From Solitalea longa (GTDB lineage: Bacteria; Bacteroidota; Bacteroidia; Sphingobacteriales; Sphingobacteriaceae), in contig NZ_PQVF01000001.1 in assembly GCF_002920915.1 (NCBI RefSeq), positions 372,001-436,000 on the forward strand: a stretch of 64,000 nucleotides of DNA. The letters are read 5' to 3'. Position 1 is the first letter of the stretch; the number at the start of each line of letters is the position of its first letter. The translations under genes were made by a program, and so were the position numbers. The notes beneath the pieces are model-generated. The model did not search any database, had not been told where the DNA came from, and saw only the letters and a program-made list of their open reading frames with translations. This document shows positions 1 through 64,000 of the stretch, piece by piece.

Positions 1-1
1 G

Positions 2-82
2 GTTCAATCTGATTTGCATTTGATGAAGAAGGATAAGTATTTAGCCGATGGAGGCTTCAAAACCTTAAACTATTTTGAATAG
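2..82 (+). CDS. C-terminal end of a probable GDP-mannose 4,6-dehydratase (partial)
   Basis: An open frame enters from the left edge and stops with TAG at 80-82, giving 26 residues that end in ...GGFKTLNYFE. From memory this tail (SDLHLMKKD...GG.KTLNYFE) is the usual C-terminus of Gmd in Bacteroidota. Gmd makes GDP-4-keto-6-deoxymannose, the precursor of GDP-fucose and related sugars, which would fit the polysaccharide locus that follows. Only the tail is visible and no active-site residue can be checked, so another sugar-nucleotide enzyme is possible. Confidence 0.45.
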   Translation, partial: VQSDLHLMKKDKYLADGGFKTLNYFE

Positions 83-101
83 AGAACTTTTAAAAGCCGG
101 C

Positions 102-2564
102 ATGAAACTTCGTCAGATATTAAAGACACTTTCATTTCTTTTCGTTTTTTCAATTTCATTAAATGTTGCAACCTTTGCTCAGGTTCCCGATTTAAGTGAT
201 CTTTCTTCTGTTAAAGTTGACAATCTAACTGATGATCAAATTCGTCAGTTTATAGTGCAGGCTAAGAAAAGTGGTTATACCGACACGCAATTGGAACAGT
301 TGGCTTTGCAGAAAGGAATGCCATCTTCTGAGATTGCAAAACTTCGTAAACGAATAGATAAAATTGGTGGTTTTGAAGAAGTTCAAAATGGAGCAGCCGG
401 TAGTGCGAAAGTTTCTGATAGTCAAACCCGTGAGTTTGATAAAGATGAATTGGTTGATAATCCAGATGGTACTCCTCAAGGCCAAAGTAAAATTTTCGGT
501 GCCGAAATTTTTAATAATAAAAGGTTAACCTTTGAGCCTAATCTTAAAATGGCTACCCCTCAAAATTACCAGTTGGGTCCAGGTGATCAGCTTGTTCTTG
601 ATATTTACGGTGTTTCAGAGGCTAATTACCAGCTGACGGTTAGTCCCGAAGGTTCAATTCGAATTCCATATGTTGGTCCAGTGACTGTAAGTGGATTAAC
701 TATTGAGCAAGCCAGAAAAAAAATCACTAATCAACTGGCAAGTGTTTACCAGGGAATGAAATCTGGTCAAACCTCAGTTAATATTACACTTGGAAATATT
801 CGTTCAATTAAAGTAGTGATATTGGGAGAAGTGCGACTTCCGGGTACCTATACGCTTCCATCTTTAGCAACGGCCTTTAATGCTTTGTATGCCTCTGGTG
901 GTCCAAATGAAAATGGGTCATTCAGGAATATTAAGATTATAAGAAATAGTAAAGTTGTTTCGGTTATAGATGTTTACGATTTCCTGATTAACGGGGATCA
1001 AAGTAAAAATATCAGACTGCAGGATCAGGATGTCATTAAGATTAGTCCTTATGAAACGAGAGTTGAGCTTGTAGGAGAGGTAAAAAGACAGGGGTTGTTT
1101 GAAGTAAAACCAAATGAATCATTGGCGGATGTTCTGAAATTTGCAGGAGGTTTTACAAATGAGGCCTATCGACAAAATATAAAAGTAGTTCGAAATACAG
1201 CTAAAGAGAAAAGTGTGGCTGATGTTTCTTCCGATTTATTCGCAATGTTCACTCCTCAAACAGGAGATATCTATACAGTCGAAAGGGTTCTGGACCGTTT
1301 TTCTAATCGTGTCCAAATTAATGGTGCTGTTTTTCGCCCAGGGAAATATGCTTTGGAAGAAGGTATGACTTTAAGCCAGCTTTTAATTAAAGCTGAGGGG
1401 ATCCGTGAGGACGCATTTACGAACCGGGGGGTGATTTATCGATTAAAAAGTGATCTTAGTCCTGAAATTGTTTCATTTAATGTGGCCGATATTATTTCAG
1501 GTAAAACAAGTGATATTGTGTTGAAAAGAGAAGATGTTGTTACAATTTCTTCAAAATTTGACTTAAAAGAGAATTATACGTTTTCTATTCAGGGAGAGGT
1601 GCAAAATCCGGGAGTTTATCCTTATGCGGAGAATATGCGTCTTGCCGATCTTATTTTGTTAGCCGGAGGATTGCGAGAAAGAGCATCTCTTAGCAGAATT
1701 GAGATCTCTCGCAGGCTTAAATCGGTAGACTCTTTGTCTAATAATGCCACTACAGCACAAGTATTTCAGTTTTCTTTAAATAAAGAGTTGACTGATTTAG
1801 GCGGTGCCGGAAACTTTATTTTGGAACCTTTTGATGAAGTTAGCATACGGCCCGCTCCAGGATACCAGGTGCAAAAGAATGTGAGGTTGGAGGGTGAAGT
1901 CCTTTATCCAGGATTTTACGCTATTGTTAACAAAAATGAGCGAATATCAGATGTTATTAAGCGTTCAGGAGGTTTATCGCCAATTGCTTATTCTAATGGA
2001 GCAGTTTTGATCAGGAGAAAAAAAATAACGGGAGCTGATAAAGTTCTTCAACAACAAAAACTGGAAGCATTAGAAAAACAAAGTAGGGATTCTTCCGCAT
2101 CTATTGATGTAATACAAGATGAACTTCAGAGTAAAACAACCTTATTAGGAATAAATTTACCTAAGATATTAGAGAACCCGGGTTCTAAATATGATTTGTT
2201 GTTAGAGGATGGTGATATAATTAAAATCCCCACCCAATTGCAAACTGTAGAAGTGAAAGGAGAAGTTCTTTTCCCGGTGTTAATTAGATATGATAAAGGC
2301 AGAGGGTTTAAGGATTATATAGTGGGAGCCGGAGGGTTTTCTTCAAAGGCATTAAAGAATAAATCCTATGTTGTTTATGCTAATGGTTCTGTTGCAAGTA
2401 CAAAAACGTTCTTATTCTTTCGAAGCTATCCATCTATAAAGCCTGGGGCCGAGATTTATGTGCCTGTACGAGAGGATCGCGAAAAGATGAGTACCGCTGG
2501 AATTGTTGGATTAACAACAAGCATTGTGTCGATGATGGCACTTATTGTATCTGTGCTCAAATAA
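102..2564 (+). CDS. Polysaccharide export protein, Wza type, with six SLBB-like repeats
   Basis: The 820-residue protein starts best at ATG 102, where a signal peptide of about 27 residues (MKLRQILK...ATFAQ) begins; an in-frame TTG at 75 would only add residues in front of it. A poly-export domain lies at about 150-230 (QLGPGDQLVLDIYG). It is followed by six copies of a G-E-V-like strand motif (near residues 237, 321, 405, 494, 594 and 716), each typical of an SLBB beta-grasp domain. The C-terminus ends in a hydrophobic helix at about 797-819. Wza-family proteins form the outer-membrane pore through which capsule or exopolysaccharide leaves the cell. E. coli Wza is under 400 residues; long multi-SLBB forms are common in Bacteroidota. 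It opens an export and assembly locus, and a terminator follows at 2583. Confidence 0.9.
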   Translation: MKLRQILKTLSFLFVFSISLNVATFAQVPDLSDLSSVKVDNLTDDQIRQFIVQAKKSGYTDTQLEQLALQKGMPSSEIAKLRKRIDKIGGFEEVQNGAAGSAKVSDSQTREFDKDELVDNPDGTPQGQSKIFGAEIFNNKRLTFEPNLKMATPQNYQLGPGDQLVLDIYGVSEANYQLTVSPEGSIRIPYVGPVTVSGLTIEQARKKITNQLASVYQGMKSGQTSVNITLGNIRSIKVVILGEVRLPGTYTLPSLATAFNALYASGGPNENGSFRNIKIIRNSKVVSVIDVYDFLINGDQSKNIRLQDQDVIKISPYETRVELVGEVKRQGLFEVKPNESLADVLKFAGGFTNEAYRQNIKVVRNTAKEKSVADVSSDLFAMFTPQTGDIYTVERVLDRFSNRVQINGAVFRPGKYALEEGMTLSQLLIKAEGIREDAFTNRGVIYRLKSDLSPEIVSFNVADIISGKTSDIVLKREDVVTISSKFDLKENYTFSIQGEVQNPGVYPYAENMRLADLILLAGGLRERASLSRIEISRRLKSVDSLSNNATTAQVFQFSLNKELTDLGGAGNFILEPFDEVSIRPAPGYQVQKNVRLEGEVLYPGFYAIVNKNERISDVIKRSGGLSPIAYSNGAVLIRRKKITGADKVLQQQKLEALEKQSRDSSASIDVIQDELQSKTTLLGINLPKILENPGSKYDLLLEDGDIIKIPTQLQTVEVKGEVLFPVLIRYDKGRGFKDYIVGAGGFSSKALKNKSYVVYANGSVASTKTFLFFRSYPSIKPGAEIYVPVREDREKMSTAGIVGLTTSIVSMMALIVSVLK

Positions 2565-2582
2565 AAAAAGTAAAATATTTGC

Positions 2583-2613
2583 AAAGGACGTTATTCAGAT
2601 AACGTCCTTTTTT
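2583..2613 (+). terminator. Intrinsic terminator after the Wza-like gene
   Basis: A perfect 12-base stem (AAAGGACGTTAT paired with ATAACGTCCTTT) with a 4-base loop runs straight into a T tract. It begins 18 bases after the stop codon. The rest of the gap to 2855 holds no clear gene. Confidence 0.85.
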
Positions 2614-2855
2614 GTTTATGCCCTTTTTAGCGTTAATAGTACATTTTTTCCATAAAAGTAGTCAGACTTACAGTCCCAATTATTTGACTGGTTGTTAATT
2701 TGTGAGCATTCAGTGCAATTTAACCTTGAAAAGTAAAAATCCCTTTGAGTTTCAACTTTGGTGGTCTATGTTTTGATTAATTGCAGGTGAATTAGCTGAA
2801 ATCAATCTGTCAGTTATCAATTATCACATTTATCAAATTTACGCTTTAAGTTATT

Positions 2856-3494
2856 ATGGATTTGAATCCGAAAAGAGTTGTGGTGCTGGCCCCTCATACC
2901 GATGACGGAGAACTAGGATGCGGGGGAACAATTGCATCGTTAATTGAAAAAAATGTCGATGTGTATTATGTTGCATTTTCTACTGCAGCAGAGTCTGTTC
3001 CTAAGGGGTTTCCTCAAGATGTTTTGAAAACAGAAGTTAAAGAGGCTACACGTCGTTTGGGTATTAAAAATGAAAATCTTATTATTTTTGATTATCAGGT
3101 TCGCAGACTTAATTATGAGCGCCAACCTATCTTAGAGGATTTGGTTAGAATCCGAAAAGATATAAACCCTGATTTGGTTTTTTTACCTTCTTTGCATGAT
3201 ATCCATCAAGATCATGTTACTGTTGCCCAGGAAGGTTTACGGGCTTACAAGAACACTACGATACTGGGCTATGAACTAATTTGGAATAATTTATCGTTTA
3301 ATACCACCTGTTTCGTTGAGCTTGAAAAGCGTCATATCGATATAAAGGTTAATGCATTAAAAGCTTATGTTTCGCAAGCCCATCGTACCTATACTTCCGA
3401 TGAGTTTATTTATTCCCTTGCCAAATCAAGAGGGGTTCAAATCGGAAATGGTTATTCTGAGGCATTTGAAGTTTTACGCCTGATACTGAAATAA
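2856..3494 (+). CDS. PIG-L / LmbE family N-deacetylase
   Basis: The 212-residue protein has the PIG-L signature: APHTDDGELGCGG near the N-terminus (H14, D16, D17) and HDIHQDH at 114-120. These residues bind the catalytic zinc in the family. Members remove acetyl groups from N-acetylglucosamine-type amines in GPI, mycothiol, bacillithiol and glycopeptide pathways. The stop overlaps the start of the next gene by one base (TAATG), so the two are translationally coupled. With an ATP-grasp ligase next door, a likely role is to expose an amino group on a sugar for a new acyl or aminoacyl group. No signal peptide is visible, so it should act in the cytoplasm. The family call is firm; the substrate is inferred. 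Confidence 0.88.
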   Translation: MDLNPKRVVVLAPHTDDGELGCGGTIASLIEKNVDVYYVAFSTAAESVPKGFPQDVLKTEVKEATRRLGIKNENLIIFDYQVRRLNYERQPILEDLVRIRKDINPDLVFLPSLHDIHQDHVTVAQEGLRAYKNTTILGYELIWNNLSFNTTCFVELEKRHIDIKVNALKAYVSQAHRTYTSDEFIYSLAKSRGVQIGNGYSEAFEVLRLILK

Positions 3495-4528
3495 TGATTA
3501 ATATTTTAATGACAGGAGCTGGAGCTCCGGGGGCTCCAGGTATTATAAAATGTTTAAAACAAGAGGGTTCTTTGAACCTTTTTTTGTGCGATAGTAATCC
3601 TGATGCTGTTGGACGGTTTTTACATGATGGTGTTTTTAAAGTCGTTCCAAAAGCCAATGATGTTGATTTTATAAAAGTTATTAAGCAAATCTGTTCAGAA
3701 AACAACATCAGTGTTATAATGCCTTTAGTAACACTTGAACTATTTGTATTCGCTAAGTATAAAGCTGAATTAGAAGAAATAGGAATTAAAGTGTTAGTTT
3801 CAGATGAAAAAGCCTTGAATATCGCTAACAATAAGGCGTATTTATACGAATTTCTTAATGCGAAGGGAGTTGACTTTATACCTTCCTTTTTGAAAGTAAA
3901 TACATACGATGAATTTAATAAGTCAATTAAAGAATTAGATTATCCCTCTGTACCAGTTTGTTTTAAACCATCGGTCTCAAATGGAAGCAGGGGATTTAGG
4001 ATTATTAATTCAACAGTAAATGAATTTGATCTGCTGTTTAATTATAAACCTGATAATACATATATCCTTTTAGAGAAGATCCAGGATATTTTAAGGGAAA
4101 ATAAATTTCCAGAACTTATCGTTAGTGAGTATTTGCCGGGTGAAGAATATTCCGTGGATTGCATCGCCAATAATGGAAAACCAGTATTAATTATTCCCCG
4201 CCTACGAAGGAAAATGTTAGGAGGCATTAGTACTGCCGGTGAAATTATAATGAATCAAGAATTGATTGTTTACTCTAAAGAGATAATTGAAAAAATTGGT
4301 TTGCATGGCAATATTGGTATTCAGTTTAAAAGGGCCGCTTCAGGTCAATTTAAATTACTTGAAATTAATCCTCGCGTGCAGGGAACAATCGTTTCGATAT
4401 TGGGTGCGGGCGTGAATATGCCTTTAATAGCTGTAAAACAGGAATTAGGGCTAAGAATTGAGGAAGCGGAATTGAATGTTAAATGGGGGACAAACTTTAT
4501 CAGATATTGGGATGAAGTCTTTTACTGA
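3494..4528 (+). CDS. ATP-grasp ligase, carbamoyl-phosphate synthase-like fold
   Basis: The 344-residue protein begins with a nucleotide-binding-like segment (ILMTGAGAPGAPGIIKCL) and continues as an ATP-grasp domain. Visible ATP-grasp elements are a lysine-containing strand and glycine loop (CFKPSVSNGSRGF), EYLPGEEYSVD, and the metal-binding LLEINPR at about 288-294. ATP-grasp enzymes form amide or similar bonds by activating a carboxylate as acyl-phosphate. It overlaps the PIG-L gene by one base and the HAD gene by 17 bases, so all three should be made together. A plausible role is joining an amino acid or other acid to a sugar amine freed by the deacetylase; this is inference. Confidence 0.82.
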   Translation: MINILMTGAGAPGAPGIIKCLKQEGSLNLFLCDSNPDAVGRFLHDGVFKVVPKANDVDFIKVIKQICSENNISVIMPLVTLELFVFAKYKAELEEIGIKVLVSDEKALNIANNKAYLYEFLNAKGVDFIPSFLKVNTYDEFNKSIKELDYPSVPVCFKPSVSNGSRGFRIINSTVNEFDLLFNYKPDNTYILLEKIQDILRENKFPELIVSEYLPGEEYSVDCIANNGKPVLIIPRLRRKMLGGISTAGEIIMNQELIVYSKEIIEKIGLHGNIGIQFKRAASGQFKLLEINPRVQGTIVSILGAGVNMPLIAVKQELGLRIEEAELNVKWGTNFIRYWDEVFY

Positions 4529-5159
4529 TATTAAGATTGGCGATAAATCTCTGATAAATGATTTTGATGTTTTTGTGTTTGATTTGGATGATACCCTTTA
4601 TCCTGAAATAGAATATCTGAAATATGCTTATGCGGAGATCGCTGACTATGTTTCCCAAAAGTATCAATTAAACAGGGATAGCATTAACACATTTCTTATT
4701 GATACCTTCTTAACAGAAGGTAGGGTAAAGCTTTTTGATAAATTAATAAAAACCTATTTTCTAGATCAAGATGATGTCGTTTCTTTTCTGGAAATCCTAA
4801 GGAATGTTAGTATAAACAATATAATAGAGCCATTTCCCCTTATAATCGATTTGTTAAGAACATTGAAAGAAAGGAATAAGCTTGTTTTTATCTTGACAAA
4901 CGGTAACCCGGTTCAACAAAAAAATAAAATTGAATCAATAAATTGGCATGACTTAAATTCATTCTTTACTCCTATTTATGCCAACTTACTGGCACCAAAA
5001 CCTTCACCAATTGGATTGTTTGAAATACTGAAGCTAAGTTCGGCTGTTTCGGAAAAAATAATATTTATCGGAGATTCAGAGGTTGACAGACTAAGTGCTT
5101 ATAATGCACAAATGGCTTTTCTAGATGTTAATAGAATGATGCAGTTTTTAGAAAAATAG
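4512..5159 (+). CDS. HAD-superfamily phosphatase
   Basis: The 215-residue protein has the four HAD motifs in order: FDLDDTLYPE (nucleophile D24, D26), ILTNG, a lysine in APKPSP, and FIGDSEVDR. ATG 4512 is preferred; an ATG at 4476 would lengthen the overlap with the ATP-grasp gene from 17 to 53 bases and add residues with no HAD homology. HAD proteins of this kind remove phosphate from small molecules such as sugar phosphates. Tight coupling with the PIG-L and ATP-grasp genes suggests one short pathway that modifies a sugar or its donor. The real substrate cannot be read from the sequence. Confidence 0.82.
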   Translation: MKSFTDIKIGDKSLINDFDVFVFDLDDTLYPEIEYLKYAYAEIADYVSQKYQLNRDSINTFLIDTFLTEGRVKLFDKLIKTYFLDQDDVVSFLEILRNVSINNIIEPFPLIIDLLRTLKERNKLVFILTNGNPVQQKNKIESINWHDLNSFFTPIYANLLAPKPSPIGLFEILKLSSAVSEKIIFIGDSEVDRLSAYNAQMAFLDVNRMMQFLEK

Positions 5160-5357
5160 CTAAATTTTTTTTTCTAAATTTTTTTACGGGCCACATTGCT
5201 ATATAACTATACCTTAAATCCGGCAATGCTATGTTGATATTTTATTAATAATTCGACTGTTTTTTAAATAAAAGTTATTATTTTATTAAAGAACTTTGCA
5301 GAGTTAATAAATCTTACGATTTTAGTAACCACAAATAATACACTGAAAAGCAATTGA

Positions 5358-6440
5358 ATGGAACAATCTCAGTTCAATACGAATATCTCCGATTCTGAAA
5401 TTTCTCTTAAAGAAGTAATCTTAAAAATGAAGGAATGGTGGCATTATTTATTGTCACAATGGAGGTTTATTCTAATAGCCGGCTTTATTGGAGGGGCCTT
5501 AGGTGTAGTTTATTCCTTTGTTAAGAAACCAATTTATACCGCTGAACTTACTTTTGCCTTAGAGGAGGATTCGGGTGGTGGTGGATTGGGCCTTTATGCT
5601 GGTTTAGCTTCTCAGTTTGGTATTGATCTTGGTGGCGGAGCTGGAGGGGCTTTTTCAGGAGATAATATTATTGAATTGATGAAATCTCGATCGATGGTTC
5701 AAAAAGCATTGCTCTCTCCAATTAATATAAAGGGAAGAAACGAAACTCTAGCAGACTATTTTATTGATTTTAATGAACTAAAAGAAGATTGGAAAAAGGA
5801 GCCTTTGTTACAAAATGTACAATTTCCTTTAAATGCAGATCCATCTAAATTTACCAGAACTCAAGATAGTTTGCTTGGAGAATTTCATAAGATTTTTATT
5901 AAGAAAAATCTATCAGTATCCAAGGTTGATAAAAAGCTAAGCATTATATCTGTACAATGTAGTTTTACAAATGAAATGTTTGCTAAGGTTTTTACTGAAG
6001 CATTAGTGAATAATGTTACAGATTTCTACGTGAAAACAAAAACGGGGCGATCAAAAAAGAATGTAGCCATACTTCAAGAGAAGGCAGATTCTTTACGAAA
6101 TGAACTAGACAAGTCAATTTACGGGAGAGCTCTAATTATCGATAAGACTCCTAATCTAAATCCCGTACGACAGGTTGTTGCGGTAGGAAGTCAGCAAAAG
6201 GAAGTAGATATTCAGGTTTTGGGGACCGCTTATGGAGAGGTGGTGAAAAATCTGGAGATATCAAAAATGGCATTGACCAGAGAAACTCCATTTATTCAAA
6301 TTATTGATGTGCCAATAATGCCATTGGAAGAAGAGAAAGTCGGAAAATTAAAAGGCTTTGTTTTGGGATGCATCCTGAGCGTTTTTTTTACTCTTATTTA
6401 CTTGTTATTTAGGGGCGCTTCAAAAAGTATACAGAAATAA
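5358..6440 (+). CDS. Wzz-like chain-length determinant (polysaccharide co-polymerase)
   Basis: The 360-residue protein has a cytoplasmic N-terminus, a first membrane helix at 36-55, a large periplasmic part, and a second helix at about 331-351 near the C-terminus. This two-helix layout, with coiled-coil-prone sequence before the second helix, is that of Wzz/PCP proteins, which set the length of polymers made by Wzy. A glycine-rich stretch (about 74-100) follows the first helix. No tyrosine-kinase domain is attached at the C-terminus, unlike many capsule co-polymerases. The 198-base gap in front (5160-5357) is AT-rich with poly-T runs and shows no gene. Confidence 0.85.
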   Translation: MEQSQFNTNISDSEISLKEVILKMKEWWHYLLSQWRFILIAGFIGGALGVVYSFVKKPIYTAELTFALEEDSGGGGLGLYAGLASQFGIDLGGGAGGAFSGDNIIELMKSRSMVQKALLSPINIKGRNETLADYFIDFNELKEDWKKEPLLQNVQFPLNADPSKFTRTQDSLLGEFHKIFIKKNLSVSKVDKKLSIISVQCSFTNEMFAKVFTEALVNNVTDFYVKTKTGRSKKNVAILQEKADSLRNELDKSIYGRALIIDKTPNLNPVRQVVAVGSQQKEVDIQVLGTAYGEVVKNLEISKMALTRETPFIQIIDVPIMPLEEEKVGKLKGFVLGCILSVFFTLIYLLFRGASKSIQK

Positions 6441-6606
6441 CGGTATCTATTTAATAAATATAATGGAGCGTCTGAATAATATTATCCTGTAAATACTTCA
6501 TTTTTAAAGAAATACCTATAAAAGAAGATATATTCGTAGAAACGTATAGTCTCTTTAACAAAGAAATCCCCGTTTTGAAAGGATAAAAGGAAAAGCGATT
6601 AGAATC

Positions 6607-7809
6607 ATGTCAAAAAAAACAAAAATTGCTATTGTATGGGCAAACCCGTATAATAAAAACCTAGGAGTAGCAGCTTTAGCTTATTCCTCTCTAGCACTTC
6701 TTTATGATGTAGTTAAAGAGAATAATTTGAATGCAGATTTTTCTTTTTTTGGAAGTTCTACGAGAAATGAAGATGAAATTACCATAAACAATCAAAAGAT
6801 TATTTTCGATAACTTCTTAGGAATGCGTTTTTTCCATTGGACCGCATTTGTAAAGCTCAATATTTTTCCCAACAAGTTTAAAGCAAAGAAGCTCCATGAG
6901 TTCGATTATATATTTGATATAGCCGAAGGAGATAGTTTTACAGACATCTATGGAGATGACCGCTTTTGGAGAATTCTTAATTCGAAAAAATTTTTTTATG
7001 GTCTGAATAAAAAACAGGTCTTATTACCTCAAACTATAGGGCCATTTAATAAAAAAGAGCACGAAGTTGAAGCTTTTGAAGTAATGAAAAAGCTCGATAA
7101 GGTTATTAGCCGTGATAAGAAAAGCTTTGAATATTCAGCTAAATTCCTTCCCATTGATAAGATCATAGAGATGATAGATGTTGCTTTCTATCTGCCATTT
7201 GAGAAGGTTAACTTTGATAATAATAAAATTAATGTGGGAATAAATATCTCTGGTTTGCTATGGAATGGAGGGTATACCAGGTCGAATCAGTTTAATATGA
7301 AAACTGATTATAAAGAATTGATCCGTAATACTCTGGAATTTTTCAGCCAGCAAGAGAATGTGGTAGTTCATCTTGTTCCGCATGTGATTCCGGTTGACTA
7401 TCCTGTTGAGGATGATTACGTGGTTGCAGAAGAGATTATTGCAGAGTTTCCTGATGTTGTTTTGGCTCCACGGTTTGAAAACCCTATTGAAGCTAAGAGT
7501 TATATTAGTGGAATGGATTTTTTTACAGGCGCAAGAATGCATGCTTGTATAGCAGCTTTTTCAACTAATGTGGCTGTTTATCCAATGGCATATAGCCGTA
7601 AATTCAACGGTCTTTTTGAAGATACATTGAATTATAAATGGATGGGAGATTGTGTAAATAGTAGTGCAGAGGAAGTTTTAGAAGGGTTGAAGGAAGCATT
7701 TGCAAAAAGGGATACCTTAAGTGAACAGATTGAGTTATCTCTAAAAGAGGTAGTAAAACCTAGATTGCTTCAGCTAAAGGAACTTATATTCGAAACATTA
7801 AATAATTAA
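6607..7809 (+). CDS. Polysaccharide pyruvyl transferase family protein
   Basis: The 400-residue protein has the family layout: an early N-L-G-x-x-A segment (NKNLGVAALAYSSLALL) and a late GARMHACIAAFSTNVAVYPM, equivalent to the conserved R-x-H-x-x-I/A region of CsaB/WcaK enzymes. Members transfer pyruvate from phosphoenolpyruvate to sugars as a ketal, giving the polymer a negative charge. The stop is only 2 bases before the next start, so this gene and the FrhB-like gene are probably coupled. The 166 bases in front hold no gene that I can support. Confidence 0.85.
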   Translation: MSKKTKIAIVWANPYNKNLGVAALAYSSLALLYDVVKENNLNADFSFFGSSTRNEDEITINNQKIIFDNFLGMRFFHWTAFVKLNIFPNKFKAKKLHEFDYIFDIAEGDSFTDIYGDDRFWRILNSKKFFYGLNKKQVLLPQTIGPFNKKEHEVEAFEVMKKLDKVISRDKKSFEYSAKFLPIDKIIEMIDVAFYLPFEKVNFDNNKINVGINISGLLWNGGYTRSNQFNMKTDYKELIRNTLEFFSQQENVVVHLVPHVIPVDYPVEDDYVVAEEIIAEFPDVVLAPRFENPIEAKSYISGMDFFTGARMHACIAAFSTNVAVYPMAYSRKFNGLFEDTLNYKWMGDCVNSSAEEVLEGLKEAFAKRDTLSEQIELSLKEVVKPRLLQLKELIFETLNN

Positions 7810-7811
7810 AA

Positions 7812-9023
7812 TTGTCTGAAAAATCGATAATTGAGAAGATCAAAAGAGACGGACTTTGCTTAGGTTGTGGTTTGTGTGAAAGCGTATGCGGTAAAGATTC
7901 GGTTGAGATGCGTTTGCAAAAAAATGGTTTTTTTCTGCCGGAGATCAAATCTTTAAATGCGGACAAGGAGAAGGTTATTAATGAAATCTGCCCGGGTATT
8001 AATATTGTAAATGATTTAAGCTTTGGTAAGGATGAAAAAATTTGGGGACGAATTGAAGAATTAAGATCAGGATATAGTACTGACGCAGAGGTGCGTTTCC
8101 ATGGGTCTTCCGGAGGAATTATTAGTGCTATTGCCATACATGCTTTAAGTACCGGTAAAGTTGATGCGGTACTACAAGTAGGTGGAGATAGTGCCGATTT
8201 TGAAAGAAATACGCTGAAAATTTCAAAGAGCCGCCATGATGTTTTAGAATGTGCCTCATCGCGTTATGCTCCTGCGCTGATTTTTGATAAGATTTTTGAG
8301 ATTTTAGAGAGCTCTAACGAAGTGTACTGTTTTATAGGGAAGCCTTGTGATATTTCTGCACTTAAAAATTTCCTGAATGTTTATCCTATCTACAAAAGCC
8401 GATTTAAATTATATGTATCTATAATGTGTGCTGGGATGCCTTCATTTAATGGTACAAAAGAAATTATAAACAATTTAGGTGCAAATGAGCCTGTTAATAA
8501 TTTAACCTACAGAGGTGACGGGTGGCCTGGTTATTTTTCGTTTGCAGATAATCAAGGGCAACAGTTTAAAATGAGTTATAATGACTCCTGGGGTAATACT
8601 CTTAATAGGTTTTTAAACTTTAGATGCAAATTATGCCCAGATGGTATTGGCTTGCAAGCAGATATTGCAGTTGGAGATGCCTGGGATACAAAAGATGGAT
8701 ATCCTGATTTTTCAGAGAAAGATGGATTAAGTTTAGTAATTGCGCGGACTAAAGCAGGGGTAGAAGTGTTAACTGATGCCCAAACTGAAGGAAGTATGTG
8801 TTTTGAAGAACTTCCGCATTTTAAGTTAGCACAAATGCAACCCTATCAGTATGCGAGAAGAAGTCGGGTTGGTGCCAGGGTCCTTGCATATATTTTGGTA
8901 AAACAAAGGACGCTTAGGTTTAAACATCTAAGGGTATGGAAAAATTTAATCGGGGTTTCTCCTGTTGATTTACTTAAGGAGTTTATGGGGACTTTTAGAA
9001 GGTCTATCAAGTACAGAAGCTAA
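7812..9023 (+). CDS. FrhB-like iron-sulfur flavoprotein in the polysaccharide locus
   Basis: The 403-residue protein uses a TTG start. It has one compact iron-sulfur motif near the N-terminus, CLGCGLCESVC (C16, C19, C22, C26), then EICPG, CAGMPS and CKLCPDG further on. This is the layout of the coenzyme F420 hydrogenase/dehydrogenase beta-subunit family (FrhB), which binds FAD and a [4Fe-4S] cluster. Homologues sit beside pyruvyl transferases in many capsule loci of bacteria not known to make F420, where their reaction is unknown. It starts 2 bases after the pyruvyl transferase stop and is followed 8 bases later by the acetyltransferase. Confidence 0.8.
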   Translation: MSEKSIIEKIKRDGLCLGCGLCESVCGKDSVEMRLQKNGFFLPEIKSLNADKEKVINEICPGINIVNDLSFGKDEKIWGRIEELRSGYSTDAEVRFHGSSGGIISAIAIHALSTGKVDAVLQVGGDSADFERNTLKISKSRHDVLECASSRYAPALIFDKIFEILESSNEVYCFIGKPCDISALKNFLNVYPIYKSRFKLYVSIMCAGMPSFNGTKEIINNLGANEPVNNLTYRGDGWPGYFSFADNQGQQFKMSYNDSWGNTLNRFLNFRCKLCPDGIGLQADIAVGDAWDTKDGYPDFSEKDGLSLVIARTKAGVEVLTDAQTEGSMCFEELPHFKLAQMQPYQYARRSRVGARVLAYILVKQRTLRFKHLRVWKNLIGVSPVDLLKEFMGTFRRSIKYRS

Positions 9024-9031
9024 TTTGAAGA

Positions 9032-9649
9032 ATGTCTAAGTTTTATTTGAAATTATATTTTTCTCTTCCCGGAATTTTGAAGCGCTTTTTCTTGAAGTTT
9101 ATTCTCTTGAAGGAAAATGAAATGTTTTCAGACATCCTTAGGCAAATATTCAGTAAGCAATACCAGATTCATATTGGTTATGGGACATATGGAGGTTGTT
9201 TCAATTTAAAAAATGACATTCCGCCGCATGTTACATTTGGCAATTATTGTTCAATTGCAAAAAACATCAGAATATTCCGCGCAAATCATCCTAAAAATAG
9301 TTTTACATCCCATCCTTTGCTTTATAACCCAATTGCTGGTTATGTGAAGAAGGATATGTTAGAACGCCCGGCATTAAATATTGGAAATGATGTATGGATT
9401 GGGGAATGGGTTGTCATATTGCCAAATGTGACTTCAATAGGTAACGGAGCAATAATTGGTGCAGGTAGCATAGTGACTAAAAATGTAGAACCATATTCGG
9501 TGGTGGTTGGGAATCCTGCTAAGATTATTTCACAAAGATTTGATGAAGACACAATTAAACAATTGGAAGAATTAAGGTGGTGGGAGCTGAAAAAAGAAGA
9601 TTTAATTAACAATATCGAACGGCTGAACAGGATTGTAAATAAGGATTAA
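9032..9649 (+). CDS. Hexapeptide-repeat O-acetyltransferase
   Basis: The 205-residue protein contains left-handed beta-helix hexapeptide repeats in its second half (IGNDVWIGEWVVILPNV, then IGNGAIIGAGSIVTKNV) followed by the common closing segment VVVGNPAKII. The upstream segment HVTFGNYCSIAKNIRIF and an early histidine (ANHP) fit the CatB/WbbJ-type acetyltransferases. It probably acetylates a sugar of the exported polymer from acetyl-CoA in the cytoplasm. The gap after it (9650-9804) holds no gene. Confidence 0.87.
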   Translation: MSKFYLKLYFSLPGILKRFFLKFILLKENEMFSDILRQIFSKQYQIHIGYGTYGGCFNLKNDIPPHVTFGNYCSIAKNIRIFRANHPKNSFTSHPLLYNPIAGYVKKDMLERPALNIGNDVWIGEWVVILPNVTSIGNGAIIGAGSIVTKNVEPYSVVVGNPAKIISQRFDEDTIKQLEELRWWELKKEDLINNIERLNRIVNKD

Positions 9650-9804
9650 TTGCTGGTTCAATTTTTAATTGCAATTAGATTAAAAAGCTGCATAAAAGTT
9701 GCTCAGGATTAAATCTTTCTATAAAAGTATAGTTGGTTTTACCCATCGTTTGATTATATAATTAGAATGTTCACCTGGTGTGAATTAATAAATAAGATGA
9801 AATA

Positions 9805-11340
9805 ATGAGTAGCTCTTCATTGGCAAATATACTTTCGGGATCATTGTGGGGCATATTGGCAAAAAGTATTGATGCAATTGTTAAGTTTTTTACAATTCCC
9901 CTTTTAGTTGGGTTTTATGGTAAAGCTGATTATGGTTTAATTGCTTTAGCCTTTTCGTTAAATGCATATCTGAGATTAATGGATATGGGTTTAAATATAG
10001 GTTCCATCCGTTACTTTTCCATGTGGATTATGCAAAAGGAGTGGGATAAAATCGGTAAGGTTTCTCGCTCAAGTATTGTTTTTTATGGTTGGATAGGAGT
10101 GCTCAATGCTGTTGTTTTTTTATTCATTGCGTTTTATGGTGGTAGCTTCTTTAAAATTGTTCCATCGCAGTTATACGTATTTCAATGGATGATGTGCACA
10201 TTAGCGGCTAGTGCTGTTTTTAATTGGGCTTCCAATGTAATTATACAGTTTTTAACTGCTTATGGAGAGCTAGCCTGGATTAATAAAATAGCTGTTTTAA
10301 GTAGTGTTTTAAATTTAGCAACGGTTTTCTTGGCTATAAAATGCCTTATACCCCTTAATTATTATTTTCTTCTTTATATACTTTCTACTTTAATTATAAT
10401 CCCTTTAAATATTTACCGGCTAAAAATTACTCAAATGCCAATATTGGATTTAATTATGCCTGTTTGGGATGGAAAGGCTTTTAAAGAAATATTGGGCTAC
10501 AGTGTTGCAATTTTTGCAATGAGTTTATTTCAGTTTTCCGCCGATAATTTACGACCTATTCTTCTAGGTAAATATGCAGGAAAGGGAATTGAAGTTCTTA
10601 CTGATTATCGTGTTATTCAAACTATAGCATCTCTTATTACTGCGTTTGGCGGTGTGTTTCTACAGGTATTATTACCGTCTGCATCAAAAATATACGTAAA
10701 TAACGATACCCATAAAATTAATAAACTGGCCTATAACGGAACAAGATATATATCTATTTTCTTGTCATTAGTTGTGTTTTTACTAATTGTTAATGCTAAG
10801 GTGCTGTTAGTATTGTATATGGGGAAATCATATGAAGAACTGTCCATTTGGTTGATTATCTGGCTGCTAACTGTTTTATTATCGATGCACAATGCTCCAA
10901 TTGCAACTTTTGTGCTCTCATCAGGGAAAACCAAATTCTTAATTTATTCATCAGCAATTTCTTGTATTCTATCATTACCCATCACCGCTTTTTTTGCACA
11001 TAAATACAATGTAGGCTCGGCTGTAATGGGGTACTTCTTTTATATAGTGTTGCAGTTGATGTGTTATTACTGTTATTATATACCATTTGAATTAAAACTA
11101 GATGTAAAGCAAATACTGTTTAAATCATTTTTGCCTGGAGTTGTTGTAGGTTGTATTGCATGTTTATTAACCTATTTTATAGGCGATCTTATTCCTGATT
11201 TGTCAGGATTTAAAAAGCTAATATTTCAATCAATAGCTTTTTCGCTACAGTTTGGAATCTACCTCTTCTTATTTGTCTTAAAACGAGAAGAAATTAGTGA
11301 AATCAAAAATAAATTAAGACCAAGGGTAGGACTAACCTAA
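9805..11340 (+). CDS. Wzx-type flippase of the polysaccharide repeat unit (MOP superfamily)
   Basis: The 511-residue protein is very hydrophobic, with about 12-14 predicted membrane helices and the typical Wzx opening (SGSLWGILAKSIDAIVKFF...PLLVGFYGKADYGL). Wzx moves undecaprenyl-pyrophosphate-linked repeat units across the inner membrane for polymerisation by Wzy. Its place between the modifying enzymes and the Wzy-like gene agrees with that role. Confidence 0.9.
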   Translation: MSSSSLANILSGSLWGILAKSIDAIVKFFTIPLLVGFYGKADYGLIALAFSLNAYLRLMDMGLNIGSIRYFSMWIMQKEWDKIGKVSRSSIVFYGWIGVLNAVVFLFIAFYGGSFFKIVPSQLYVFQWMMCTLAASAVFNWASNVIIQFLTAYGELAWINKIAVLSSVLNLATVFLAIKCLIPLNYYFLLYILSTLIIIPLNIYRLKITQMPILDLIMPVWDGKAFKEILGYSVAIFAMSLFQFSADNLRPILLGKYAGKGIEVLTDYRVIQTIASLITAFGGVFLQVLLPSASKIYVNNDTHKINKLAYNGTRYISIFLSLVVFLLIVNAKVLLVLYMGKSYEELSIWLIIWLLTVLLSMHNAPIATFVLSSGKTKFLIYSSAISCILSLPITAFFAHKYNVGSAVMGYFFYIVLQLMCYYCYYIPFELKLDVKQILFKSFLPGVVVGCIACLLTYFIGDLIPDLSGFKKLIFQSIAFSLQFGIYLFLFVLKREEISEIKNKLRPRVGLT

Positions 11341-11415
11341 GCGTTTTTGCGATACGCTTCTAAATAACAGTTTTTAACTGTATGAATTCAAAAGTTTAAG
11401 AGAAATAAGTTATTA

Positions 11416-12363
11416 ATGGATACCACTACACTTGAAGCTCCCATTGATGTTTCAATAATTATAGTAAACTATAATACTTTACAGTTATTAATTGATACAA
11501 TTAGTTCTGTACTGGAAAAGAGTGAAGGGTTTAAGTTTGAGATTATTGTTGTTGATAATAATTCAAAAGAAAATGCCCAGAAGGTATTGTCTGATAAATT
11601 TGGCGAACTAGTTATATATAGTTATTTAACTGAGAATATTGGATTTGGGAGGGCAAATAATGAGGGTTTGAAAATCGCCAGGGGTAAAAACATCTTCTTT
11701 TTAAATTCAGATACCTTATTAATTAACAATGCTATTAAGATTCTAAATGATTATTTAAATGAGAATAAAGAAGTTGGAATCTGTGGAGGAAATTTATTTG
11801 ATGAGAATTTGCGGCCTACAGAATCTTATTTCACCAAATTGCCCTCTCTTTTTGCTGAGTTGGCTAATATTGTTCTACCCAGCAGGTTGAAAAATTTATT
11901 CTATAATTCTGATGAATTTTTTAATACATCCGCTACTCCCAAAAGCGTTGCCTATGTTACTGGAGCGGATCTAATGATTAAAAGAGAAGTGATTGAGCAA
12001 ACTGGTGGCTTTAACCCAGTTTTCTTCATGTACTACGAAGAAACTGAGTTGTCTTACAGAGTTTCGAAATTAGGATATAAGATCATGTCAATTCCTTCTG
12101 CTGAAATTATTCATCTGGAGGGTAAATCGTTTGATTTTAACGAAAGAAGGATGTTAATGTACCTGGAAAGTAAGTTCAAATTTTTTAGGATCGTTTATTC
12201 TCCTTTGCACGCATTATTAGTGTATTTGTTAATATTTCCATTAGCCTTTTTAAGAGAATGGTATTTTCGGCTTACTTTTAGTGTGAAGAAAAGCTATTGG
12301 ATTGATATGAAAAGAGTGAATAAGAAGGCGTGGATGAATTACAAATCCCAATTCAGTAGATGA
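11416..12363 (+). CDS. Family 2 glycosyltransferase, rhamnosyltransferase-like
   Basis: The 315-residue protein starts with a GT-A fold (VSIIIVNYNTLQLL...IIVVDNNSKE), then GFGRANNEGL, the metal-binding NSDT (D-x-D equivalent), and FFMYYEETELSYRVSKLGYK, which carries the catalytic-base E-E/D-x-x-L/Y region. This pattern is that of bacterial rhamnosyl- and other GT2 enzymes of O-antigen loci. It likely adds one sugar to the lipid-linked repeat unit. A hydrophobic C-terminal segment (about 255-280) may hold it at the membrane. Confidence 0.88.
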   Translation: MDTTTLEAPIDVSIIIVNYNTLQLLIDTISSVLEKSEGFKFEIIVVDNNSKENAQKVLSDKFGELVIYSYLTENIGFGRANNEGLKIARGKNIFFLNSDTLLINNAIKILNDYLNENKEVGICGGNLFDENLRPTESYFTKLPSLFAELANIVLPSRLKNLFYNSDEFFNTSATPKSVAYVTGADLMIKREVIEQTGGFNPVFFMYYEETELSYRVSKLGYKIMSIPSAEIIHLEGKSFDFNERRMLMYLESKFKFFRIVYSPLHALLVYLLIFPLAFLREWYFRLTFSVKKSYWIDMKRVNKKAWMNYKSQFSR

Positions 12364-12478
12364 TAGTGAATTTTAACATTGTTGATGTTTGTGAGTATAG
12401 TAAGCGTTTTTTCGTAATAATTTAAGATTTTTAGAAGTTGATAGGCTTTAAAGACCCTTTAACTGTAGTGCTACTTTG

Positions 12479-13660
12479 ATGGAAAGAATTCTATATTTTT
12501 TATTGGTTTTAGTTTCAGTTTTCTATCAATTTACTATTGTATCCTACCTTTCCCCATTATTATTTTTCAGTATCCTATTATTATTCCTATCGTTCTTTAG
12601 AAAAGAAAAGGGGTTTGTTAAAATCAGTCTTTTACTGATTATTATTAATCTCGTACCACTTCTGGGGACGGTTTTTTCTGCATTAAGAGGGCAAGATAAC
12701 TTTGTTGAAACGAGCATATTAACTACAGTCCATCGTACAGCATATATTCTTCCTTTAGCAATAGGATTTTACAACTTGAAAGTATCAAACAAGTTTATTG
12801 TTTATACATTCTTTTTCGTACTGGCTCTTTTATCCCTCGTGTCGATTGTTCAAGTTATTCAGCATTATTTAGGGTTAAATGTTTTTTATATCCCGCCTAA
12901 TCATCCCTCCTTTTATGAAAGCATGGGTACTATTATTTTGGATGAAAACGATAAAAAAAGTTTTAGAACCTCGGCTTTCTTTGCAGAACCAGGTGATCTA
13001 GCAATTTACGGTTCGATCTGCACCATTTTGATATTAGCTAGTTACTCAATAAACTCATTTAAGAAGGAAGTCCTCCTGGCTTGGATTTTTTTGTTTATTA
13101 TTCTGCTTACTTCAAAAGGATTGAATGCCATATTTGCATCATTCATTAGTATTATTTACTTATTCAGAAGGAAAATATTTAACCCGAAATATTTGGTGTA
13201 TTTAATACCTGCTGGACTATTCGCTCTTGGGGTATTGTACTTTTTATTGCTTGATCGAATGGATAAACTATTGTCAGGTGAAGATAGTTCCTACCTGGTG
13301 CGAATAGGCTCCATTTTAAATGCGCTAAATTATGTTTTGTCTGACTTTAACTTAATCTTATTTGGAAGTGGCTTAGGTACTAATGCCAAGGTGAATTTCA
13401 TTGGAGATGTTAGTATCAAATCTGATTACATAAGGTTATTGTTTGATGGAGGGGTAGTTACAGTAGCTGCATATATTCTTATAAATTGTTTGATTTTTTT
13501 TAAAAGGAATGGAAGTGAAACACTCAGGGTTTTTGTGGTATATTTTATGTCATTAGGGTTGTTTCACGATACACAAGCTCTTTATTATCTTCCGTTGTTT
13601 TTATTGATTGCTTGGAAATTAGGTTTAAATGAAAAAAAAGCTATTGTTCATAACGGGTAG
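12479..13660 (+). CDS. Wzy-like O-antigen/exopolysaccharide polymerase
   Basis: The 393-residue protein is an integral membrane protein with about 10-12 helices. Near the middle it has a long polar loop (KSFRTSAFFAEPGDLAIYG), and later FGSGLGTNAKV; both fit the Wzy/WaaL family, in which a periplasmic loop with a Glu/Arg pair acts in polymerisation. The ATG at 12479 is preferred over the TTG at 12476. Its last 32 bases overlap the next gene. Wzy proteins are poorly conserved, so the call rests on topology, the F-x-E-P-G-x-x-A motif and the neighbours. Confidence 0.8.
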   Translation: MERILYFLLVLVSVFYQFTIVSYLSPLLFFSILLLFLSFFRKEKGFVKISLLLIIINLVPLLGTVFSALRGQDNFVETSILTTVHRTAYILPLAIGFYNLKVSNKFIVYTFFFVLALLSLVSIVQVIQHYLGLNVFYIPPNHPSFYESMGTIILDENDKKSFRTSAFFAEPGDLAIYGSICTILILASYSINSFKKEVLLAWIFLFIILLTSKGLNAIFASFISIIYLFRRKIFNPKYLVYLIPAGLFALGVLYFLLLDRMDKLLSGEDSSYLVRIGSILNALNYVLSDFNLILFGSGLGTNAKVNFIGDVSIKSDYIRLLFDGGVVTVAAYILINCLIFFKRNGSETLRVFVVYFMSLGLFHDTQALYYLPLFLLIAWKLGLNEKKAIVHNG

Positions 13661-14798
13661 AAATCTTCTTCCTGCAGATTCTGGTGATAAATTATTCTCA
13701 TATAATGTTCTTTTGAACCTATTGAAAGGAGATGTTGAGGTTTATCTCATCTACTTTAATCAAAATAATGAAGAAGATAATGTTAGAATGTTAAAGCATT
13801 CAGGTATCTCTTCTTGTAAAGAAGTTTATCATATCAATTACAATCCCAAAAACAGCATAAAGGCCATAATTGGAAGTGTGTTAACACAAGTTTCTTATCC
13901 ATTATACAAATGGAGAAACAAAAAAATGAAAGGATTGATATCAGAGATAATTAGCCGTGAAAAAATAGACATTGTTGTTTGGGATCATTTGCGGACTACG
14001 GCCAACTTTGCTGATAATAACGCGAAAAATATCTTAATTGAGCACAATAATGAATCAGAAATATTAAAAAAGAGAGCTTCAGAAAAAAATAACTCCTTCT
14101 ATTTTAAGTGGTTCGCCCTTTTTAGCTCTTTTTTGATGGAAAAACATATTAATAAGTATTATGAAAAGATGCATAAAGTAATATTTATTAGTGAATATGA
14201 CTACTCATTTGGTGGACAGCATAAAACAACAATTGAGTTGTTGAGATATTTGAACTTAAAGTTCGCGCATCAAGCTTATCAATTTGATCGGCCAAAAGTT
14301 ATAGAGCCGTTAAAGTTGCTATTTGTAGGTAGTTTAGATTGGTATCCAAATGTTAATGGAATCAAATGGTTTGTTAATAATGTGCTTGGTAATCTTAGAA
14401 ATACTGAACTTTGGATAGTTGGAAGGAATCCCACAGATGAAATAATGTCTCTTAATAATGATAAAGTGAAGGTCTTTGCTAACGTTCCATCAGTTGAAGA
14501 GTATTTTCTCAAGGCAGATATCTTTATATGCCCAATTTTTGAAGGAGGGGGTATAAATATTAAAATCTTAGAAGCACTATCTTATGGAATTCCTTTAGTG
14601 GCCACTGACTTTGCACTAAGAGGGTACGAGTGTGATTTTATACCTACATTCGATACTGTAGAAGAGTGTGAGAAAATGATAACTGCATTTTCTGATGATG
14701 TTCAATTAAGAAAAGTCTTTTCTATTCGGGCAATTGACTATTACAATAACTACATTGAGAATTCAGAAGGTGAAATTCTAGAGTTAATACTAAATTAA
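13629..14798 (+). CDS. GT4-type glycosyltransferase
   Basis: The 389-residue protein opens with KLLFITGRNLLPADSGDKL, the N-terminal loop of GT-B enzymes, and carries the donor-binding region later: LLFVGSLDWYPNVNG, ELWIVGRNP, and PIFEGGGINIKILEALSYGIPLV, which includes the E-x-x-x-E-like motif of GT4. It lies 32 bases inside the end of the Wzy-like gene, so translation is coupled. It should add a sugar to the repeat unit on the cytoplasmic side. Confidence 0.88.
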   Translation: MKKKLLFITGRNLLPADSGDKLFSYNVLLNLLKGDVEVYLIYFNQNNEEDNVRMLKHSGISSCKEVYHINYNPKNSIKAIIGSVLTQVSYPLYKWRNKKMKGLISEIISREKIDIVVWDHLRTTANFADNNAKNILIEHNNESEILKKRASEKNNSFYFKWFALFSSFLMEKHINKYYEKMHKVIFISEYDYSFGGQHKTTIELLRYLNLKFAHQAYQFDRPKVIEPLKLLFVGSLDWYPNVNGIKWFVNNVLGNLRNTELWIVGRNPTDEIMSLNNDKVKVFANVPSVEEYFLKADIFICPIFEGGGINIKILEALSYGIPLVATDFALRGYECDFIPTFDTVEECEKMITAFSDDVQLRKVFSIRAIDYYNNYIENSEGEILELILN

Positions 14799-14808
14799 AA
14801 TACGAACC

Positions 14809-15546
14809 TTGAAAATTTCAATAATTACTCCAGTTTATAATAGCGCCTCAACCATTGCTGCAACAATTAAGTCCATACAATGCCAAAACTATACTAATGT
14901 AGAACATATTATAGTTGACGGTGCATCAAAAGATGAAACAGTTGAAATTGCCAAATCCTTTGGCTTTAGTAAAATTATATCTGAACCTGATCAAGGGATT
15001 TACTTTGCAATGAATAAAGGAGTAAATCTGGCCCAAGGCGACATTATCGGTATATTAAATTCCGATGATTTTTATGCGGATGAAAATGTATTGGAGCGCG
15101 TTGTTGAAAAGTTTTATGAAAGCGGTGCAGATGCTGTTTATGGTGATTTGGATTACGTGGATAGTTTAAATACCAATAAAATTCTTAGGAAATGGAGGTC
15201 GGGGCCCTATACCGCAAAAGCCTTTCTGTTTGGATGGATGCCTCCACATCCTACTTTTTTTGTTAAAAGATCGGTTTATGAACAATACGGCTTATTTAAT
15301 ACCTCACTCCGTAGTGCCGCAGATTATGAAATTATGCTCCGTTTTATTCATAAATATAAAATTAGTGTTTCATACCTTCCTAAGGTGTTAGTTAAAATGA
15401 GAGCTGGAGGGGTGAGTAATGCCAGCTTTAAAAATAGGTTCTTAGCCAATAGGGAAGATAAAAAAGCATGGGTATTAAATGATTTAAAGCCCTATTTCTT
15501 TACATTGTTATGGAAACCCATTAGAAAAATATGGCAATTCCTTTAA
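14809..15546 (+). CDS. Family 2 glycosyltransferase, WcaA-like
   Basis: The 245-residue protein starts at TTG 14809 and has a clear GT-A opening (ISIITPVYNSASTIAATIKS), VEHIIVDGASKDET, DQGIYFAMNKG and LNSDD. This small GT2 form is common in polysaccharide loci. It ends 4 bases inside the 3' end of the reversed gene that follows, so the two converge with no room for a separate terminator. Confidence 0.88.
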   Translation: MKISIITPVYNSASTIAATIKSIQCQNYTNVEHIIVDGASKDETVEIAKSFGFSKIISEPDQGIYFAMNKGVNLAQGDIIGILNSDDFYADENVLERVVEKFYESGADAVYGDLDYVDSLNTNKILRKWRSGPYTAKAFLFGWMPPHPTFFVKRSVYEQYGLFNTSLRSAADYEIMLRFIHKYKISVSYLPKVLVKMRAGGVSNASFKNRFLANREDKKAWVLNDLKPYFFTLLWKPIRKIWQFL

Positions 15547-16490
15547 TAAGGTCTAATTTTTTGATTGATTTTGGGGGCTAAATTTAAAACTGAGTTGTTT
15601 ATATGGCTTTCAACTGTTTGTCCATCATCTATTTCTTTCATCAGTTTTGGGTTTTGCATAAAGAAGTATTTTTCGGCCGACCACCATATTAAACCCTTAA
15701 TTGTGCTTTGCTTATAGCTGGTGGTAGCTGCAACTCTGATATAGTCAAGGAAATACTTTTCAGGGATCTTCTCCAGACCCACCTTTTTATTGCTGGTATG
15801 GTATCTATGCCAAACAAATGGAATTACAGGTTTTTTATATTGATAACCAAGTTTAAGCGCATATCTTACATTGTCAGCTACATATGCAGAGTCCCCTTTC
15901 CAATTGTTTTCATAGAAATCATAAATATCTAAATAATATACATCCTGAGCTTTTAATAATCTAAGTATCCTATTATTATCTTTTTCAAGATCATCTCTGT
16001 ACCAATACCTTCTGAGCGGAAGCCCATAAATTCCCCATGATAAGTTTGGCCTGCATTCCTTGGCTATTCTAAGTGCCCTTAAATATTTATCTATTGCTGC
16101 ATTAAGGCTATCAGATGGTGTATTTGGGTTGGTTATTTTTAGCCATTCTGTTTCTTCCCAATCAATTACTGCAATTCCGTTTGTAATATTATTTGGAATT
16201 TTTGAATTAATTGAGCGAACCAATTGTGTTGAATCAACATTGCCAGAGTTATTCCGGTCAAAATCTATTTTATAAAAAATATAAGCATATTTAATTCCTT
16301 CATTATCTAAGGCTTTATATGTGGTCTCAGATAAATCATTCATACCTATATAAAATGTTTTCTTAGCTGATGCATTTGCTCCTCTAAATGAAGTCCTTTT
16401 TTTAACATTTTGTGCATACAGGCTCTCTGAGCAAACCATAAATAAGCTAACATATATAAATAAAAGCTTAGTTCTCAAATGTATACTCAT
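15543..16490 (-). CDS. Secreted protein resembling GH56 hyaluronidase
   Basis: The 315-residue protein has a signal peptide of about 27 residues ending in SLYAQ. By eye, its features follow the order seen in animal and venom hyaluronidases: AVIDWEETEW with D110 and E112 (the D-x-E catalytic pair of GH56), RPNLSWGIYGLP (compare RPAANWGYYAYP of bee venom enzyme), a Y-x-D/S-x-Y segment, VRYALKLG, PVIPFVWHRY (compare VLPYYWYKYQ), and KGLIWWSA (compare DGFIIWGSS). I infer a TIM-barrel endoglycosidase that leaves the cytoplasm. It lies reversed at the end of the exopolysaccharide locus, which suggests that it trims or releases that polymer. Bacterial hyaluronan-degrading enzymes usually belong to other families, so the substrate is open. 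A different TIM-barrel family is possible. Confidence 0.55.
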   Translation of the reverse strand: MSIHLRTKLLFIYVSLFMVCSESLYAQNVKKRTSFRGANASAKKTFYIGMNDLSETTYKALDNEGIKYAYIFYKIDFDRNNSGNVDSTQLVRSINSKIPNNITNGIAVIDWEETEWLKITNPNTPSDSLNAAIDKYLRALRIAKECRPNLSWGIYGLPLRRYWYRDDLEKDNNRILRLLKAQDVYYLDIYDFYENNWKGDSAYVADNVRYALKLGYQYKKPVIPFVWHRYHTSNKKVGLEKIPEKYFLDYIRVAATTSYKQSTIKGLIWWSAEKYFFMQNPKLMKEIDDGQTVESHINNSVLNLAPKINQKIRPY

Positions 16491-16495
16491 AACAT

Positions 16496-16588
16496 TTACT
16501 GTTTTTTATTTGTTAAATCTACAATTAGATCAGCTAATTTGGCTATAGAGTCTTTATTTAAAGAAGGTAAAAAATTATTGCAGTTAGG
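16496..16588 (-). pseudogene. Possible C-terminal remnant of a lost gene
   Basis: On the minus strand an open frame of 30 codons ends at TAA 16496-16498, just 5 bases before the ATG of the GH56-like gene. It reads ...FLPSLNKDSIAKLADLIVDL..., an amphipathic helix typical of a protein C-terminus, and has no start codon of its own; a TAG precedes it. The operon-like spacing suggests the 3' end of a gene whose front part was deleted. Family not recognised. Confidence 0.3.
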
Positions 16589-16692
16589 CTAGCCTTTAAT
16601 TAAGCTGACAACTCATATACTGCTTTAAGATTTGTAATGTAAAGATAAATAAGACTCAGTTTATTTAAATGTTAGGATAATATTTGATAAAA

Positions 16693-16749
16693 ATGGATAA
16701 ATATGATTTGATTTTAATAGGACCAGCCTCTCCTTTTATCTTAAGGTAA
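16693..16749 (+). pseudogene. Possible N-terminal remnant of a glycosyltransferase
   Basis: An 18-codon frame reads MDKYDLILIGPASPFILR and stops at TAA. I-G-P-A-x-P after a short hydrophobic strand is the usual opening of GT4-type glycosyltransferases. Shifting one base at about 16746 keeps a frame open for 24 more codons (HYIHSLNKNLIDKLKVVALV...) that also looks like a GT-B N-terminal strand-helix-strand. It is likely a decayed gene; the match is by eye and short. Confidence 0.35.
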
Positions 16750-17124
16750 GTCATTACATTCATTCTCTAAACAAAAATTTAATTGATAAGCTTAAAGTTG
16801 TTGCCTTAGTTACTAATTAGAGTTAATAAGTTAGCTTTTCAATAAAAGGCTATCAGTTTTGAATAAAAATTAAATTATTGTGATTTATTTATATGATTTG
16901 GATTGCATAAATAAAGAACGGAATGCTAATGTCTAAAAGAGATTTCTTCAACTTGGTCACCCTCTTAGTTGTTTTCCTTAGAATTGTTTTCTAAATTGCA
17001 GTTAAGTTCTTTAATATTAGACTTTTCTGGCAAAGTTCTTGCTTAACTGTCCTTTCCAAAGCTAAATTTTACTCATTCGGTGTAAATTATTAACCTTGGA
17101 TAGATTTCCAACCACAATTTGCGT

Positions 17125-18288
17125 ATGTTATTACATTTACTCATTTTCCTATCGGCTCTTTTGGTTGTGAGCTTCTCAATTCCATCAATTATATATGTGG
17201 CATTTAAGAAAAGATTGTTTGATATGCCCTCAGAAGAACGAAAGATCCATAAAAAGATTATTCCTAATCTGGGAGGGATAGCCATATTTACCGGATTTCT
17301 GTTCTCTACATCATTATTTATTAAAAGCACTTTATTGCCAGAAGCTGGAGTTATTTTGGCTTCGGGAATTATTCTTTTTGTTATTGGCTTAAAGGATGAT
17401 TTGGTAGGTATGAGCCCAGTTAAGAAGTTATTGGCTCAAATTATTGCAGCCATGTTAGTTGCTGTGCTGGCAGATATTCGTATTAGAAGTATGCATGGGT
17501 TGCTAGGCTTAAATGATTTTTCTTATCCTGTAAGCGTTGGTTTAACTGTTTTAGTAATTGTTGCAGTTGTAAATGCCTTTAACCTGGTTGATGGTATTGA
17601 TGGGCTCGCAGGAAGTTTGGGTGTAGTTGTTTCTCTAACTTATTCCCTGCTTTTTTATTTAATGGGCGATATGGGTTGGTCGTATATGGCAATTGCCATG
17701 GCAGGTTCGCTTATTGGATTTCTTATTTACAACGTCTCGCCGGCTAAAATTTTCATGGGTGATACTGGTTCACTTTTAGTAGGAATGATCTCAGCGGTTT
17801 TGAGTGTTCAATTCATCGATTTGAGTAACGTGCATACTATCCAAGCTTTTGGTTTAGGAATACATTCATCTCCTGCTTTGGTAATGGCTATTCTGATTAT
17901 TCCGTTATTTGATACAACACGAGTATTTACACTTCGTATTCTTAATAGCGAATCTCCGTTTAAAGCGGACAGGAATCATTTACATCACCGTTTAATCGAC
18001 TTAAAACTATCTCATTCCATTTGTGCATTTATCCTGGTCGGGGTTAATCTGTTGTTTATTTCTTTAGCTCTTGCCTTTCAGCATATCGGTACAATGGAAT
18101 TGCTGCTAGTTCTTTCCTTCTTTGCTGTATTCTTTAATTCTACCTTAACCATTTTATTAAATAAGCGTAAGAAAAAAGATCTTATTGTTCAGGATGCCAA
18201 ACATACAGCGGATTCGTTAGCTACTGATCCAAAAGAGGAAAAAGAAAAATTTGTCGAATCAATTTTAGAACGCATTGCCAAAAACTAA
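17125..18288 (+). CDS. Undecaprenyl-phosphate sugar-1-phosphate transferase, WecA/MraY family
   Basis: The 387-residue protein has about 10-11 membrane helices and the family motifs: KDDLVGMSPVKKLLAQ, NAFNLVDGIDGLAG (catalytic Asp-rich loop), FMGDTGSLLVG and DRNHLHHRLID. It transfers a sugar-1-phosphate, probably GlcNAc-1-P, from UDP-sugar to undecaprenyl phosphate, the first step of lipid-linked polymer synthesis. ATG 17125 is chosen over a TTG two codons earlier. No other initiating transferase is visible in the window, so it may start the repeat unit built by the locus to its left. The C-terminus is a lysine- and glutamate-rich cytoplasmic tail. Confidence 0.9.
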   Translation: MLLHLLIFLSALLVVSFSIPSIIYVAFKKRLFDMPSEERKIHKKIIPNLGGIAIFTGFLFSTSLFIKSTLLPEAGVILASGIILFVIGLKDDLVGMSPVKKLLAQIIAAMLVAVLADIRIRSMHGLLGLNDFSYPVSVGLTVLVIVAVVNAFNLVDGIDGLAGSLGVVVSLTYSLLFYLMGDMGWSYMAIAMAGSLIGFLIYNVSPAKIFMGDTGSLLVGMISAVLSVQFIDLSNVHTIQAFGLGIHSSPALVMAILIIPLFDTTRVFTLRILNSESPFKADRNHLHHRLIDLKLSHSICAFILVGVNLLFISLALAFQHIGTMELLLVLSFFAVFFNSTLTILLNKRKKKDLIVQDAKHTADSLATDPKEEKEKFVESILERIAKN

Positions 18289-18323
18289 AGGAATCGCTTT
18301 AGTTTCAACATATTATTGTAATT

Positions 18324-19946
18324 ATGCATTTACCTTTAAAGAAGTTTTCTCTTCTTCTCTTTTTAGTTACACTCGGTTTTTACTCCAAGGCACAAACTGT
18401 AACAGGCCTAGGAACTTACTTAACGCCTCAGGAAGCTAAAAAACTATACACTGATACCATTGTCCGTCATACCCCTTTCAGGCCTTATGTTTTAAATAAT
18501 AGTGATTCTTTGTTACTAGCAAAGGATTCATCGGTTCATAAAACATGGCTCGGTCGAAAAACTTTTGATGAGCATTTGTTGCAAGTTGTAAATCCTGAAT
18601 ACAAAATATACCTTGATTTCCTTCCAGACTTTCAAATTGGAAGTGACTTGAAGAATAACCGTACAACCTGGGTAAATACTCGGGGTTTTATGTTAGGTGG
18701 GAGTATTGGAAAGAATTTCTCGTTTTATACATCCTTTTATGAAAATCAGGGAGTTTTTCCTGTTTATGTAGATAATTACACACGAGGTATTAATGTTTTG
18801 CCGGGGCAGGGCGAGGTTAGAAATTACGGCGATCATGGTTTGGATTATTCCTATTCACAAGGAAGAATTTCTTATACTCCTTCGAAGTATTTCAATTTTG
18901 ATCTTGGGTATGATAAGAACTTTATTGGAGACGGTTACCGCTCATTGTTATTATCGGATGCAGCAGCACCTTATCCCTATGTAAAAATAACTGCCACGAT
19001 TTGGAAACTTCGTTATATGATGATGTGGGCACAAATGATCGATCGTGAATCTCCCAAATTGGATTACCAAAATGGTTACCGCAAAAAATGGGGGGCCTTT
19101 CATTATTTAGATTGGAATATTTCTAAAAAGGTTTCGGTTGGATTGTTCGAGAATATTATTTGGATGGATGCTGATTCCTTAGGAAAAAGGGGTTTTGACT
19201 GGAGTTACCTAAACCCTTTGTTGTTTTTCCGTCCGGTAGAGTTTGCTAATGGTTCACCGGATAAAGCCCTGGTAGGGTTGACTGCAAAATATAAAATGCT
19301 GCCTAAATTTACATGGTATGGACAATTCGCCTTGAACGAATTTACAGCCTCGGAATTCTTTAGTGGTGATGGGTATTGGGCAAACAAATGGGGGACACAG
19401 ATTGGTTTCAGGTCATTTGATATTTTTGGTATTCCTAATCTACATTTTCAAGGAGAAGCAAATATAGTTCGACCTTATACTTATACAGCCCGTATACCAA
19501 TTGTTGAAGGTGTTGCTGTGCCGAATAATGGTAAGCCTACCAATAATTATGTCCATTTTTCGCAGCCATTGGCGCATTTATGGGGAGCCAATTTTGAGGA
19601 ATTTTTGGGTATAGTTAATTATACATGGAGAAGATTCGATGTTCGCGGACAATTCACTTATGGTTATTATGGCCGAGATCCGGAAGGGTTAAATTATGGC
19701 AAAAACATACTTAAACCGTATGATACCAGGGTAAGCGATTACGGAAATTATATCGGCCAGGGCATAACCTCGCATTTATACTATGGGGACATAAAAATCG
19801 CCTATGTATTAAATCCAAAATATAACCTGCGTTTCGAAACCGGATTAACCTATCGGAACGAGAAAAATGACGCGTCTCCGAGTAATACCACCATCGTAAG
19901 CGTTGGATTGAGGAGTTCGTTCAGAAATCTCTATTATGATTTTTAG
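18324..19946 (+). CDS. Wzi-family outer-membrane protein, RemB-like
   Basis: The 540-residue protein has a signal peptide (about 24 residues, ending SKAQ) and many alternating hydrophobic/aromatic strands ending in YDF, as in outer-membrane beta-barrels. The segment NFIGDGYRSLLLSDAAAPYP resembles the capsule assembly protein Wzi and the gliding protein RemB of Flavobacterium. Wzi binds exported capsule at the cell surface. It follows the WecA-like gene by 35 bases, probably in one transcript, and a strong terminator ends it. RemB or a plain Wzi role cannot be told apart here. Confidence 0.65.
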   Translation: MHLPLKKFSLLLFLVTLGFYSKAQTVTGLGTYLTPQEAKKLYTDTIVRHTPFRPYVLNNSDSLLLAKDSSVHKTWLGRKTFDEHLLQVVNPEYKIYLDFLPDFQIGSDLKNNRTTWVNTRGFMLGGSIGKNFSFYTSFYENQGVFPVYVDNYTRGINVLPGQGEVRNYGDHGLDYSYSQGRISYTPSKYFNFDLGYDKNFIGDGYRSLLLSDAAAPYPYVKITATIWKLRYMMMWAQMIDRESPKLDYQNGYRKKWGAFHYLDWNISKKVSVGLFENIIWMDADSLGKRGFDWSYLNPLLFFRPVEFANGSPDKALVGLTAKYKMLPKFTWYGQFALNEFTASEFFSGDGYWANKWGTQIGFRSFDIFGIPNLHFQGEANIVRPYTYTARIPIVEGVAVPNNGKPTNNYVHFSQPLAHLWGANFEEFLGIVNYTWRRFDVRGQFTYGYYGRDPEGLNYGKNILKPYDTRVSDYGNYIGQGITSHLYYGDIKIAYVLNPKYNLRFETGLTYRNEKNDASPSNTTIVSVGLRSSFRNLYYDF

Positions 19947-19951
19947 ACAAT

Positions 19952-19997
19952 AAAAAAAGAAGCCGGAATCTTAATGAGATTTCGGCTTCTTTTTTTA
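19952..19997. terminator. Bidirectional terminator between the Wzi-like gene and dxs
   Basis: AAAAAAAGAAGCCGGAATC and GATTTCGGCTTCTTTTTTT form a long stem with one internal mismatch and a short loop. A tracts and T tracts flank both sides, so it can stop transcription from the left and from dxs on the right. Confidence 0.85.
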
Positions 19998-20020
19998 TTA
20001 TGCTTATTTAAAATACTTGC

Positions 20021-21952
20021 TTAGATAGCGATCATTTTTTTTGTACTAGAAGCTTCAATCATTGTTTTAACCGTTTTGATGATGGCATTCCAATCATAGT
20101 TACATTCAGCATAAAGCTCCGTTTGTTCACCATGCTCTACAATTTTATCCGGCATTCCAAGGCGTTTAATCTGCGCTGAATACCCATTGTCAGTCATAAA
20201 TTCCAGTACGGCCGAGCCCATTCCTCCCATCAAACATCCATCTTCAACAGTAATTATCTTTTTATATTTTTTGAAAACTTCATGTAATAGTTCCTCATCC
20301 AACGGTTTAACGAAACGTAGGTCATAATGTGCAGGATTAACACCCTCCGCGCTTAATTCTGCGCAAGCTTTTACAGCTTGGTTTCCAATTGCTCCAATTG
20401 TTAAGATTGCAATTTCCTCTCCGTCGCATATTTTTCTGCCTTTACCGATTTCAATTGCTTGCATTGGTCGCTTCCAGTCGGGCATAACACCGTTTCCGCG
20501 AGGATAACGAATTACAAAAGGGCCCATATTGTCTTGCTGAGCTGTGAACATCAGGTTTCTCAACTCTTCCTCGTTCATTGGAGCCGATACAATCATATTA
20601 GGAATACATCGCATAAATGCCAAGTCATAGGCTCCATGATGGGTAGGGCCATCAGCTCCGGCAACACCTGCCCTGTCCAAACAAAAAACAACGTTTAACT
20701 TCTGCAGAGCAACATCATGAATTACCTGATCATAGGCTCTTTGCATAAATGAAGAATAAATATTACAAAAAGGAACCAAGCCCTGAGTTGCTAATCCAGC
20801 TGAAAAAGTAACCGCATGCTGTTCTGCAATGCCAACATCAAATGCTCTGTCGGGCATTGCTTTCATCATAATATTTAAAGAACAACCTGATGGCATAGCT
20901 GGAGTAATTCCCATTATTTTAGGGTTTTTCTCAGCCAGCTCAACGATGGTATGTCCAAATACATCTTGAAACTTTGGAGGTTGTGGCGTAGTAGGAGTTG
21001 ATTTTTTTATTTCTCCGGTGATCTTATCGAATAATCCGGGAGCGTGCCATTTGGTTTGATCTTGCTCAGCTAAAGCATAACCTTTACCTTTTACTGTAAG
21101 ACAATGTAAAAGTTTAGGGCCGGGAATATGTTTCAAATCCTCTAATACCTTAGCCATATGTTCTACATTATGGCCATCTATTGGGCCAAAATATCTGAAC
21201 TTTAAGGCTTCAAAGAAGTTGCTTTGTTTTAGGATGCTGCCTTTTATGGATTTCTCGATTTTTTTAACAATCTCGCGAGCGTTTGGGCCGAATTTGCTTA
21301 TTGGGCCTAGGATCTTCCAAACGTCACTTTTAAACTGATTGTAAGATTGAGAAGTTGTAATATCTGTTAAATATTCTTTTAGTGCCCCTACATTCGGGTC
21401 AATAGACATGCAGTTGTCGTTTAAGATCACTAAAAGGTTTGAATTTTCTACTCCGGCATGATTTAAGGCTTCGAAAGCCATTCCTGCAGTCATGGCACCA
21501 TCGCCAATGATTGCAATATGCTGGCGATTTTTTTCACCTTTATAATGTGAGGCCACTGCCATACCTAAAGCAGCCGAAATAGATGTGGAAGAATGGCCAA
21601 CACCAAAAGTGTCATACTCACTCTCCGAACGTTTCGGAAATCCGCTTATTCCACCGTAAATTCTATTGGTATGAAAAGTATCACGGCGACCTGTTAAGAT
21701 CTTATGACCATAGGCTTGATGACCAACATCGAATAAAATTTGGTCGTAAGGTGTATTGAAAACATAATGTAAAGCAACTGTTAACTCCACAACCCCCAGG
21801 CTGGCGGCGAAATGTCCGCCGTTTACCGAAACAATATCGATAATGTACTGCCTTAATTCCCTGCAAACTTCCTGTAGTTGCTCTTCCTTTAAATTTCTTA
21901 AGTCGGAAGGATAATTAATTGTTTTTAACAATGTTCCCGCTTCAACCTGCAT
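20021..21952 (-). CDS. dxs: 1-deoxy-D-xylulose-5-phosphate synthase
   Basis: The 643-residue protein matches Dxs along its full length: [20 protein letters not shown], the thiamine-diphosphate motif [18 protein letters not shown]...[29 protein letters not shown] and [11 protein letters not shown]. The enzyme condenses pyruvate and glyceraldehyde 3-phosphate in the first step of the MEP isoprenoid pathway. It is monocistronic here, with a -7 box about 38 bases before the start and a terminator shared with the convergent gene. The isoprenoid enzyme Idi is also in this window. Confidence 0.97.
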
Positions 21953-21989
21953 TGTTCGATATTAAATAAACACTAGTAGTTTAAGCCAG

Positions 21990-21997
21990 CAAATATA
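21990..21997 (-). promoter_or_regulatory. Bacteroidota-type -7 box before dxs
   Basis: Minus strand reads TATATTTG, a full match to TAnnTTTG, followed by a leader of about 30 bases. No clear TTTG at -33 was found at the usual distance. Confidence 0.45.
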
Positions 21998-22249
21998 TGA
22001 CTTAAACCTTATAAATGAGCTTTTGTTTCAGCTGCATTTGTAAAAAGCCATCAAACCGAATGGGTATTGTTTACGTCCAGATCGGCGCGCTTTAAACAAT
22101 TAGAAACTGCTTTGTAAGCAAAGCTAACCATTTGGCAATATTACGATTTTAACCGTATACTATTTCTGATGATAAATCTAATTGTTTATTGATAAGTCAC
22201 TTATCCTCATTGGTTGAAAACTAATGTGATGATAATTAAGTTGGAACTG

Positions 22250-22257
22250 TATTTTTG
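22250..22257 (+). promoter_or_regulatory. Candidate -7 box before scpA
   Basis: TATTTTTG matches TAnnTTTG and lies 19 bases before the TTG start. A proper -33 element is not evident. Confidence 0.4.
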
Positions 22258-22276
22258 TCGCAAATCGGTTTAAGTT

Positions 22277-23044
22277 TTGAGTTTCGAGATAAAGCTAGCA
22301 CAATTTGAAGGTCCGTTTGATCTGCTCCTATTTTTTATTGAGCGGGATGAATTAGATATCCACGATATTCCCATTGCACGAATTACCAACGATTTTTTTG
22401 ACTTTATTCACAGCATGCAGGCGATGAACATTGAGTTGGCCAGTGAATTTATTCTCGTTGCAGCTACCTTAATGCGTATTAAAGCAAAACTGCTTATTCC
22501 CCGACCGGAGCTAGATGAAGAGGGTAATGAAATTGATCCCCGCCTGGATTTAGTGCAGAAGCTTTTGGAATACAAAAAATACAAAGCTGTTCTAAATGAA
22601 TTCCAGTATTTGGAAGATGAACGCTTAAAGCAGGAGAAGCGAGGCAATATTGCCTATGAACTTGAGCAAATTGCCAGTCAGGCTATGCCGGGAGAAGAAT
22701 TACAATCACTTGATTTATATCGTTTGCTTACCGTCTATGAAAAAGTAATGCAACGCTTTATTGACGGAACTAAGCAGGTGGTGCATACGGTGGTTCAGTA
22801 TCCGTATTCTATAGAGGAGCAAAAAGTGGCGGTGATGAAGCTGTTTGAAAGCGATACTCGCGTTAGTTTTGAAAATGTTTTGGCCATCAGTAATGATAAA
22901 GTGCAACTTGTTTACAGCTTTTTGGCAGTTCTAGAACTTTTACAACAGCAAATACTTGATATAAGCATTGGGCTTGGTTTTAATAACTTTTGGCTAACGT
23001 CTAAAGAAGAGGTAGAGGAGTCTATTGAGGAGATGGAAAAATAA
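22277..23044 (+). CDS. scpA: Segregation and condensation protein A
   Basis: The 255-residue protein has the ScpA opening IKLAQFEGPFDLLLFFIERDELDIHDIPIARIT and a helical middle part (ATLMRIKAKLLIPRPE). ScpA is the kleisin that joins Smc heads and works with ScpB in chromosome condensation. It uses a TTG start with the conserved opening directly behind it. ScpB and Smc are not in the window. Confidence 0.93.
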   Translation: MSFEIKLAQFEGPFDLLLFFIERDELDIHDIPIARITNDFFDFIHSMQAMNIELASEFILVAATLMRIKAKLLIPRPELDEEGNEIDPRLDLVQKLLEYKKYKAVLNEFQYLEDERLKQEKRGNIAYELEQIASQAMPGEELQSLDLYRLLTVYEKVMQRFIDGTKQVVHTVVQYPYSIEEQKVAVMKLFESDTRVSFENVLAISNDKVQLVYSFLAVLELLQQQILDISIGLGFNNFWLTSKEEVEESIEEMEK

Positions 23045-23131
23045 GGTTAGCCATTGTAATCTGTTCCCCTATTCATTTAAAAATCTACCGCTTACCAATG
23101 TAAGTGGTTTCTTAAATCTAAAAAGAGTTAG

Positions 23132-23139
23132 TAACTTCG
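23132..23139 (+). promoter_or_regulatory. Candidate -7 box before glyA
   Basis: TAACTTCG is one base from TAnnTTTG, with TTTC at 23108-23111 as a possible -33 element 20 bases upstream. The leader to ATG 23234 would be about 90 bases. Confidence 0.4.
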
Positions 23140-23233
23140 CCGCACCTTAATCCCGAGAAAGGTGATCAGTTGTTTTCTATCGGATTTGACAATTGATTTT
23201 CAGCAAAACATATACAAAATTAATTATTCTCAC

Positions 23234-24505
23234 ATGAACAGAGATACAGTTCTATTTGATCTTATCGCTAAAGAAGCAATTCGCCAGGAAGAAGGCATCG
23301 AACTTATTGCCTCAGAAAATTTCACCAGTAAACAAGTAATGGAAGCCCAAGGCTCATGTTTAACGAATAAATATGCCGAAGGATTGCCTAATAAACGTTA
23401 CTATGGCGGTTGCCAGATTGTTGATCAGGTAGAGCAATTAGCTATTGACCGTGCAAAGGAATTATTTGGAGCAGCTTGGGTTAACGTTCAGCCTCACTCT
23501 GGAGCTTCTGCTAATGCTGCGGTATTTTTGGCTTTATTGCAGGCAGGTGATAAGATTTTAGGATTTGACCTATCACATGGTGGACACTTAACTCACGGTT
23601 CACCTGTTAACTTTTCTGGTCGTTTGTATCAGCCAAATTTTTATGGTGTAGAAAAAGAAAGTGGCTTAATTGACTATAAGCAAATGGAAGAAGTTGCTTT
23701 ACGTGAAAAGCCTAAAATGATCATTTGTGGAGCTTCGGCCTATTCTCGTGATTGGGATTATGTTCGCATTCGTCAAATTGCTGATCAGGTTGGTGCATTG
23801 GTACTTGCCGATATTTCGCACCCGGCAGGTTTAATTGCCAAAGGTTTGTTGAACGATCCGTTGAAACACTGTCATGTGGTTTCAACCACGACTCATAAAA
23901 CCTTACGTGGACCGCGTGGAGGTTTGATTATGATGGGACAGGATTTCGAAAATCCATGGGGACAAAAAACTCCTAAAGGAGAATTGAAAATGATGTCGGC
24001 TATTTTGGATGGCGCCGTTTTCCCTGGTACACAAGGCGGTCCTCTTGAGCACGTTATTGCCGGTAAAGCGGTAGCTTTCGGCGAGGCGCTGACTGACGAT
24101 TATAAACAATACATAACTCAGGTTAAGAAAAATGCTAGTCGTATGGCGCAAGCATTCGTTGACCGTGGCTATCAAATCATTTCGGGTGGAACTGATAATC
24201 ACTTAATGTTGATCGATCTTCGCAATAAAAATGTAACTGGTAAAGCTGCTGAAGCTGCTTTAGTGGCTGCCGATATCACTACCAATAAAAACATGGTTCC
24301 ATTTGATGACAAATCTCCATTTGTTACCTCAGGCTTCCGTGTTGGTACTGCTGCAGTTACCACCAGAGGAATGAAGGAAGAGCACATGGATACCATTGTT
24401 GAGCATATTGACCGTGTGTTGATGAATGTTGATAACGAGGCGGAAATTAAAGAAGTGAAGAAAAAGGTAAATACCTGGATGCACGATTTTCCTTTGTATA
24501 AATAA
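23234..24505 (+). CDS. glyA: Serine hydroxymethyltransferase
   Basis: The start at ATG 23234 gives 423 residues beginning [11 protein letters not shown]; an upstream GTG at 23162 would add 24 unrelated residues. Conserved parts are [44 protein letters not shown] and the PLP lysine in [14 protein letters not shown]. It converts serine and tetrahydrofolate into glycine and methylene-tetrahydrofolate. It stands alone, ended by a perfect terminator palindrome. GcvH of the glycine cleavage system lies at 50006. Confidence 0.97.
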
Positions 24506-24519
24506 TTATATTAAATAAA

Positions 24520-24565
24520 AAAACAAAAAACGGCAATGAGGATCCTCATTGCCGTTTTTTGTTTT
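24520..24565. terminator. Perfect 46-base palindromic terminator after glyA
   Basis: The sequence is its own reverse complement over 46 bases, centred on GGATCC at 24540-24545, with a GC-richer core (CGGCAATGAG) flanked by A and T runs. It can end transcription in either direction. From 24566 to 24851 I see no gene. Confidence 0.9.
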
Positions 24566-24851
24566 ACCCTAACAGTCGGCAGGCTAGGGATTCTATTGCT
24601 CAAACAGTGTTCTATACTAATCAGTTTGTAGAAGCTGCAAAACATAAGTCTCCATAGCATATAAACAGTTGAATTGCTGGTTTTCTTTTTGATAAACTTA
24701 TTTATCGGCTTCAATAAATACTTTCATAATGCTATTTATTACTTAATAAATAGTTAGATTACTCTTTTTTTTCTTTATGTAATTGTTTGATACTTAAATT
24801 AAGGATGGTTTTTGATGTATTCAGAACAATAAAATTGAAAATATATAGGAA

Positions 24852-26084
24852 ATGAAATTTACACGCTCTCAACTCTGTCTTTCTTCTATTGTTTTTTCTT
24901 TCTTTTTTTTTGCCGAAGGATGCACAACTAAGCAAGATCCCTCCGATTCTTCAATCAGCTTTAATAAAGCAATCCCGAAATCTTCTATTGATTTTTCCCG
25001 AATGAGTCAGGGAGATGAAATTCCGGGTAGATATATTTTATTATTTGAAGACCCCACACTGGCTATTGAATCAACCAATGAAACATTAACCTATGAACAG
25101 GCGATCGATAAAGCTGCAGAAAGCGCAAAACAGATTATCTTCGAAAATAATCTGAAAAACGCCAGAATTGAACTGGCATTTGGTTCAATTTTAAATGGTT
25201 GTGTTTTAAGCGGCGTTTCTAAAACTGAACTTAAACAATTAGAGGCCAGCAAACGGATCAAAATGATTGAATCAGATAAAGTTATTGCTTTGAAACCCAT
25301 GGCGGCTAAACAGAGCAGTGCTGGTTTTGAATATGTACCATGGGGGGTGCAACGTGTGGGAGGTAGTAGAAATGGTATTGGTAAAACTGCATGGGTGTTT
25401 GATACCGGTGTGGATCTTACACATAAGGACCTTACCATTGATCAGACTTTAGCCAAAAACTTTGTCGATGATGGTTCTGATACTCAGGATTACTTTGGAC
25501 ATGGAACACATGTAGCAGGTATTATTGCAGCGAAGAAAAATAATTCTGGGGTGGTGGGCGTTGCTGCCGGCGCAAAAATAGTCCCTATAAGAATACTTGA
25601 TTTTGCCGGTAACGGTGCGGTTTCCTGGGCAATAGCCGGTGTTAATTATGTTGGAAGTAAAGCTAAAAAAGGCGATGTAGCAAATATGAGTTTGGTAGGA
25701 CCGCCATCAAAGTGCCTTGATTGTGCAGTGTCCAGAGCAGCTGCTAAAGGTATTAAGTTTGTTCTTGCTGCAGGAAATACTACCGAAGATGCAAATTTGT
25801 TTTCCCCAGCAAGGGTTAATGGTCCAAATATTTATACGATCAGTGCCTGTGACATCACAGATGGATTAGCTTGGTTTTCTAATTACGGGAATCCTCCAAT
25901 TGATTTTGCAGCTCCCGGATTTGATATCCTCTCAACCTATTTAAATGGAGGTTATGCAACTATAAGTGGAACTTCAATGGCTGCTCCTCATGTGGCAGGT
26001 ATTTTATTATTCGGGCCTGTTAAAGCAAGTGGAACCGTTAGTAATGATGCCGATGGTACGCCAGATAAAATTGCCCATCGATAG
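24852..26084 (+). CDS. S8 (subtilisin-type) serine protease, lipoprotein
   Basis: The 410-residue protein has a lipoprotein signal ending FAEGC (lipidated C24), then a propeptide-like inhibitor region (about 55-150; GRYILLFED...), then the peptidase with the triad D184 (VFDTGVDL), H217 (GHGTHVAG) and S375 (GTSMAAPHVAG), plus the oxyanion Asn in LAAGNT. The C-terminus is short (FGPVKASGTV...) with no type IX secretion tag. It should be anchored in the outer or inner membrane and cut proteins in the periplasm or outside. It is flanked by terminators and has no clear partner genes. Confidence 0.9.
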   Translation: MKFTRSQLCLSSIVFSFFFFAEGCTTKQDPSDSSISFNKAIPKSSIDFSRMSQGDEIPGRYILLFEDPTLAIESTNETLTYEQAIDKAAESAKQIIFENNLKNARIELAFGSILNGCVLSGVSKTELKQLEASKRIKMIESDKVIALKPMAAKQSSAGFEYVPWGVQRVGGSRNGIGKTAWVFDTGVDLTHKDLTIDQTLAKNFVDDGSDTQDYFGHGTHVAGIIAAKKNNSGVVGVAAGAKIVPIRILDFAGNGAVSWAIAGVNYVGSKAKKGDVANMSLVGPPSKCLDCAVSRAAAKGIKFVLAAGNTTEDANLFSPARVNGPNIYTISACDITDGLAWFSNYGNPPIDFAAPGFDILSTYLNGGYATISGTSMAAPHVAGILLFGPVKASGTVSNDADGTPDKIAHR

Positions 26085-26163
26085 CCAGTATATTGAAGTA
26101 TAATAAAAAATTGGGTGGAGGGAATGAGAAGAAATACTAAATTAGCGGGCTTAAAACCCCTGT

Positions 26164-26204
26164 AAAAAAAGAAAGCAAGATTAACTAAGTTAATCCCGCC
26201 TTCT
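26164..26204 (-). terminator. Intrinsic terminator on the minus strand, after the ComF-like gene
   Basis: In minus-strand RNA a 16-base stem (AGAAGGCGGGATTAAC against GTTAATCTTGCTTTCT, three G-U pairs) with a 3-base loop runs into seven U. On the + strand the same pairs are A-C mismatches, so it serves the minus-strand operon that ends at 26345. Confidence 0.7.
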
Positions 26205-26344
26205 ATCTAAATTTACGCTCTCTTTGTCTTTTTACGCAGCCTAACTCAAAAGGTTACAAAAAAAATAAAATTTTTTATTAAGAGCTGTAACTAGCAGATA
26301 CACAGCGTAAAAAATCTTTGGTTCTTATATGTTTAAACAATCTT

Positions 26345-27043
26345 TTATTTAGCGTAAGCAATTGTGGCAACACTAATTTGAATATCCTGCACGGTATGTA
26401 AGCATTCAATGCAGGATAGAAGTGTTGATCCTGTGGTAACAACATCGTCAACCAATAGAATATGCTGTCCAATTAGGTCCTGAGCATTATTTAATTTAAA
26501 AATTTGCTCAACATTTAGATGACGCTGATATCGTGTCTTCTTTGTTTGTGTTTCATTAGACTGTGCACGGCACAGTGCGCTGGTGTTTACAGGTACCTTC
26601 ATCGTTTCTGATAAACCATTGGCAAAGCATTCAGCTTGATTGAACCCTCTGCTTTTAAGTTTCTGCTTATGCAATGGCACAGGTATTATTACAGTTGCTT
26701 TATTAAAGGGACTTGAATACAAAAGTTGATAGCCATATATTTTCCCGATTTTTATACCAACCTCTTGCCTTCCCTTGTATTTAAGTTGATGTAAGAGATT
26801 TTGAACTTTGCCTCCTTTTCTAAAATGAAAACAGGCACTCGCTCCTGCAATTTTGGCCTTGCCCCAAAACTGCTTAGCAACCGGATTTTCTATATCCAGA
26901 TGAAAGTTGGTGTAAGGCAAGTGTTGTTGACAATAGATGCAGATTGATTCTTCACCTTTGAACAAATTGTTGCCACATGCCTGGCATAGTTCAGGAAATA
27001 CCAACGATAGAAAATCGTTGAAATACTCTTGTAAGAAATTCAT
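26345..27043 (-). CDS. ComF-family phosphoribosyltransferase-like protein
   Basis: The 232-residue protein has an N-terminal zinc-ribbon-like double CxxC (CQACGNNLF...CIYCQQ), then YQLLYSSPF..., PVPLHKQKLKSRGFNQAE and the PRPP-loop-like ILLVDDVVTTGSTL. These are the hallmarks of ComF (also called GntX), which helps take up single-stranded DNA during natural transformation in some bacteria; in others its role is unknown. It lies 58 bases after rlmN on the same strand. Confidence 0.88.
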   Translation of the reverse strand: MNFLQEYFNDFLSLVFPELCQACGNNLFKGEESICIYCQQHLPYTNFHLDIENPVAKQFWGKAKIAGASACFHFRKGGKVQNLLHQLKYKGRQEVGIKIGKIYGYQLLYSSPFNKATVIIPVPLHKQKLKSRGFNQAECFANGLSETMKVPVNTSALCRAQSNETQTKKTRYQRHLNVEQIFKLNNAQDLIGQHILLVDDVVTTGSTLLSCIECLHTVQDIQISVATIAYAK

Positions 27044-27101
27044 AGCATAGGAAGTATGTATTCCTAAGTTAGAATTTTCGTAGAATAAATCAGGTAATTG
27101 T

Positions 27102-28172
27102 TTAGGCTTGATCTTTTAGTTCTTGTCCTTCTTTTACTGCTAATTGTCCACAAGCGGCATCAATATCTTTACCGCGACTTCTGCGGATATGAACATTTAC
27201 ATTGTTTTTACGTAAGTAATTTGCAAAAGCTTCCAATTTGTCTTCTTCAGTATTTATGAAATCTGCAAATGCAATTGGATTGTACTCGATTATATTAACC
27301 TTACAAGGAACATGTTTGCAGAAAGCAGCTAGCTCTTTGGCATCCTGTAAAGAGTCGTTGAAATTATTAAAAACGATGTATTCGTAAGTAACCGGGTTTT
27401 TGGTTTTCGAGAAATAATATTTCAAGGCATCGCGCAAAGCATTTAATGAGTTTTGCTCATTGATCGGCATGATCTCATTACGTTTTGTATCATTTGCGGC
27501 ATGAAGAGATAGCGCCAGGTTGAACTTCACATTATCATCGCCAAGTTTTCGGATCATTTTAGCAATACCTGCCGTAGAAACTGTAATACGCTTGGCGGCC
27601 ATATTCAAACCATCTTCAGCCGTTAATCGTTCAAGCGATTTCATCATGCCACTATAATTAAGCAAAGGTTCACCCATGCCCATATAAACTATGTTTGAAA
27701 GCGGAATGCCATAATTTTCGCGGGCTTGCTTATCAATCAAAACAACCTGGTCGTAAATTTCATCGGCATTGAGGTTTCGTTTACGATCCATATAACCGGT
27801 GGCGCAAAACTTACAGGTTAAGCTGCAGCCAACTTGTGATGAAACACAAGCAGTCATGCGGTCTTCTGTAGGAATTAGAACACCTTCAATTATATTCCCA
27901 TCATAAAGAGCAAATGTATTTTTAATGGTTCTGTCGGAGCTGATTTGCTGTTTGTGAAGGCTAACGGCATTAATAGTAAAGTTTAGGTTAAGCTTTTCAC
28001 GCAGTTCTTTCGAGAGATTGGTCATCTCCTCAAAACTCCATGCCGATTTTTTCCAGAGCCATTCATAAACTTGTTTTGCTCTAAATGCCTGTTCTCCCAT
28101 TTCGGTAAACAGTTTTTTTAAATCCTCGAGTGAGTATGCGCGTATATCCTTCTTAACCAAAGCCTTTTCCAT
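27102..28172 (-). CDS. rlmN: Dual-specificity RNA methyltransferase RlmN
   Basis: The 356-residue radical-SAM protein carries the cluster motif CSLTCKFC (C116, C120, C123), the N-terminal ...EDLKKLFTEMGEQAFRAKQVYEWLW, YMGMGEPLLNY, and the late CGQLAVKE cysteine used as the methyl carrier. It methylates C2 of A2503 in 23S rRNA and of A37 in some tRNAs. Its -7 box ends 4 bases before the ATG, so the mRNA may lack a leader. The gene is followed by the ComF-like gene. Confidence 0.96.
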   Translation of the reverse strand: MEKALVKKDIRAYSLEDLKKLFTEMGEQAFRAKQVYEWLWKKSAWSFEEMTNLSKELREKLNLNFTINAVSLHKQQISSDRTIKNTFALYDGNIIEGVLIPTEDRMTACVSSQVGCSLTCKFCATGYMDRKRNLNADEIYDQVVLIDKQARENYGIPLSNIVYMGMGEPLLNYSGMMKSLERLTAEDGLNMAAKRITVSTAGIAKMIRKLGDDNVKFNLALSLHAANDTKRNEIMPINEQNSLNALRDALKYYFSKTKNPVTYEYIVFNNFNDSLQDAKELAAFCKHVPCKVNIIEYNPIAFADFINTEEDKLEAFANYLRKNNVNVHIRRSRGKDIDAACGQLAVKEGQELKDQA

Positions 28173-28176
28173 GGCG

Positions 28177-28184
28177 CAAAGATA
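28177..28184 (-). promoter_or_regulatory. -7 box directly before rlmN
   Basis: Minus strand TATCTTTG matches TAnnTTTG exactly and ends 4 bases before the rlmN ATG at 28172. Confidence 0.5.
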
Positions 28185-28275
28185 CGGTTTTTGTTAATTT
28201 GAGGTTTTAAATTTTAGCTTTCCGGTTGAAGGTACATAAATTACGTAGCTTCTAAGTTTCTCCGTGGTTCTGTCT

Positions 28276-28283
28276 TATCTTTG
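28276..28283 (+). promoter_or_regulatory. -7 box directly before the amidohydrolase
   Basis: TATCTTTG again matches exactly and ends 4 bases before the ATG at 28288, mirroring the rlmN promoter on the other strand. Confidence 0.5.
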
Positions 28284-28287
28284 GGGC

Positions 28288-29442
28288 ATGCGAAAAATTT
28301 CTGCCGATTGGGTTTATACACTATCTGGGGCACCGCTTAAAAACGGCGTGATTGTAATTAACGATAAGAATGAAGTTGTCGATGTTTTACCTGGTAATGA
28401 GCCAAGTTTAGACGTTGAATTTTTCTCAGGAATAATTTGTCCCGGTTTTATTAATGCTCATTGTCACCTTGAATTATCGCATTTAAGAAATAAACTTCCT
28501 CAAAGAACCGGATTGGTTGGTTTTATTCAAAATGTGCAACAGTTTAGGGAGGCTAAAGAAGAGGAGATCTTAAAAGCAATTGAAGCGGCAGAAGATGAAA
28601 TGATTCAAAACGGAATCGTGGGAGTTGGAGATATCTCTAATTCGTCCTATACGTTTGATCAAAAAAGAAAACAGCGCGTAAACTATCATACTTTTATAGA
28701 GGTTTTCGGTTTTAACCCGGCCAATGCTGAATCAATTTACAATAGGGCCGAAGAGTTGTTGGCCCAGGCTCCTCAAATAGCTTCCATTACACCTCATGCT
28801 CCTTATTCTGTTTCGGAAAAGCTTTTTGAGTTAATTGATAACACACAATTGCTTTCCATTCACAACCAAGAATCAAAGGAAGAGAATGCCTTTTATATCA
28901 ATAAAACAGGCGATTTTCTAAAACTTTATCAGGGATTCAACTTAGACATATCTTTTTTTAATCCGAGTGGAAACAACTCACTAACAACCTATTTCAATTG
29001 GATGGGAAATGGTCGAAAGCTGTTGGTGCATAATACTTTTACTGCTGAAGACGACGTTGATTACGTTGAAGCTATGGGTGAAAACTTCTGGTGCTTGTGT
29101 CCAAATGCTAATTTGTATATCGAAAATGGTCTTCCTGATATTTCCATGTTTGTTAAAAAAGAATTGAAATTAGTATTAGGGACCGATAGTTTGGCATCAA
29201 ATACACAATTGTCAATTTTAGAAGAAATGAAAACAATTTCGCGTCATTTTTCTTCGATTGATTTAGAACTTATGCTTATCTGGACATGTAAAAATGGTGC
29301 AGAATTATTTGGCTGGGATCAATTGGGGACTATAGAAAAGGGGAAAATTCCGGGCTTAAACCTTATCAAGAATTATACGTATGATGCTAAAACGGGAAAA
29401 TTATTGTTAACCGGTCAATCAACAGTTAGTAAGATTTGTTAA
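28288..29442 (+). CDS. Metal-dependent amidohydrolase, deaminase type
   Basis: The 384-residue protein starts at ATG 28288; an in-frame GTG at 28264 lies upstream of the promoter box. It has the amidohydrolase metal sites: NAHCHLELSH (HxH), HAPYSVS, SIHNQES, VHNTF and GTDSLASNT. Such enzymes deaminate nucleosides or purines (chlorohydrolase/guanine-deaminase and aminofutalosine-deaminase groups) or hydrolyse cyclic amides. The CPNANLYIENGLPDI segment is usual for the deaminase branch. The exact substrate is not clear. Confidence 0.8.
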   Translation: MRKISADWVYTLSGAPLKNGVIVINDKNEVVDVLPGNEPSLDVEFFSGIICPGFINAHCHLELSHLRNKLPQRTGLVGFIQNVQQFREAKEEEILKAIEAAEDEMIQNGIVGVGDISNSSYTFDQKRKQRVNYHTFIEVFGFNPANAESIYNRAEELLAQAPQIASITPHAPYSVSEKLFELIDNTQLLSIHNQESKEENAFYINKTGDFLKLYQGFNLDISFFNPSGNNSLTTYFNWMGNGRKLLVHNTFTAEDDVDYVEAMGENFWCLCPNANLYIENGLPDISMFVKKELKLVLGTDSLASNTQLSILEEMKTISRHFSSIDLELMLIWTCKNGAELFGWDQLGTIEKGKIPGLNLIKNYTYDAKTGKLLLTGQSTVSKIC

Positions 29443-29481
29443 GGGTATAAGGGATCAATTTAAAAATCTAAATAAATATAA

Positions 29482-29997
29482 ATGCAACAGCAGCTTTTGT
29501 TGGTTGATGAGAATGATACTATTATCGGCTACGGTGATAAACTTTCGGTGCACGAAAAAGGGTTGCTTCACCGCGCATTTTCAATTTTTGTTTTTAATAT
29601 GAAGCGTGAACTTCTGCTTCAAAAAAGAGCAGAAGCTAAGTACCATTCGGGCGGATTGTGGACAAATACCTGTTGCAGTCACCCTTTAAAAGGAGAAGAT
29701 CTGGAGCTAACACTTCATAGAAAGCTTAAGGAAGAAATGGGTTTTGATTGCGCAGTTTCATTTAAATATAAGTTTATCTACAAGGCTGCGTTTGATAATG
29801 GCTTAACGGAGCACGAGCTTGATTATGTTTATGTGGGAGAGTATGATGGCTTGGTAGAACCAAATCCTGAAGAGGCAGAAGATTTTAAATGGATATCACT
29901 TGAAGAGTTGGTTCTCGATGTCAATTTAAATCCTCGAAATTATACCGAATGGTTTAAAGAAATTGTTCCAAATCTTTCAACGCTTATAAATTGTTAA
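29482..29997 (+). CDS. idi: Isopentenyl-diphosphate delta-isomerase, type 1
   Basis: The 171-residue Nudix-fold protein has the type 1 motifs: LLLQKRAEAKYHSGG, the catalytic cysteine in TNTCCSHP, ELTLHRKLKEEMGF, and EHELDYVYVG with the catalytic glutamate. It interconverts isopentenyl and dimethylallyl diphosphate downstream of the MEP pathway begun by dxs. Its last codons overlap the acylphosphatase frame's upstream part; the two are likely co-transcribed. Confidence 0.95.
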   Translation: MQQQLLLVDENDTIIGYGDKLSVHEKGLLHRAFSIFVFNMKRELLLQKRAEAKYHSGGLWTNTCCSHPLKGEDLELTLHRKLKEEMGFDCAVSFKYKFIYKAAFDNGLTEHELDYVYVGEYDGLVEPNPEEAEDFKWISLEELVLDVNLNPRNYTEWFKEIVPNLSTLINC

Positions 29998-30005
29998 GGC
30001 GAATC

Positions 30006-30293
30006 ATGAAACATCTTAGTATTACAGTTAAAGGTAAAGTTCAGGGCGTTTATTTTAGAGCCAGTGCAAAGGATGTAGCTGTTAGTTTGGGATTAAAAGG
30101 ATTTGTAGAAAATCAAAAAGATGGTTCTGTTTATATAGAGGCTGAAGGTTTAACCGAAAAATTATATCAATTGGTTGAATGGTGCAAAAAAGGACCAGCA
30201 AGAGCCATTGTTGACAAAGTGCATATTTTAGAAGGGGAACTTAAAGATTTTAAAACTTTCGAAGTTCGAAAAAAGACTATTTTTGGCTTCTAA
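30006..30293 (+). CDS. Acylphosphatase
   Basis: The 95-residue protein begins MKHLSITVKGKVQGVYFRAS, which holds the phosphate-binding V-Q-G-V-x-(Y/F)-R motif, followed by GLKGFVENQKDGSVYIEAEG with the catalytic Asn. It hydrolyses acyl-phosphates such as acetyl-phosphate or 1,3-bisphosphoglycerate. ATG 30006 is chosen, 8 bases past the idi stop. Confidence 0.93.
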   Translation: MKHLSITVKGKVQGVYFRASAKDVAVSLGLKGFVENQKDGSVYIEAEGLTEKLYQLVEWCKKGPARAIVDKVHILEGELKDFKTFEVRKKTIFGF

Positions 30294-30308
30294 AATTTAA
30301 GAGCAGCT

Positions 30309-31766
30309 TTGTCAGTTTTAAAAAAATTCGTTGGCCAAACGGCAATTTACGGCTTAAGCAATATTGCTACCCGTATTCTAAACTTCTTTTTAACTCCTAT
30401 ATATACCAAAATTTACTCGCAAGCTGTTTATGGTATTTTTACTACCCTGTATAGCTGGGCATCCATTGTTAATGCAATTCTGGCTTTTGGAATGGAAACC
30501 ACCTATTTCAGGTTTCTTGGAAAAGAAAAGGATAAAGAAAAGGTTTATTCCAATTCTTTTTGGGGAGTTACAGCTGTTGCAATTGCATTTTTAGTATTAG
30601 GGTTGTCATCTTCCCAATACATTGCGAATTGGCTGCAATCAGATAATACTTCAATTGATTATCTGCCTTTTGTTCGTTACTTTATTTGGATACTGGCAAT
30701 TGATGCAGTTTGTGTTATTCCTTTTGCAAAGCTACGTGCCGACGACAGAGCTACCCGATACGCCATGGTTAAAATTGTGAACATCGGAACTTTCATCGGA
30801 TTAAACCTGTTCTTTATTTTTGTGGTTCCTTTGATGATCAAGAAACAACTTCCCGGTTATCAGTTATTCATAAATGTTCAGCATAATTGGGTAGGATATG
30901 TTTTTCTGGCAAACCTTATTGCAAGCATAATCACCTTACTACTGCTGTTGCCTGAAATTTTAAAGGTGAAATTTCAATTTAGTACTGAGCTTTTATCTAC
31001 CATGTTGAGTTATAGTTGGCCTATTCTGGTTGCCAACCTGTCATTCATCATTAATGAAAATCTTGATAAAATTTTACTCGATCGTTATTTAGACCCTAAG
31101 GAAGTGGGTATTTATGGTGCCTGCTGTAAATTATCCATTTTCATGAATATTTTTATTCAGGCCTTCAGGTTGGGTGCCGAACCTTTCTTTTTTAGTCATG
31201 CTAAAAATGCCAATGCACCTAAAACTTATGCTACCATTATGCATTACTTCATTATCGTGGTTTGCATAATTAATGTAGGATTAATGGCCAATATTGATAT
31301 TCTTAAACATTTCATAGGTTCAAGTTTTTGGGTTGGACTTCCCGTGGTGCCGATTCTGCTCTTTGCCTATGTTTGTCTGGGTATTTATATGAACTTGTCC
31401 GTGTGGTATAAACTTTCAGATCAAACTAAATACGGATTATACATTTCGGCAGTTGGGGCATTTATAACTATCGCATTAAATATTCTGTTCATTCCAAAAT
31501 TCAGTTATATAGCCTCTGCCTGGACAAGTCTATTTGCCTATATGGCGATGATGATTTTGTCGTATGTATTAGGTCAGCGAAACTATCCTATTCCTTACCA
31601 GTTAAAAGAGGCACTGATTTACATGTCGCTGTCGGCAGTTGCGGTAATTGTTTTGCAACTTGGATTTCATAACAACATTTTTATAGGAAACCTGTTTGTT
31701 ATCTTGTTCCTGGGTTTTGTATTTATGAAAGAGAAGGATAATTTTAAAAAACTTATTAAAGCTTAA
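30309..31766 (+). CDS. MOP-superfamily polysaccharide flippase-like protein
   Basis: The 485-residue membrane protein has about 12-14 helices and the Wzx-like opening FVGQTAIYGLSNIATRILNFFLTPIYTKIYSQAVYGIF. It uses a TTG start 15 bases after the acylphosphatase. It is a second flippase-like gene outside the exopolysaccharide locus, next to dut and the TPR/DUF4292/EnvC genes. That setting hints at a general envelope lipid-linked cargo rather than the locus-specific polymer, but the cargo is unknown. Confidence 0.83.
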   Translation: MSVLKKFVGQTAIYGLSNIATRILNFFLTPIYTKIYSQAVYGIFTTLYSWASIVNAILAFGMETTYFRFLGKEKDKEKVYSNSFWGVTAVAIAFLVLGLSSSQYIANWLQSDNTSIDYLPFVRYFIWILAIDAVCVIPFAKLRADDRATRYAMVKIVNIGTFIGLNLFFIFVVPLMIKKQLPGYQLFINVQHNWVGYVFLANLIASIITLLLLLPEILKVKFQFSTELLSTMLSYSWPILVANLSFIINENLDKILLDRYLDPKEVGIYGACCKLSIFMNIFIQAFRLGAEPFFFSHAKNANAPKTYATIMHYFIIVVCIINVGLMANIDILKHFIGSSFWVGLPVVPILLFAYVCLGIYMNLSVWYKLSDQTKYGLYISAVGAFITIALNILFIPKFSYIASAWTSLFAYMAMMILSYVLGQRNYPIPYQLKEALIYMSLSAVAVIVLQLGFHNNIFIGNLFVILFLGFVFMKEKDNFKKLIKA

Positions 31767-31781
31767 AAGGAGATAAAGAAC

Positions 31782-32216
31782 GTGCAAATAAAACTTATCA
31801 ATCAATCTAATAATCCAACACCGGTTTACGAAACTGTCGCTTCAGCAGGAATGGATCTTCGCGCTTTTGTTGAGGACCAAATAATTATCAAACCTTTTGA
31901 GCGTAAGTTAATTCCAACCGGATTATTTATGGAATTGCCGGTTGGTTTTGAGGCCCAAATTCGTCCTCGCAGTGGTTTGGCATTAAAGCACGGCATCACT
32001 GTCTTAAATTCACCCGGTACTATTGACGCAGATTACCGTGGAGAAGTTAAAGTTTTATTAATAAATTTATCAGATACAAACTTTGAGGTGAATAGTGGAG
32101 ACCGTATTGCTCAAATGATTGTTGCAAGACATGAGCAGGCAGAATGGCTTGAGGTTGAAGTTCTTTCAACTACCGAGCGTGGAGCAGGAGGTTACGGACA
32201 TACCGGTCTTCAATAA
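31782..32216 (+). CDS. dut: dUTP diphosphatase
   Basis: The 144-residue protein has all five dUTPase motifs: [43 protein letters not shown] and the C-terminal [10 protein letters not shown]. It cleaves dUTP to dUMP and keeps uracil out of DNA. It starts with GTG, 15 bases after the flippase-like gene. Confidence 0.96.
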
Positions 32217-32261
32217 ATTTGGGGCGGTGCAATAGTCTGATTCATATTACGTTATTGCTAA

Positions 32262-34016
32262 ATGATGGGTTTTGAGAAGAAAGTTATTCTATCTGTAATA
32301 ACTTTAACAGCAGCTATTCAGGTTTCTTATGGTCAGGCGGCCAGAAAGGAATCAGTGCGTCCTAATGCACCATCATCCGGTAAAGTGCTTACATCTTCTG
32401 ACAGCGCAAGGGTAAAATATTATTACCTAAGTGGTTTGCGTGAAAAAACACTTGGGGAAACCAATAACGCCATCCGAAATTTTCTACTTTGCTTAGATAT
32501 TGATAATACTAACGAAGCTGCTTATTATGAATTGGCGCTTGCTTATCAGGCACTCGAACAAAATGAATCTGCTTTAATTGCTATCAACAAAGCTATTCAA
32601 TATAATAAGGAACAGGTTTGGTATTACCAGCTTAAGGCCAGTTTACAACAACAGCTGGATATGTTCAGCAAGGCTGCTGACACCTATTCAGTATTGATCG
32701 GCCTTAAACCTCAGTCGGAAGAATTTTATTACAGTCAGGCTAATGCCTTAATATTTGCCGATCGGATTGACGAAGCTTTAGTCTTATATACTAAAATTGA
32801 AAGACGTTTTGGTTATAGTGATGACCTGATTTTGCAACGTCAACGGGTTTATTTGAAAAAGGGTGATTTGCAAAGCGCTGTTAGGGAAATGGAGGGTTTG
32901 ATAAAACGCTATCCTGATGAAGTTCGGTATTACCTGATGGCGGCAGAGTTATATGAATCGAATAATTTTTATGACAAGGCGCTGGAAAAATACCAACAGG
33001 CAATGCGAATAGCCCCAGATAATGGCTATTTACATTTAGCGCTGGCTGATTATTATAAAATTAAGGGAAATAAAACTGCGGTTTTTGATGCTGTAAAGAA
33101 GGCTTTCATCTCTGATGAGGTGGATGTGGATTCAAAGATCAGAATACTTTACAATAACTACACTGATAATAACCAGCAAGCAGTAAAAGGCGAGGCATTA
33201 GTCCTTTCAGCCTTATTGATCGATAAATATCCCTACAATGCGCAGGTATATGCTATTCGCGCTGATTTTATGATGATACAGGATAAGAAGAAAGAAGCCT
33301 GTGAACTGTATAAAAAATCATTAGCGAACGATAAAAGCAATTACACTGTATGGGAACAGTTGGCAAGGGTACAACTTAGTTTGAATAATTTTAGTGAAGT
33401 AGAGAAAACCACTGTTGCCGCCATAGGATATTTTCCTGATAAGGTGTTGTTGTATCTTTTTGCTGGCATTGCAAAATCGCAAACGGGCAATAATCAAGAC
33501 GCAATAGTTTTATATAATAAGGGGCTTTTGTTGTCAAAAGATAATAAAGAATTATCGGCCCAGTTTTATGCTAATATTGGCGATGCTTATCATGCCATGG
33601 GCAATTACCCTGAATCGGATAAAGCATATGAGAATTCAGTATTGCTTGATTTTAATAATCCGCTTGTATTGAATAATTACGCATATTACTTAAGTTTGCG
33701 GGGCAAAGACCTTCAGAAGGCGGAACGGATGGCGCGTCGGGCAATTCAACTTGAACCTAATAATACATCATATGAAGATACTTACGGTTGGGTATTGTAT
33801 CGTTTAGAACGTTATCAGGAAGCAAAAGTGTGGATCGAAAAGGCTTTAAGTAATAATGTTGCTAAAAGCGCCACGCTAGTTGAGCATTATGGAGACATTA
33901 TGTTTAAGTTGGGTAATAAAGACGAGGCTTTGTCATATTGGAAAAAAGCAAAAGAATACGGTAGTAAATCAGAGTTGTTAGAAAGAAAAATAAATGATCA
34001 AGCCTTACACGAATAA
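32262..34016 (+). CDS. Tetratricopeptide-repeat protein, secreted
   Basis: The 584-residue protein has a signal peptide (VILSVITLTAAIQVSYGQ) followed by about 12 TPR units across the whole length (for example DNTNEAAYYELALAYQALEQ, DNGYLHLALADYYKIKG, NNTSYEDTYGWVLYRLERY). TPR proteins hold complexes together. Its end overlaps the DUF4292 gene by 23 bases, and the EnvC-like gene follows, so the three should form one envelope-related operon. No enzyme domain is visible. Confidence 0.87.
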   Translation: MMGFEKKVILSVITLTAAIQVSYGQAARKESVRPNAPSSGKVLTSSDSARVKYYYLSGLREKTLGETNNAIRNFLLCLDIDNTNEAAYYELALAYQALEQNESALIAINKAIQYNKEQVWYYQLKASLQQQLDMFSKAADTYSVLIGLKPQSEEFYYSQANALIFADRIDEALVLYTKIERRFGYSDDLILQRQRVYLKKGDLQSAVREMEGLIKRYPDEVRYYLMAAELYESNNFYDKALEKYQQAMRIAPDNGYLHLALADYYKIKGNKTAVFDAVKKAFISDEVDVDSKIRILYNNYTDNNQQAVKGEALVLSALLIDKYPYNAQVYAIRADFMMIQDKKKEACELYKKSLANDKSNYTVWEQLARVQLSLNNFSEVEKTTVAAIGYFPDKVLLYLFAGIAKSQTGNNQDAIVLYNKGLLLSKDNKELSAQFYANIGDAYHAMGNYPESDKAYENSVLLDFNNPLVLNNYAYYLSLRGKDLQKAERMARRAIQLEPNNTSYEDTYGWVLYRLERYQEAKVWIEKALSNNVAKSATLVEHYGDIMFKLGNKDEALSYWKKAKEYGSKSELLERKINDQALHE

Positions 34017-34785
34017 GTTCATTCTCATATTACTTGTTTTGGGGTTATTTACCTCTGCCTGCAGGCCAAAAAAGGCAATTGTTGAAACAGGCCCCTTAAA
34101 TAAAAAAGAGCTTACCGAGCTTGAAAAAGCAAAAATTAGATTCGAAAAACAATCGGATAGCGCTGAGCTTGCGTTTGACTATTTCAGTGGAAAGGCTAAA
34201 GCGGTTATTTCTACAGATGGACGTGATGATAACGCCACGATAAATCTTCGCATAAAAAAAGATGAAATTATTTGGGCATCCGTTTCTGCTTTTGGCTTTG
34301 AAGCTGCCCGGGCTTTTATTACCCCTGATAGTGTTAAAGTGTTAGTGCGTTTGGGTAAAAACTCTTATATCAATAAAGGTTTTGACTATATTCAGCAGCT
34401 GACCAATAAAAAAGTTGATTTTAAAACTCTTCAGGCAATTTTGGTGGGTAATAAGGTGCGAAATTTTTCGAGTTCAAAAGATGATTTTAAAATTGAGGAT
34501 TTATTTTACATCATCACTGGAGAACAAGAAGGCTTGAAGTATAAATTCAACTATAATAATCAGTTTAAAACAGATAATTTTTCTATAGATAACAGCTCTC
34601 CTGATCAACATCTGATTGTTTCTTACGGCAACTATTCAACTTATAATTCCAATTTGGTGCCGCTGGAATTATCTATATCTTCGCAAACGGGTGATAAGAA
34701 ACTGGGCGTTTACCTGCGGTATAACAAAATTACAGTAAACGAGCCATTAGAATTCCCATTTTCAGTACCTAAACGATTTAATTAA
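33994..34785 (+). CDS. DUF4292 lipoprotein
   Basis: The 263-residue protein has a lipoprotein signal (ILILLVLGLFTSAC, lipidated cysteine at 23) and then a LolA/LolB-like beta-rich body (FDYFSGKAKAVIS...ASVSAFGFEAARAFITPDSVKV). This fits the Bacteroidota DUF4292 family. The LolA/B-like fold suggests that it binds lipids or lipoproteins at the outer membrane; the function is not established. It overlaps the TPR gene by 23 bases. Confidence 0.82.
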   Translation: MIKPYTNKFILILLVLGLFTSACRPKKAIVETGPLNKKELTELEKAKIRFEKQSDSAELAFDYFSGKAKAVISTDGRDDNATINLRIKKDEIIWASVSAFGFEAARAFITPDSVKVLVRLGKNSYINKGFDYIQQLTNKKVDFKTLQAILVGNKVRNFSSSKDDFKIEDLFYIITGEQEGLKYKFNYNNQFKTDNFSIDNSSPDQHLIVSYGNYSTYNSNLVPLELSISSQTGDKKLGVYLRYNKITVNEPLEFPFSVPKRFN

Positions 34786-34794
34786 GTTGTTATA

Positions 34795-36090
34795 ATGAAG
34801 TTGCTTCTTAATAAAAAAGATTTTTATTGCGCATTTGTATGCCTCATTCTATTAGGTATAAGTTCCATTGCTTTTGGCCAGTCTCGTGATGAATTGGAAA
34901 AGAAGAAAAAGCAACTGAATCAGGATATTGAATATACCAATAAAATTCTGAAGCAAACTCAAGAGAAAAAGGCAGTTTCGCTTAAAGGCTTACGGGTGCT
35001 TAATAGCCAAATTCAAACGCGTGAAAAGGTAATTACTAATATTAATACCCAAATAAAAGTTATCTCTACTCAAATTGTTGAGAAGAATAGAAACATATCC
35101 TCATTGCAGCAACAGCTCGAACTTTTAAAGAAGGAATATTCGAGTATGGTATTGTTTGCCTTCCGTAATCAAAGTGCCTACAATAAATTGATGTTTATTT
35201 TTGCCGCAAATGATTTCAACCAAGCTTATAAGCGGATGAAGTATTTGCAGCAATTTGGTACATACCGTCGTAAACAGGCCGAATACATTGAACGCACCAA
35301 ACGTGCCTTAAATGTTAAGGTAATGGAGCTCAATACCGATAAAAAAGATAAAAACAGTCTTTTGGGCGAAGAACAGAAAGAAAAGACCACGCTTACAAAA
35401 GAAAAGCAAAAGCAAACGCAGGTTGTAGGTCAGTTGCAAAGCCGCGAGAAAGTCTTGCGCCAGGAGATCGCCAAAAAACAACGGGAAGCACAAAAACTAA
35501 ACAAAGCAATACAGGATATTATTCGTCGCGAAATTGAAGAAGCGCGCAAAAGAGCAGAAGAGGAAGCTCGTCGTAAAGCGGAAGCAGAAGCAAAGGCAAA
35601 GGGAACAACGGCTCCTACTACTACCCCTAAAACATCTTCTGGTTCTTCTGTACTTTCATCAACTCCAGAAGGCGCTAAATTAACAGCTGATTTTGAAAGT
35701 AATCGCGGGCGTTTACCTTGGCCGGTAGAGAAAGGTATTATTGTGGAACGCTTTGGTGTTCATCCGCACCCTGTATTAGAGAAAGTGGAGATCAATAATG
35801 ACGGTGTTGATATCAAAACCAACTCAGGGGCTTCGGTAAGAGCTGTATTTGGAGGCAAGGTGGTTGCCGTAACAGCAATGTTTGGAGAATATGCAATATT
35901 GATCAGTCATGGTGAATACTTTACCGTTTATTCAAATTTGCGATCCGTTTCAGTTTCAAAAGGACAGATGATAGGTGTTAAACAAGCCATTGGAACAGTT
36001 TCTACTGATGCGGAAGGAAACTCTGAATTGAATTTCCAGGTAAGGAAAGGAGCCACGGCACTTAATCCGGAGTATTGGTTGGCTAATTAG
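34795..36090 (+). CDS. EnvC-like murein hydrolase activator (degenerate M23 domain)
   Basis: The 431-residue protein has a signal peptide, a long coiled coil (about 24-265; rich in K, E, Q), a Thr/Ser-rich linker, and a C-terminal LytM/M23 domain (about 305-430). The metal-binding residues are mostly lost: the HxxxD histidine is replaced by N335 with D339 kept, YAHL is YSNL, and HLHFEI is ELNFQV. EnvC of E. coli is also inactive and activates amidases at the division site. It probably regulates cell-wall cutting in daughter-cell separation. Confidence 0.88.
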   Translation: MKLLLNKKDFYCAFVCLILLGISSIAFGQSRDELEKKKKQLNQDIEYTNKILKQTQEKKAVSLKGLRVLNSQIQTREKVITNINTQIKVISTQIVEKNRNISSLQQQLELLKKEYSSMVLFAFRNQSAYNKLMFIFAANDFNQAYKRMKYLQQFGTYRRKQAEYIERTKRALNVKVMELNTDKKDKNSLLGEEQKEKTTLTKEKQKQTQVVGQLQSREKVLRQEIAKKQREAQKLNKAIQDIIRREIEEARKRAEEEARRKAEAEAKAKGTTAPTTTPKTSSGSSVLSSTPEGAKLTADFESNRGRLPWPVEKGIIVERFGVHPHPVLEKVEINNDGVDIKTNSGASVRAVFGGKVVAVTAMFGEYAILISHGEYFTVYSNLRSVSVSKGQMIGVKQAIGTVSTDAEGNSELNFQVRKGATALNPEYWLAN

Positions 36091-36183
36091 GTTTGGAAGT
36101 TAAATTCATTTAATCTTCATAATGCCGCACTACGTTTGTTTGGTAGAAATGTCTAAAAATAAGGACGTAAAAAATAATTATCG

Positions 36184-36191
36184 TATATTTG
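36184..36191 (+). promoter_or_regulatory. -7 box before tatA
   Basis: TATATTTG matches TAnnTTTG and lies 16 bases before the tatA ATG. No clear -33 element. Confidence 0.45.
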
Positions 36192-36207
36192 CCAAAAAAT
36201 TAAAGAG

Positions 36208-36426
36208 ATGTTAAATCACAGTTTGTTGTTTTTAAACTTAGGTACGGGAGAGCTTATTCTTATCATGTTTGCTATCTTATTGTTATTTGGTGGCAAAAAA
36301 CTACCTGAATTGGCTCGTGGCTTAGGTAAAGGGATTCGTGAGTTTAAAGATGCCTCTAGCGGTATTAAACAGGAGATTGAGGACAGTATGAATAATCCTG
36401 AGCCTTCAAAAAAAGAACAACAATAG
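36208..36426 (+). CDS. tatA: Twin-arginine translocase subunit TatA/E
   Basis: The 72-residue protein has a single membrane helix (LGTGELILIMFAILLLFGGKKLPELARGLG), the FGGKKLPE hinge and an amphipathic helix GKGIREFKD, all typical of TatA. It forms the pore for folded proteins with twin-arginine signals. TatC is not in the window. Confidence 0.94.
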   Translation: MLNHSLLFLNLGTGELILIMFAILLLFGGKKLPELARGLGKGIREFKDASSGIKQEIEDSMNNPEPSKKEQQ

Positions 36427-36480
36427 TTTCTTCTTTTAAAACTTTATTTTTCCCAGTTTAAAGATCATATTTTTTAGACC

Positions 36481-37914
36481 TTGCAATCTTACGATTCTTT
36501 AGCAGCTGTTCAGGCAGCTATTTCTACTAGTAGTTTAACGCTTGAACAGCTTGTAAATAATTATCTCCACCGTATTAATGCTAATCAACATCTGAATGCA
36601 TTTGTTGAAGTATTTGTTGATGAAGCCATTCAAAAAGCACAGTTAATTGATAAAAAAATTAAGAATGGGACAGCCGGGAAACTTGCCGGAATGGTTATCG
36701 GTATAAAAGATAATATTTGCTATAAAAATCATAAGGTTTCTGCTTCTTCTAAGATCTTAGAAGGTTTCACTTCCATTTACTCTTCTACAGTTGTTGAGCG
36801 ATTATTGGCTGAAGATGCCATCATAATCGGTCGCTTGAATTGCGATGAGTTCGCAATGGGAGGTTCGAACGAGACTTCTTATTACGGCCCGGTTTTAAAT
36901 GCCGCTGATACTACAAAAGTGTCAGGTGGGTCATCAGGAGGTTCGGCTGTAGCTGTACAAGCCGATTTATGTCTTGCAGCTCTTGGCACTGATACAGGAG
37001 GTTCGGTTCGCCAGCCCGCTGCTTTTTGCGGAGTTGTTGGTTTGAAACCTACTTATGGCCGTGTTTCCCGCCATGGAATAATTGCTTTTGCTTCTTCATT
37101 TGATCAGGTAGGCCCAATTACGAAGTCGATTGAAGACGCTGCCTTGTTATTGGAGGTAATTGCCGGTAAAGATGAATACGATGGAACGGCCACATCGATC
37201 CCTGTTCCAAACTATTCGAATGAGCTAAACTTTAACGGGAAAGCCCGTATTGCTTATTTAGACGAAACGTTGAATAGCGAAGGACTTGACCCTGAAATTA
37301 GAGCATTAATGCAGCAAAATATTGATTTGTTGCGTGCAGATGGTCATACTGTTGAAGAAGCCCATTTTCCTTTGTTAGACTATGTGGTTCCTACTTACTA
37401 TATTTTAACAACTGCAGAGGCTTCATCTAATCTTGCTCGTTACGACGGTGTGCACTATGGGTATCGTAGTCCTCAAGCAATAGATCTGGAATCTACTTAT
37501 AAAAAATCCCGCACCGAAGGTTTTGGTCTGGAGGTAAAACGCCGCATTATGCTTGGCACTTTTGTTTTAAGTGCAGGTTATTATGATGCGTATTATGCCA
37601 AAGCTCAAAGGGTTCGTCGCATGATCATGGATAATCTGAATGAAATTCTTTCTAAATACGATTTTATCCTCCTTCCAAATGCACCTACAACAGCCTGGAA
37701 TTTAGGTGAGAAGTTAAAAGATCCGGTAGTGATGTATCTTGAAGATATTTTCACTGTTCAGGCCTCACTTTCAGGATTACCTGCTATATCTGTTCCTGTT
37801 GGCCAGCATTCAAACAATTTGCCTATTGGCTTACAATTGATCGGAAAGAAATTCGATGAGGCTGGTTTACTTTCTTTTTCAAAAATCCTTTTAAATATTA
37901 ATAAAAAAGCTTAA
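36481..37914 (+). CDS. gatA: Aspartyl/glutamyl-tRNA amidotransferase subunit A
   Basis: The 477-residue amidase has the catalytic lysine in GMVIGIKDNI, the GGSSGGSAVAV serine loop, and GTDTGGSVRQPAAFCGVVGLKPTYGRVSR. GatA frees ammonia from glutamine for transamidation of Glu-tRNAGln or Asp-tRNAAsn. It starts with TTG, 54 bases after tatA. gatB and gatC are not nearby, as in many Bacteroidota. Confidence 0.95.
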   Translation: MQSYDSLAAVQAAISTSSLTLEQLVNNYLHRINANQHLNAFVEVFVDEAIQKAQLIDKKIKNGTAGKLAGMVIGIKDNICYKNHKVSASSKILEGFTSIYSSTVVERLLAEDAIIIGRLNCDEFAMGGSNETSYYGPVLNAADTTKVSGGSSGGSAVAVQADLCLAALGTDTGGSVRQPAAFCGVVGLKPTYGRVSRHGIIAFASSFDQVGPITKSIEDAALLLEVIAGKDEYDGTATSIPVPNYSNELNFNGKARIAYLDETLNSEGLDPEIRALMQQNIDLLRADGHTVEEAHFPLLDYVVPTYYILTTAEASSNLARYDGVHYGYRSPQAIDLESTYKKSRTEGFGLEVKRRIMLGTFVLSAGYYDAYYAKAQRVRRMIMDNLNEILSKYDFILLPNAPTTAWNLGEKLKDPVVMYLEDIFTVQASLSGLPAISVPVGQHSNNLPIGLQLIGKKFDEAGLLSFSKILLNINKKA

Positions 37915-38115
37915 CTTAAAATAGCTGATATTTAACAAGTTGAAGTTTATTGTTTGTTCGGGTGATTTTTTTATTCAAAGCAACGTAACAAACAGTTAAC
38001 ATTCATCGTTTTACAATTTGTTTTGTTCCTGAATATTTTGGTTTAGGAATAGTATTTAACTTAGTTCGTTTCTTGCCGTTGGCAATTGATGAAAATGAAA
38101 CAAATCAGATAACAG

Positions 38116-39567
38116 ATGAAGAAAAATTTACTTTCGTTGTGCTTTATTATCTTGTCATCTGCTGTTTTGGCAAATGGTGTGGTTCCAAAACTTTGTAAGG
38201 CTTTTAAGTCGATGCACCCTGTCGGGCGAGATACAGGCGCGATTGCTGAGTCGATGGCCTGTTCTACTACAGATACCTTATTTGTTTTGCCCTCCGATCC
38301 TTCTGAAATTCCCTATTTCGAAAATCATATCTATAAACTTCGATTAGACTCTATAAAAAGTCAAATTCCACTCGACTATAATGAATTGGTTCAAAATCAT
38401 ATTGATCTGTATGCTTTTAAACGTAGAAGTTTAGTGTCGAAAATGATGGGAATAGGCCAATACTATTTTCCAATTTTTGAAAAGTTCTTAAAGGAAGAAG
38501 GCTTACCCCTCGAATTGAAATATCTTCCTGTAATCGAATCTACGTTAAAGCCTACTGCTGTATCAAGAGTTGGTGCAACTGGTTTGTGGCAATTTATGTA
38601 CGGCACAGGTAAAATGTATGATCTGGATGTTAATTATTATATCGATGAACGGCGTGACCCTGTTGCATCAACTATTGCTGCTGTACGGTTCTTAAGCGAT
38701 TTATTTGATCGTTACAGCGATTGGTTGCTTGTAATAGCTGCCTACAATTGTGGTCCCGGCAATGTCGACAGAGCAATAGCAAAGGCAGGTGGAAGTGCTA
38801 ATTTTTGGGATATACGACCTTACTTGCCACGTGAAACTGCAAATTATGTTCCCGCATTTATTGCTGCCACTTATATTATGACCTATGCTCCTCAGCATAA
38901 TATTGCTTTAGAAACCTGTGAATTCAGTATTGAAACCGATACTGTTATGGTTGATAAGGCTTGTTCTTTAGCTAAAATTGCAGGAGTGCTAAATGTTACG
39001 CCAGAAGAACTGAATTTCCTTAATCCGAAGTACCGGAAGCATATAATAAATGCAAACGCCACAACTCCTCAAGAGTTAGTGCTTCCTAAACCAGCAAAAG
39101 AGTATTTTGCAAGCTTAGATGCCGGTCAGCTCGAACAATGTTTTGTTAAGTTAGGTAAGTATTCGGCCCCGAACGAGCGATGGCAAACGGATGATGAATT
39201 TGTTCGCTTACTAAAAAATAGAAGAGGTACCCATTCGGTAAATTATTATAAAGTTAAATATGGTGATAATCTCGGGTCAATTGCCAGCAAGCATAAATGT
39301 TCTGTTTCTGACCTTAAAAAATGGAATGGACTTCACTCCAGCCACATTGCCTACGGCCAGCGTATCAAAGTATATTCTTCTAACAAAGAATTTTTAGCGG
39401 CTTCAAAAGAGAAAAAGGCATCTCGTACTTACAAAGTTCGGCCCGGAGATACGTTATCGACCATCGCTGAAAAGTTTGACGGCATGACCGTGGAAAAACT
39501 TAAAAAACTTAATAAGATTAAAAATGCTAAAAGCATAAAACCAGGAACCACGTTAAAGGTTGGTTAA
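38116..39567 (+). CDS. MltD-like lytic transglycosylase with two LysM domains
   Basis: The 483-residue protein has a signal peptide (first about 20 residues), a transglycosylase SLT domain (about 115-260) with catalytic E141 in LPVIESTLKPTAVSRVGATGLWQFM-type context, NYYIDERRDP and AAYNCGPGNVDRAI, and two LysM peptidoglycan-binding domains (about 372-420 and 436-482; YKVRPGDTLSTIAEKF). It cleaves glycan strands of murein to 1,6-anhydro ends. The 201-base gap before it shows no gene. Confidence 0.9.
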   Translation: MKKNLLSLCFIILSSAVLANGVVPKLCKAFKSMHPVGRDTGAIAESMACSTTDTLFVLPSDPSEIPYFENHIYKLRLDSIKSQIPLDYNELVQNHIDLYAFKRRSLVSKMMGIGQYYFPIFEKFLKEEGLPLELKYLPVIESTLKPTAVSRVGATGLWQFMYGTGKMYDLDVNYYIDERRDPVASTIAAVRFLSDLFDRYSDWLLVIAAYNCGPGNVDRAIAKAGGSANFWDIRPYLPRETANYVPAFIAATYIMTYAPQHNIALETCEFSIETDTVMVDKACSLAKIAGVLNVTPEELNFLNPKYRKHIINANATTPQELVLPKPAKEYFASLDAGQLEQCFVKLGKYSAPNERWQTDDEFVRLLKNRRGTHSVNYYKVKYGDNLGSIASKHKCSVSDLKKWNGLHSSHIAYGQRIKVYSSNKEFLAASKEKKASRTYKVRPGDTLSTIAEKFDGMTVEKLKKLNKIKNAKSIKPGTTLKVG

Positions 39568-39594
39568 GGAAAGAAAATCTATATATAGTAATTT

Positions 39595-39617
39595 AAGCTC
39601 CTGTAAGGAGCTTTTTT
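39595..39617 (+). terminator. Intrinsic terminator after the MltD-like gene
   Basis: An 8-base stem AAGCTCCT/AGGAGCTT with loop GTA is followed by a T run to 39617, 28 bases after the stop. Confidence 0.85.
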
Positions 39618-39765
39618 AGTATAAATTTAATGCAAAAATAAAATGATCAATAAGGTTTTTAAATTAAATTATTATAAAGGATAATTAAGATTCCTAACTT
39701 GTATTGAAAAAATTAAAAAAAATCGGATAATAAAATATAAATCTGTGATTTTTTAGCTTATTTTT

Positions 39766-39773
39766 TAATTTTG
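39766..39773 (+). promoter_or_regulatory. -7 box before maeB
   Basis: TAATTTTG matches TAnnTTTG and lies 27 bases before the ATG, inside an AT-rich gap (39618-39800). Confidence 0.45.
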
Positions 39774-39800
39774 GCGATTCACTAAAAAAAACTGATTTAA

Positions 39801-42080
39801 ATGAGTAAGACCACTCGTAAACAGGATGCGCTCGACTACCACGCAATTGGCCGTCCTGGAAAAGTAGAAGTAGTTCCTACGAAAGCCACCAACTCTCAAC
39901 GCGATTTATCGTTAGCCTATTCCCCAGGTGTGGCTGAACCTTGTTTAAAAATTGCAGAAAATGTAGACGATGTTTATAAATATACAGCCAAAGGAAACCT
40001 GGTTGCCGTTATCAGTAACGGTACTGCAGTACTTGGTTTAGGAAACATTGGTCCTGAAGCCGGTAAACCGGTAATGGAAGGCAAAGGCGTTTTATTCAAA
40101 ATATTTGCCGACATCGATGTTTTTGATATTGAATTAAATGTTACTGACGTAGATGAATTTGTACGTACAGTTAAAGCACTGGAGCCGACTTTCGGAGGTA
40201 TTAACCTGGAAGATATTAAAGCTCCGGAATGTTTTGAGATAGAACGCAGATTAAAAGAAGAACTGAATATTCCGGTAATGCATGATGATCAGCACGGTAC
40301 TGCTATCATTTCTGCGGCAGCTTTGTTGAATGCCCTTGAATTACAGCATAAAAAGATTGAGGATGTTAAAATTGTTGTTTGTGGTGCTGGTGCGGCGGCA
40401 ATGTCGTGTACCCGTTTATACGCTTCATTAGGCGCTCGCAAGGAAAACATTGTAATGACCGACTCAAAAGGAGTTATTCGTGCTGATCGTCCAGGATTGG
40501 ATAATTCAAAGAAAGAGTTTGCCACACAACGTACAGATATTAATACTTTAGAAGAAGCCATGGTAAATGCTGATGTATTTATCGGTCTCTCTACAGCCGG
40601 AACGGTTCAACCTGAAATGTTAAAGTCAATGGCGCCTAAAGCGATTGTTTTCGCAATGGCAAATCCAGATCCGGAAATTGGTTATGAACTGGCTCTTCAA
40701 ACCAGAAACGATATTATTATGGCTACCGGCCGCTCTGATTATCCTAATCAGGTAAATAACGTTCTTGGTTTCCCTTACATTTTCCGCGGAGCATTGGATG
40801 TGTTGGCTACTCAGATTAACGAGGAAATGAAATTGGCTGCTGTAGTAGCCATAGCCGAGTTGGCTAAAAAGCCTGTGCCGGAGGCTGTTAACTTGGCCTA
40901 TAACCAAAGCAATATCATTTTTGGCAAGGAATACATTATTCCTAAACCATTGGATATGCGCCTGATCACTCATGTGGCTCCTGCTGTAGCTAAAGCTGCA
41001 ATTGCTTCGGGTGTGGCTCGTAAACCAATTACCGATTGGGATGGATATGTAGAGGGCTTGAAAAAACGTTTGGGTCTTGACGATAAATTGATGCGCAATG
41101 TTGCAATGCGCGCTAAAACTCAGCCTAAACGTGTAGTATTCGCAGAAGCTGATAATTACAAAGTATTAAAAGCTGCGCAGATCGTTAAGGATGAAGGTAT
41201 TGCTATTCCAATTCTTTTGGGTAACATCGACAAGATCAAAGCGATCATTGCAGAGAATAACCTTGATTTAGGTACAACCTCCATCATTGATCCGATTGCA
41301 AATGAGAATAAATTGCAGGAGTATGCTGAGATTATCTATAAAAAACGTCAGCGCAGAGGAGTAAGCCTTAGCGATGCTCGCAAAATGGTGCGGGATCGTA
41401 ATTACTTTGGATCAATAATGGTTGAGTTGGGAGAAGCGGATGCAATGATCTCAGGCTTAACAAAAAGTTATAAGAACGTAGTGAAACCAGCACTGGAGGT
41501 AATTGGAACTCGCCCAGGTGTTAAGCGCGTGGCTGGTATGTATATGATGCTTGCCAAAAAAGGACCTATTTTCTTTGCTGATGCCACTGTAAATGTGGAT
41601 CCATCAGCTCAGGAAGTTGTTGATATAACCTTATTGGTGAATGAAGCAGTTGAAGCATTCAATATTAAACCACGAATTGCTTTATTGTCATATTCTAACT
41701 TTGGATCCAATGATGGCGTAAGTGCCGTGAAAATGCGTGATGCTTCAGCAATTTTGCACCAGCAACATCCTGATCTGCTTGTTGAAGGTGAAGTTCAGGC
41801 AAATTTTGCGATGAACCCTGAGATGATGAAAGCCAATTTTCCATTCTCACGTTTAGCCGACGAGCCTGCTAACACACTGATCTTCCCTAACCTTGAATCA
41901 GGTAATATTGCCTATAAATTGCTGCAAGAAGCTGGTGGAGCCGAAGCTGTAGGTCCTATTTTATTAGGTTTAAACAAACCGGTACATATCCTTCAAATGG
42001 ACAGTTCGGTTCGTGAAATTGTAAATATGGTAACTGTTGCCGTTGTTGATGCACAGAAACGTGAGCAACTGGCAAAGTAA
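39801..42080 (+). CDS. maeB: NADP-dependent malic enzyme with phosphotransacetylase-like domain
   Basis: The 759-residue protein has an N-terminal malic-enzyme half (about 1-420; [47 protein letters not shown]) and a C-terminal phosphate-acetyltransferase-like half (about 425-755; [41 protein letters not shown]). This two-domain layout defines MaeB. It oxidises malate to pyruvate and CO2, making NADPH; the second half regulates by acetyl-CoA rather than acting as a transferase. Confidence 0.96.
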
Positions 42081-42095
42081 TCTTCTGTCATAATT

Positions 42096-42160
42096 AAAAT
42101 CCGGTAGTTAATAGGGTTCTTTAACCAAGAATCCATAAATTAGCTACCGATTTTATTTTA
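42096..42160 (+). terminator. Probable terminator after maeB
   Basis: AAAATCCGGTAGTTAA and TTAGCTACCGATTTT form an imperfect stem around a 26-base loop, followed by T-rich sequence. The loop is long, so it is less sure than the others. Confidence 0.5.
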
Positions 42161-42272
42161 TATAATCATCTCCAAAGTAACCTTTAAGCCAACAATAAAG
42201 TATAATCAATAATCTTTTTATTTTTAGGCTGGCATAGTTTGATAATTTGCCGGTATAACTCTTTTTACTACT

Positions 42273-42872
42273 ATGATTGCCTACATTCACGGAAAATTAG
42301 CCTATAAATGCCCCACCTATGTAATTATTGAAGCGTCAGGTGTTGGTTATCATATCCATATTTCGTTAAATACGTATTCTCAAATTCCGGATGTAGGCGG
42401 AAATGGATCGTCACTGCTTAAGCTGCATACTTATTTAAGTATTAAGGAAGATGCACATACATTATATGGCTTTGCAGAGGAAGGAGAGAAAAGGCTTTTT
42501 GTACATTTGATATCTGTTTCTGGAATTGGCCCAAATACGGCCCGGATGATGCTTTCATCTATTACGCCGCCAGAAATTGAGCAAGCCATTGTTAACGGGG
42601 ATGTGCCTCAAATTCAACGCATAAAGGGTATTGGCCCAAAATCTGCACAACGGTTGGTGCTTGAACTGCAGGATAAACTGAAGAAGGAAGTCGGAAACTC
42701 CCTGATTCAGCTTCCACAGAATAATAGTATAAGAGATGAAGCGTTAACAGCCTTGGTTATGCTTGGTTTTGTAAAAAACTCAGCAGAAAAGGTGATTGAT
42801 AATATATTAAGGAAAGCCAACGGGGATTTGTCAGTTGAAGGTTTGATTAAAGAGTCACTGAAAAATCTTTGA
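42273..42872 (+). CDS. ruvA: Holliday junction branch-migration protein RuvA
   Basis: The 199-residue protein has the RuvA N-terminal OB fold (MIAYIHGKLAYKCPTYVIIEASGVGYHIHI), two helix-hairpin-helix parts (VSGIGPNTARMMLS; IKGIGPKSAQRLVLELQDKL) and the C-terminal domain III (RDEALTALVMLGF). It binds Holliday junctions and loads RuvB. It precedes sprA by 44 bases; this ruvA-sprA order is common in Bacteroidota as I recall. Confidence 0.96.
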   Translation: MIAYIHGKLAYKCPTYVIIEASGVGYHIHISLNTYSQIPDVGGNGSSLLKLHTYLSIKEDAHTLYGFAEEGEKRLFVHLISVSGIGPNTARMMLSSITPPEIEQAIVNGDVPQIQRIKGIGPKSAQRLVLELQDKLKKEVGNSLIQLPQNNSIRDEALTALVMLGFVKNSAEKVIDNILRKANGDLSVEGLIKESLKNL

Positions 42873-42916
42873 TAAATTTTTAAATTGAATGCTCCAAATT
42901 TCAACATTAAACTGAT

Positions 42917-45900
42917 TTGAGACGTAAACATTTACTGGGTGTTCTGAAAATAATACTGTTCTGTGCTTTTGTAGTCACGGGTTTTCAAACCAAGGCTCAA
43001 AATACACAGCAACAGCAAAGTACTGATACGGTTAAGCTTCGTTACCCTATTAAGCAGCAGGGCGATGCTCTTAGCCGTTTCAATAATATAATGGGTTTAA
43101 AAGATCCTGTAAATGTACTGCGCAAGGTTGAATACGACCCCATTACAAAAACCTACGAAATTGTTGAAACTATTGGAGGACGAGTATATCGATTGCCTCA
43201 AAAATTAACTTTTGAAGAATTTAAAAAGTACTCGCTAGAAGAAGCTAAAAAAAACTACTGGCTGCAAAAGGCCGGGCAGTTAAACGATATTGTTCAAAAC
43301 CGTGGTCTGCTGCCTAAACTTAATTTTCAAAGCAAAACCTTAAATGATCTTTTTGGTGGTAGTTTTATCGATATACGTCCACAAGGTTTTGCCGAAGTAA
43401 GTCTCTCCACTCGTTTTAACAAAAACGAAAACCCATTATTTAACACTCGCCAACGCAAACAAACAAGTTTAGATTTTGATGAACGACTTCAGATCAATCT
43501 GTTAGGGCAAATTGGCGAAAAGCTGAAGATCAATACCAACTTTAACACGCAGGCGCAGTTTGATTTTGAGAATCAGCTGAAATTTGAATATACCGGCAAG
43601 GAAGATGAAATTGTTAGAAAGGTAGAGGTTGGTAATGTAAGCATGCCGATTGCCGGAACTTTGATTAATGGCAGCCAGAGTTTGTTCGGTATTAAAACAC
43701 AGTTTCAATTCGGGCGATTAGGCGTTACAGGTTTATTCTCGCAACAACGAAGCGAGATGAAAGAGATCAATATTACCAATGGTGCTCAGGAAAATGAATT
43801 CATGATTCAGGTGGATAACTATGAGGCCAATAAACATTTTTTCTTAGCCACTTATTTTCGTGATCAATATAATACCGCCTTATCTCGTCCTCCCATTGTA
43901 AACTCAGGGGTTGTGGTTAATAAAATAGAGGTATGGGTAACCAATAAAACAAATAATAACGCCGATTCCAGAGATATTTTGGCTTTTCTGGACCTTGGAG
44001 AAAGCAAACCCTATAACACCACTCTATTCCAGGGTTCTTCATTGGCATATCCTTCTGGCTTTAATGATAATGGAGCAACTCCTCAATCCAATAACTTATT
44101 GAATGTAATTCCTCCTGATACGAGGTTTACGAATGATAACACCATTAACACTTACTTTCAATCAACTGGAGGTAGTGATAACTATGGAAAATTAACTTAT
44201 GCCCGCAAATTAAATGAACGTGAGTATAAGGTCGACCCGGTATTGGGTTTTGTATCATTGAATCAGCCCTTGAATAATGATGAAGTACTGGCTGTAGCCT
44301 ATCGTTATACTGTTGGCGGTGTTCAATACCAGGTAGGAGAGTTTTCAACGGATGTACCGCAAGATCCTGCAAAACCGGTAGTGTTATATGTGAAACTTCT
44401 GAAAAATGAGCTGCTGAAAACTTACCTGCCATCATGGGATTTAATGATGAAGAACATTTACAGCTTAAATGCCTATCAGGTAAGCCAGGAAGGATTTAGG
44501 TTAAATGTAATTAGGTTAGATGAGAAATCGGGAGTAGAACAGCCGGTAATGCCTGAAGGAGCAAATACCAAGGGTAAGCCTTATATCTCTTTGGTAAACC
44601 TCGATCGTATCAATTCTCAACAGGATAATAAACCGGATGGAGTTTTTGACTTTATGCCAGGTGTTACTATTGACGCGGTAAATGGACGGGTCATGTTTCC
44701 GGTGGTGGAACCGTTTGGTAAAGATTTGGCGGCTAATTTTCTACCAACAGAGCAGGCGCTTAAGGATAAATATGTTTTCCAGCCGCTTTACGACTCTACC
44801 AAATTTGTGGCCCAACAGTTTCCGACACTCAATCGCTATTACTTAAAAGGAATTTATAAATCGAGTACAAGTTCAGAGTTTAACCTCAACGCCATTAATG
44901 TACCACAGGGTTCGGTAATATTAACGGCCGGGCCAACGCAAATGGTAGAGGGGGTTGATTATACAGTTGATTATAACATGGGTAGGGTTAAAATTTTAAA
45001 TGAGGCCCTTTTGAACTCAGGTTTGCCCATTAAAATTAAACTGGAAAGTACGGAACTATTCGGTATTCAATCGCGGACAATGATGGGTGCCCGTTTTGAT
45101 TATAATGTTAGCGATAAATTGAATTTAGGTGGTACGATTTTAAACTTAAGTGAGCGACCACTTACTCAAAAAGTAAACATAGGCGATGAATCTATTTCGA
45201 ACACCATTTATGGTTTTGATGCTAATTATCGTTCAGAATCAAAACTGTTAACCAAGCTGGTTGATAAAATTCCTTTTATTTCCACTACCGAACCTTCATC
45301 AATAAGCTTTAACGGAGAATTTGCACAGTTTATGCCGGGCCATGCCAGGGCTCTCAATATAGCTGGTGACAATGGCGGAGTTTCTTATCTCGATGATTTT
45401 GAAACCACGCGGTCTATTATCGACCTGAAGAATTATAATAACTGGTTTATCTCGGGTACGCCTCAGCTATTCCCTGAATCGCAGTTGAGCAATGACCTTA
45501 GCTATGGTTATAATCGTGCCCAGTTAGCTTTTTATACCATCGACCCAATTTTTTATGCTACCAGCAACAATTCAACTCCTTCAAATATCCGTAATAATAA
45601 GGAAGAGCTATCTAATCCTTATGTACGTGAAGTAACTGAACAGGAGGTGTTCCCTAATAAACAATCAGTAACCGGAACGCCATTATTGCTTCCAACACTT
45701 GATATGTCGTTTTATCCAAAGAAAAGAGGGCCATACAATTTCAGTACAACTGGAGTGTTGTCTGATGGAACATTGTCGAGCCCGCAAAGCCGATGGGGAG
45801 GTATGTTTAGAAAATTGGAGCAAAATGATTTTCAGGCGCTGAATGTTGAATATATTGAGTTTTGGGTAATGGATCCTTTTTTAGGAAATCCTAACTCGAG

Positions 45901-48900
45901 CGGTGGTGACCTGTATTTTAACCTGGGAAATATTTCAGAAGATATATTAAAAGACGGTTCGAAGAGTATCGAAAATGCCTTGCCCGCAGATGGTGATCCT
46001 ACACAGGTTAGTTTAACAAATTGGGGGGCTGCAGGTAAAAATCAACCCGTTACCCAGGCATTTGATAATGATCCGACTTCTCGCCAGCGCCAGGACGTAG
46101 GTTTAGATGGACTAAGTTCAGAGCAGGAAAGTGCATTCTTTCAAACTTACCTAAACCAGTTAAGGAGTGTGCTGCCAGCAGGTTCTTCAGCATTACAGCA
46201 AGCTGAAAAAGATCCGGCAAATGATGATTTTATCTATTTCCGTGGACCTGACCTTGATGCGCAAAATGCGCTGATCTTGCAACGTTACAGCCGCTTTAAT
46301 GGAACAGAAAGTAACTCTAAAACCAGCCAGCAAGCTCAACAGGCAATAGGTATTGAAAACGGTGCTTCAACGTCCAATCCGGATGGTGAAGATATTAACC
46401 GTGACAACAATATGAGTGCCGCCGAAGAGTATTTCCAATACAGGGTTTCTATCCGGCCGCAAGATATGGTGGTTGGTCAAAATTTCCTGAATGACAAGGT
46501 AACAACCAATGTGAAATTGCAGAACGGGAAAGTTCAGCCCACCACGTGGTACCAGTTCCGCATTCCTGTTTCTGAATTTCAAACAAGGGTTGGTAATATC
46601 CAGGATTTCCGTTCTATTCGCTTCATTCGGATGTTTATGACCGGTTTTGCTGATTCGGTGGTAATGCGTTTTGCCAAACTTCAATTGGTGCGTGGAGAGT
46701 GGAAAGAGTTCAACCCTACTAATAATCCATTGCAAGCTTTACGGGAAGAAGGTGTTCCGGCTTCTAATGTCGATAATTCAACTGTAAACCTGGCGGCAAT
46801 TAACCTCGAAGAAAATGGAAATCGTCAACCAATTCCTTACGTTATTCCTCCAGGCATTGAGCAGCAACAGGTTCAGGGCGTTTACCGTGAGAATGTGCGT
46901 TTAAACGAACAATCATTACTTCTTAAAGTCGATAACCTTGCCGACGGATTTGCCCGTGCTACCTATAAAACTATCAATTTTGATTTCAGGTCGTATAAAC
47001 GACTCAAAATGTTTATTCATGCTGAAGGTCCTTTGGCAACCGGTGATGTAAGGGCTATTGTTCGTTTGGCAACTGATTATGATCAGAACTATTACGAGTA
47101 TGAAGTGCCATTGACAGTAACTCCGGCCGGAACCAATAACCCTGATGTTATATGGCCATCGGAAAATAACCTCGACATTGTTTTTGAAAAACTTCAAAAG
47201 TTAAAACAAGACCGGAACGCTAATAATTTACCGGTTAATGAACCCTATACAATTACAGATGGCCGTTATAGAATTACGATTAACGGAAATCCGGATTTAA
47301 GTAAGACCAAGGTAATGATGCTTGGCGTTCGGAATCCGTATCAGGCGAATAATCCCCCACCTAATTTCGATGACGGGCTGCCAAAATCAGTGGAGCTTTG
47401 GTTTGATGAATTGCGCATAGCGGAGTTTAAGGAAGAAGGCGGTATTGCAATGACCGGTTTAATGAATGCTAAACTGGCTGATTTTGCGACGGTGAGCTTG
47501 GCTGGAAGCATGAGTACCTTCGGATTTGGATCGCTCGACAGGAAGGTGAGCCAGGTTAACCGAACCAAGAATGCCACCTATGATATTTCAACGAATATGG
47601 AATTGGGTAAATTCTTTTCTAAGAAAATGAATTTCTCTATTCCAATGTATATTTCGTTTGCCCGTGATACGAAGAAACCTGAATACAGTCCAATTTCACC
47701 GGATCTGCTATTGGAAGACGTTTTAAATTCACTGGATGGTCCTAGGCGAGATTCCCTTTCCAGCGTAGTTAATGATGTTACAACCCGAAAAAGCATAAAC
47801 TTTACGAATGTTCGAAAAAACAGAAGTTCCGGGGATGATGTCAAGTTTTACGATATTGAGAACTTCAATTTTACTTTTGCCCATACGCAGTTCAGGAACC
47901 GTTCTTATACAGTTCAGAATAATGAGGTGAAAACGTATAAGGCCATTATCGCTTATAATTATCAAAAAGAATCAAAGAATGTAAAGCCTTTCAATAAGAT
48001 GTTTAAGAAAGGTTGGAGTTTGATCAGGGATATCAATATGAACCTGGCACCACAGGTAGTGGATGTTCAGTTTATGCTCGATCGATATTATAGTGAAAAT
48101 ACACTGAGGGCAACGGAAGAATCAACGTATTTTATTGCTCCCAGTACGTTCAATAAAACCTATTACCTTACCGGAATTTACAATATCGGCTGGGACTTGA
48201 GTTCGGCCTTGCGTATTGATTACAGCGCAAGGAGCCTTTCTTCAGTCGATGAACCCGATGGTCCCCTGACATCGCATGTTAAAGATTCAATCCGAAGTAA
48301 CCTGCTTAAGTTTGGCCGCCCTGTTGAATTTAGCCAACGTGTTGGGCTAACCTATAATGTGCCACTGAACAGGATTAAGCCGCTGCAATGGACATCCTTA
48401 AGTGTTCGCTATGCCGTTGACTATAACTGGCGAACAGAGCCATTGTCAACCCTAAGAAGCGATACTGCACGTTTCGGAAATACCATTCAGAATGCGCGGA
48501 CAGTAAACTTTACGGGGCAGTTGAATTTTTCGCAGCTTTGGAGCAAGGTGAAGTTTTTAAAAGATCCCGATCCTAAAGATTTTAACGGTGGAGATATTTA
48601 TCGGGGTCTCTTTACAATGATTAAAAACTTAAACGGTTCGTACACGCTGGGCGACGGAACATTTTTGCCTGGCTATCTTCCAACCACCAATGTATTTGGG
48701 TCAACCCCTGGATTGGGCTTTATGCTCGGCAGTCAGAAAGACATCCGTTACGAGGTTGCCAGCAAAGGACAGCTTACCACTTATTCAAGTATGAACAGTT
48801 TGTACGTTCAAAATCGAAAGGAAGATTTAAACTACAGGGTTATTGTTGAACCGTTCAAAGACTTTAGGATTGAGCTTTCGGGAACAAGAGGCAAGCAACT

Positions 48901-49951
48901 TAATGAGCAATCCAATTTCCGGTACGATTCATTTACCAATACTTTCCAGGAGTTTAGCCCTGTAACAACCGGTATGTTCACTATCAGCACAATTTCTTTG
49001 AATACCGCATTTGAAACCGAGAATGATGTGAACCATATCTCATCTACCTTTACTGAGTTTGATGAAAATCGAAAAATAATATCGGCCCGGCTTGCCGGAG
49101 GAAACCCTAATTCTGTAGGAACAGATGCGGCAGGATATGCAGATGGTTACGGACGAACACAACAGGATGTAGTTGTCAACTCCTTCCTTTCAGCTTATTT
49201 GCGTAAGGATCCTCATTCTATACCGCTAGAGCCTTTCAAAGGTTTTCCATTGCCAAACTGGCGTATCACATACAACGGTCTTACCAAGATCTCATTCCTG
49301 GGAGACATATTTTCTTCTATTAACCTTAATCATTCCTATAAATCGGTTTATACGGTAACCAGCTTTACAACATTAATTAATTATAAAGAGGATGCAGCAG
49401 GAAATGTAAACAGTCGAAACACAATTGCTGATGATAATGGTAATCTTAACTTCCTGCCAGAATATCAAATGGGCTTTGTAACCCTGTCGGAAGATTTTCT
49501 TCCGCTGATCGGCTTGGATATGAAGTTTAAAAACAACATGACGGGTAACTTTGAGTTCCGCAAGAGCAGGCTGTTGAGTTTTAGTTTGGCAAATGCGCAA
49601 ATGTCACAAATGAAGGATAACCAGGTGACCTTCGGATTAGGCTATCGGACACAGAAATTTAAACTTCCGTTTAGAATAGGAAACCTGAATACGACGAATA
49701 ATGACCTGAATTTCCGCCTTGACTTTAGCTTGCGGGGGAATAAAACCATTATTTATCAATTAGATAATACAGTTGCTCAGGTTGCCGGGGGAACCACCAC
49801 AATTTCTTTGCGACCATCTGTTGACTATGTAATTAATCAGCGGTTTAACTTCAGAATATTTGTTGACCGTAACGTAACAAAGCCTGAAACATCCAATACC
49901 TATAAAACTTCATATACAAACGTAGGAGTGGGTGTAAGACTTACTTTATAG
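42917..49951 (+). CDS. sprA: Type IX secretion system translocon SprA (Sov)
   Basis: The 2344-residue protein starts at TTG with a signal peptide (about 28 residues, ending TKAQ) and is rich in beta strands throughout, fitting the very large single-chain outer-membrane barrel of SprA. Recognisable segments are FGGSFIDIRPQGFAEVSLS, PGHARALNIAGDNGGVSYLDDFE and the C-terminal YTNVGVGVRLTL. SprA is the channel for proteins with C-terminal type IX signals and for gliding adhesins. It follows ruvA, probably co-transcribed. No other type IX component is in the window. Confidence 0.95.
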   Translation: MRRKHLLGVLKIILFCAFVVTGFQTKAQNTQQQQSTDTVKLRYPIKQQGDALSRFNNIMGLKDPVNVLRKVEYDPITKTYEIVETIGGRVYRLPQKLTFEEFKKYSLEEAKKNYWLQKAGQLNDIVQNRGLLPKLNFQSKTLNDLFGGSFIDIRPQGFAEVSLSTRFNKNENPLFNTRQRKQTSLDFDERLQINLLGQIGEKLKINTNFNTQAQFDFENQLKFEYTGKEDEIVRKVEVGNVSMPIAGTLINGSQSLFGIKTQFQFGRLGVTGLFSQQRSEMKEINITNGAQENEFMIQVDNYEANKHFFLATYFRDQYNTALSRPPIVNSGVVVNKIEVWVTNKTNNNADSRDILAFLDLGESKPYNTTLFQGSSLAYPSGFNDNGATPQSNNLLNVIPPDTRFTNDNTINTYFQSTGGSDNYGKLTYARKLNEREYKVDPVLGFVSLNQPLNNDEVLAVAYRYTVGGVQYQVGEFSTDVPQDPAKPVVLYVKLLKNELLKTYLPSWDLMMKNIYSLNAYQVSQEGFRLNVIRLDEKSGVEQPVMPEGANTKGKPYISLVNLDRINSQQDNKPDGVFDFMPGVTIDAVNGRVMFPVVEPFGKDLAANFLPTEQALKDKYVFQPLYDSTKFVAQQFPTLNRYYLKGIYKSSTSSEFNLNAINVPQGSVILTAGPTQMVEGVDYTVDYNMGRVKILNEALLNSGLPIKIKLESTELFGIQSRTMMGARFDYNVSDKLNLGGTILNLSERPLTQKVNIGDESISNTIYGFDANYRSESKLLTKLVDKIPFISTTEPSSISFNGEFAQFMPGHARALNIAGDNGGVSYLDDFETTRSIIDLKNYNNWFISGTPQLFPESQLSNDLSYGYNRAQLAFYTIDPIFYATSNNSTPSNIRNNKEELSNPYVREVTEQEVFPNKQSVTGTPLLLPTLDMSFYPKKRGPYNFSTTGVLSDGTLSSPQSRWGGMFRKLEQNDFQALNVEYIEFWVMDPFLGNPNSSGGDLYFNLGNISEDILKDGSKSIENALPADGDPTQVSLTNWGAAGKNQPVTQAFDNDPTSRQRQDVGLDGLSSEQESAFFQTYLNQLRSVLPAGSSALQQAEKDPANDDFIYFRGPDLDAQNALILQRYSRFNGTESNSKTSQQAQQAIGIENGASTSNPDGEDINRDNNMSAAEEYFQYRVSIRPQDMVVGQNFLNDKVTTNVKLQNGKVQPTTWYQFRIPVSEFQTRVGNIQDFRSIRFIRMFMTGFADSVVMRFAKLQLVRGEWKEFNPTNNPLQALREEGVPASNVDNSTVNLAAINLEENGNRQPIPYVIPPGIEQQQVQGVYRENVRLNEQSLLLKVDNLADGFARATYKTINFDFRSYKRLKMFIHAEGPLATGDVRAIVRLATDYDQNYYEYEVPLTVTPAGTNNPDVIWPSENNLDIVFEKLQKLKQDRNANNLPVNEPYTITDGRYRITINGNPDLSKTKVMMLGVRNPYQANNPPPNFDDGLPKSVELWFDELRIAEFKEEGGIAMTGLMNAKLADFATVSLAGSMSTFGFGSLDRKVSQVNRTKNATYDISTNMELGKFFSKKMNFSIPMYISFARDTKKPEYSPISPDLLLEDVLNSLDGPRRDSLSSVVNDVTTRKSINFTNVRKNRSSGDDVKFYDIENFNFTFAHTQFRNRSYTVQNNEVKTYKAIIAYNYQKESKNVKPFNKMFKKGWSLIRDINMNLAPQVVDVQFMLDRYYSENTLRATEESTYFIAPSTFNKTYYLTGIYNIGWDLSSALRIDYSARSLSSVDEPDGPLTSHVKDSIRSNLLKFGRPVEFSQRVGLTYNVPLNRIKPLQWTSLSVRYAVDYNWRTEPLSTLRSDTARFGNTIQNARTVNFTGQLNFSQLWSKVKFLKDPDPKDFNGGDIYRGLFTMIKNLNGSYTLGDGTFLPGYLPTTNVFGSTPGLGFMLGSQKDIRYEVASKGQLTTYSSMNSLYVQNRKEDLNYRVIVEPFKDFRIELSGTRGKQLNEQSNFRYDSFTNTFQEFSPVTTGMFTISTISLNTAFETENDVNHISSTFTEFDENRKIISARLAGGNPNSVGTDAAGYADGYGRTQQDVVVNSFLSAYLRKDPHSIPLEPFKGFPLPNWRITYNGLTKISFLGDIFSSINLNHSYKSVYTVTSFTTLINYKEDAAGNVNSRNTIADDNGNLNFLPEYQMGFVTLSEDFLPLIGLDMKFKNNMTGNFEFRKSRLLSFSLANAQMSQMKDNQVTFGLGYRTQKFKLPFRIGNLNTTNNDLNFRLDFSLRGNKTIIYQLDNTVAQVAGGTTTISLRPSVDYVINQRFNFRIFVDRNVTKPETSNTYKTSYTNVGVGVRLTL

Positions 49952-49952
49952 G

Positions 49953-49983
49953 TTTATATTTTAAAAAAAGAACTGTACTTTTG
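49953..49983 (+). promoter_or_regulatory. Promoter before gcvH
   Basis: TTTA (49953-49956, near match to TTTG) and TACTTTTG (49976-49983, exact TAnnTTTG) are 19 bases apart, the spacing known for Bacteroidota sigma factor promoters. The leader to the ATG is about 20 bases. Confidence 0.55.
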
Positions 49984-50005
49984 GGCACTAAAAAATTTAA
50001 CACTT

Positions 50006-50386
50006 ATGAATTTTCCAGCAGAATTAAAGTATACTAAAGATCACGAATGGGTGAAAGTTGAAGGTGGTGAAGCTATCATTGGCATCACTGATTTTGCTCA
50101 ACGTGAATTAGGTGATATCGTTTATATTGATATCAATACCGTTGGCCAAACAGTTAATCACGAGGAGATTTTCGGAACGGTTGAAGCTGTTAAAACGGTT
50201 TCTGATTTGTTTATGCCTTTAACAGGTGAGGTGTTGGAGATCAATCCAAAGCTCGACTCAAACCCTGAATTGGTAAATAGTGATCCTTACGGCGATGGCT
50301 GGATGATCCGTATTAAAATTGCCGATACTGCTCAGTTAGATGCGTTGCTTTCGGATGCTGATTACAAACAACAAATTGGCGAATAA
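50006..50386 (+). CDS. gcvH: Glycine cleavage system H protein
   Basis: The 126-residue protein has the lipoylated lysine K63 in [29 protein letters not shown] at the start and [11 protein letters not shown] near the end. It carries the aminomethyl group between P, T and L proteins in glycine breakdown. gcvP and gcvT are elsewhere. Confidence 0.96.
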
Positions 50387-50388
50387 GG

Positions 50389-50787
50389 ATGTTTCCTAAA
50401 CAATTGCGTTTAGCACTTATTTGGACAATTGTCATATTTATCTTATGCAATATGAGGCCTTCGGAATTACCGAAGGCTTCCTATTTCTTTCGGGGGTTCG
50501 ATAAATTTGTTCACGCAGTATTTTATTTCATTCTAACATTTTTGTTAGCGCGAGGATTTTACCTGCAGTCGCGATTCCCTTTGTTAAAGCTTTTGCCGGT
50601 AACTTTTGCAACATTTATTTGCTTATTTTACGGAGGATTAATAGAATTGATCCAGCTTAAAGTATTTACTTACCGATCAGGCGAATGGGCCGATTTTATA
50701 GCCGATGCTATCGGTACAGTTTTAGGCATAATTCCGTTTTTTATTTATAAACAGATAATAACCAAACCACATGAACAAATTTCTTAA
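50389..50787 (+). CDS. VanZ-family membrane protein
   Basis: The 132-residue protein has four membrane helices and the VanZ motif features: RPSELPKASYFFRGFDKFVHAVFYF and the later EL.QL....RSGEWADFIADAIGTVLG. VanZ relatives give low-level teicoplanin resistance in enterococci; the role of short forms like this is unknown. It begins 2 bases after gcvH and is probably in its transcript. Confidence 0.85.
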   Translation: MFPKQLRLALIWTIVIFILCNMRPSELPKASYFFRGFDKFVHAVFYFILTFLLARGFYLQSRFPLLKLLPVTFATFICLFYGGLIELIQLKVFTYRSGEWADFIADAIGTVLGIIPFFIYKQIITKPHEQIS

Positions 50788-50884
50788 ACCCGCGCTTATT
50801 TTAGCTTTTGCTCTATTCACTGTTGCCGCAAGTTCATGCGCTAACCGTTGTCATTGCCCTTCGGTTAAATACAGCGTACGATAG
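50771..50884 (+). CDS. 37-residue lipoprotein overlapping the VanZ-like gene
   Basis: ATG 50771 opens a frame of 37 residues: a lysine-containing start, a hydrophobic helix (LILAFALFTVAA) and SSC, a good lipoprotein cleavage site, followed by a short Cys-rich tail (ANRCHCPSVKYSVR). It overlaps the end of the VanZ-like gene by 17 bases in another frame, which suggests coupled translation. It would give a mature lipopeptide of about 15 residues with two more cysteines. Function unknown. Confidence 0.6.
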   Translation: MNKFLKPALILAFALFTVAASSCANRCHCPSVKYSVR

Positions 50885-50970
50885 TTTTTGCAACTACTAA
50901 TTCTTTCATAGTCTTTTACTGCTTTCAATCTATAAAATTGTAATACAGTTAGTACATTAAGCGTGCTTAC

Positions 50971-51001
50971 TTGGAATTATTATAAATAAGGGGTATCTTG
51001 G
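50971..51001 (+). promoter_or_regulatory. Promoter before feoA
   Basis: TTG (50971-50973) and TATCTTGG (50994-51001, one base from TAnnTTTG) are 20 bases apart, and the leader to the ATG is about 30 bases. I see no obvious Fur-box palindrome. Confidence 0.45.
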
Positions 51002-51030
51002 CAACCTATTTTATCGATTGAGTTTTTATT

Positions 51031-51249
51031 ATGAATTTATCTGAGCTGACTATTGGAGATTGTGGCACCATAGTGGATTTTACCGATCAGGAAATGTCGG
51101 TAAAGTTAATGGAAATGGGATGTTTACCGGGAGAGCTGGTGAAGCTTGAGCAGGTGGCTCCTTTAGGTGACCCAATTGCCATTACCGTGGCTGGCTATAA
51201 GCTAAGCATGCGTAAGCAAGAAGCAGCTACCATTTTATTAAAGAGATAA
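51031..51249 (+). CDS. feoA: Ferrous iron transport protein A
   Basis: The 72-residue protein is a single SH3-like FeoA domain (ELTIGDCGTIVDF..., LMEMGCLPGELVKLEQVAPLGDPIAITVAGYKLSMR). FeoA supports FeoB in Fe2+ uptake. It is 12 bases before feoB; the pair should be induced under iron limitation or low oxygen. Confidence 0.95.
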   Translation: MNLSELTIGDCGTIVDFTDQEMSVKLMEMGCLPGELVKLEQVAPLGDPIAITVAGYKLSMRKQEAATILLKR

Positions 51250-51261
51250 GGATAAAGTAGA

Positions 51262-53376
51262 GTGAGTGAGCAACTGAAAGTAGCCTTAATTGGCAATCCT
51301 AATACCGGAAAATCTACTTTATTTAATGACCTTACAGGTCTGAATCAAAAAGTAGGGAATTTCCCCGGTGTTACCGTTGATAAAAAAACAGGGATTGCGA
51401 AACTTCCTAATGGCCATTCAGTTGAAATTATTGACCTTCCCGGCATTTATAGTCTTTATGCCAAATCTCGTGATGAGCAGATAGCTTTTGAGGTTTTATA
51501 CGATCGAAAAGGTACACTACGTCCTGATCTTGTAATTGTCGTTGCTGATGCTTCTAATCTAAAACGTAATCTCCTTCTTTATACTCAGGTAGCCGATCTG
51601 AATATCCCGGTAATTTTGGTGCTCAATATGATTGATGTTGCTGAAAGTAACGGATTGAAGATCGATATCAATAAACTGTCGAATAAATTAGGGATCAGGG
51701 TTATTGCGGTAAACGCTCGTCAAAACAAAGGCGTCGACGACCTTAAACAAGCCATTGCTAATGCTACACGAGTGGCTACTCAATTAAGAACGATTAAAGT
51801 TGAAGAACTTGCTCCCGAACTTATTGGTGAGATTAGTGAAAAATTTCCCGTAAGCAGCCCTTATGAAGCGCTTCAATTGGCCCATCAGCACGAAAATTTA
51901 TCGAGCTTAAGTACTGAACAAAGTGATTTGATTGAAACGCTTGAGCAAAAGCATTCATTTCACTCTTCAAGCAATCAGGCTAAGGAAACCGTGGCTCGCT
52001 ACAGTTTTATTAACGATCTGTTGTTTGATTGCGTAACGCAGGATGAATCTGCCAAAGGGGAAACTTTCAGCAATAGAATTGATAAGGTGTTAACCCATCG
52101 TTTCTTCGGACTCATCATTTTTGTTCTTATCCTGTTCCTGGTATTTCAATCGATCTTTACGTTTGCCGAGTATCCAATGTCATTCATTGAAACGGCTTTT
52201 TTAAATCTCGAACAATGGCTCAGTAGAGTAATGCCTGACGGTGTATTTACCAATTTGCTTATCAACGGGGTAATTGCCGGTTTAAGCGGTGTGCTGGTCT
52301 TTCTTCCTCAAATTGTTATTCTTTTCTTTTTTATAGCCGTTTTAGAGGATACCGGGTATATGGCCCGTGTTACCTTTATGATGGATAAGCTAATGCGTAA
52401 GGTAGGCTTAAACGGTAAGTCGGTGGTGCCATTGATCAGTGGGGTGGCCTGTGCTGTGCCTGCAATTATGGCTACACGTACCATTGAAAACTGGAAAGAT
52501 CGTGTCATTACAATACTGGTAACGCCACTAATGAGCTGTTCGGCTCGTTTGCCGGTTTATACCCTCTTAATTTCTTTAGTTGTTCCTGATCAAAAGATTT
52601 TGGGCTTTTTAAGCTTGCAAGGTCTGGCATTGCTCAGTATGTACCTGATTGGTTTTTTTGCCGCTATTGGTGCTGCATGGGTGATGAAAAAGATTGTGCG
52701 TAGTCGCGAACGTGGCTACTTTATCATGGAGCTGCCCATTTATCGTATGCCTCGCTGGTCGCATATTGGATTGCAGATGTATGAAAAGGCTAAAACCTTT
52801 GTTTCCGAGGCAGGTAAAATAATTATAGCGGTTTCGGTTATTCTATGGGTATTGTCTACTTATGGTCCTGCCAATAAAATGGCAGCCATCGATAATAAAT
52901 ATGAAACCCTGGCGAAAACGGCAGGTAATGATCAAAAGCTGCTTGAACAAGAGAAAAGTGCCGAGAAGCTCGAAGCCTCATATGCAGGTATTTTAGGCCG
53001 ATCCATAGAACCTGTTATTAAACCTCTGGGCTACGATTGGAAGATTGGTATTGCCCTGATCACCTCATTTGCTGCGCGCGAAGTTTTTGTAGGTACGATG
53101 GCAACTATTTATAGTGTTGAAGGCGAAGGCGACAACCTGGTTTCTGTTCGACAGAAACTGTCATCGGCAAAAAATCCGGAGACTGGACTTCCTGTGTTTA
53201 CCGTTGCAACTGCCTTTTCATTAATGCTGTTTTATGCTTTTGCCATGCAATGTGTAAGTACTATTGCCATTGTTTATCGCGAAACTAAAAGTATTAAATG
53301 GCCATTAATACAATTGGCTTATATGACAGCCATGGCTTATTTTGCCGGTCTTATTGTTTTTCAATTGCTTAAATAA
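51262..53376 (+). CDS. feoB: Ferrous iron transporter B
   Basis: The 704-residue protein has an N-terminal G domain with GNPNTGKST (G1, 10-18), DLPGIYSL (G3) and NMID (G4), then a membrane part with two gate repeats (GVACAVPAIMATRTIENWKDR; TPLMSCSARLPVY) that form the iron path. It uses a GTG start. No FeoC follows; the gap to 53474 is empty. Confidence 0.97.
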   Translation: MSEQLKVALIGNPNTGKSTLFNDLTGLNQKVGNFPGVTVDKKTGIAKLPNGHSVEIIDLPGIYSLYAKSRDEQIAFEVLYDRKGTLRPDLVIVVADASNLKRNLLLYTQVADLNIPVILVLNMIDVAESNGLKIDINKLSNKLGIRVIAVNARQNKGVDDLKQAIANATRVATQLRTIKVEELAPELIGEISEKFPVSSPYEALQLAHQHENLSSLSTEQSDLIETLEQKHSFHSSSNQAKETVARYSFINDLLFDCVTQDESAKGETFSNRIDKVLTHRFFGLIIFVLILFLVFQSIFTFAEYPMSFIETAFLNLEQWLSRVMPDGVFTNLLINGVIAGLSGVLVFLPQIVILFFFIAVLEDTGYMARVTFMMDKLMRKVGLNGKSVVPLISGVACAVPAIMATRTIENWKDRVITILVTPLMSCSARLPVYTLLISLVVPDQKILGFLSLQGLALLSMYLIGFFAAIGAAWVMKKIVRSRERGYFIMELPIYRMPRWSHIGLQMYEKAKTFVSEAGKIIIAVSVILWVLSTYGPANKMAAIDNKYETLAKTAGNDQKLLEQEKSAEKLEASYAGILGRSIEPVIKPLGYDWKIGIALITSFAAREVFVGTMATIYSVEGEGDNLVSVRQKLSSAKNPETGLPVFTVATAFSLMLFYAFAMQCVSTIAIVYRETKSIKWPLIQLAYMTAMAYFAGLIVFQLLK

Positions 53377-53474
53377 GGCCAAATTAATATCAGCACAGTA
53401 ATCACACTTGTTGATTTATTTCAATTGTTTGCATTACTTTTTAAATAGATATTTAAGCGCTTGAGTGAATTAAC

Positions 53475-54086
53475 GTGGATAAAGTAAGCATTCTTCAAAA
53501 ATATATTCCTGCACAGGCCGCCTCTTTAATTGTAAAGTGGATCGATCATTATCAAGCCGAATTAAAAATTAGTCGGAACAGAAGTACAAAATTAGGTGAC
53601 TATCGTCATCCCTGGGGCGGACAAGGTCATCGTATCTCTGTTAACTATAACCTCAATCAATATTCATTTTTAATCACTCTTGTGCACGAATTCGCTCACC
53701 TGCTAAATTATAACCGGCATAAGAATAAAGTTAAGCCGCATGGTTCTGAATGGAAAAAGGCTTTTCAGGAGATGATGCAACCATTTTTTGAGATGAAGAT
53801 ATTTCCGCAGGATGTTGAGCTGGCCTTAAGATCGTATATGCAAAATCCGGCAGCTTCCAGTTGCAGCGACATGAACCTGCTACGCGTACTGAAAAACTAC
53901 GATAAGAAAAAAGAGGATCTATTAACGGTAGAAAAACTTCCTATCAACGCTGTTTTTGCACTACCTAATGGCCGTAAATTTCAAAAGCTTGATTTGATTC
54001 GTAAACGCTATCGTTGCCTGGAGCTAAGTACAAAACGAATGTATTTATTTAATCCCCTTGCCGAGGTGGTAAAAATTGAAGAATAA
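53475..54086 (+). CDS. SprT-like zinc metalloprotease-domain protein
   Basis: The 203-residue protein starts with GTG and contains HEFAH (H71, E72, H75) followed by a later histidine (KPHGSEWKKAFQEMM), the SprT-type zinc-binding pattern. The SprT/Spartan family is linked to DNA-protein crosslink repair in eukaryotes; the role of bacterial forms is largely unknown. A short zinc-ribbon-like end is not obvious. Its stop codon touches the stop codon of the convergent gene with no base between. Confidence 0.85.
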   Translation: MDKVSILQKYIPAQAASLIVKWIDHYQAELKISRNRSTKLGDYRHPWGGQGHRISVNYNLNQYSFLITLVHEFAHLLNYNRHKNKVKPHGSEWKKAFQEMMQPFFEMKIFPQDVELALRSYMQNPAASSCSDMNLLRVLKNYDKKKEDLLTVEKLPINAVFALPNGRKFQKLDLIRKRYRCLELSTKRMYLFNPLAEVVKIEE

Positions 54087-55028
54087 CTACTTTTCCTGAT
54101 CCTTTTTGTCCGGCGTTGGTATCGGTGCTTCTATATCCAGCACTATACGCCAGAAACCTTCGTTTTCTTTACGCCATATTCGAACATAATTATAGTTGTT
54201 CACAACTTTTTTATCGTTTACCATGGTGGTTATTTCCGAATAACCAATTGTATAACCTACGTCACGTGAGGGAGCTACATACACACGAGTATTTTTATAA
54301 CTGCGTTCAGCAATTACGCCTGAAAGAAAATTCATTGCTTCTTTCTTTCCTACAACCGGTAAGGAGTTGTTTCTTAAAAGACGGATGTCTTTGCTAAAGA
54401 ACTCTTTATAGGAGTTTTCGGTATTGTTAATATTTAAGGCCGAACAAAATAATTCATCAGTTGCTTTAAGTACTTCCATTGAGTTTTTTTGCTGTTCTTC
54501 TGCAATAAAATCCATGGTAGCTCGCTTCATACCAAAAGTCAAAGGGTTGGCATAAGCAAACTGGGGGGTAAATGAAGGTTTTTCATGCGAAATGCCCAAA
54601 TCCACCATTAGTTCCCATTTCTTTTTTGCCTTTATCCAAATAGAGACATACTGGCCGTAATTAGCCGTTGTTACTCCCTTGTCATCACTTTTGTATTCGA
54701 ATGGACCAGTAGTATAACCTAGTGAATGATCATTCGAAACATCGGCGTAAACAGGCTCCCACGAAAGTATTCCGGATATGCCATCAGGGATCTGTTTAAA
54801 ATAGTTGATCCCATTTACAGGTTCAGGTCTGAAAACAATTCCTTCGGAATATAAAACCGATAAGAAAGAAGTTTTTATACCTTTTTCAGCGGCTAATTGT
54901 GCAAACTCTTTTTCTCGGTCAACTAATTCTTGAATATAATCCGGAACGCTTTGGGCGTAAACACTTGAAAAACTTACGAAAAGAACAAATAAGCTCAATA
55001 TGGTTTTCAAATAGCGTGATGATAGCAT
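54087..55028 (-). CDS. Secreted protein with two NTF2/SnoaL-like domains
   Basis: The 313-residue protein has a signal peptide (about 25 residues, ending VYAQ) and two similar halves (about 33-160 and 170-300), each with W/Y-x-x-x-x-L/V-D and GYTTG/GYTIG segments and the closing pattern of DUF4440-like NTF2 folds. Such folds form a cone that binds small molecules, and may be enzymatic. No catalytic set is recognised. It may have arisen by duplication. Confidence 0.7.
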   Translation of the reverse strand: MLSSRYLKTILSLFVLFVSFSSVYAQSVPDYIQELVDREKEFAQLAAEKGIKTSFLSVLYSEGIVFRPEPVNGINYFKQIPDGISGILSWEPVYADVSNDHSLGYTTGPFEYKSDDKGVTTANYGQYVSIWIKAKKKWELMVDLGISHEKPSFTPQFAYANPLTFGMKRATMDFIAEEQQKNSMEVLKATDELFCSALNINNTENSYKEFFSKDIRLLRNNSLPVVGKKEAMNFLSGVIAERSYKNTRVYVAPSRDVGYTIGYSEITTMVNDKKVVNNYNYVRIWRKENEGFWRIVLDIEAPIPTPDKKDQEK

Positions 55029-55120
55029 GTTAATGATTAAACAGTTGTATTGTAAAAATAGTTCCTAAATTAAAATTTAGCTCAAAAAAGTTATAAATTC
55101 TGTAAAGACCTTATATAAAT

Positions 55121-55158
55121 GAAAAAACCTGTTGTGATCATATGATGACAACAGGTTT
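55121..55158 (-). terminator. Terminator after cysS
   Basis: On the minus strand a perfect 11-base stem (AAACCTGTTGT/ACAACAGGTTT) with a 12-base loop is followed by six U. It lies 78 bases beyond the cysS stop. Confidence 0.8.
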
Positions 55159-55235
55159 AAACTATATAAAATAAAATACGATTAAACTGCCTGATAAAGA
55201 ACAAGTAAGGTCGCAGCCGAGTTTTGTGATCGTTT

Positions 55236-56696
55236 CTAAACCGTACTCCAGCTGGTTCCTTCTTTACTATCTTTTAGTTGATAACCTATTTCCAACAAGC
55301 GATTTCTAATTTCATCTGAAGTTGCATAATCTTTATTGGCTTTTGCGCTATTTCTGATATCGATTAGCAATTCAATAATTTTTCCTACACTGTTCGCGCT
55401 TTGTTCTTCAGTTAACAAACCGAATATATCAAACAGGAAGTGCTGGAACAAGTCTGATAAAGTGTTAAGATCCGCTTCTGTAATGGTTTCATTTCCGGCT
55501 TTAACAGAATTGATAATTCTTACACCTTCAAAAAGCTCTGCGATAGCTACAGGCGTATTAAAATCATCACTCATTGCATTATAGCATCGTTGCTTTAAGG
55601 CATTAATATCAGATGAAGATGTAGCCGAAGGAGTTAATTGATTCAGCACATCGTAAGCAGCCATCATTCGTTTAAAGCCTTTTTCAGAAGCATCAAGGGC
55701 TTCATTTGAAAAATCAAGGGTGCTGCGATAATGGGCCTGCAGCATGAAAAAACGAACTACCATTGGGCCATAGCCTTTTTGTAGCAGCGGATGTTCGCCC
55801 GTAAATAATTCATGCGGAAGGAAACTATTGCCTAAAGACTTAGACATTTTTTGTCCGTTAACGGTTAACATATTAGTATGTATCCAATAGTTCGCCGGAT
55901 GTTTCCCGCAGAAGGCAATATTTTGGGCAATTTCGTTGGTATGGTGCGTTGGAATCAAATCCATCCCGCCTCCATGAATGTCGAATTGTGCTCCCAGGTA
56001 TTTATTGCTCATGGCCGAACATTCAAGGTGCCAGCCCGGAAAGCCCATTCCCCAAGGAGAAGGCCATTGCATCAAATGCTCCGGCTTCGCTTTGATCCAT
56101 AGAGCGAAATCAAGTGAACCTCTTTTTTCATCTTGTCCGCCTAAATCACGGGTATTATTAAGCAGGTCGTCAATATTACGTCCGCTTAAAACGCCATAGT
56201 TTTTTTCTTTATTATATTTCTCTACGTCAAAGTAAACACTGCCATTTACCTCGTAGGCATAGCCATGGTCAACCATTTTGCGTGTCATTTCAATTTGCTC
56301 AATGATGTGTCCGGTGGCAGTAGGTTCAATACTCGGCGGCAATACGTTAAAGATCTCCATCACCTGGCGGAAACCTACCGTGTATTTCTGTACGATTTCC
56401 ATAGGCTCCAGTTGAGCAAGCTTTGCTTTTTTAGAGATTTTGTCTTCTCCTTCATCAGCATCACTCTCAAGATGGCCCGCATCGGTAATGTTCCTAACGT
56501 ATCTGACTTTATAGCCTAAGTGGCTTAAATACCTGAAGATAATATCAAAAGAAATAAAGGTTCGGCAATTCCCTAAATGTACATCACTGTAAACGGTAGG
56601 GCCGCAAACATACATTCCAACAAACGGGGGATTTATTGCTTTAAATTCTTCTTTGCTCCGGCTGAGCGTATTGTAAATATTTACGGATTGCTGCAT
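55236..56696 (-). CDS. cysS: Cysteinyl-tRNA synthetase
   Basis: The 486-residue class I enzyme has the zinc-binding C31 near [14 protein letters not shown] (HIGH-type motif at 40-43), WHLECSAMS with a second zinc ligand, [17 protein letters not shown], and KMSKSLGN. It charges tRNACys. It appears to be monocistronic. Confidence 0.97.
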
Positions 56697-56838
56697 TAGC
56701 GTTTTACTTTTACTCTTGGTTGAAACGGCTCAAAATTAACAATCTTTATGCCAACCAACTAGTTTTTAATTTCTATAAATTGAGGGCGCTTGTAACTAAT
56801 GAACGATATATCGCTGTTCAATAACTGCCATAATACGC

Positions 56839-57951
56839 TTAATGTTTTATTTCAAGATCACTTCTTACAGGGAAATGATCTGAAAGTTTTTTAGGGGTTA
56901 TTTTATAAGTTTTTGCCTCAAAGGTATTATCAAATAAAATAAAATCAATTTGAAAATTAGGAAATGCTCCTCCATATGTTTTTCCAAAACCAACTCCGCG
57001 TTGGGTGAAAGCGCTGTTTAGGCCTTCTGAAACCTTGTGAAATGAATACGATAAGGGGGTGTCATTAAAATCACCACATAAAATTACAGGATATGGGCTT
57101 CCTTGCACAGCTTCGGAAACCAGTTTTGCTTGCATGCTACGTTTTTCGAAAGCTTTTTTTAACATGCGGGCCAACCGACGGGTTAATACAGGGTCAGTGC
57201 TCAACGAATCTTTTACCTTTTGATAATATTCGTAATCCTGTTGTTGGAAACTAATAGACTGTAAATGAATATTAAAAACCCTAACTATCTTTTCGTTTAT
57301 TTCCAGGTCGACATATACACAGGTATTGTCTGAACGGTTTTCTGAAAAAGGGATCTCCTTGCTGCTCGCAATTGGATATTTTGAAAATACAGCCAGGCCG
57401 GTTGCTTCAAAATCATCGCCTATTATTCTTTTTACAAACACATTCCTTGTGCCCATAATTTTAAGAATACTGTCTTTTGTATTGAATTTCCCTTTTTTAC
57501 GACTATAGAATTCCTGAACGCATAAAATATCAGGTTTTTCTCTTTTTATAAGCTCAAGGATCTTATGCTTGGTTGAATCATCGTTACTCCTTTTGTTGAT
57601 AGGCCTGAAATAATGGACATTGTAACTCATTACCCGAATGCTACTATCAGGTTTCTTATCAATATTGTAAGGGAAATTTAATCCGAAGCTATTTTTATGG
57701 AAAGGCAGACCTGCTACAATTACAATGAACGATAGCCATGCCGGTCGACGCCAGATAATTAGCCAAAAGAAAAAGAATAGGATATTGATAAGTAGCACAA
57801 AGGGATATGCCAGTCCAAAAAAAGCAATGGGCCAGAAATATACCGGGTCAATAAGGGGTGCCGAATAACAGATTAGCAGGAAAGCAACGGCAACAAAATT
57901 AGCGGTAACAACAAACTTATGGGTTAAACTACGTTTTTGGCGATGATTCAT
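56839..57951 (-). CDS. Endonuclease/exonuclease/phosphatase family membrane protein
   Basis: The 370-residue protein has three N-terminal membrane helices (about 12-90) followed by an EEP domain: MSYNVHYF, DILCVQEFYSRKKG (catalytic Glu), FNIHLQS, LCGDFNDTPLSYS and LSDHFPVRSDL (catalytic His). The domain usually cleaves DNA, RNA or phospho-lipids; the membrane anchor makes a phospholipase-like or outside-facing nuclease role plausible. It overlaps the rhomboid gene by 4 bases. Confidence 0.85.
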   Translation of the reverse strand: MNHRQKRSLTHKFVVTANFVAVAFLLICYSAPLIDPVYFWPIAFFGLAYPFVLLINILFFFFWLIIWRRPAWLSFIVIVAGLPFHKNSFGLNFPYNIDKKPDSSIRVMSYNVHYFRPINKRSNDDSTKHKILELIKREKPDILCVQEFYSRKKGKFNTKDSILKIMGTRNVFVKRIIGDDFEATGLAVFSKYPIASSKEIPFSENRSDNTCVYVDLEINEKIVRVFNIHLQSISFQQQDYEYYQKVKDSLSTDPVLTRRLARMLKKAFEKRSMQAKLVSEAVQGSPYPVILCGDFNDTPLSYSFHKVSEGLNSAFTQRGVGFGKTYGGAFPNFQIDFILFDNTFEAKTYKITPKKLSDHFPVRSDLEIKH

Positions 57952-58844
57952 TCTTTTTCCTGGCTGGCCCTGAACAAGATATCTTTTTCTTCTTTTGATA
58001 AACCTTCATAACCATATTTAGAGATCTTGTCGAGAATCCGGTCTATAATTTCCTGCTTATCCACTTGTTTCTTTACATTTTTACGATCGTTTGCCGGGTT
58101 TTTATAGGCTACTTTAAGTTTAGGTTTTCTTTTAAATAAATTAGCTATTTTCTTGGCCAGCGTACTAAACGGTGAACTTAAATCATGTCCTTTTCGCAAT
58201 TGTTTAATATAGAAGAAACCAAATATAGCCCCTCCCAAATGAGCGATATGACCACCGGCGTTAGGACTGGAGATATTAATGAGGTCGAGCAGTACATAGA
58301 AAACCGCAATGTATTTTAGCTTAACCAATCCTAAAAACAGCAGCATCAATTGATAATCCGGCAAAAGGGTAGCAGCAGCTATGATAACAGCAATAACACC
58401 TGCTGAGGCTCCCAGCGCATAGCCATTGGCAATAGAAGGAGCGAACATTGGTACCAGATTAAATACTCCGATGTATAGAATGCCTCCGGTTATGCCTCCC
58501 AATAAATAGATAGTAGCAAATTTTTTCCCTCCTAAATACTCTTCTGTTATTTGCCCGAACCAATAAAGGCCCAGTATGTTAAAAAGTAGGTGAAGAAAAC
58601 TTTCATGCAGGAACATGTAGGTAAAAATGCTCCATGGCCGGTACAGCAATGCATTAAGGGATGCCGGTAAGGTTAAGTTTTTAATTATTAATTCATAAAC
58701 CGTTCTATCCCCATGAGGGAAATAAGGCTCAAAAGCATAGATCAACTTAACAACAAAAAAGACAAAAACATTAATCGCGATAAACTGATGTAGTTTTCGT
58801 CTCGGACGGAATAAAACCTGCTTTAACTCTTCAACTAAGCTCAT
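57948..58844 (-). CDS. Rhomboid-family intramembrane serine protease (longer copy)
   Basis: The 298-residue protein has about six membrane helices, the active serine S147 in GASAGV and the active histidine H202 in HIAHLGGAIFG. A lysine-rich C-terminal tail (about 215-298) lies in the cytoplasm. Rhomboids cut substrate helices inside the membrane. It sits 2 bases after a second rhomboid gene. Confidence 0.9.
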   Translation of the reverse strand: MSLVEELKQVLFRPRRKLHQFIAINVFVFFVVKLIYAFEPYFPHGDRTVYELIIKNLTLPASLNALLYRPWSIFTYMFLHESFLHLLFNILGLYWFGQITEEYLGGKKFATIYLLGGITGGILYIGVFNLVPMFAPSIANGYALGASAGVIAVIIAAATLLPDYQLMLLFLGLVKLKYIAVFYVLLDLINISSPNAGGHIAHLGGAIFGFFYIKQLRKGHDLSSPFSTLAKKIANLFKRKPKLKVAYKNPANDRKNVKKQVDKQEIIDRILDKISKYGYEGLSKEEKDILFRASQEKE

Positions 58845-58846
58845 AA

Positions 58847-59554
58847 TTAATAGTAAGAACCGGGTTTACGAATTTTCCAAACTTTTAATAATATGAATCC
58901 AAATAGCATGCCACCCAAGTGCGCATAATGGGCAACATTGTCGTTTGGATTGTTTTGAACTGCCATGTAAAGTTCGATAGCTCCATAGATAAATACAAGA
59001 TATTTTGCTTTAATGGGGAAAAAATAAACAAAAATCCATGATTCAGGGAACAACATACCAAAGGCCAATAATAAGCCAAAAACAGCACCTGAGGCTCCTA
59101 CTGTTTGGGTGGAATAGATACTGCGAACTTTTTCAAGTGCATAACCATCCGTAAAAACAATGTTTTGCGAATAAGGAATAAAAGATCCACATAATTGATG
59201 TACCTGGTAAGCATTTATCACTTCTTGCAAAACCATTGCTCCAATTATGGTTATCATGTAATAACTAAAGAACTTTTTAGAGCCTAAAAAGTTTTCCAGT
59301 TGGCTGCCAAACATAAAAACAGCCAGCATATTAAATACAATATGAAATATGTCTCTTGTACTATGTAGAAATCCATAGGTAATAAACTGCCAGATCCCGA
59401 ATCCCTTTGCATCAAAATAATGAGCGGCGCCAAAATTCAAAATAAAAACACCAATTGGAGTTATTGTTGCCAAATAGCAAAGCACATTAATAATTAAGAT
59501 ATTCTTAACTACGGGAGGTATCATTCCAAAAGAAGGCGGTCTGTATTCACTCAT
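58847..59554 (-). CDS. Rhomboid-family intramembrane serine protease (shorter copy)
   Basis: The 235-residue protein has about six membrane helices, the active serine S155 in GASGAVFG and the active histidine H212 in HYAHLGGMLFG. It has an insertion before the active serine (about 115-150) and lacks the basic C-terminal tail of its neighbour. It lies 118 bases after mutL on the same strand. Confidence 0.9.
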   Translation of the reverse strand: MSEYRPPSFGMIPPVVKNILIINVLCYLATITPIGVFILNFGAAHYFDAKGFGIWQFITYGFLHSTRDIFHIVFNMLAVFMFGSQLENFLGSKKFFSYYMITIIGAMVLQEVINAYQVHQLCGSFIPYSQNIVFTDGYALEKVRSIYSTQTVGASGAVFGLLLAFGMLFPESWIFVYFFPIKAKYLVFIYGAIELYMAVQNNPNDNVAHYAHLGGMLFGFILLKVWKIRKPGSYY

Positions 59555-59672
59555 TTTCGGGCGTATGTTTCTTTTTAAGTCTGTTAATATACTTTATGGA
59601 ATAGGGCTTAATCGCTTAATAATTTAATCAAAAAATATAAAACTTAGGATGCTCATCGTTTGATTTCAGCTA

Positions 59673-61538
59673 TTAAACTGTAAATCTTTTCAATAATTCA
59701 TCTAATCCTATGGTAATAAATGTTGGCTTTCCTGAGACTGCCACCTTAGGCATTTGGCAGGCAAAAAGTTCATCTATTAATAAACTCATTTCCTCTTTGT
59801 TTAATGCCGATCCTGCTTTTAAGGAGGCATTTCTTGCCAGTGAACGGGCGAGGTTGTCCCTTTTATCGAGTTTTAAAACCGTAGAATTTTGCTTAAAGCT
59901 TTCTAATAAATTTTCCAGCAGCTGCGCTTCATTTCCACCGGCAACATCTGAGGGTACTCCATCAACAACTACTGAGTTACGTCCAAATTCTCTGATGTCA
60001 AATCCTAAAGCCTTCACTTCATCCATCATTTCTTTTAGCAGCTCGAAATCAGCCGGAGATAGTTCAAGGTTTTGAGGAAACAAACTTTGCTGACTGCTGC
60101 CCTTGTGAGTTTCCAATGAGTTTAAATAACGCTCATAAAGGATTCTTTCGTGCGCCGCTTGTTGGTCGATCACAATAAAACCCGACTTTATAGGTGAAAT
60201 AATGTATTTATTGTGAATTTGAAATGCATGGTTTTCAACAAGTTTAAACTTAGGCGTTTCTTCCGTTTCAACCGGTAAATTAAATAGAGGATGGGTATGA
60301 ACTTCTTTTTTCTGTTCATCTTCCTGCACAATTTTATATAACTGCTCCCAATTACCCAGGTTTACATTAGCCTTTTGTGGGCCTTGTCGGTAAGTAGAAG
60401 AGCCTCCGGTACGTTCCGTATTTTGTTCAAAAGGATTGAAATCGGGATTAAAGCTGATTGTGGGCATTCTCACAGAAGCCGCTGAGGGAACAAAGTCTCT
60501 TAAAGCGGTAGAGGCGGGAGCTGCGTCAAAATCAATGGCCGGACTGATGTTGTATTGTCCCAGTGAGCGTTTTACAGCAGATCGGATAATGGCGTAAATC
60601 ACTTTTTCATTATCAAATTTGATCTCGGTTTTAGTTGGATGCACATTGATATCGATATGAACCGGGTCAATATTTATGAACAACACATAAAACGGAAAAG
60701 AATCGGCAGGCAATAGTTCATCATATGCCGTGGTTACTGCATGGTTTAAATAGGCATCTTTAATAAAACGGTTGTTCACAAAGAAGAATTGATCGCCACG
60801 GGTTTTTTTCGAATACTCAGGTTTACCAATAAATCCTTTAATGCTTATAATATCTGTATGCTCCTCAATAGGCACCAATCGTTCATTATAGCTATTGCCA
60901 AAAATATGGATGATGCGTTGTTTGAGGGTTCCTTTGGGAAGATGAAAAACTTCCTGTCCGTCATGATGTAAACTGAAAAACAAGGAAGGATTAGCCAAAG
61001 CCACGCGCTGAAACTCGTCGATAATATGACGCATTTCCACCGGGTTACTTTTTAGAAAATTCCTTCGCGCTGGAATATTGAAAAAGAGATTTTTAGCCGA
61101 AAATGAAGTTCCCGCACTACTACTACAGGCTTCTTGTGATTTTATTTCAGATCCTTCAATGATTATTTGTGTGCCTACTTCATCTTCATGACGGCGGGTT
61201 TTAAGCTCTACCTGAGCAACTGCTGCAATGGATGCTAAAGCTTCCCCTCTGAATCCCATGGTTCTGATGGCAAATAAATCTTCGGCTTTGCGAATTTTGG
61301 AGGTAGCATGTCGCTCAAAAGACATGCGACTATCAGTAACGCTCATGCCACAGCCATCGTCAATTACCTGGATAAGCGCCTTGCCTGCATCTTTCACAAT
61401 AAGTTTTATACTGCTGGCTCCTGCGTCTACCGCGTTTTCAATCAATTCTTTTACCGCCGACGCCGGTCGTTGCACCACTTCTCCTGCCGCAATCTGGTTG
61501 GCTACCGAATCTGGTAATAGTTTTATGATATCTGACAT
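59673..61538 (-). CDS. mutL: DNA mismatch repair protein MutL
   Basis: The 621-residue protein has the GHKL ATPase half: NQIAAGEVVQRPASAVKELIENAVDAGA, DDGCGM, RHATSKI, GFRGEALASIA. The C-terminal half ends in a dimerisation domain. The endonuclease motif DQHA(X)2E(X)4E reads DQQAAHERILYE (D458, Q460, E464, E469), and the usual C-P-H-G-R-P is AVSGKP at 600-605, so the nuclease site may be altered. It couples mismatch recognition by MutS to strand removal. Confidence 0.95.
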   Translation of the reverse strand: MSDIIKLLPDSVANQIAAGEVVQRPASAVKELIENAVDAGASSIKLIVKDAGKALIQVIDDGCGMSVTDSRMSFERHATSKIRKAEDLFAIRTMGFRGEALASIAAVAQVELKTRRHEDEVGTQIIIEGSEIKSQEACSSSAGTSFSAKNLFFNIPARRNFLKSNPVEMRHIIDEFQRVALANPSLFFSLHHDGQEVFHLPKGTLKQRIIHIFGNSYNERLVPIEEHTDIISIKGFIGKPEYSKKTRGDQFFFVNNRFIKDAYLNHAVTTAYDELLPADSFPFYVLFINIDPVHIDINVHPTKTEIKFDNEKVIYAIIRSAVKRSLGQYNISPAIDFDAAPASTALRDFVPSAASVRMPTISFNPDFNPFEQNTERTGGSSTYRQGPQKANVNLGNWEQLYKIVQEDEQKKEVHTHPLFNLPVETEETPKFKLVENHAFQIHNKYIISPIKSGFIVIDQQAAHERILYERYLNSLETHKGSSQQSLFPQNLELSPADFELLKEMMDEVKALGFDIREFGRNSVVVDGVPSDVAGGNEAQLLENLLESFKQNSTVLKLDKRDNLARSLARNASLKAGSALNKEEMSLLIDELFACQMPKVAVSGKPTFITIGLDELLKRFTV

Positions 61539-61797
61539 GTACTGAATTTAAATGTTAGTAGCCGGTTCTCTTAATTAAATAGATGGACTGGAACTTGCTT
61601 AATCGATTTTATATCTCCATTTATAGAGATATACTCTACAGCAAAATACTTAGTTTTGCTGCGCATATTGTTTAAATGGTGGTTAGCGGCAAATTACTTT
61701 GTTAACTCTCAAATGGTTATAATGTTTGCCGGAACCTTTTAGGTTTTCCGTAAAAGTATAAAATTCAGGTTTAACAATTAAATATTCCTCGAAATCG
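61539..61797. other. Divergent gap between mutL and the GH3 gene
   Basis: The gap holds a candidate -7 box for the + strand (TAGTTTTG, 61651-61658) about 140 bases before the GH3 start, and a near-palindromic AT run (ATATCTCC...GAGATATA, about 61611-61634). No gene or RNA was recognised. Confidence 0.4.
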
Positions 61798-64000
61798 ATG
61801 GTAGTGCGTTTTTGGCGTCTAATTCTTCTCTCTTTGGCAGTGCTGGCAGCTTCCTGCAGTAATGCTCAAACTCCTCTTAAAATTTCAGTAAACGGATTAA
61901 GCGCTCCTTCAAAATGGGTGGATTCTGTTTTTAAGACCTTGACGCCTGATCAGAAAATTGGTCAGCTGATGATGGTTACTGCTTATTCAAACGCTGATCG
62001 TACTGGGGTTAACCGTATAGCTGAATTAATCAGGTACTACCATATTGGTGGTTTAATGATGGCGCAAGGTGGTCCGCAGCGACAGGTCAACCAGGTAAAT
62101 TTCTACCAGGCAATTTCACAGGTTCCGTTACTGGTTTCTATGGATGCTGAATGGGGACTTTCCATGCGATTAGACAGTTCAATCAGCTTTCCACGTCAAA
62201 TCGCTTTGGGAGCAATCAAAGATGATAAACTGATCTATGAGTTCGGCCGTGAAATGGCAAGGCAGTTACGTCGTGTAGGAGCGCAAATTAGTTTTTCTCC
62301 GGTGCTGGATATCAATAGTAATCAATGGAACCCGGTGATCAGTACCCGTTCTTTTGGTAATGATAAAAACGAGGTGGCTAAGCGCTCCATCCAATACATG
62401 ATGGGCTTGCAGGATGGTGGTGTTTTGGCTTGTGCCAAGCATTTTCCAGGACACGGCGACACTGATGATGATTCTCATACTGCTTTACCGTTGTTATTCA
62501 GAAGCAGGGCCACACTCGATTCGGTTGAACTTTTTCCATATAAACAATTAATACCTGCCGGTTTAACGGGCATAATGATAGGGCACATCGGCGTGCCGTC
62601 GGTTGATGCTTCCGGAACTCCCGCAAGCCAGTCGTATGCTCTGAGTACTTCCCTGCTTAAAAATCAGCTCGGGTTTAAAGGCCTGGTAATTACTGATGAT
62701 TTAAGTATGAAAGGTGCTAATGGTAACTTCTCATCTACCGAATCGGCAATTAAATCATTAATAGCCGGTAATGATATATTATTAAACCCAGAAAGCGTTC
62801 CGGCTACGCTTGTTGGAATTAAAAGTGCCATTGCAAAAGGACGCTTGTCGTGGACGGAAATTGACGCGAAGGTAAAAAAGATATTAGCTGCCAAATACAT
62901 TGTTGGGCTGGGTGTGAATAGATTTGTAGGAGCAAAAAACGTGGTGGCAGATCTCAAGTCGAATGAAGCGCGTTATCTTAATTTCGAATTAATTAAAAAC
63001 TCGTTAACACTTGTTCGTAATCAAAAGAATTTATTGCCAATTGTTGATGTCGAAAAACAGAAAATTGCGGCAGTAAGTATTGGAGTAGAGCTGGATAATT
63101 CGTTTTTGAATACGCTAGGTCGTTATGCTCCACTGAGTAAGTTTAATATTTGGATGAATGATGATTCATCAGAATATGAAAAATTATACAAAGAGCTCGC
63201 TGGAATGCAAACGGTAATTATTGGATTGCATAGTATCGATACAAATGCTAAAGGCAATTTTGCCATTACCGAGAATGCCCGTAAGTTGATCGTTCGGTTA
63301 AGCCAAAACGCTAATGTAATTCTTACGGTTTTTGGAAGTCCTTATTGTATTACCAATTTTGATTACCTGCCGGCAATATTAATCGGTTATGACGATAACC
63401 CTACTAGCCGTAATCTGGCAGCTCAGGCCATATTTGGCGGAATTGGTATTAGCGGAAAAATGCCAGTTACCGTGGGCGCTACTTTTAAGAAAGGGGATGG
63501 AATTACTACTAATGCCACGCGCTTAGAGTACGCTATGCCGGAGGCAGCAGGCCTAAATTCTTCCAGTTTTTTAAAGATAGATTCTATTGCGTTAGATGGC
63601 ATCCATAAAAAAGCTTATCCGGGTTGTGTGGTGCTGGTGGCTAAAGATGGGAAAGTGATTTATGAAAAGGCCTTTGGAACGCATACCTATGATACAGCGG
63701 TGCCAGATAAAATCACTGATGTTTTCGATTTGGCATCGATAACTAAAATTGCAGCTACCACCGTTTCAGTGATGCGTCTTTATGAGCAAGGGCGTGTTGA
63801 TATGGACAGCACTTTGGGTGTTTATGTACCGCAAGTTAGGGGATACGACAAATCTCGCATCGCTTTAAAGAATTTAATGACCCATCAAGCGGGCTTAATT
63901 CCTATGGTTTCATTCAGCACCCATCTGAGTTCGGCCGATTATCAATACGATTCTTCAGCGAACTTTCCTGTTAGGGTTGCACAAAACTATTTTATCCGTA
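61798..64000 (+). CDS. GH3 beta-N-acetylglucosaminidase fused to a beta-lactamase-type serine hydrolase (partial)
   Basis: The frame opens at ATG 61798 and is still open at the right edge after 734 codons. It has a lipoprotein signal (LAASC, lipidated C20), then a GH3 domain with KHFPGHGDT (about 214-222), a DSHT segment and the nucleophile region VITDDLSMKGA (D300/D301), as in NagZ. A GH3 C-terminal domain (about 400-560) follows, then a serine hydrolase domain whose SxxK reads SITK (S647, K650). NagZ-type enzymes cut GlcNAc from murein fragments. The fused hydrolase could remove peptides or esters. The lipid anchor puts both activities outside the cytoplasm. The end of the second domain is not in the window. 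Confidence 0.88.
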   Translation, partial: MVVRFWRLILLSLAVLAASCSNAQTPLKISVNGLSAPSKWVDSVFKTLTPDQKIGQLMMVTAYSNADRTGVNRIAELIRYYHIGGLMMAQGGPQRQVNQVNFYQAISQVPLLVSMDAEWGLSMRLDSSISFPRQIALGAIKDDKLIYEFGREMARQLRRVGAQISFSPVLDINSNQWNPVISTRSFGNDKNEVAKRSIQYMMGLQDGGVLACAKHFPGHGDTDDDSHTALPLLFRSRATLDSVELFPYKQLIPAGLTGIMIGHIGVPSVDASGTPASQSYALSTSLLKNQLGFKGLVITDDLSMKGANGNFSSTESAIKSLIAGNDILLNPESVPATLVGIKSAIAKGRLSWTEIDAKVKKILAAKYIVGLGVNRFVGAKNVVADLKSNEARYLNFELIKNSLTLVRNQKNLLPIVDVEKQKIAAVSIGVELDNSFLNTLGRYAPLSKFNIWMNDDSSEYEKLYKELAGMQTVIIGLHSIDTNAKGNFAITENARKLIVRLSQNANVILTVFGSPYCITNFDYLPAILIGYDDNPTSRNLAAQAIFGGIGISGKMPVTVGATFKKGDGITTNATRLEYAMPEAAGLNSSSFLKIDSIALDGIHKKAYPGCVVLVAKDGKVIYEKAFGTHTYDTAVPDKITDVFDLASITKIAATTVSVMRLYEQGRVDMDSTLGVYVPQVRGYDKSRIALKNLMTHQAGLIPMVSFSTHLSSADYQYDSSANFPVRVAQNYFIR

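Follow-up and report, generated by a model that had tools for sequence, protein, structure and literature searches.

Mycothiol and bacillithiol are made by deacetylation followed by ligation to an amine, the second step being performed by MshC and BshC, whose families differ from the ATP-grasp ligase considered below. The deacetylases of these pathways, MshB and BshB, are PIG-L proteins that act on a GlcNAc glycoside, according to the portion of the source available to us (PMC4101496). The likeness to the genes described here lies in the logic of deacetylating and then ligating. A PIG-L gene is also found in Pseudomonas, where PA5002 is presumably dnpA. It lies within the core-oligosaccharide locus of the LPS, and in that respect resembles the present case, with its neighbor being PA5003, a GNAT protein; the functions of both are listed as unknown, and neither an ATP-grasp nor an HAD gene is seen there in the accessible part of the report (PMC8005017). 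The same portion of that report states that the core GalN of P. syringae pv. phaseolicola bears L-Ala.

A further precedent comes from the capsule of Campylobacter jejuni, where Cj1438C links (S)-serinol phosphate to the carboxylate of glucuronate and the HAD phosphatase Cj1435 then removes the phosphate, as given in the parts of two reports that were available (PMC11800397, PMC13276843). The points of likeness would be an ATP-dependent amide in a surface glycan, a phosphorylated partner and removal of its phosphate by an HAD enzyme (PMC11800397). The C. jejuni system differs in that the description, as far as it was available, has no deacetylase step, and in that the sugar contributes the carboxylate and not the amine. 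An 'ATP-grasp amino acyl ligase' is listed in a sugar-modification neighborhood of Clostridium acetobutylicum, and the words LmbE, deacetylase and PIG-L do not occur in the main text of that paper (PMC4000134).

In the one open-access library that was searched, ATP-grasp and LmbE never occur in the same paper, nor do PIG-L, HAD and ATP-grasp taken as whole words. The three genes described here are ordinary families in an arrangement that we did not find described in that library, and they are a variant of a known logic and not a new kind of system.

The three genes and their locus

The window, the whole stretch of 64,000 nucleotides of the Solitalea longa genome (4.5 Mb in 36 contigs) that was analyzed, contains three intact, open reading frames on the + strand between positions 2856 and 5159. 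The first (2856..3494, + strand; 212 aa) matches PF02585 PIG-L with 71.9 bits against a cut-off of 28.2. The second (3494..4528, + strand; 344 aa) is a carbamoyl-phosphate-synthase-like or PylC-like ATP-grasp protein, with 112.2 bits to PF15632 ATPgrasp_Ter (cut-off 29.1) and a match to PF21360 PylC-like_N. The third (4512..5159, + strand; 215 aa) matches PF13419 HAD_2 with 65.7 bits (cut-off 23.8). The first two genes overlap by 1 base, and the second and third by 17 bases if the HAD protein starts at 4512; the longest reading frame begins at 4476, and the overlap is then 53 bases. The families and overlaps given in the first-pass annotation are thus borne out by the reading frames and by Pfam scores above their cut-offs.

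The PIG-L protein has H14, D16, D17, R83, H117, D119 and H120, all invariant in the 34 aligned sequences, and the roles of these residues in LmbE enzymes are taken from the available part of PMC4101496. By its family score and these zinc and catalytic residues it is a member of the PIG-L/LmbE family and a predicted deacetylase. An AF2 model of high confidence (pLDDT 94.2) is close to diacetylchitobiose deacetylases and to BshB, with Z values of 24-25 at 2.3-2.6 Å over 197-201 residues. It is not recognized as the bacillithiol deacetylase BshB1, scoring 66 bits against a cut-off of 182.5, and a separate BshB1 is found elsewhere in the genome (L001) with 273.2 bits. The earlier comparison of the gene order to mycothiol synthesis is therefore sustained as regards the logic alone.

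In the ATP-grasp protein K114, K158, E212, Q277, E290, N292 and R294 are invariant in all 53 aligned sequences. The AF2 model (pLDDT 94.3) has 2pn1 as its top match in the PDB (Z 30.6), with biotin carboxylase and PylC next (Z 26.6) and PurK, PurT and L-amino-acid ligases also near. By its predicted fold and its nucleotide and metal residues it is assigned to the ATP-grasp ligases. It resembles the PF15632 ATPgrasp_Ter and PylC-like enzymes in Pfam match and in fold, and differs from them in being found here in glycan loci. It is a relative of the NCBIfam equivalog PRK12767.1-1 and not a member, with 146.5 bits where 218 are required. The HAD protein has the D-x-D, T, K and D motifs that make it a predicted phosphatase of this family: D24, D26, T129, K163 and D192 are invariant in 21 of 21 aligned sequences, and D188 is present in 19 of them. 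Among solved structures the HAD profile finds the putative HAD hydrolase PH1655 best (70 bits), and it matches N-acylneuraminate-9-phosphatases with 56-59 bits.

The trio lies between two genes of polysaccharide assembly. Upstream is a polysaccharide export protein (75..2564, + strand) that scores 159.6 bits with the NCBIfam EpsE model, under its cut-off of 262.65, and downstream a Wzz chain-length protein (5358..6440, + strand; PF02706, 31 bits, cut-off 25.5), followed by genes for a polysaccharide pyruvyl transferase, an FrhB/FdhB-type protein and a hexapeptide acetyltransferase. The trio is preceded by a terminator-like hairpin (2583..2610, + strand) that follows the export gene and has 12 pairs, a loop of 4 and a T tail. 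Its folding energy is -14.4 kcal/mol (z -4.18), and four such sites were found in that region where 2.6 are expected. Since the hairpin separates the trio from the export gene, the trio is probably its own transcription unit. A promoter of the Bacteroidota -33/-7 type was set aside for the trio: the window has a single match to the pattern, within the PIG-L gene, although 5.3 would be expected. Run against PADLOC, the three proteins gave no hit, and a role as defense genes was likewise set aside.

In all three same-genus genomes examined the export protein (69-87% identity) and Wzz (61-65%) are present in the same order, and neither the ATP-grasp (E 1e-20) nor the PIG-L protein (E 1e-35) was found in them. 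The slot between the two genes is occupied in all three by a legionaminic-acid-type set in place of the trio. In one genome, G001, LegB, LegC, NeuD, NeuB and NeuC score above the NCBIfam cut-offs and a sixth, PseF-like protein falls under its cut-off; for G002 and G003 the sets were assigned by visual comparison, and that of G003 has an additional ORF of 468 aa. Because the contents differ among genomes of the same genus, the trio sits where the genus exchanges cassettes for sugar synthesis, and this slot is the strongest link between the trio and a surface glycan.

Recurrence and replacement of the parts

Relatives were collected by scanning genome contigs with nine ATP-grasp queries. The best 80 of 163 were retained and combined with nine earlier records, and after removal of three duplicates (L075, L088 and L125, equal to L011, L012 and L036) 86 records were classified. 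In 39 of these 86, PIG-L lies directly 5' of the ATP-grasp gene on the same strand, which argues that the order is more than chance. Three of the loci (L038, L043 and L050) entered through a PIG-L search and so are not independent, and the pairing is 36 of 83 without them; many of the 39 are moreover near-copies, so that the counts overstate independence. In this set, which rests on the best 80 of 163 relatives and the added records, the PIG-L and ATP-grasp genes overlap in 29 of the 39 loci when the longest reading frames are taken. The gene after the ATP-grasp gene is HAD in 21, PHP in 10, a Gfo/Idh/MocA oxidoreductase in three and something else in five, and thus a phosphatase is next in 31 of the 39 and neither type in eight. 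Relatives of the set of genes that was first proposed from the window are found in other genomes, in Bacteroidota, Bacillota, Chloroflexota, Pelagibacteraceae and Archaea, with unrelated enzymes in some of them taking the places of its first and last members.

Glycosyltransferases are the commonest neighbors of the relatives. Among 129 neighbor proteins there are 21 Glycos_transf_1, 10 Glycos_transf_2, seven DegT, seven GFO/IDH/MocA and five Aminotran_1_2 proteins. The tally covers same-strand neighbors of 110 to 620 aa, without the window and near-copies, and uses 129 of 130 proteins, leaving out that of L107, a locus whose PIG-L relative is 30% identical and on the opposite strand. The original reading of a deacetylating and ligating unit, set in a glycan locus with a phosphatase next to it, is supported.

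PIG-L and ATP-grasp genes go together in genomes as well as in loci. At E 1e-35 a sample of 395 genomes of the phylum has both in five, PIG-L only in 16, ATP-grasp only in none and neither in 374, so that ATP-grasp always occurs with PIG-L (5/5), which is present in 21 genomes overall (Fisher 4.9e-6 with our own genome excluded and kinship uncorrected). The two phylum searches were treated as one draw of 395 genomes, as their size and handles agree. A sample of 201 genomes of the family, at the same threshold, has both in eight, PIG-L only in one, ATP-grasp only in none and neither in 192 (Fisher 3.5e-12, again excluding our own genome and uncorrected for kinship). Distances are also correlated: PIG-L against ATP-grasp with rho 0.44 (0 of 2000 permutations, 31 loci), ATP-grasp against HAD with rho 0.60 (0 of 2000, 18 loci) and, more weakly, PIG-L against HAD with rho 0.32 (31 of 2000, 15 loci). 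The near-copies L121, L115, L071, L076 and L083 are excluded from these comparisons, some of them being absent from the alignments anyway, and common ancestry may lie behind part of the correlations.

PIG-L is not directly upstream in 47 of the 86 records that include the best 80 of 163, most of them loci of a Chitinophagaceae type. Within these 47 TraB is found in 36 and UbiD in 33; the names UbiD, TraB, GT2 and GT39 come from reading translations unless backed by Pfam. ATP-grasp loci L092, L100 and L126 also lack PIG-L. Of ten ATP-grasp-bearing genomes of the Chitinophagaceae type, nine encode a PIG-L protein, 46-53% identical, at a separate locus, which in eight of them is on a different contig from the ATP-grasp gene and in G446 about 24 kb off on the same contig; the search gave no match in the tenth. 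No HAD relative was found in any of the ten at E 1e-5, in a search run without a positive control. Since no HAD or PHP gene is next in eight of the 39 loci and no HAD relative was found in these ten genomes, PIG-L and ATP-grasp are the core of the module and HAD is replaceable. The idea of a three-gene unit thus stands for the deacetylase and ligase, and gives way for the HAD protein, which is not obligatory.

The phosphatase position can be filled by HAD or PHP, unrelated phosphoester hydrolases; the PHP proteins of the set retrieve PolX PHP domains and histidinol phosphatases. On a tree of 35 ATP-grasp rows, in which one in four members of the UbiD/TraB class was kept, at least three changes between HAD and PHP are needed. 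The deacetylase position can likewise be filled by PIG-L or by a haloarchaeal polysaccharide-deacetylase-like gene. In six of the seven haloarchaeal loci examined (L122, L127, L128, L131, L133 and L167) the latter gene is followed, after room for roughly one gene, by ATP-grasp and HAD; three of ten plasmid matches were examined. The intervening gene of L167 is a glycosyltransferase by annotation, and its deacetylase-like protein matches Pfam Polysacc_deac_1 with 27.0 bits (cut-off 23.1), the other haloarchaeal ones being 48-52% identical to it. Searching with tblastn gave no PIG-L in the five of these loci that come from genomes, and none is labeled or annotated in L167. The ATP-grasp genes of the GC-rich L127 and L133 were found by tblastn, and both loci stand as 'noGRASP' in the 86-record count. 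The seventh locus, L166 from Haloferax mediterranei, has ATP-grasp with no label for a deacetylase or HAD.

Bacillota and Chloroflexota loci have a run of dehydrogenase, oxidoreductase, acetyltransferase, DegT aminotransferase, deacetylase-like gene, PIG-L, ATP-grasp and PHP, complete in L116 and L119 and in part in L106 and L117. Their deacetylase-like gene is 46% identical to a haloarchaeal one and has no Pfam match of its own. We take the run to resemble the UDP-diacetamido-uronate pathway (WbpABDE); in L119 only a general model for nucleotide-sugar dehydrogenases is above its cut-off.

A candidate route for sugar re-acylation

These observations can be gathered into a reading in which the trio is a cassette for sugar re-acylation within a surface-glycan locus, and to which we give an even chance of being correct. 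PIG-L would de-N-acetylate an amino sugar, which could be attached to a nucleotide or a lipid or already be part of the growing glycan. The ATP-grasp ligase would activate a carboxylic acid as its acyl phosphate and form an amide with the freed amine, and the HAD protein would take off a phosphate. Most simply the phosphate would come from an acid derived from a phosphorylated metabolite such as phosphoserine or phosphoglycerate, dephosphorylated after ligation. The trio probably exchanges the acetyl group of a sugar for another chemical group; we infer the substrates, the order of the steps and the amine as acceptor of the ligase. As deacetylase and ATP-grasp are the constant pair, the ligase would most simply act on the amine freed by the deacetylase, and the presence of a phosphatase is explained if the ligated acid bears a phosphate. 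No relative with a solved glycan was found. Also counting against the reading are the 47 records in which PIG-L is not directly upstream, the one Chitinophagaceae-type genome with no PIG-L match, locus L166, and the WbqC genes near PIG-L that are described below. In gene context the locus shares with C. jejuni an ATP-grasp gene beside an HAD gene among surface-glycan genes, and that precedent may support the ligase-phosphatase half of the reading by analogy, though the sugar there is the acid. For the half that joins deacetylation to acylation, the analog is the Pseudomonas core locus, with its PIG-L gene beside a GNAT gene and the L-alanine on a core GalN in P. syringae pv. phaseolicola.

The same precedent suggests an alternative that we consider unlikely, in which two separate decorations are made. 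PIG-L would free an amine on one sugar, and the ATP-grasp ligase would amidate the carboxylate of a uronate with a phosphorylated amine that HAD then dephosphorylates. Amidation of a uronate is exactly the published reaction, in the available parts of the reports (PMC11800397, PMC13276843). Nucleotide-sugar dehydrogenase genes lie nearby in loci L099, L106, L116, L119, L166 and L167, and a set of this kind is present in our own genome, on a different contig (L190). Against this, no such dehydrogenase was recognized in window 1-20 kb by reading of the ORFs, which names the genes at 9.8-20 kb from their translations, and partial family searches. PLP enzymes that could make a phospho-amine as in C. 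jejuni may be among the DegT and Aminotran_1_2 neighbors of relatives tallied above, and none was recognized in window 1-20 kb, where seven genes outside the trio were family-searched in part. PIG-L and ATP-grasp persist together in genomes with no detected HAD relative, and a deacetylase-like gene is kept where PIG-L is absent, which ties deacetylation to ligation. Ligation to the amine is favored over the C. jejuni orientation, since the deacetylase is retained even where the phosphatase is not.

It is less probable still that the product is a glycoside, either small and diffusible or lipid-linked, that arises by glycosyl transfer, dephosphorylation, deacetylation and ligation in the manner of mycothiol, and not a decoration of a polymer. 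The kinds of step equal those of mycothiol and bacillithiol, the deacetylases being as described in the accessible portion of PMC4101496. Such a product would suit the Chitinophagaceae-type loci, where ATP-grasp adjoins UbiD and TraB-like genes named by eye, and where seven of the nine PIG-L regions that were read have GT2/DUF2304 or sulfatase-like genes next to PIG-L and no obvious cluster for glycan assembly around it. It fits poorly with the predominance of glycosyltransferases among neighbors elsewhere and with the place of the trio in a slot for sugar cassettes. Finally, it is very improbable that the ligase activates bicarbonate or another one-carbon acid to give a carbamoyl- or formyl-type amine: Q277, E290, N292 and R294 do align with the Q, E, N and R of carbamoyl-phosphate synthase, presumably its metal ligands, and the fold is close to those of biotin carboxylase, PurK and PurT, but PylC and L-amino-acid ligases fit the fold about equally, and the acid is not readable from the fold.

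The re-acylation reading can be extended, tentatively and with less expectation that it will hold, to a cross-domain, horizontally mobile module in which a constant ATP-grasp ligase would be combined with interchangeable deacetylases (PIG-L or NodB-type) and phosphatases (HAD or PHP), a phosphorylated acid being ligated to the freed sugar amine and then dephosphorylated. If this is true, bacteria and archaea would have in common a general way of making amide-linked sugar decorations, one that we did not find described in the library searched. The re-acylation reading itself, if right, would yield a sequence signature for N-acyl sugar decorations. The genes for these tend to be overlooked, as annotation calls the ligase no more than carbamoyl-phosphate-synthase-like or a plain ATP-grasp protein. 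The double replacement, of HAD by PHP and of PIG-L by a NodB-type protein, means that the chemistry can be tested across phyla by way of gene context.

Other neighbors of PIG-L genes

The 16 PIG-L loci of the phylum sample that have no ATP-grasp present a different set of neighbors. An LpxD-like acyltransferase and an AMP-forming ligase are next in six, all in one family (f44), the LpxD-like gene alone is found in one, a WbqC-like gene lies within three genes in six, and neither is present in three. The WbqC and LpxD-like labels were each assigned by BLAST with a single query, and listings of the open-access literature yielded no function for WbqC. None of the LpxD-like, AMP-ligase or WbqC genes occurs in the 39 PIG-L/ATP-grasp loci from the set that includes the best 80 of 163 relatives. 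The position of PIG-L beside LpxD-like and AMP-ligase genes suggests re-acylation there too, and, leaving WbqC outside, the whole reads as one type of deacetylase with alternative acylating partners.

The slot between the export gene and Wzz

The trio of PIG-L deacetylase (2856-3494), ATP-grasp ligase (3494-4528) and HAD phosphatase (4512-5159) occupies the slot that lies between the polysaccharide export gene (75-2564) and the gene for the chain-length protein Wzz (5358-6440). In three genomes of the same genus (L193, L194 and L195) this same slot is filled by a legionaminic-acid-type gene set, with family cut-offs applied to L193 only. A terminator-like hairpin of 12 pairs followed by a T tail (2583-2610) separates the export gene from the trio. 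Downstream within the window, the glycan locus includes an FrhB/FdhB-type protein (7812-9023), with a pyruvyl transferase on one side of it and a hexapeptide acetyltransferase on the other.

ATP-grasp relatives

The gene order UbiD, ATP-grasp, TraB is conserved in the Chitinophagaceae-type loci, for example L057, the names having been assigned by eye. In nine of the ten Chitinophagaceae-type genomes searched, PIG-L is located away from this locus. It is possible that the PIG-L and ATP-grasp pair has a conserved chromosomal function in these genomes.

On a Haloferax mediterranei plasmid (L166) a related ATP-grasp gene has two genes for nucleotide-sugar dehydrogenases and one GT39 gene beside it, and neither HAD nor PIG-L is present at the locus. 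In Tuberibacillus (L107) ATP-grasp is followed by a kinase of the aminoglycoside-phosphotransferase type, as judged by eye, and the sole PIG-L relative adjoining ATP-grasp is 30% identical and lies on the opposite strand.

PIG-L genes in other loci

Six loci, all from one family (L041, L042 and L044-L047), have genes for an LpxD-like acyltransferase and for an AMP-forming ligase after PIG-L; the three together may form a parallel re-acylation module. A WbqC-like gene adjoins or is close to PIG-L in L037, L039, L040, L049, L053 and L054, the label being confirmed by Pfam for one of these. The PIG-L of L036 (550-1872, genome G168) carries an extra N-terminal stretch of ~230 aa.
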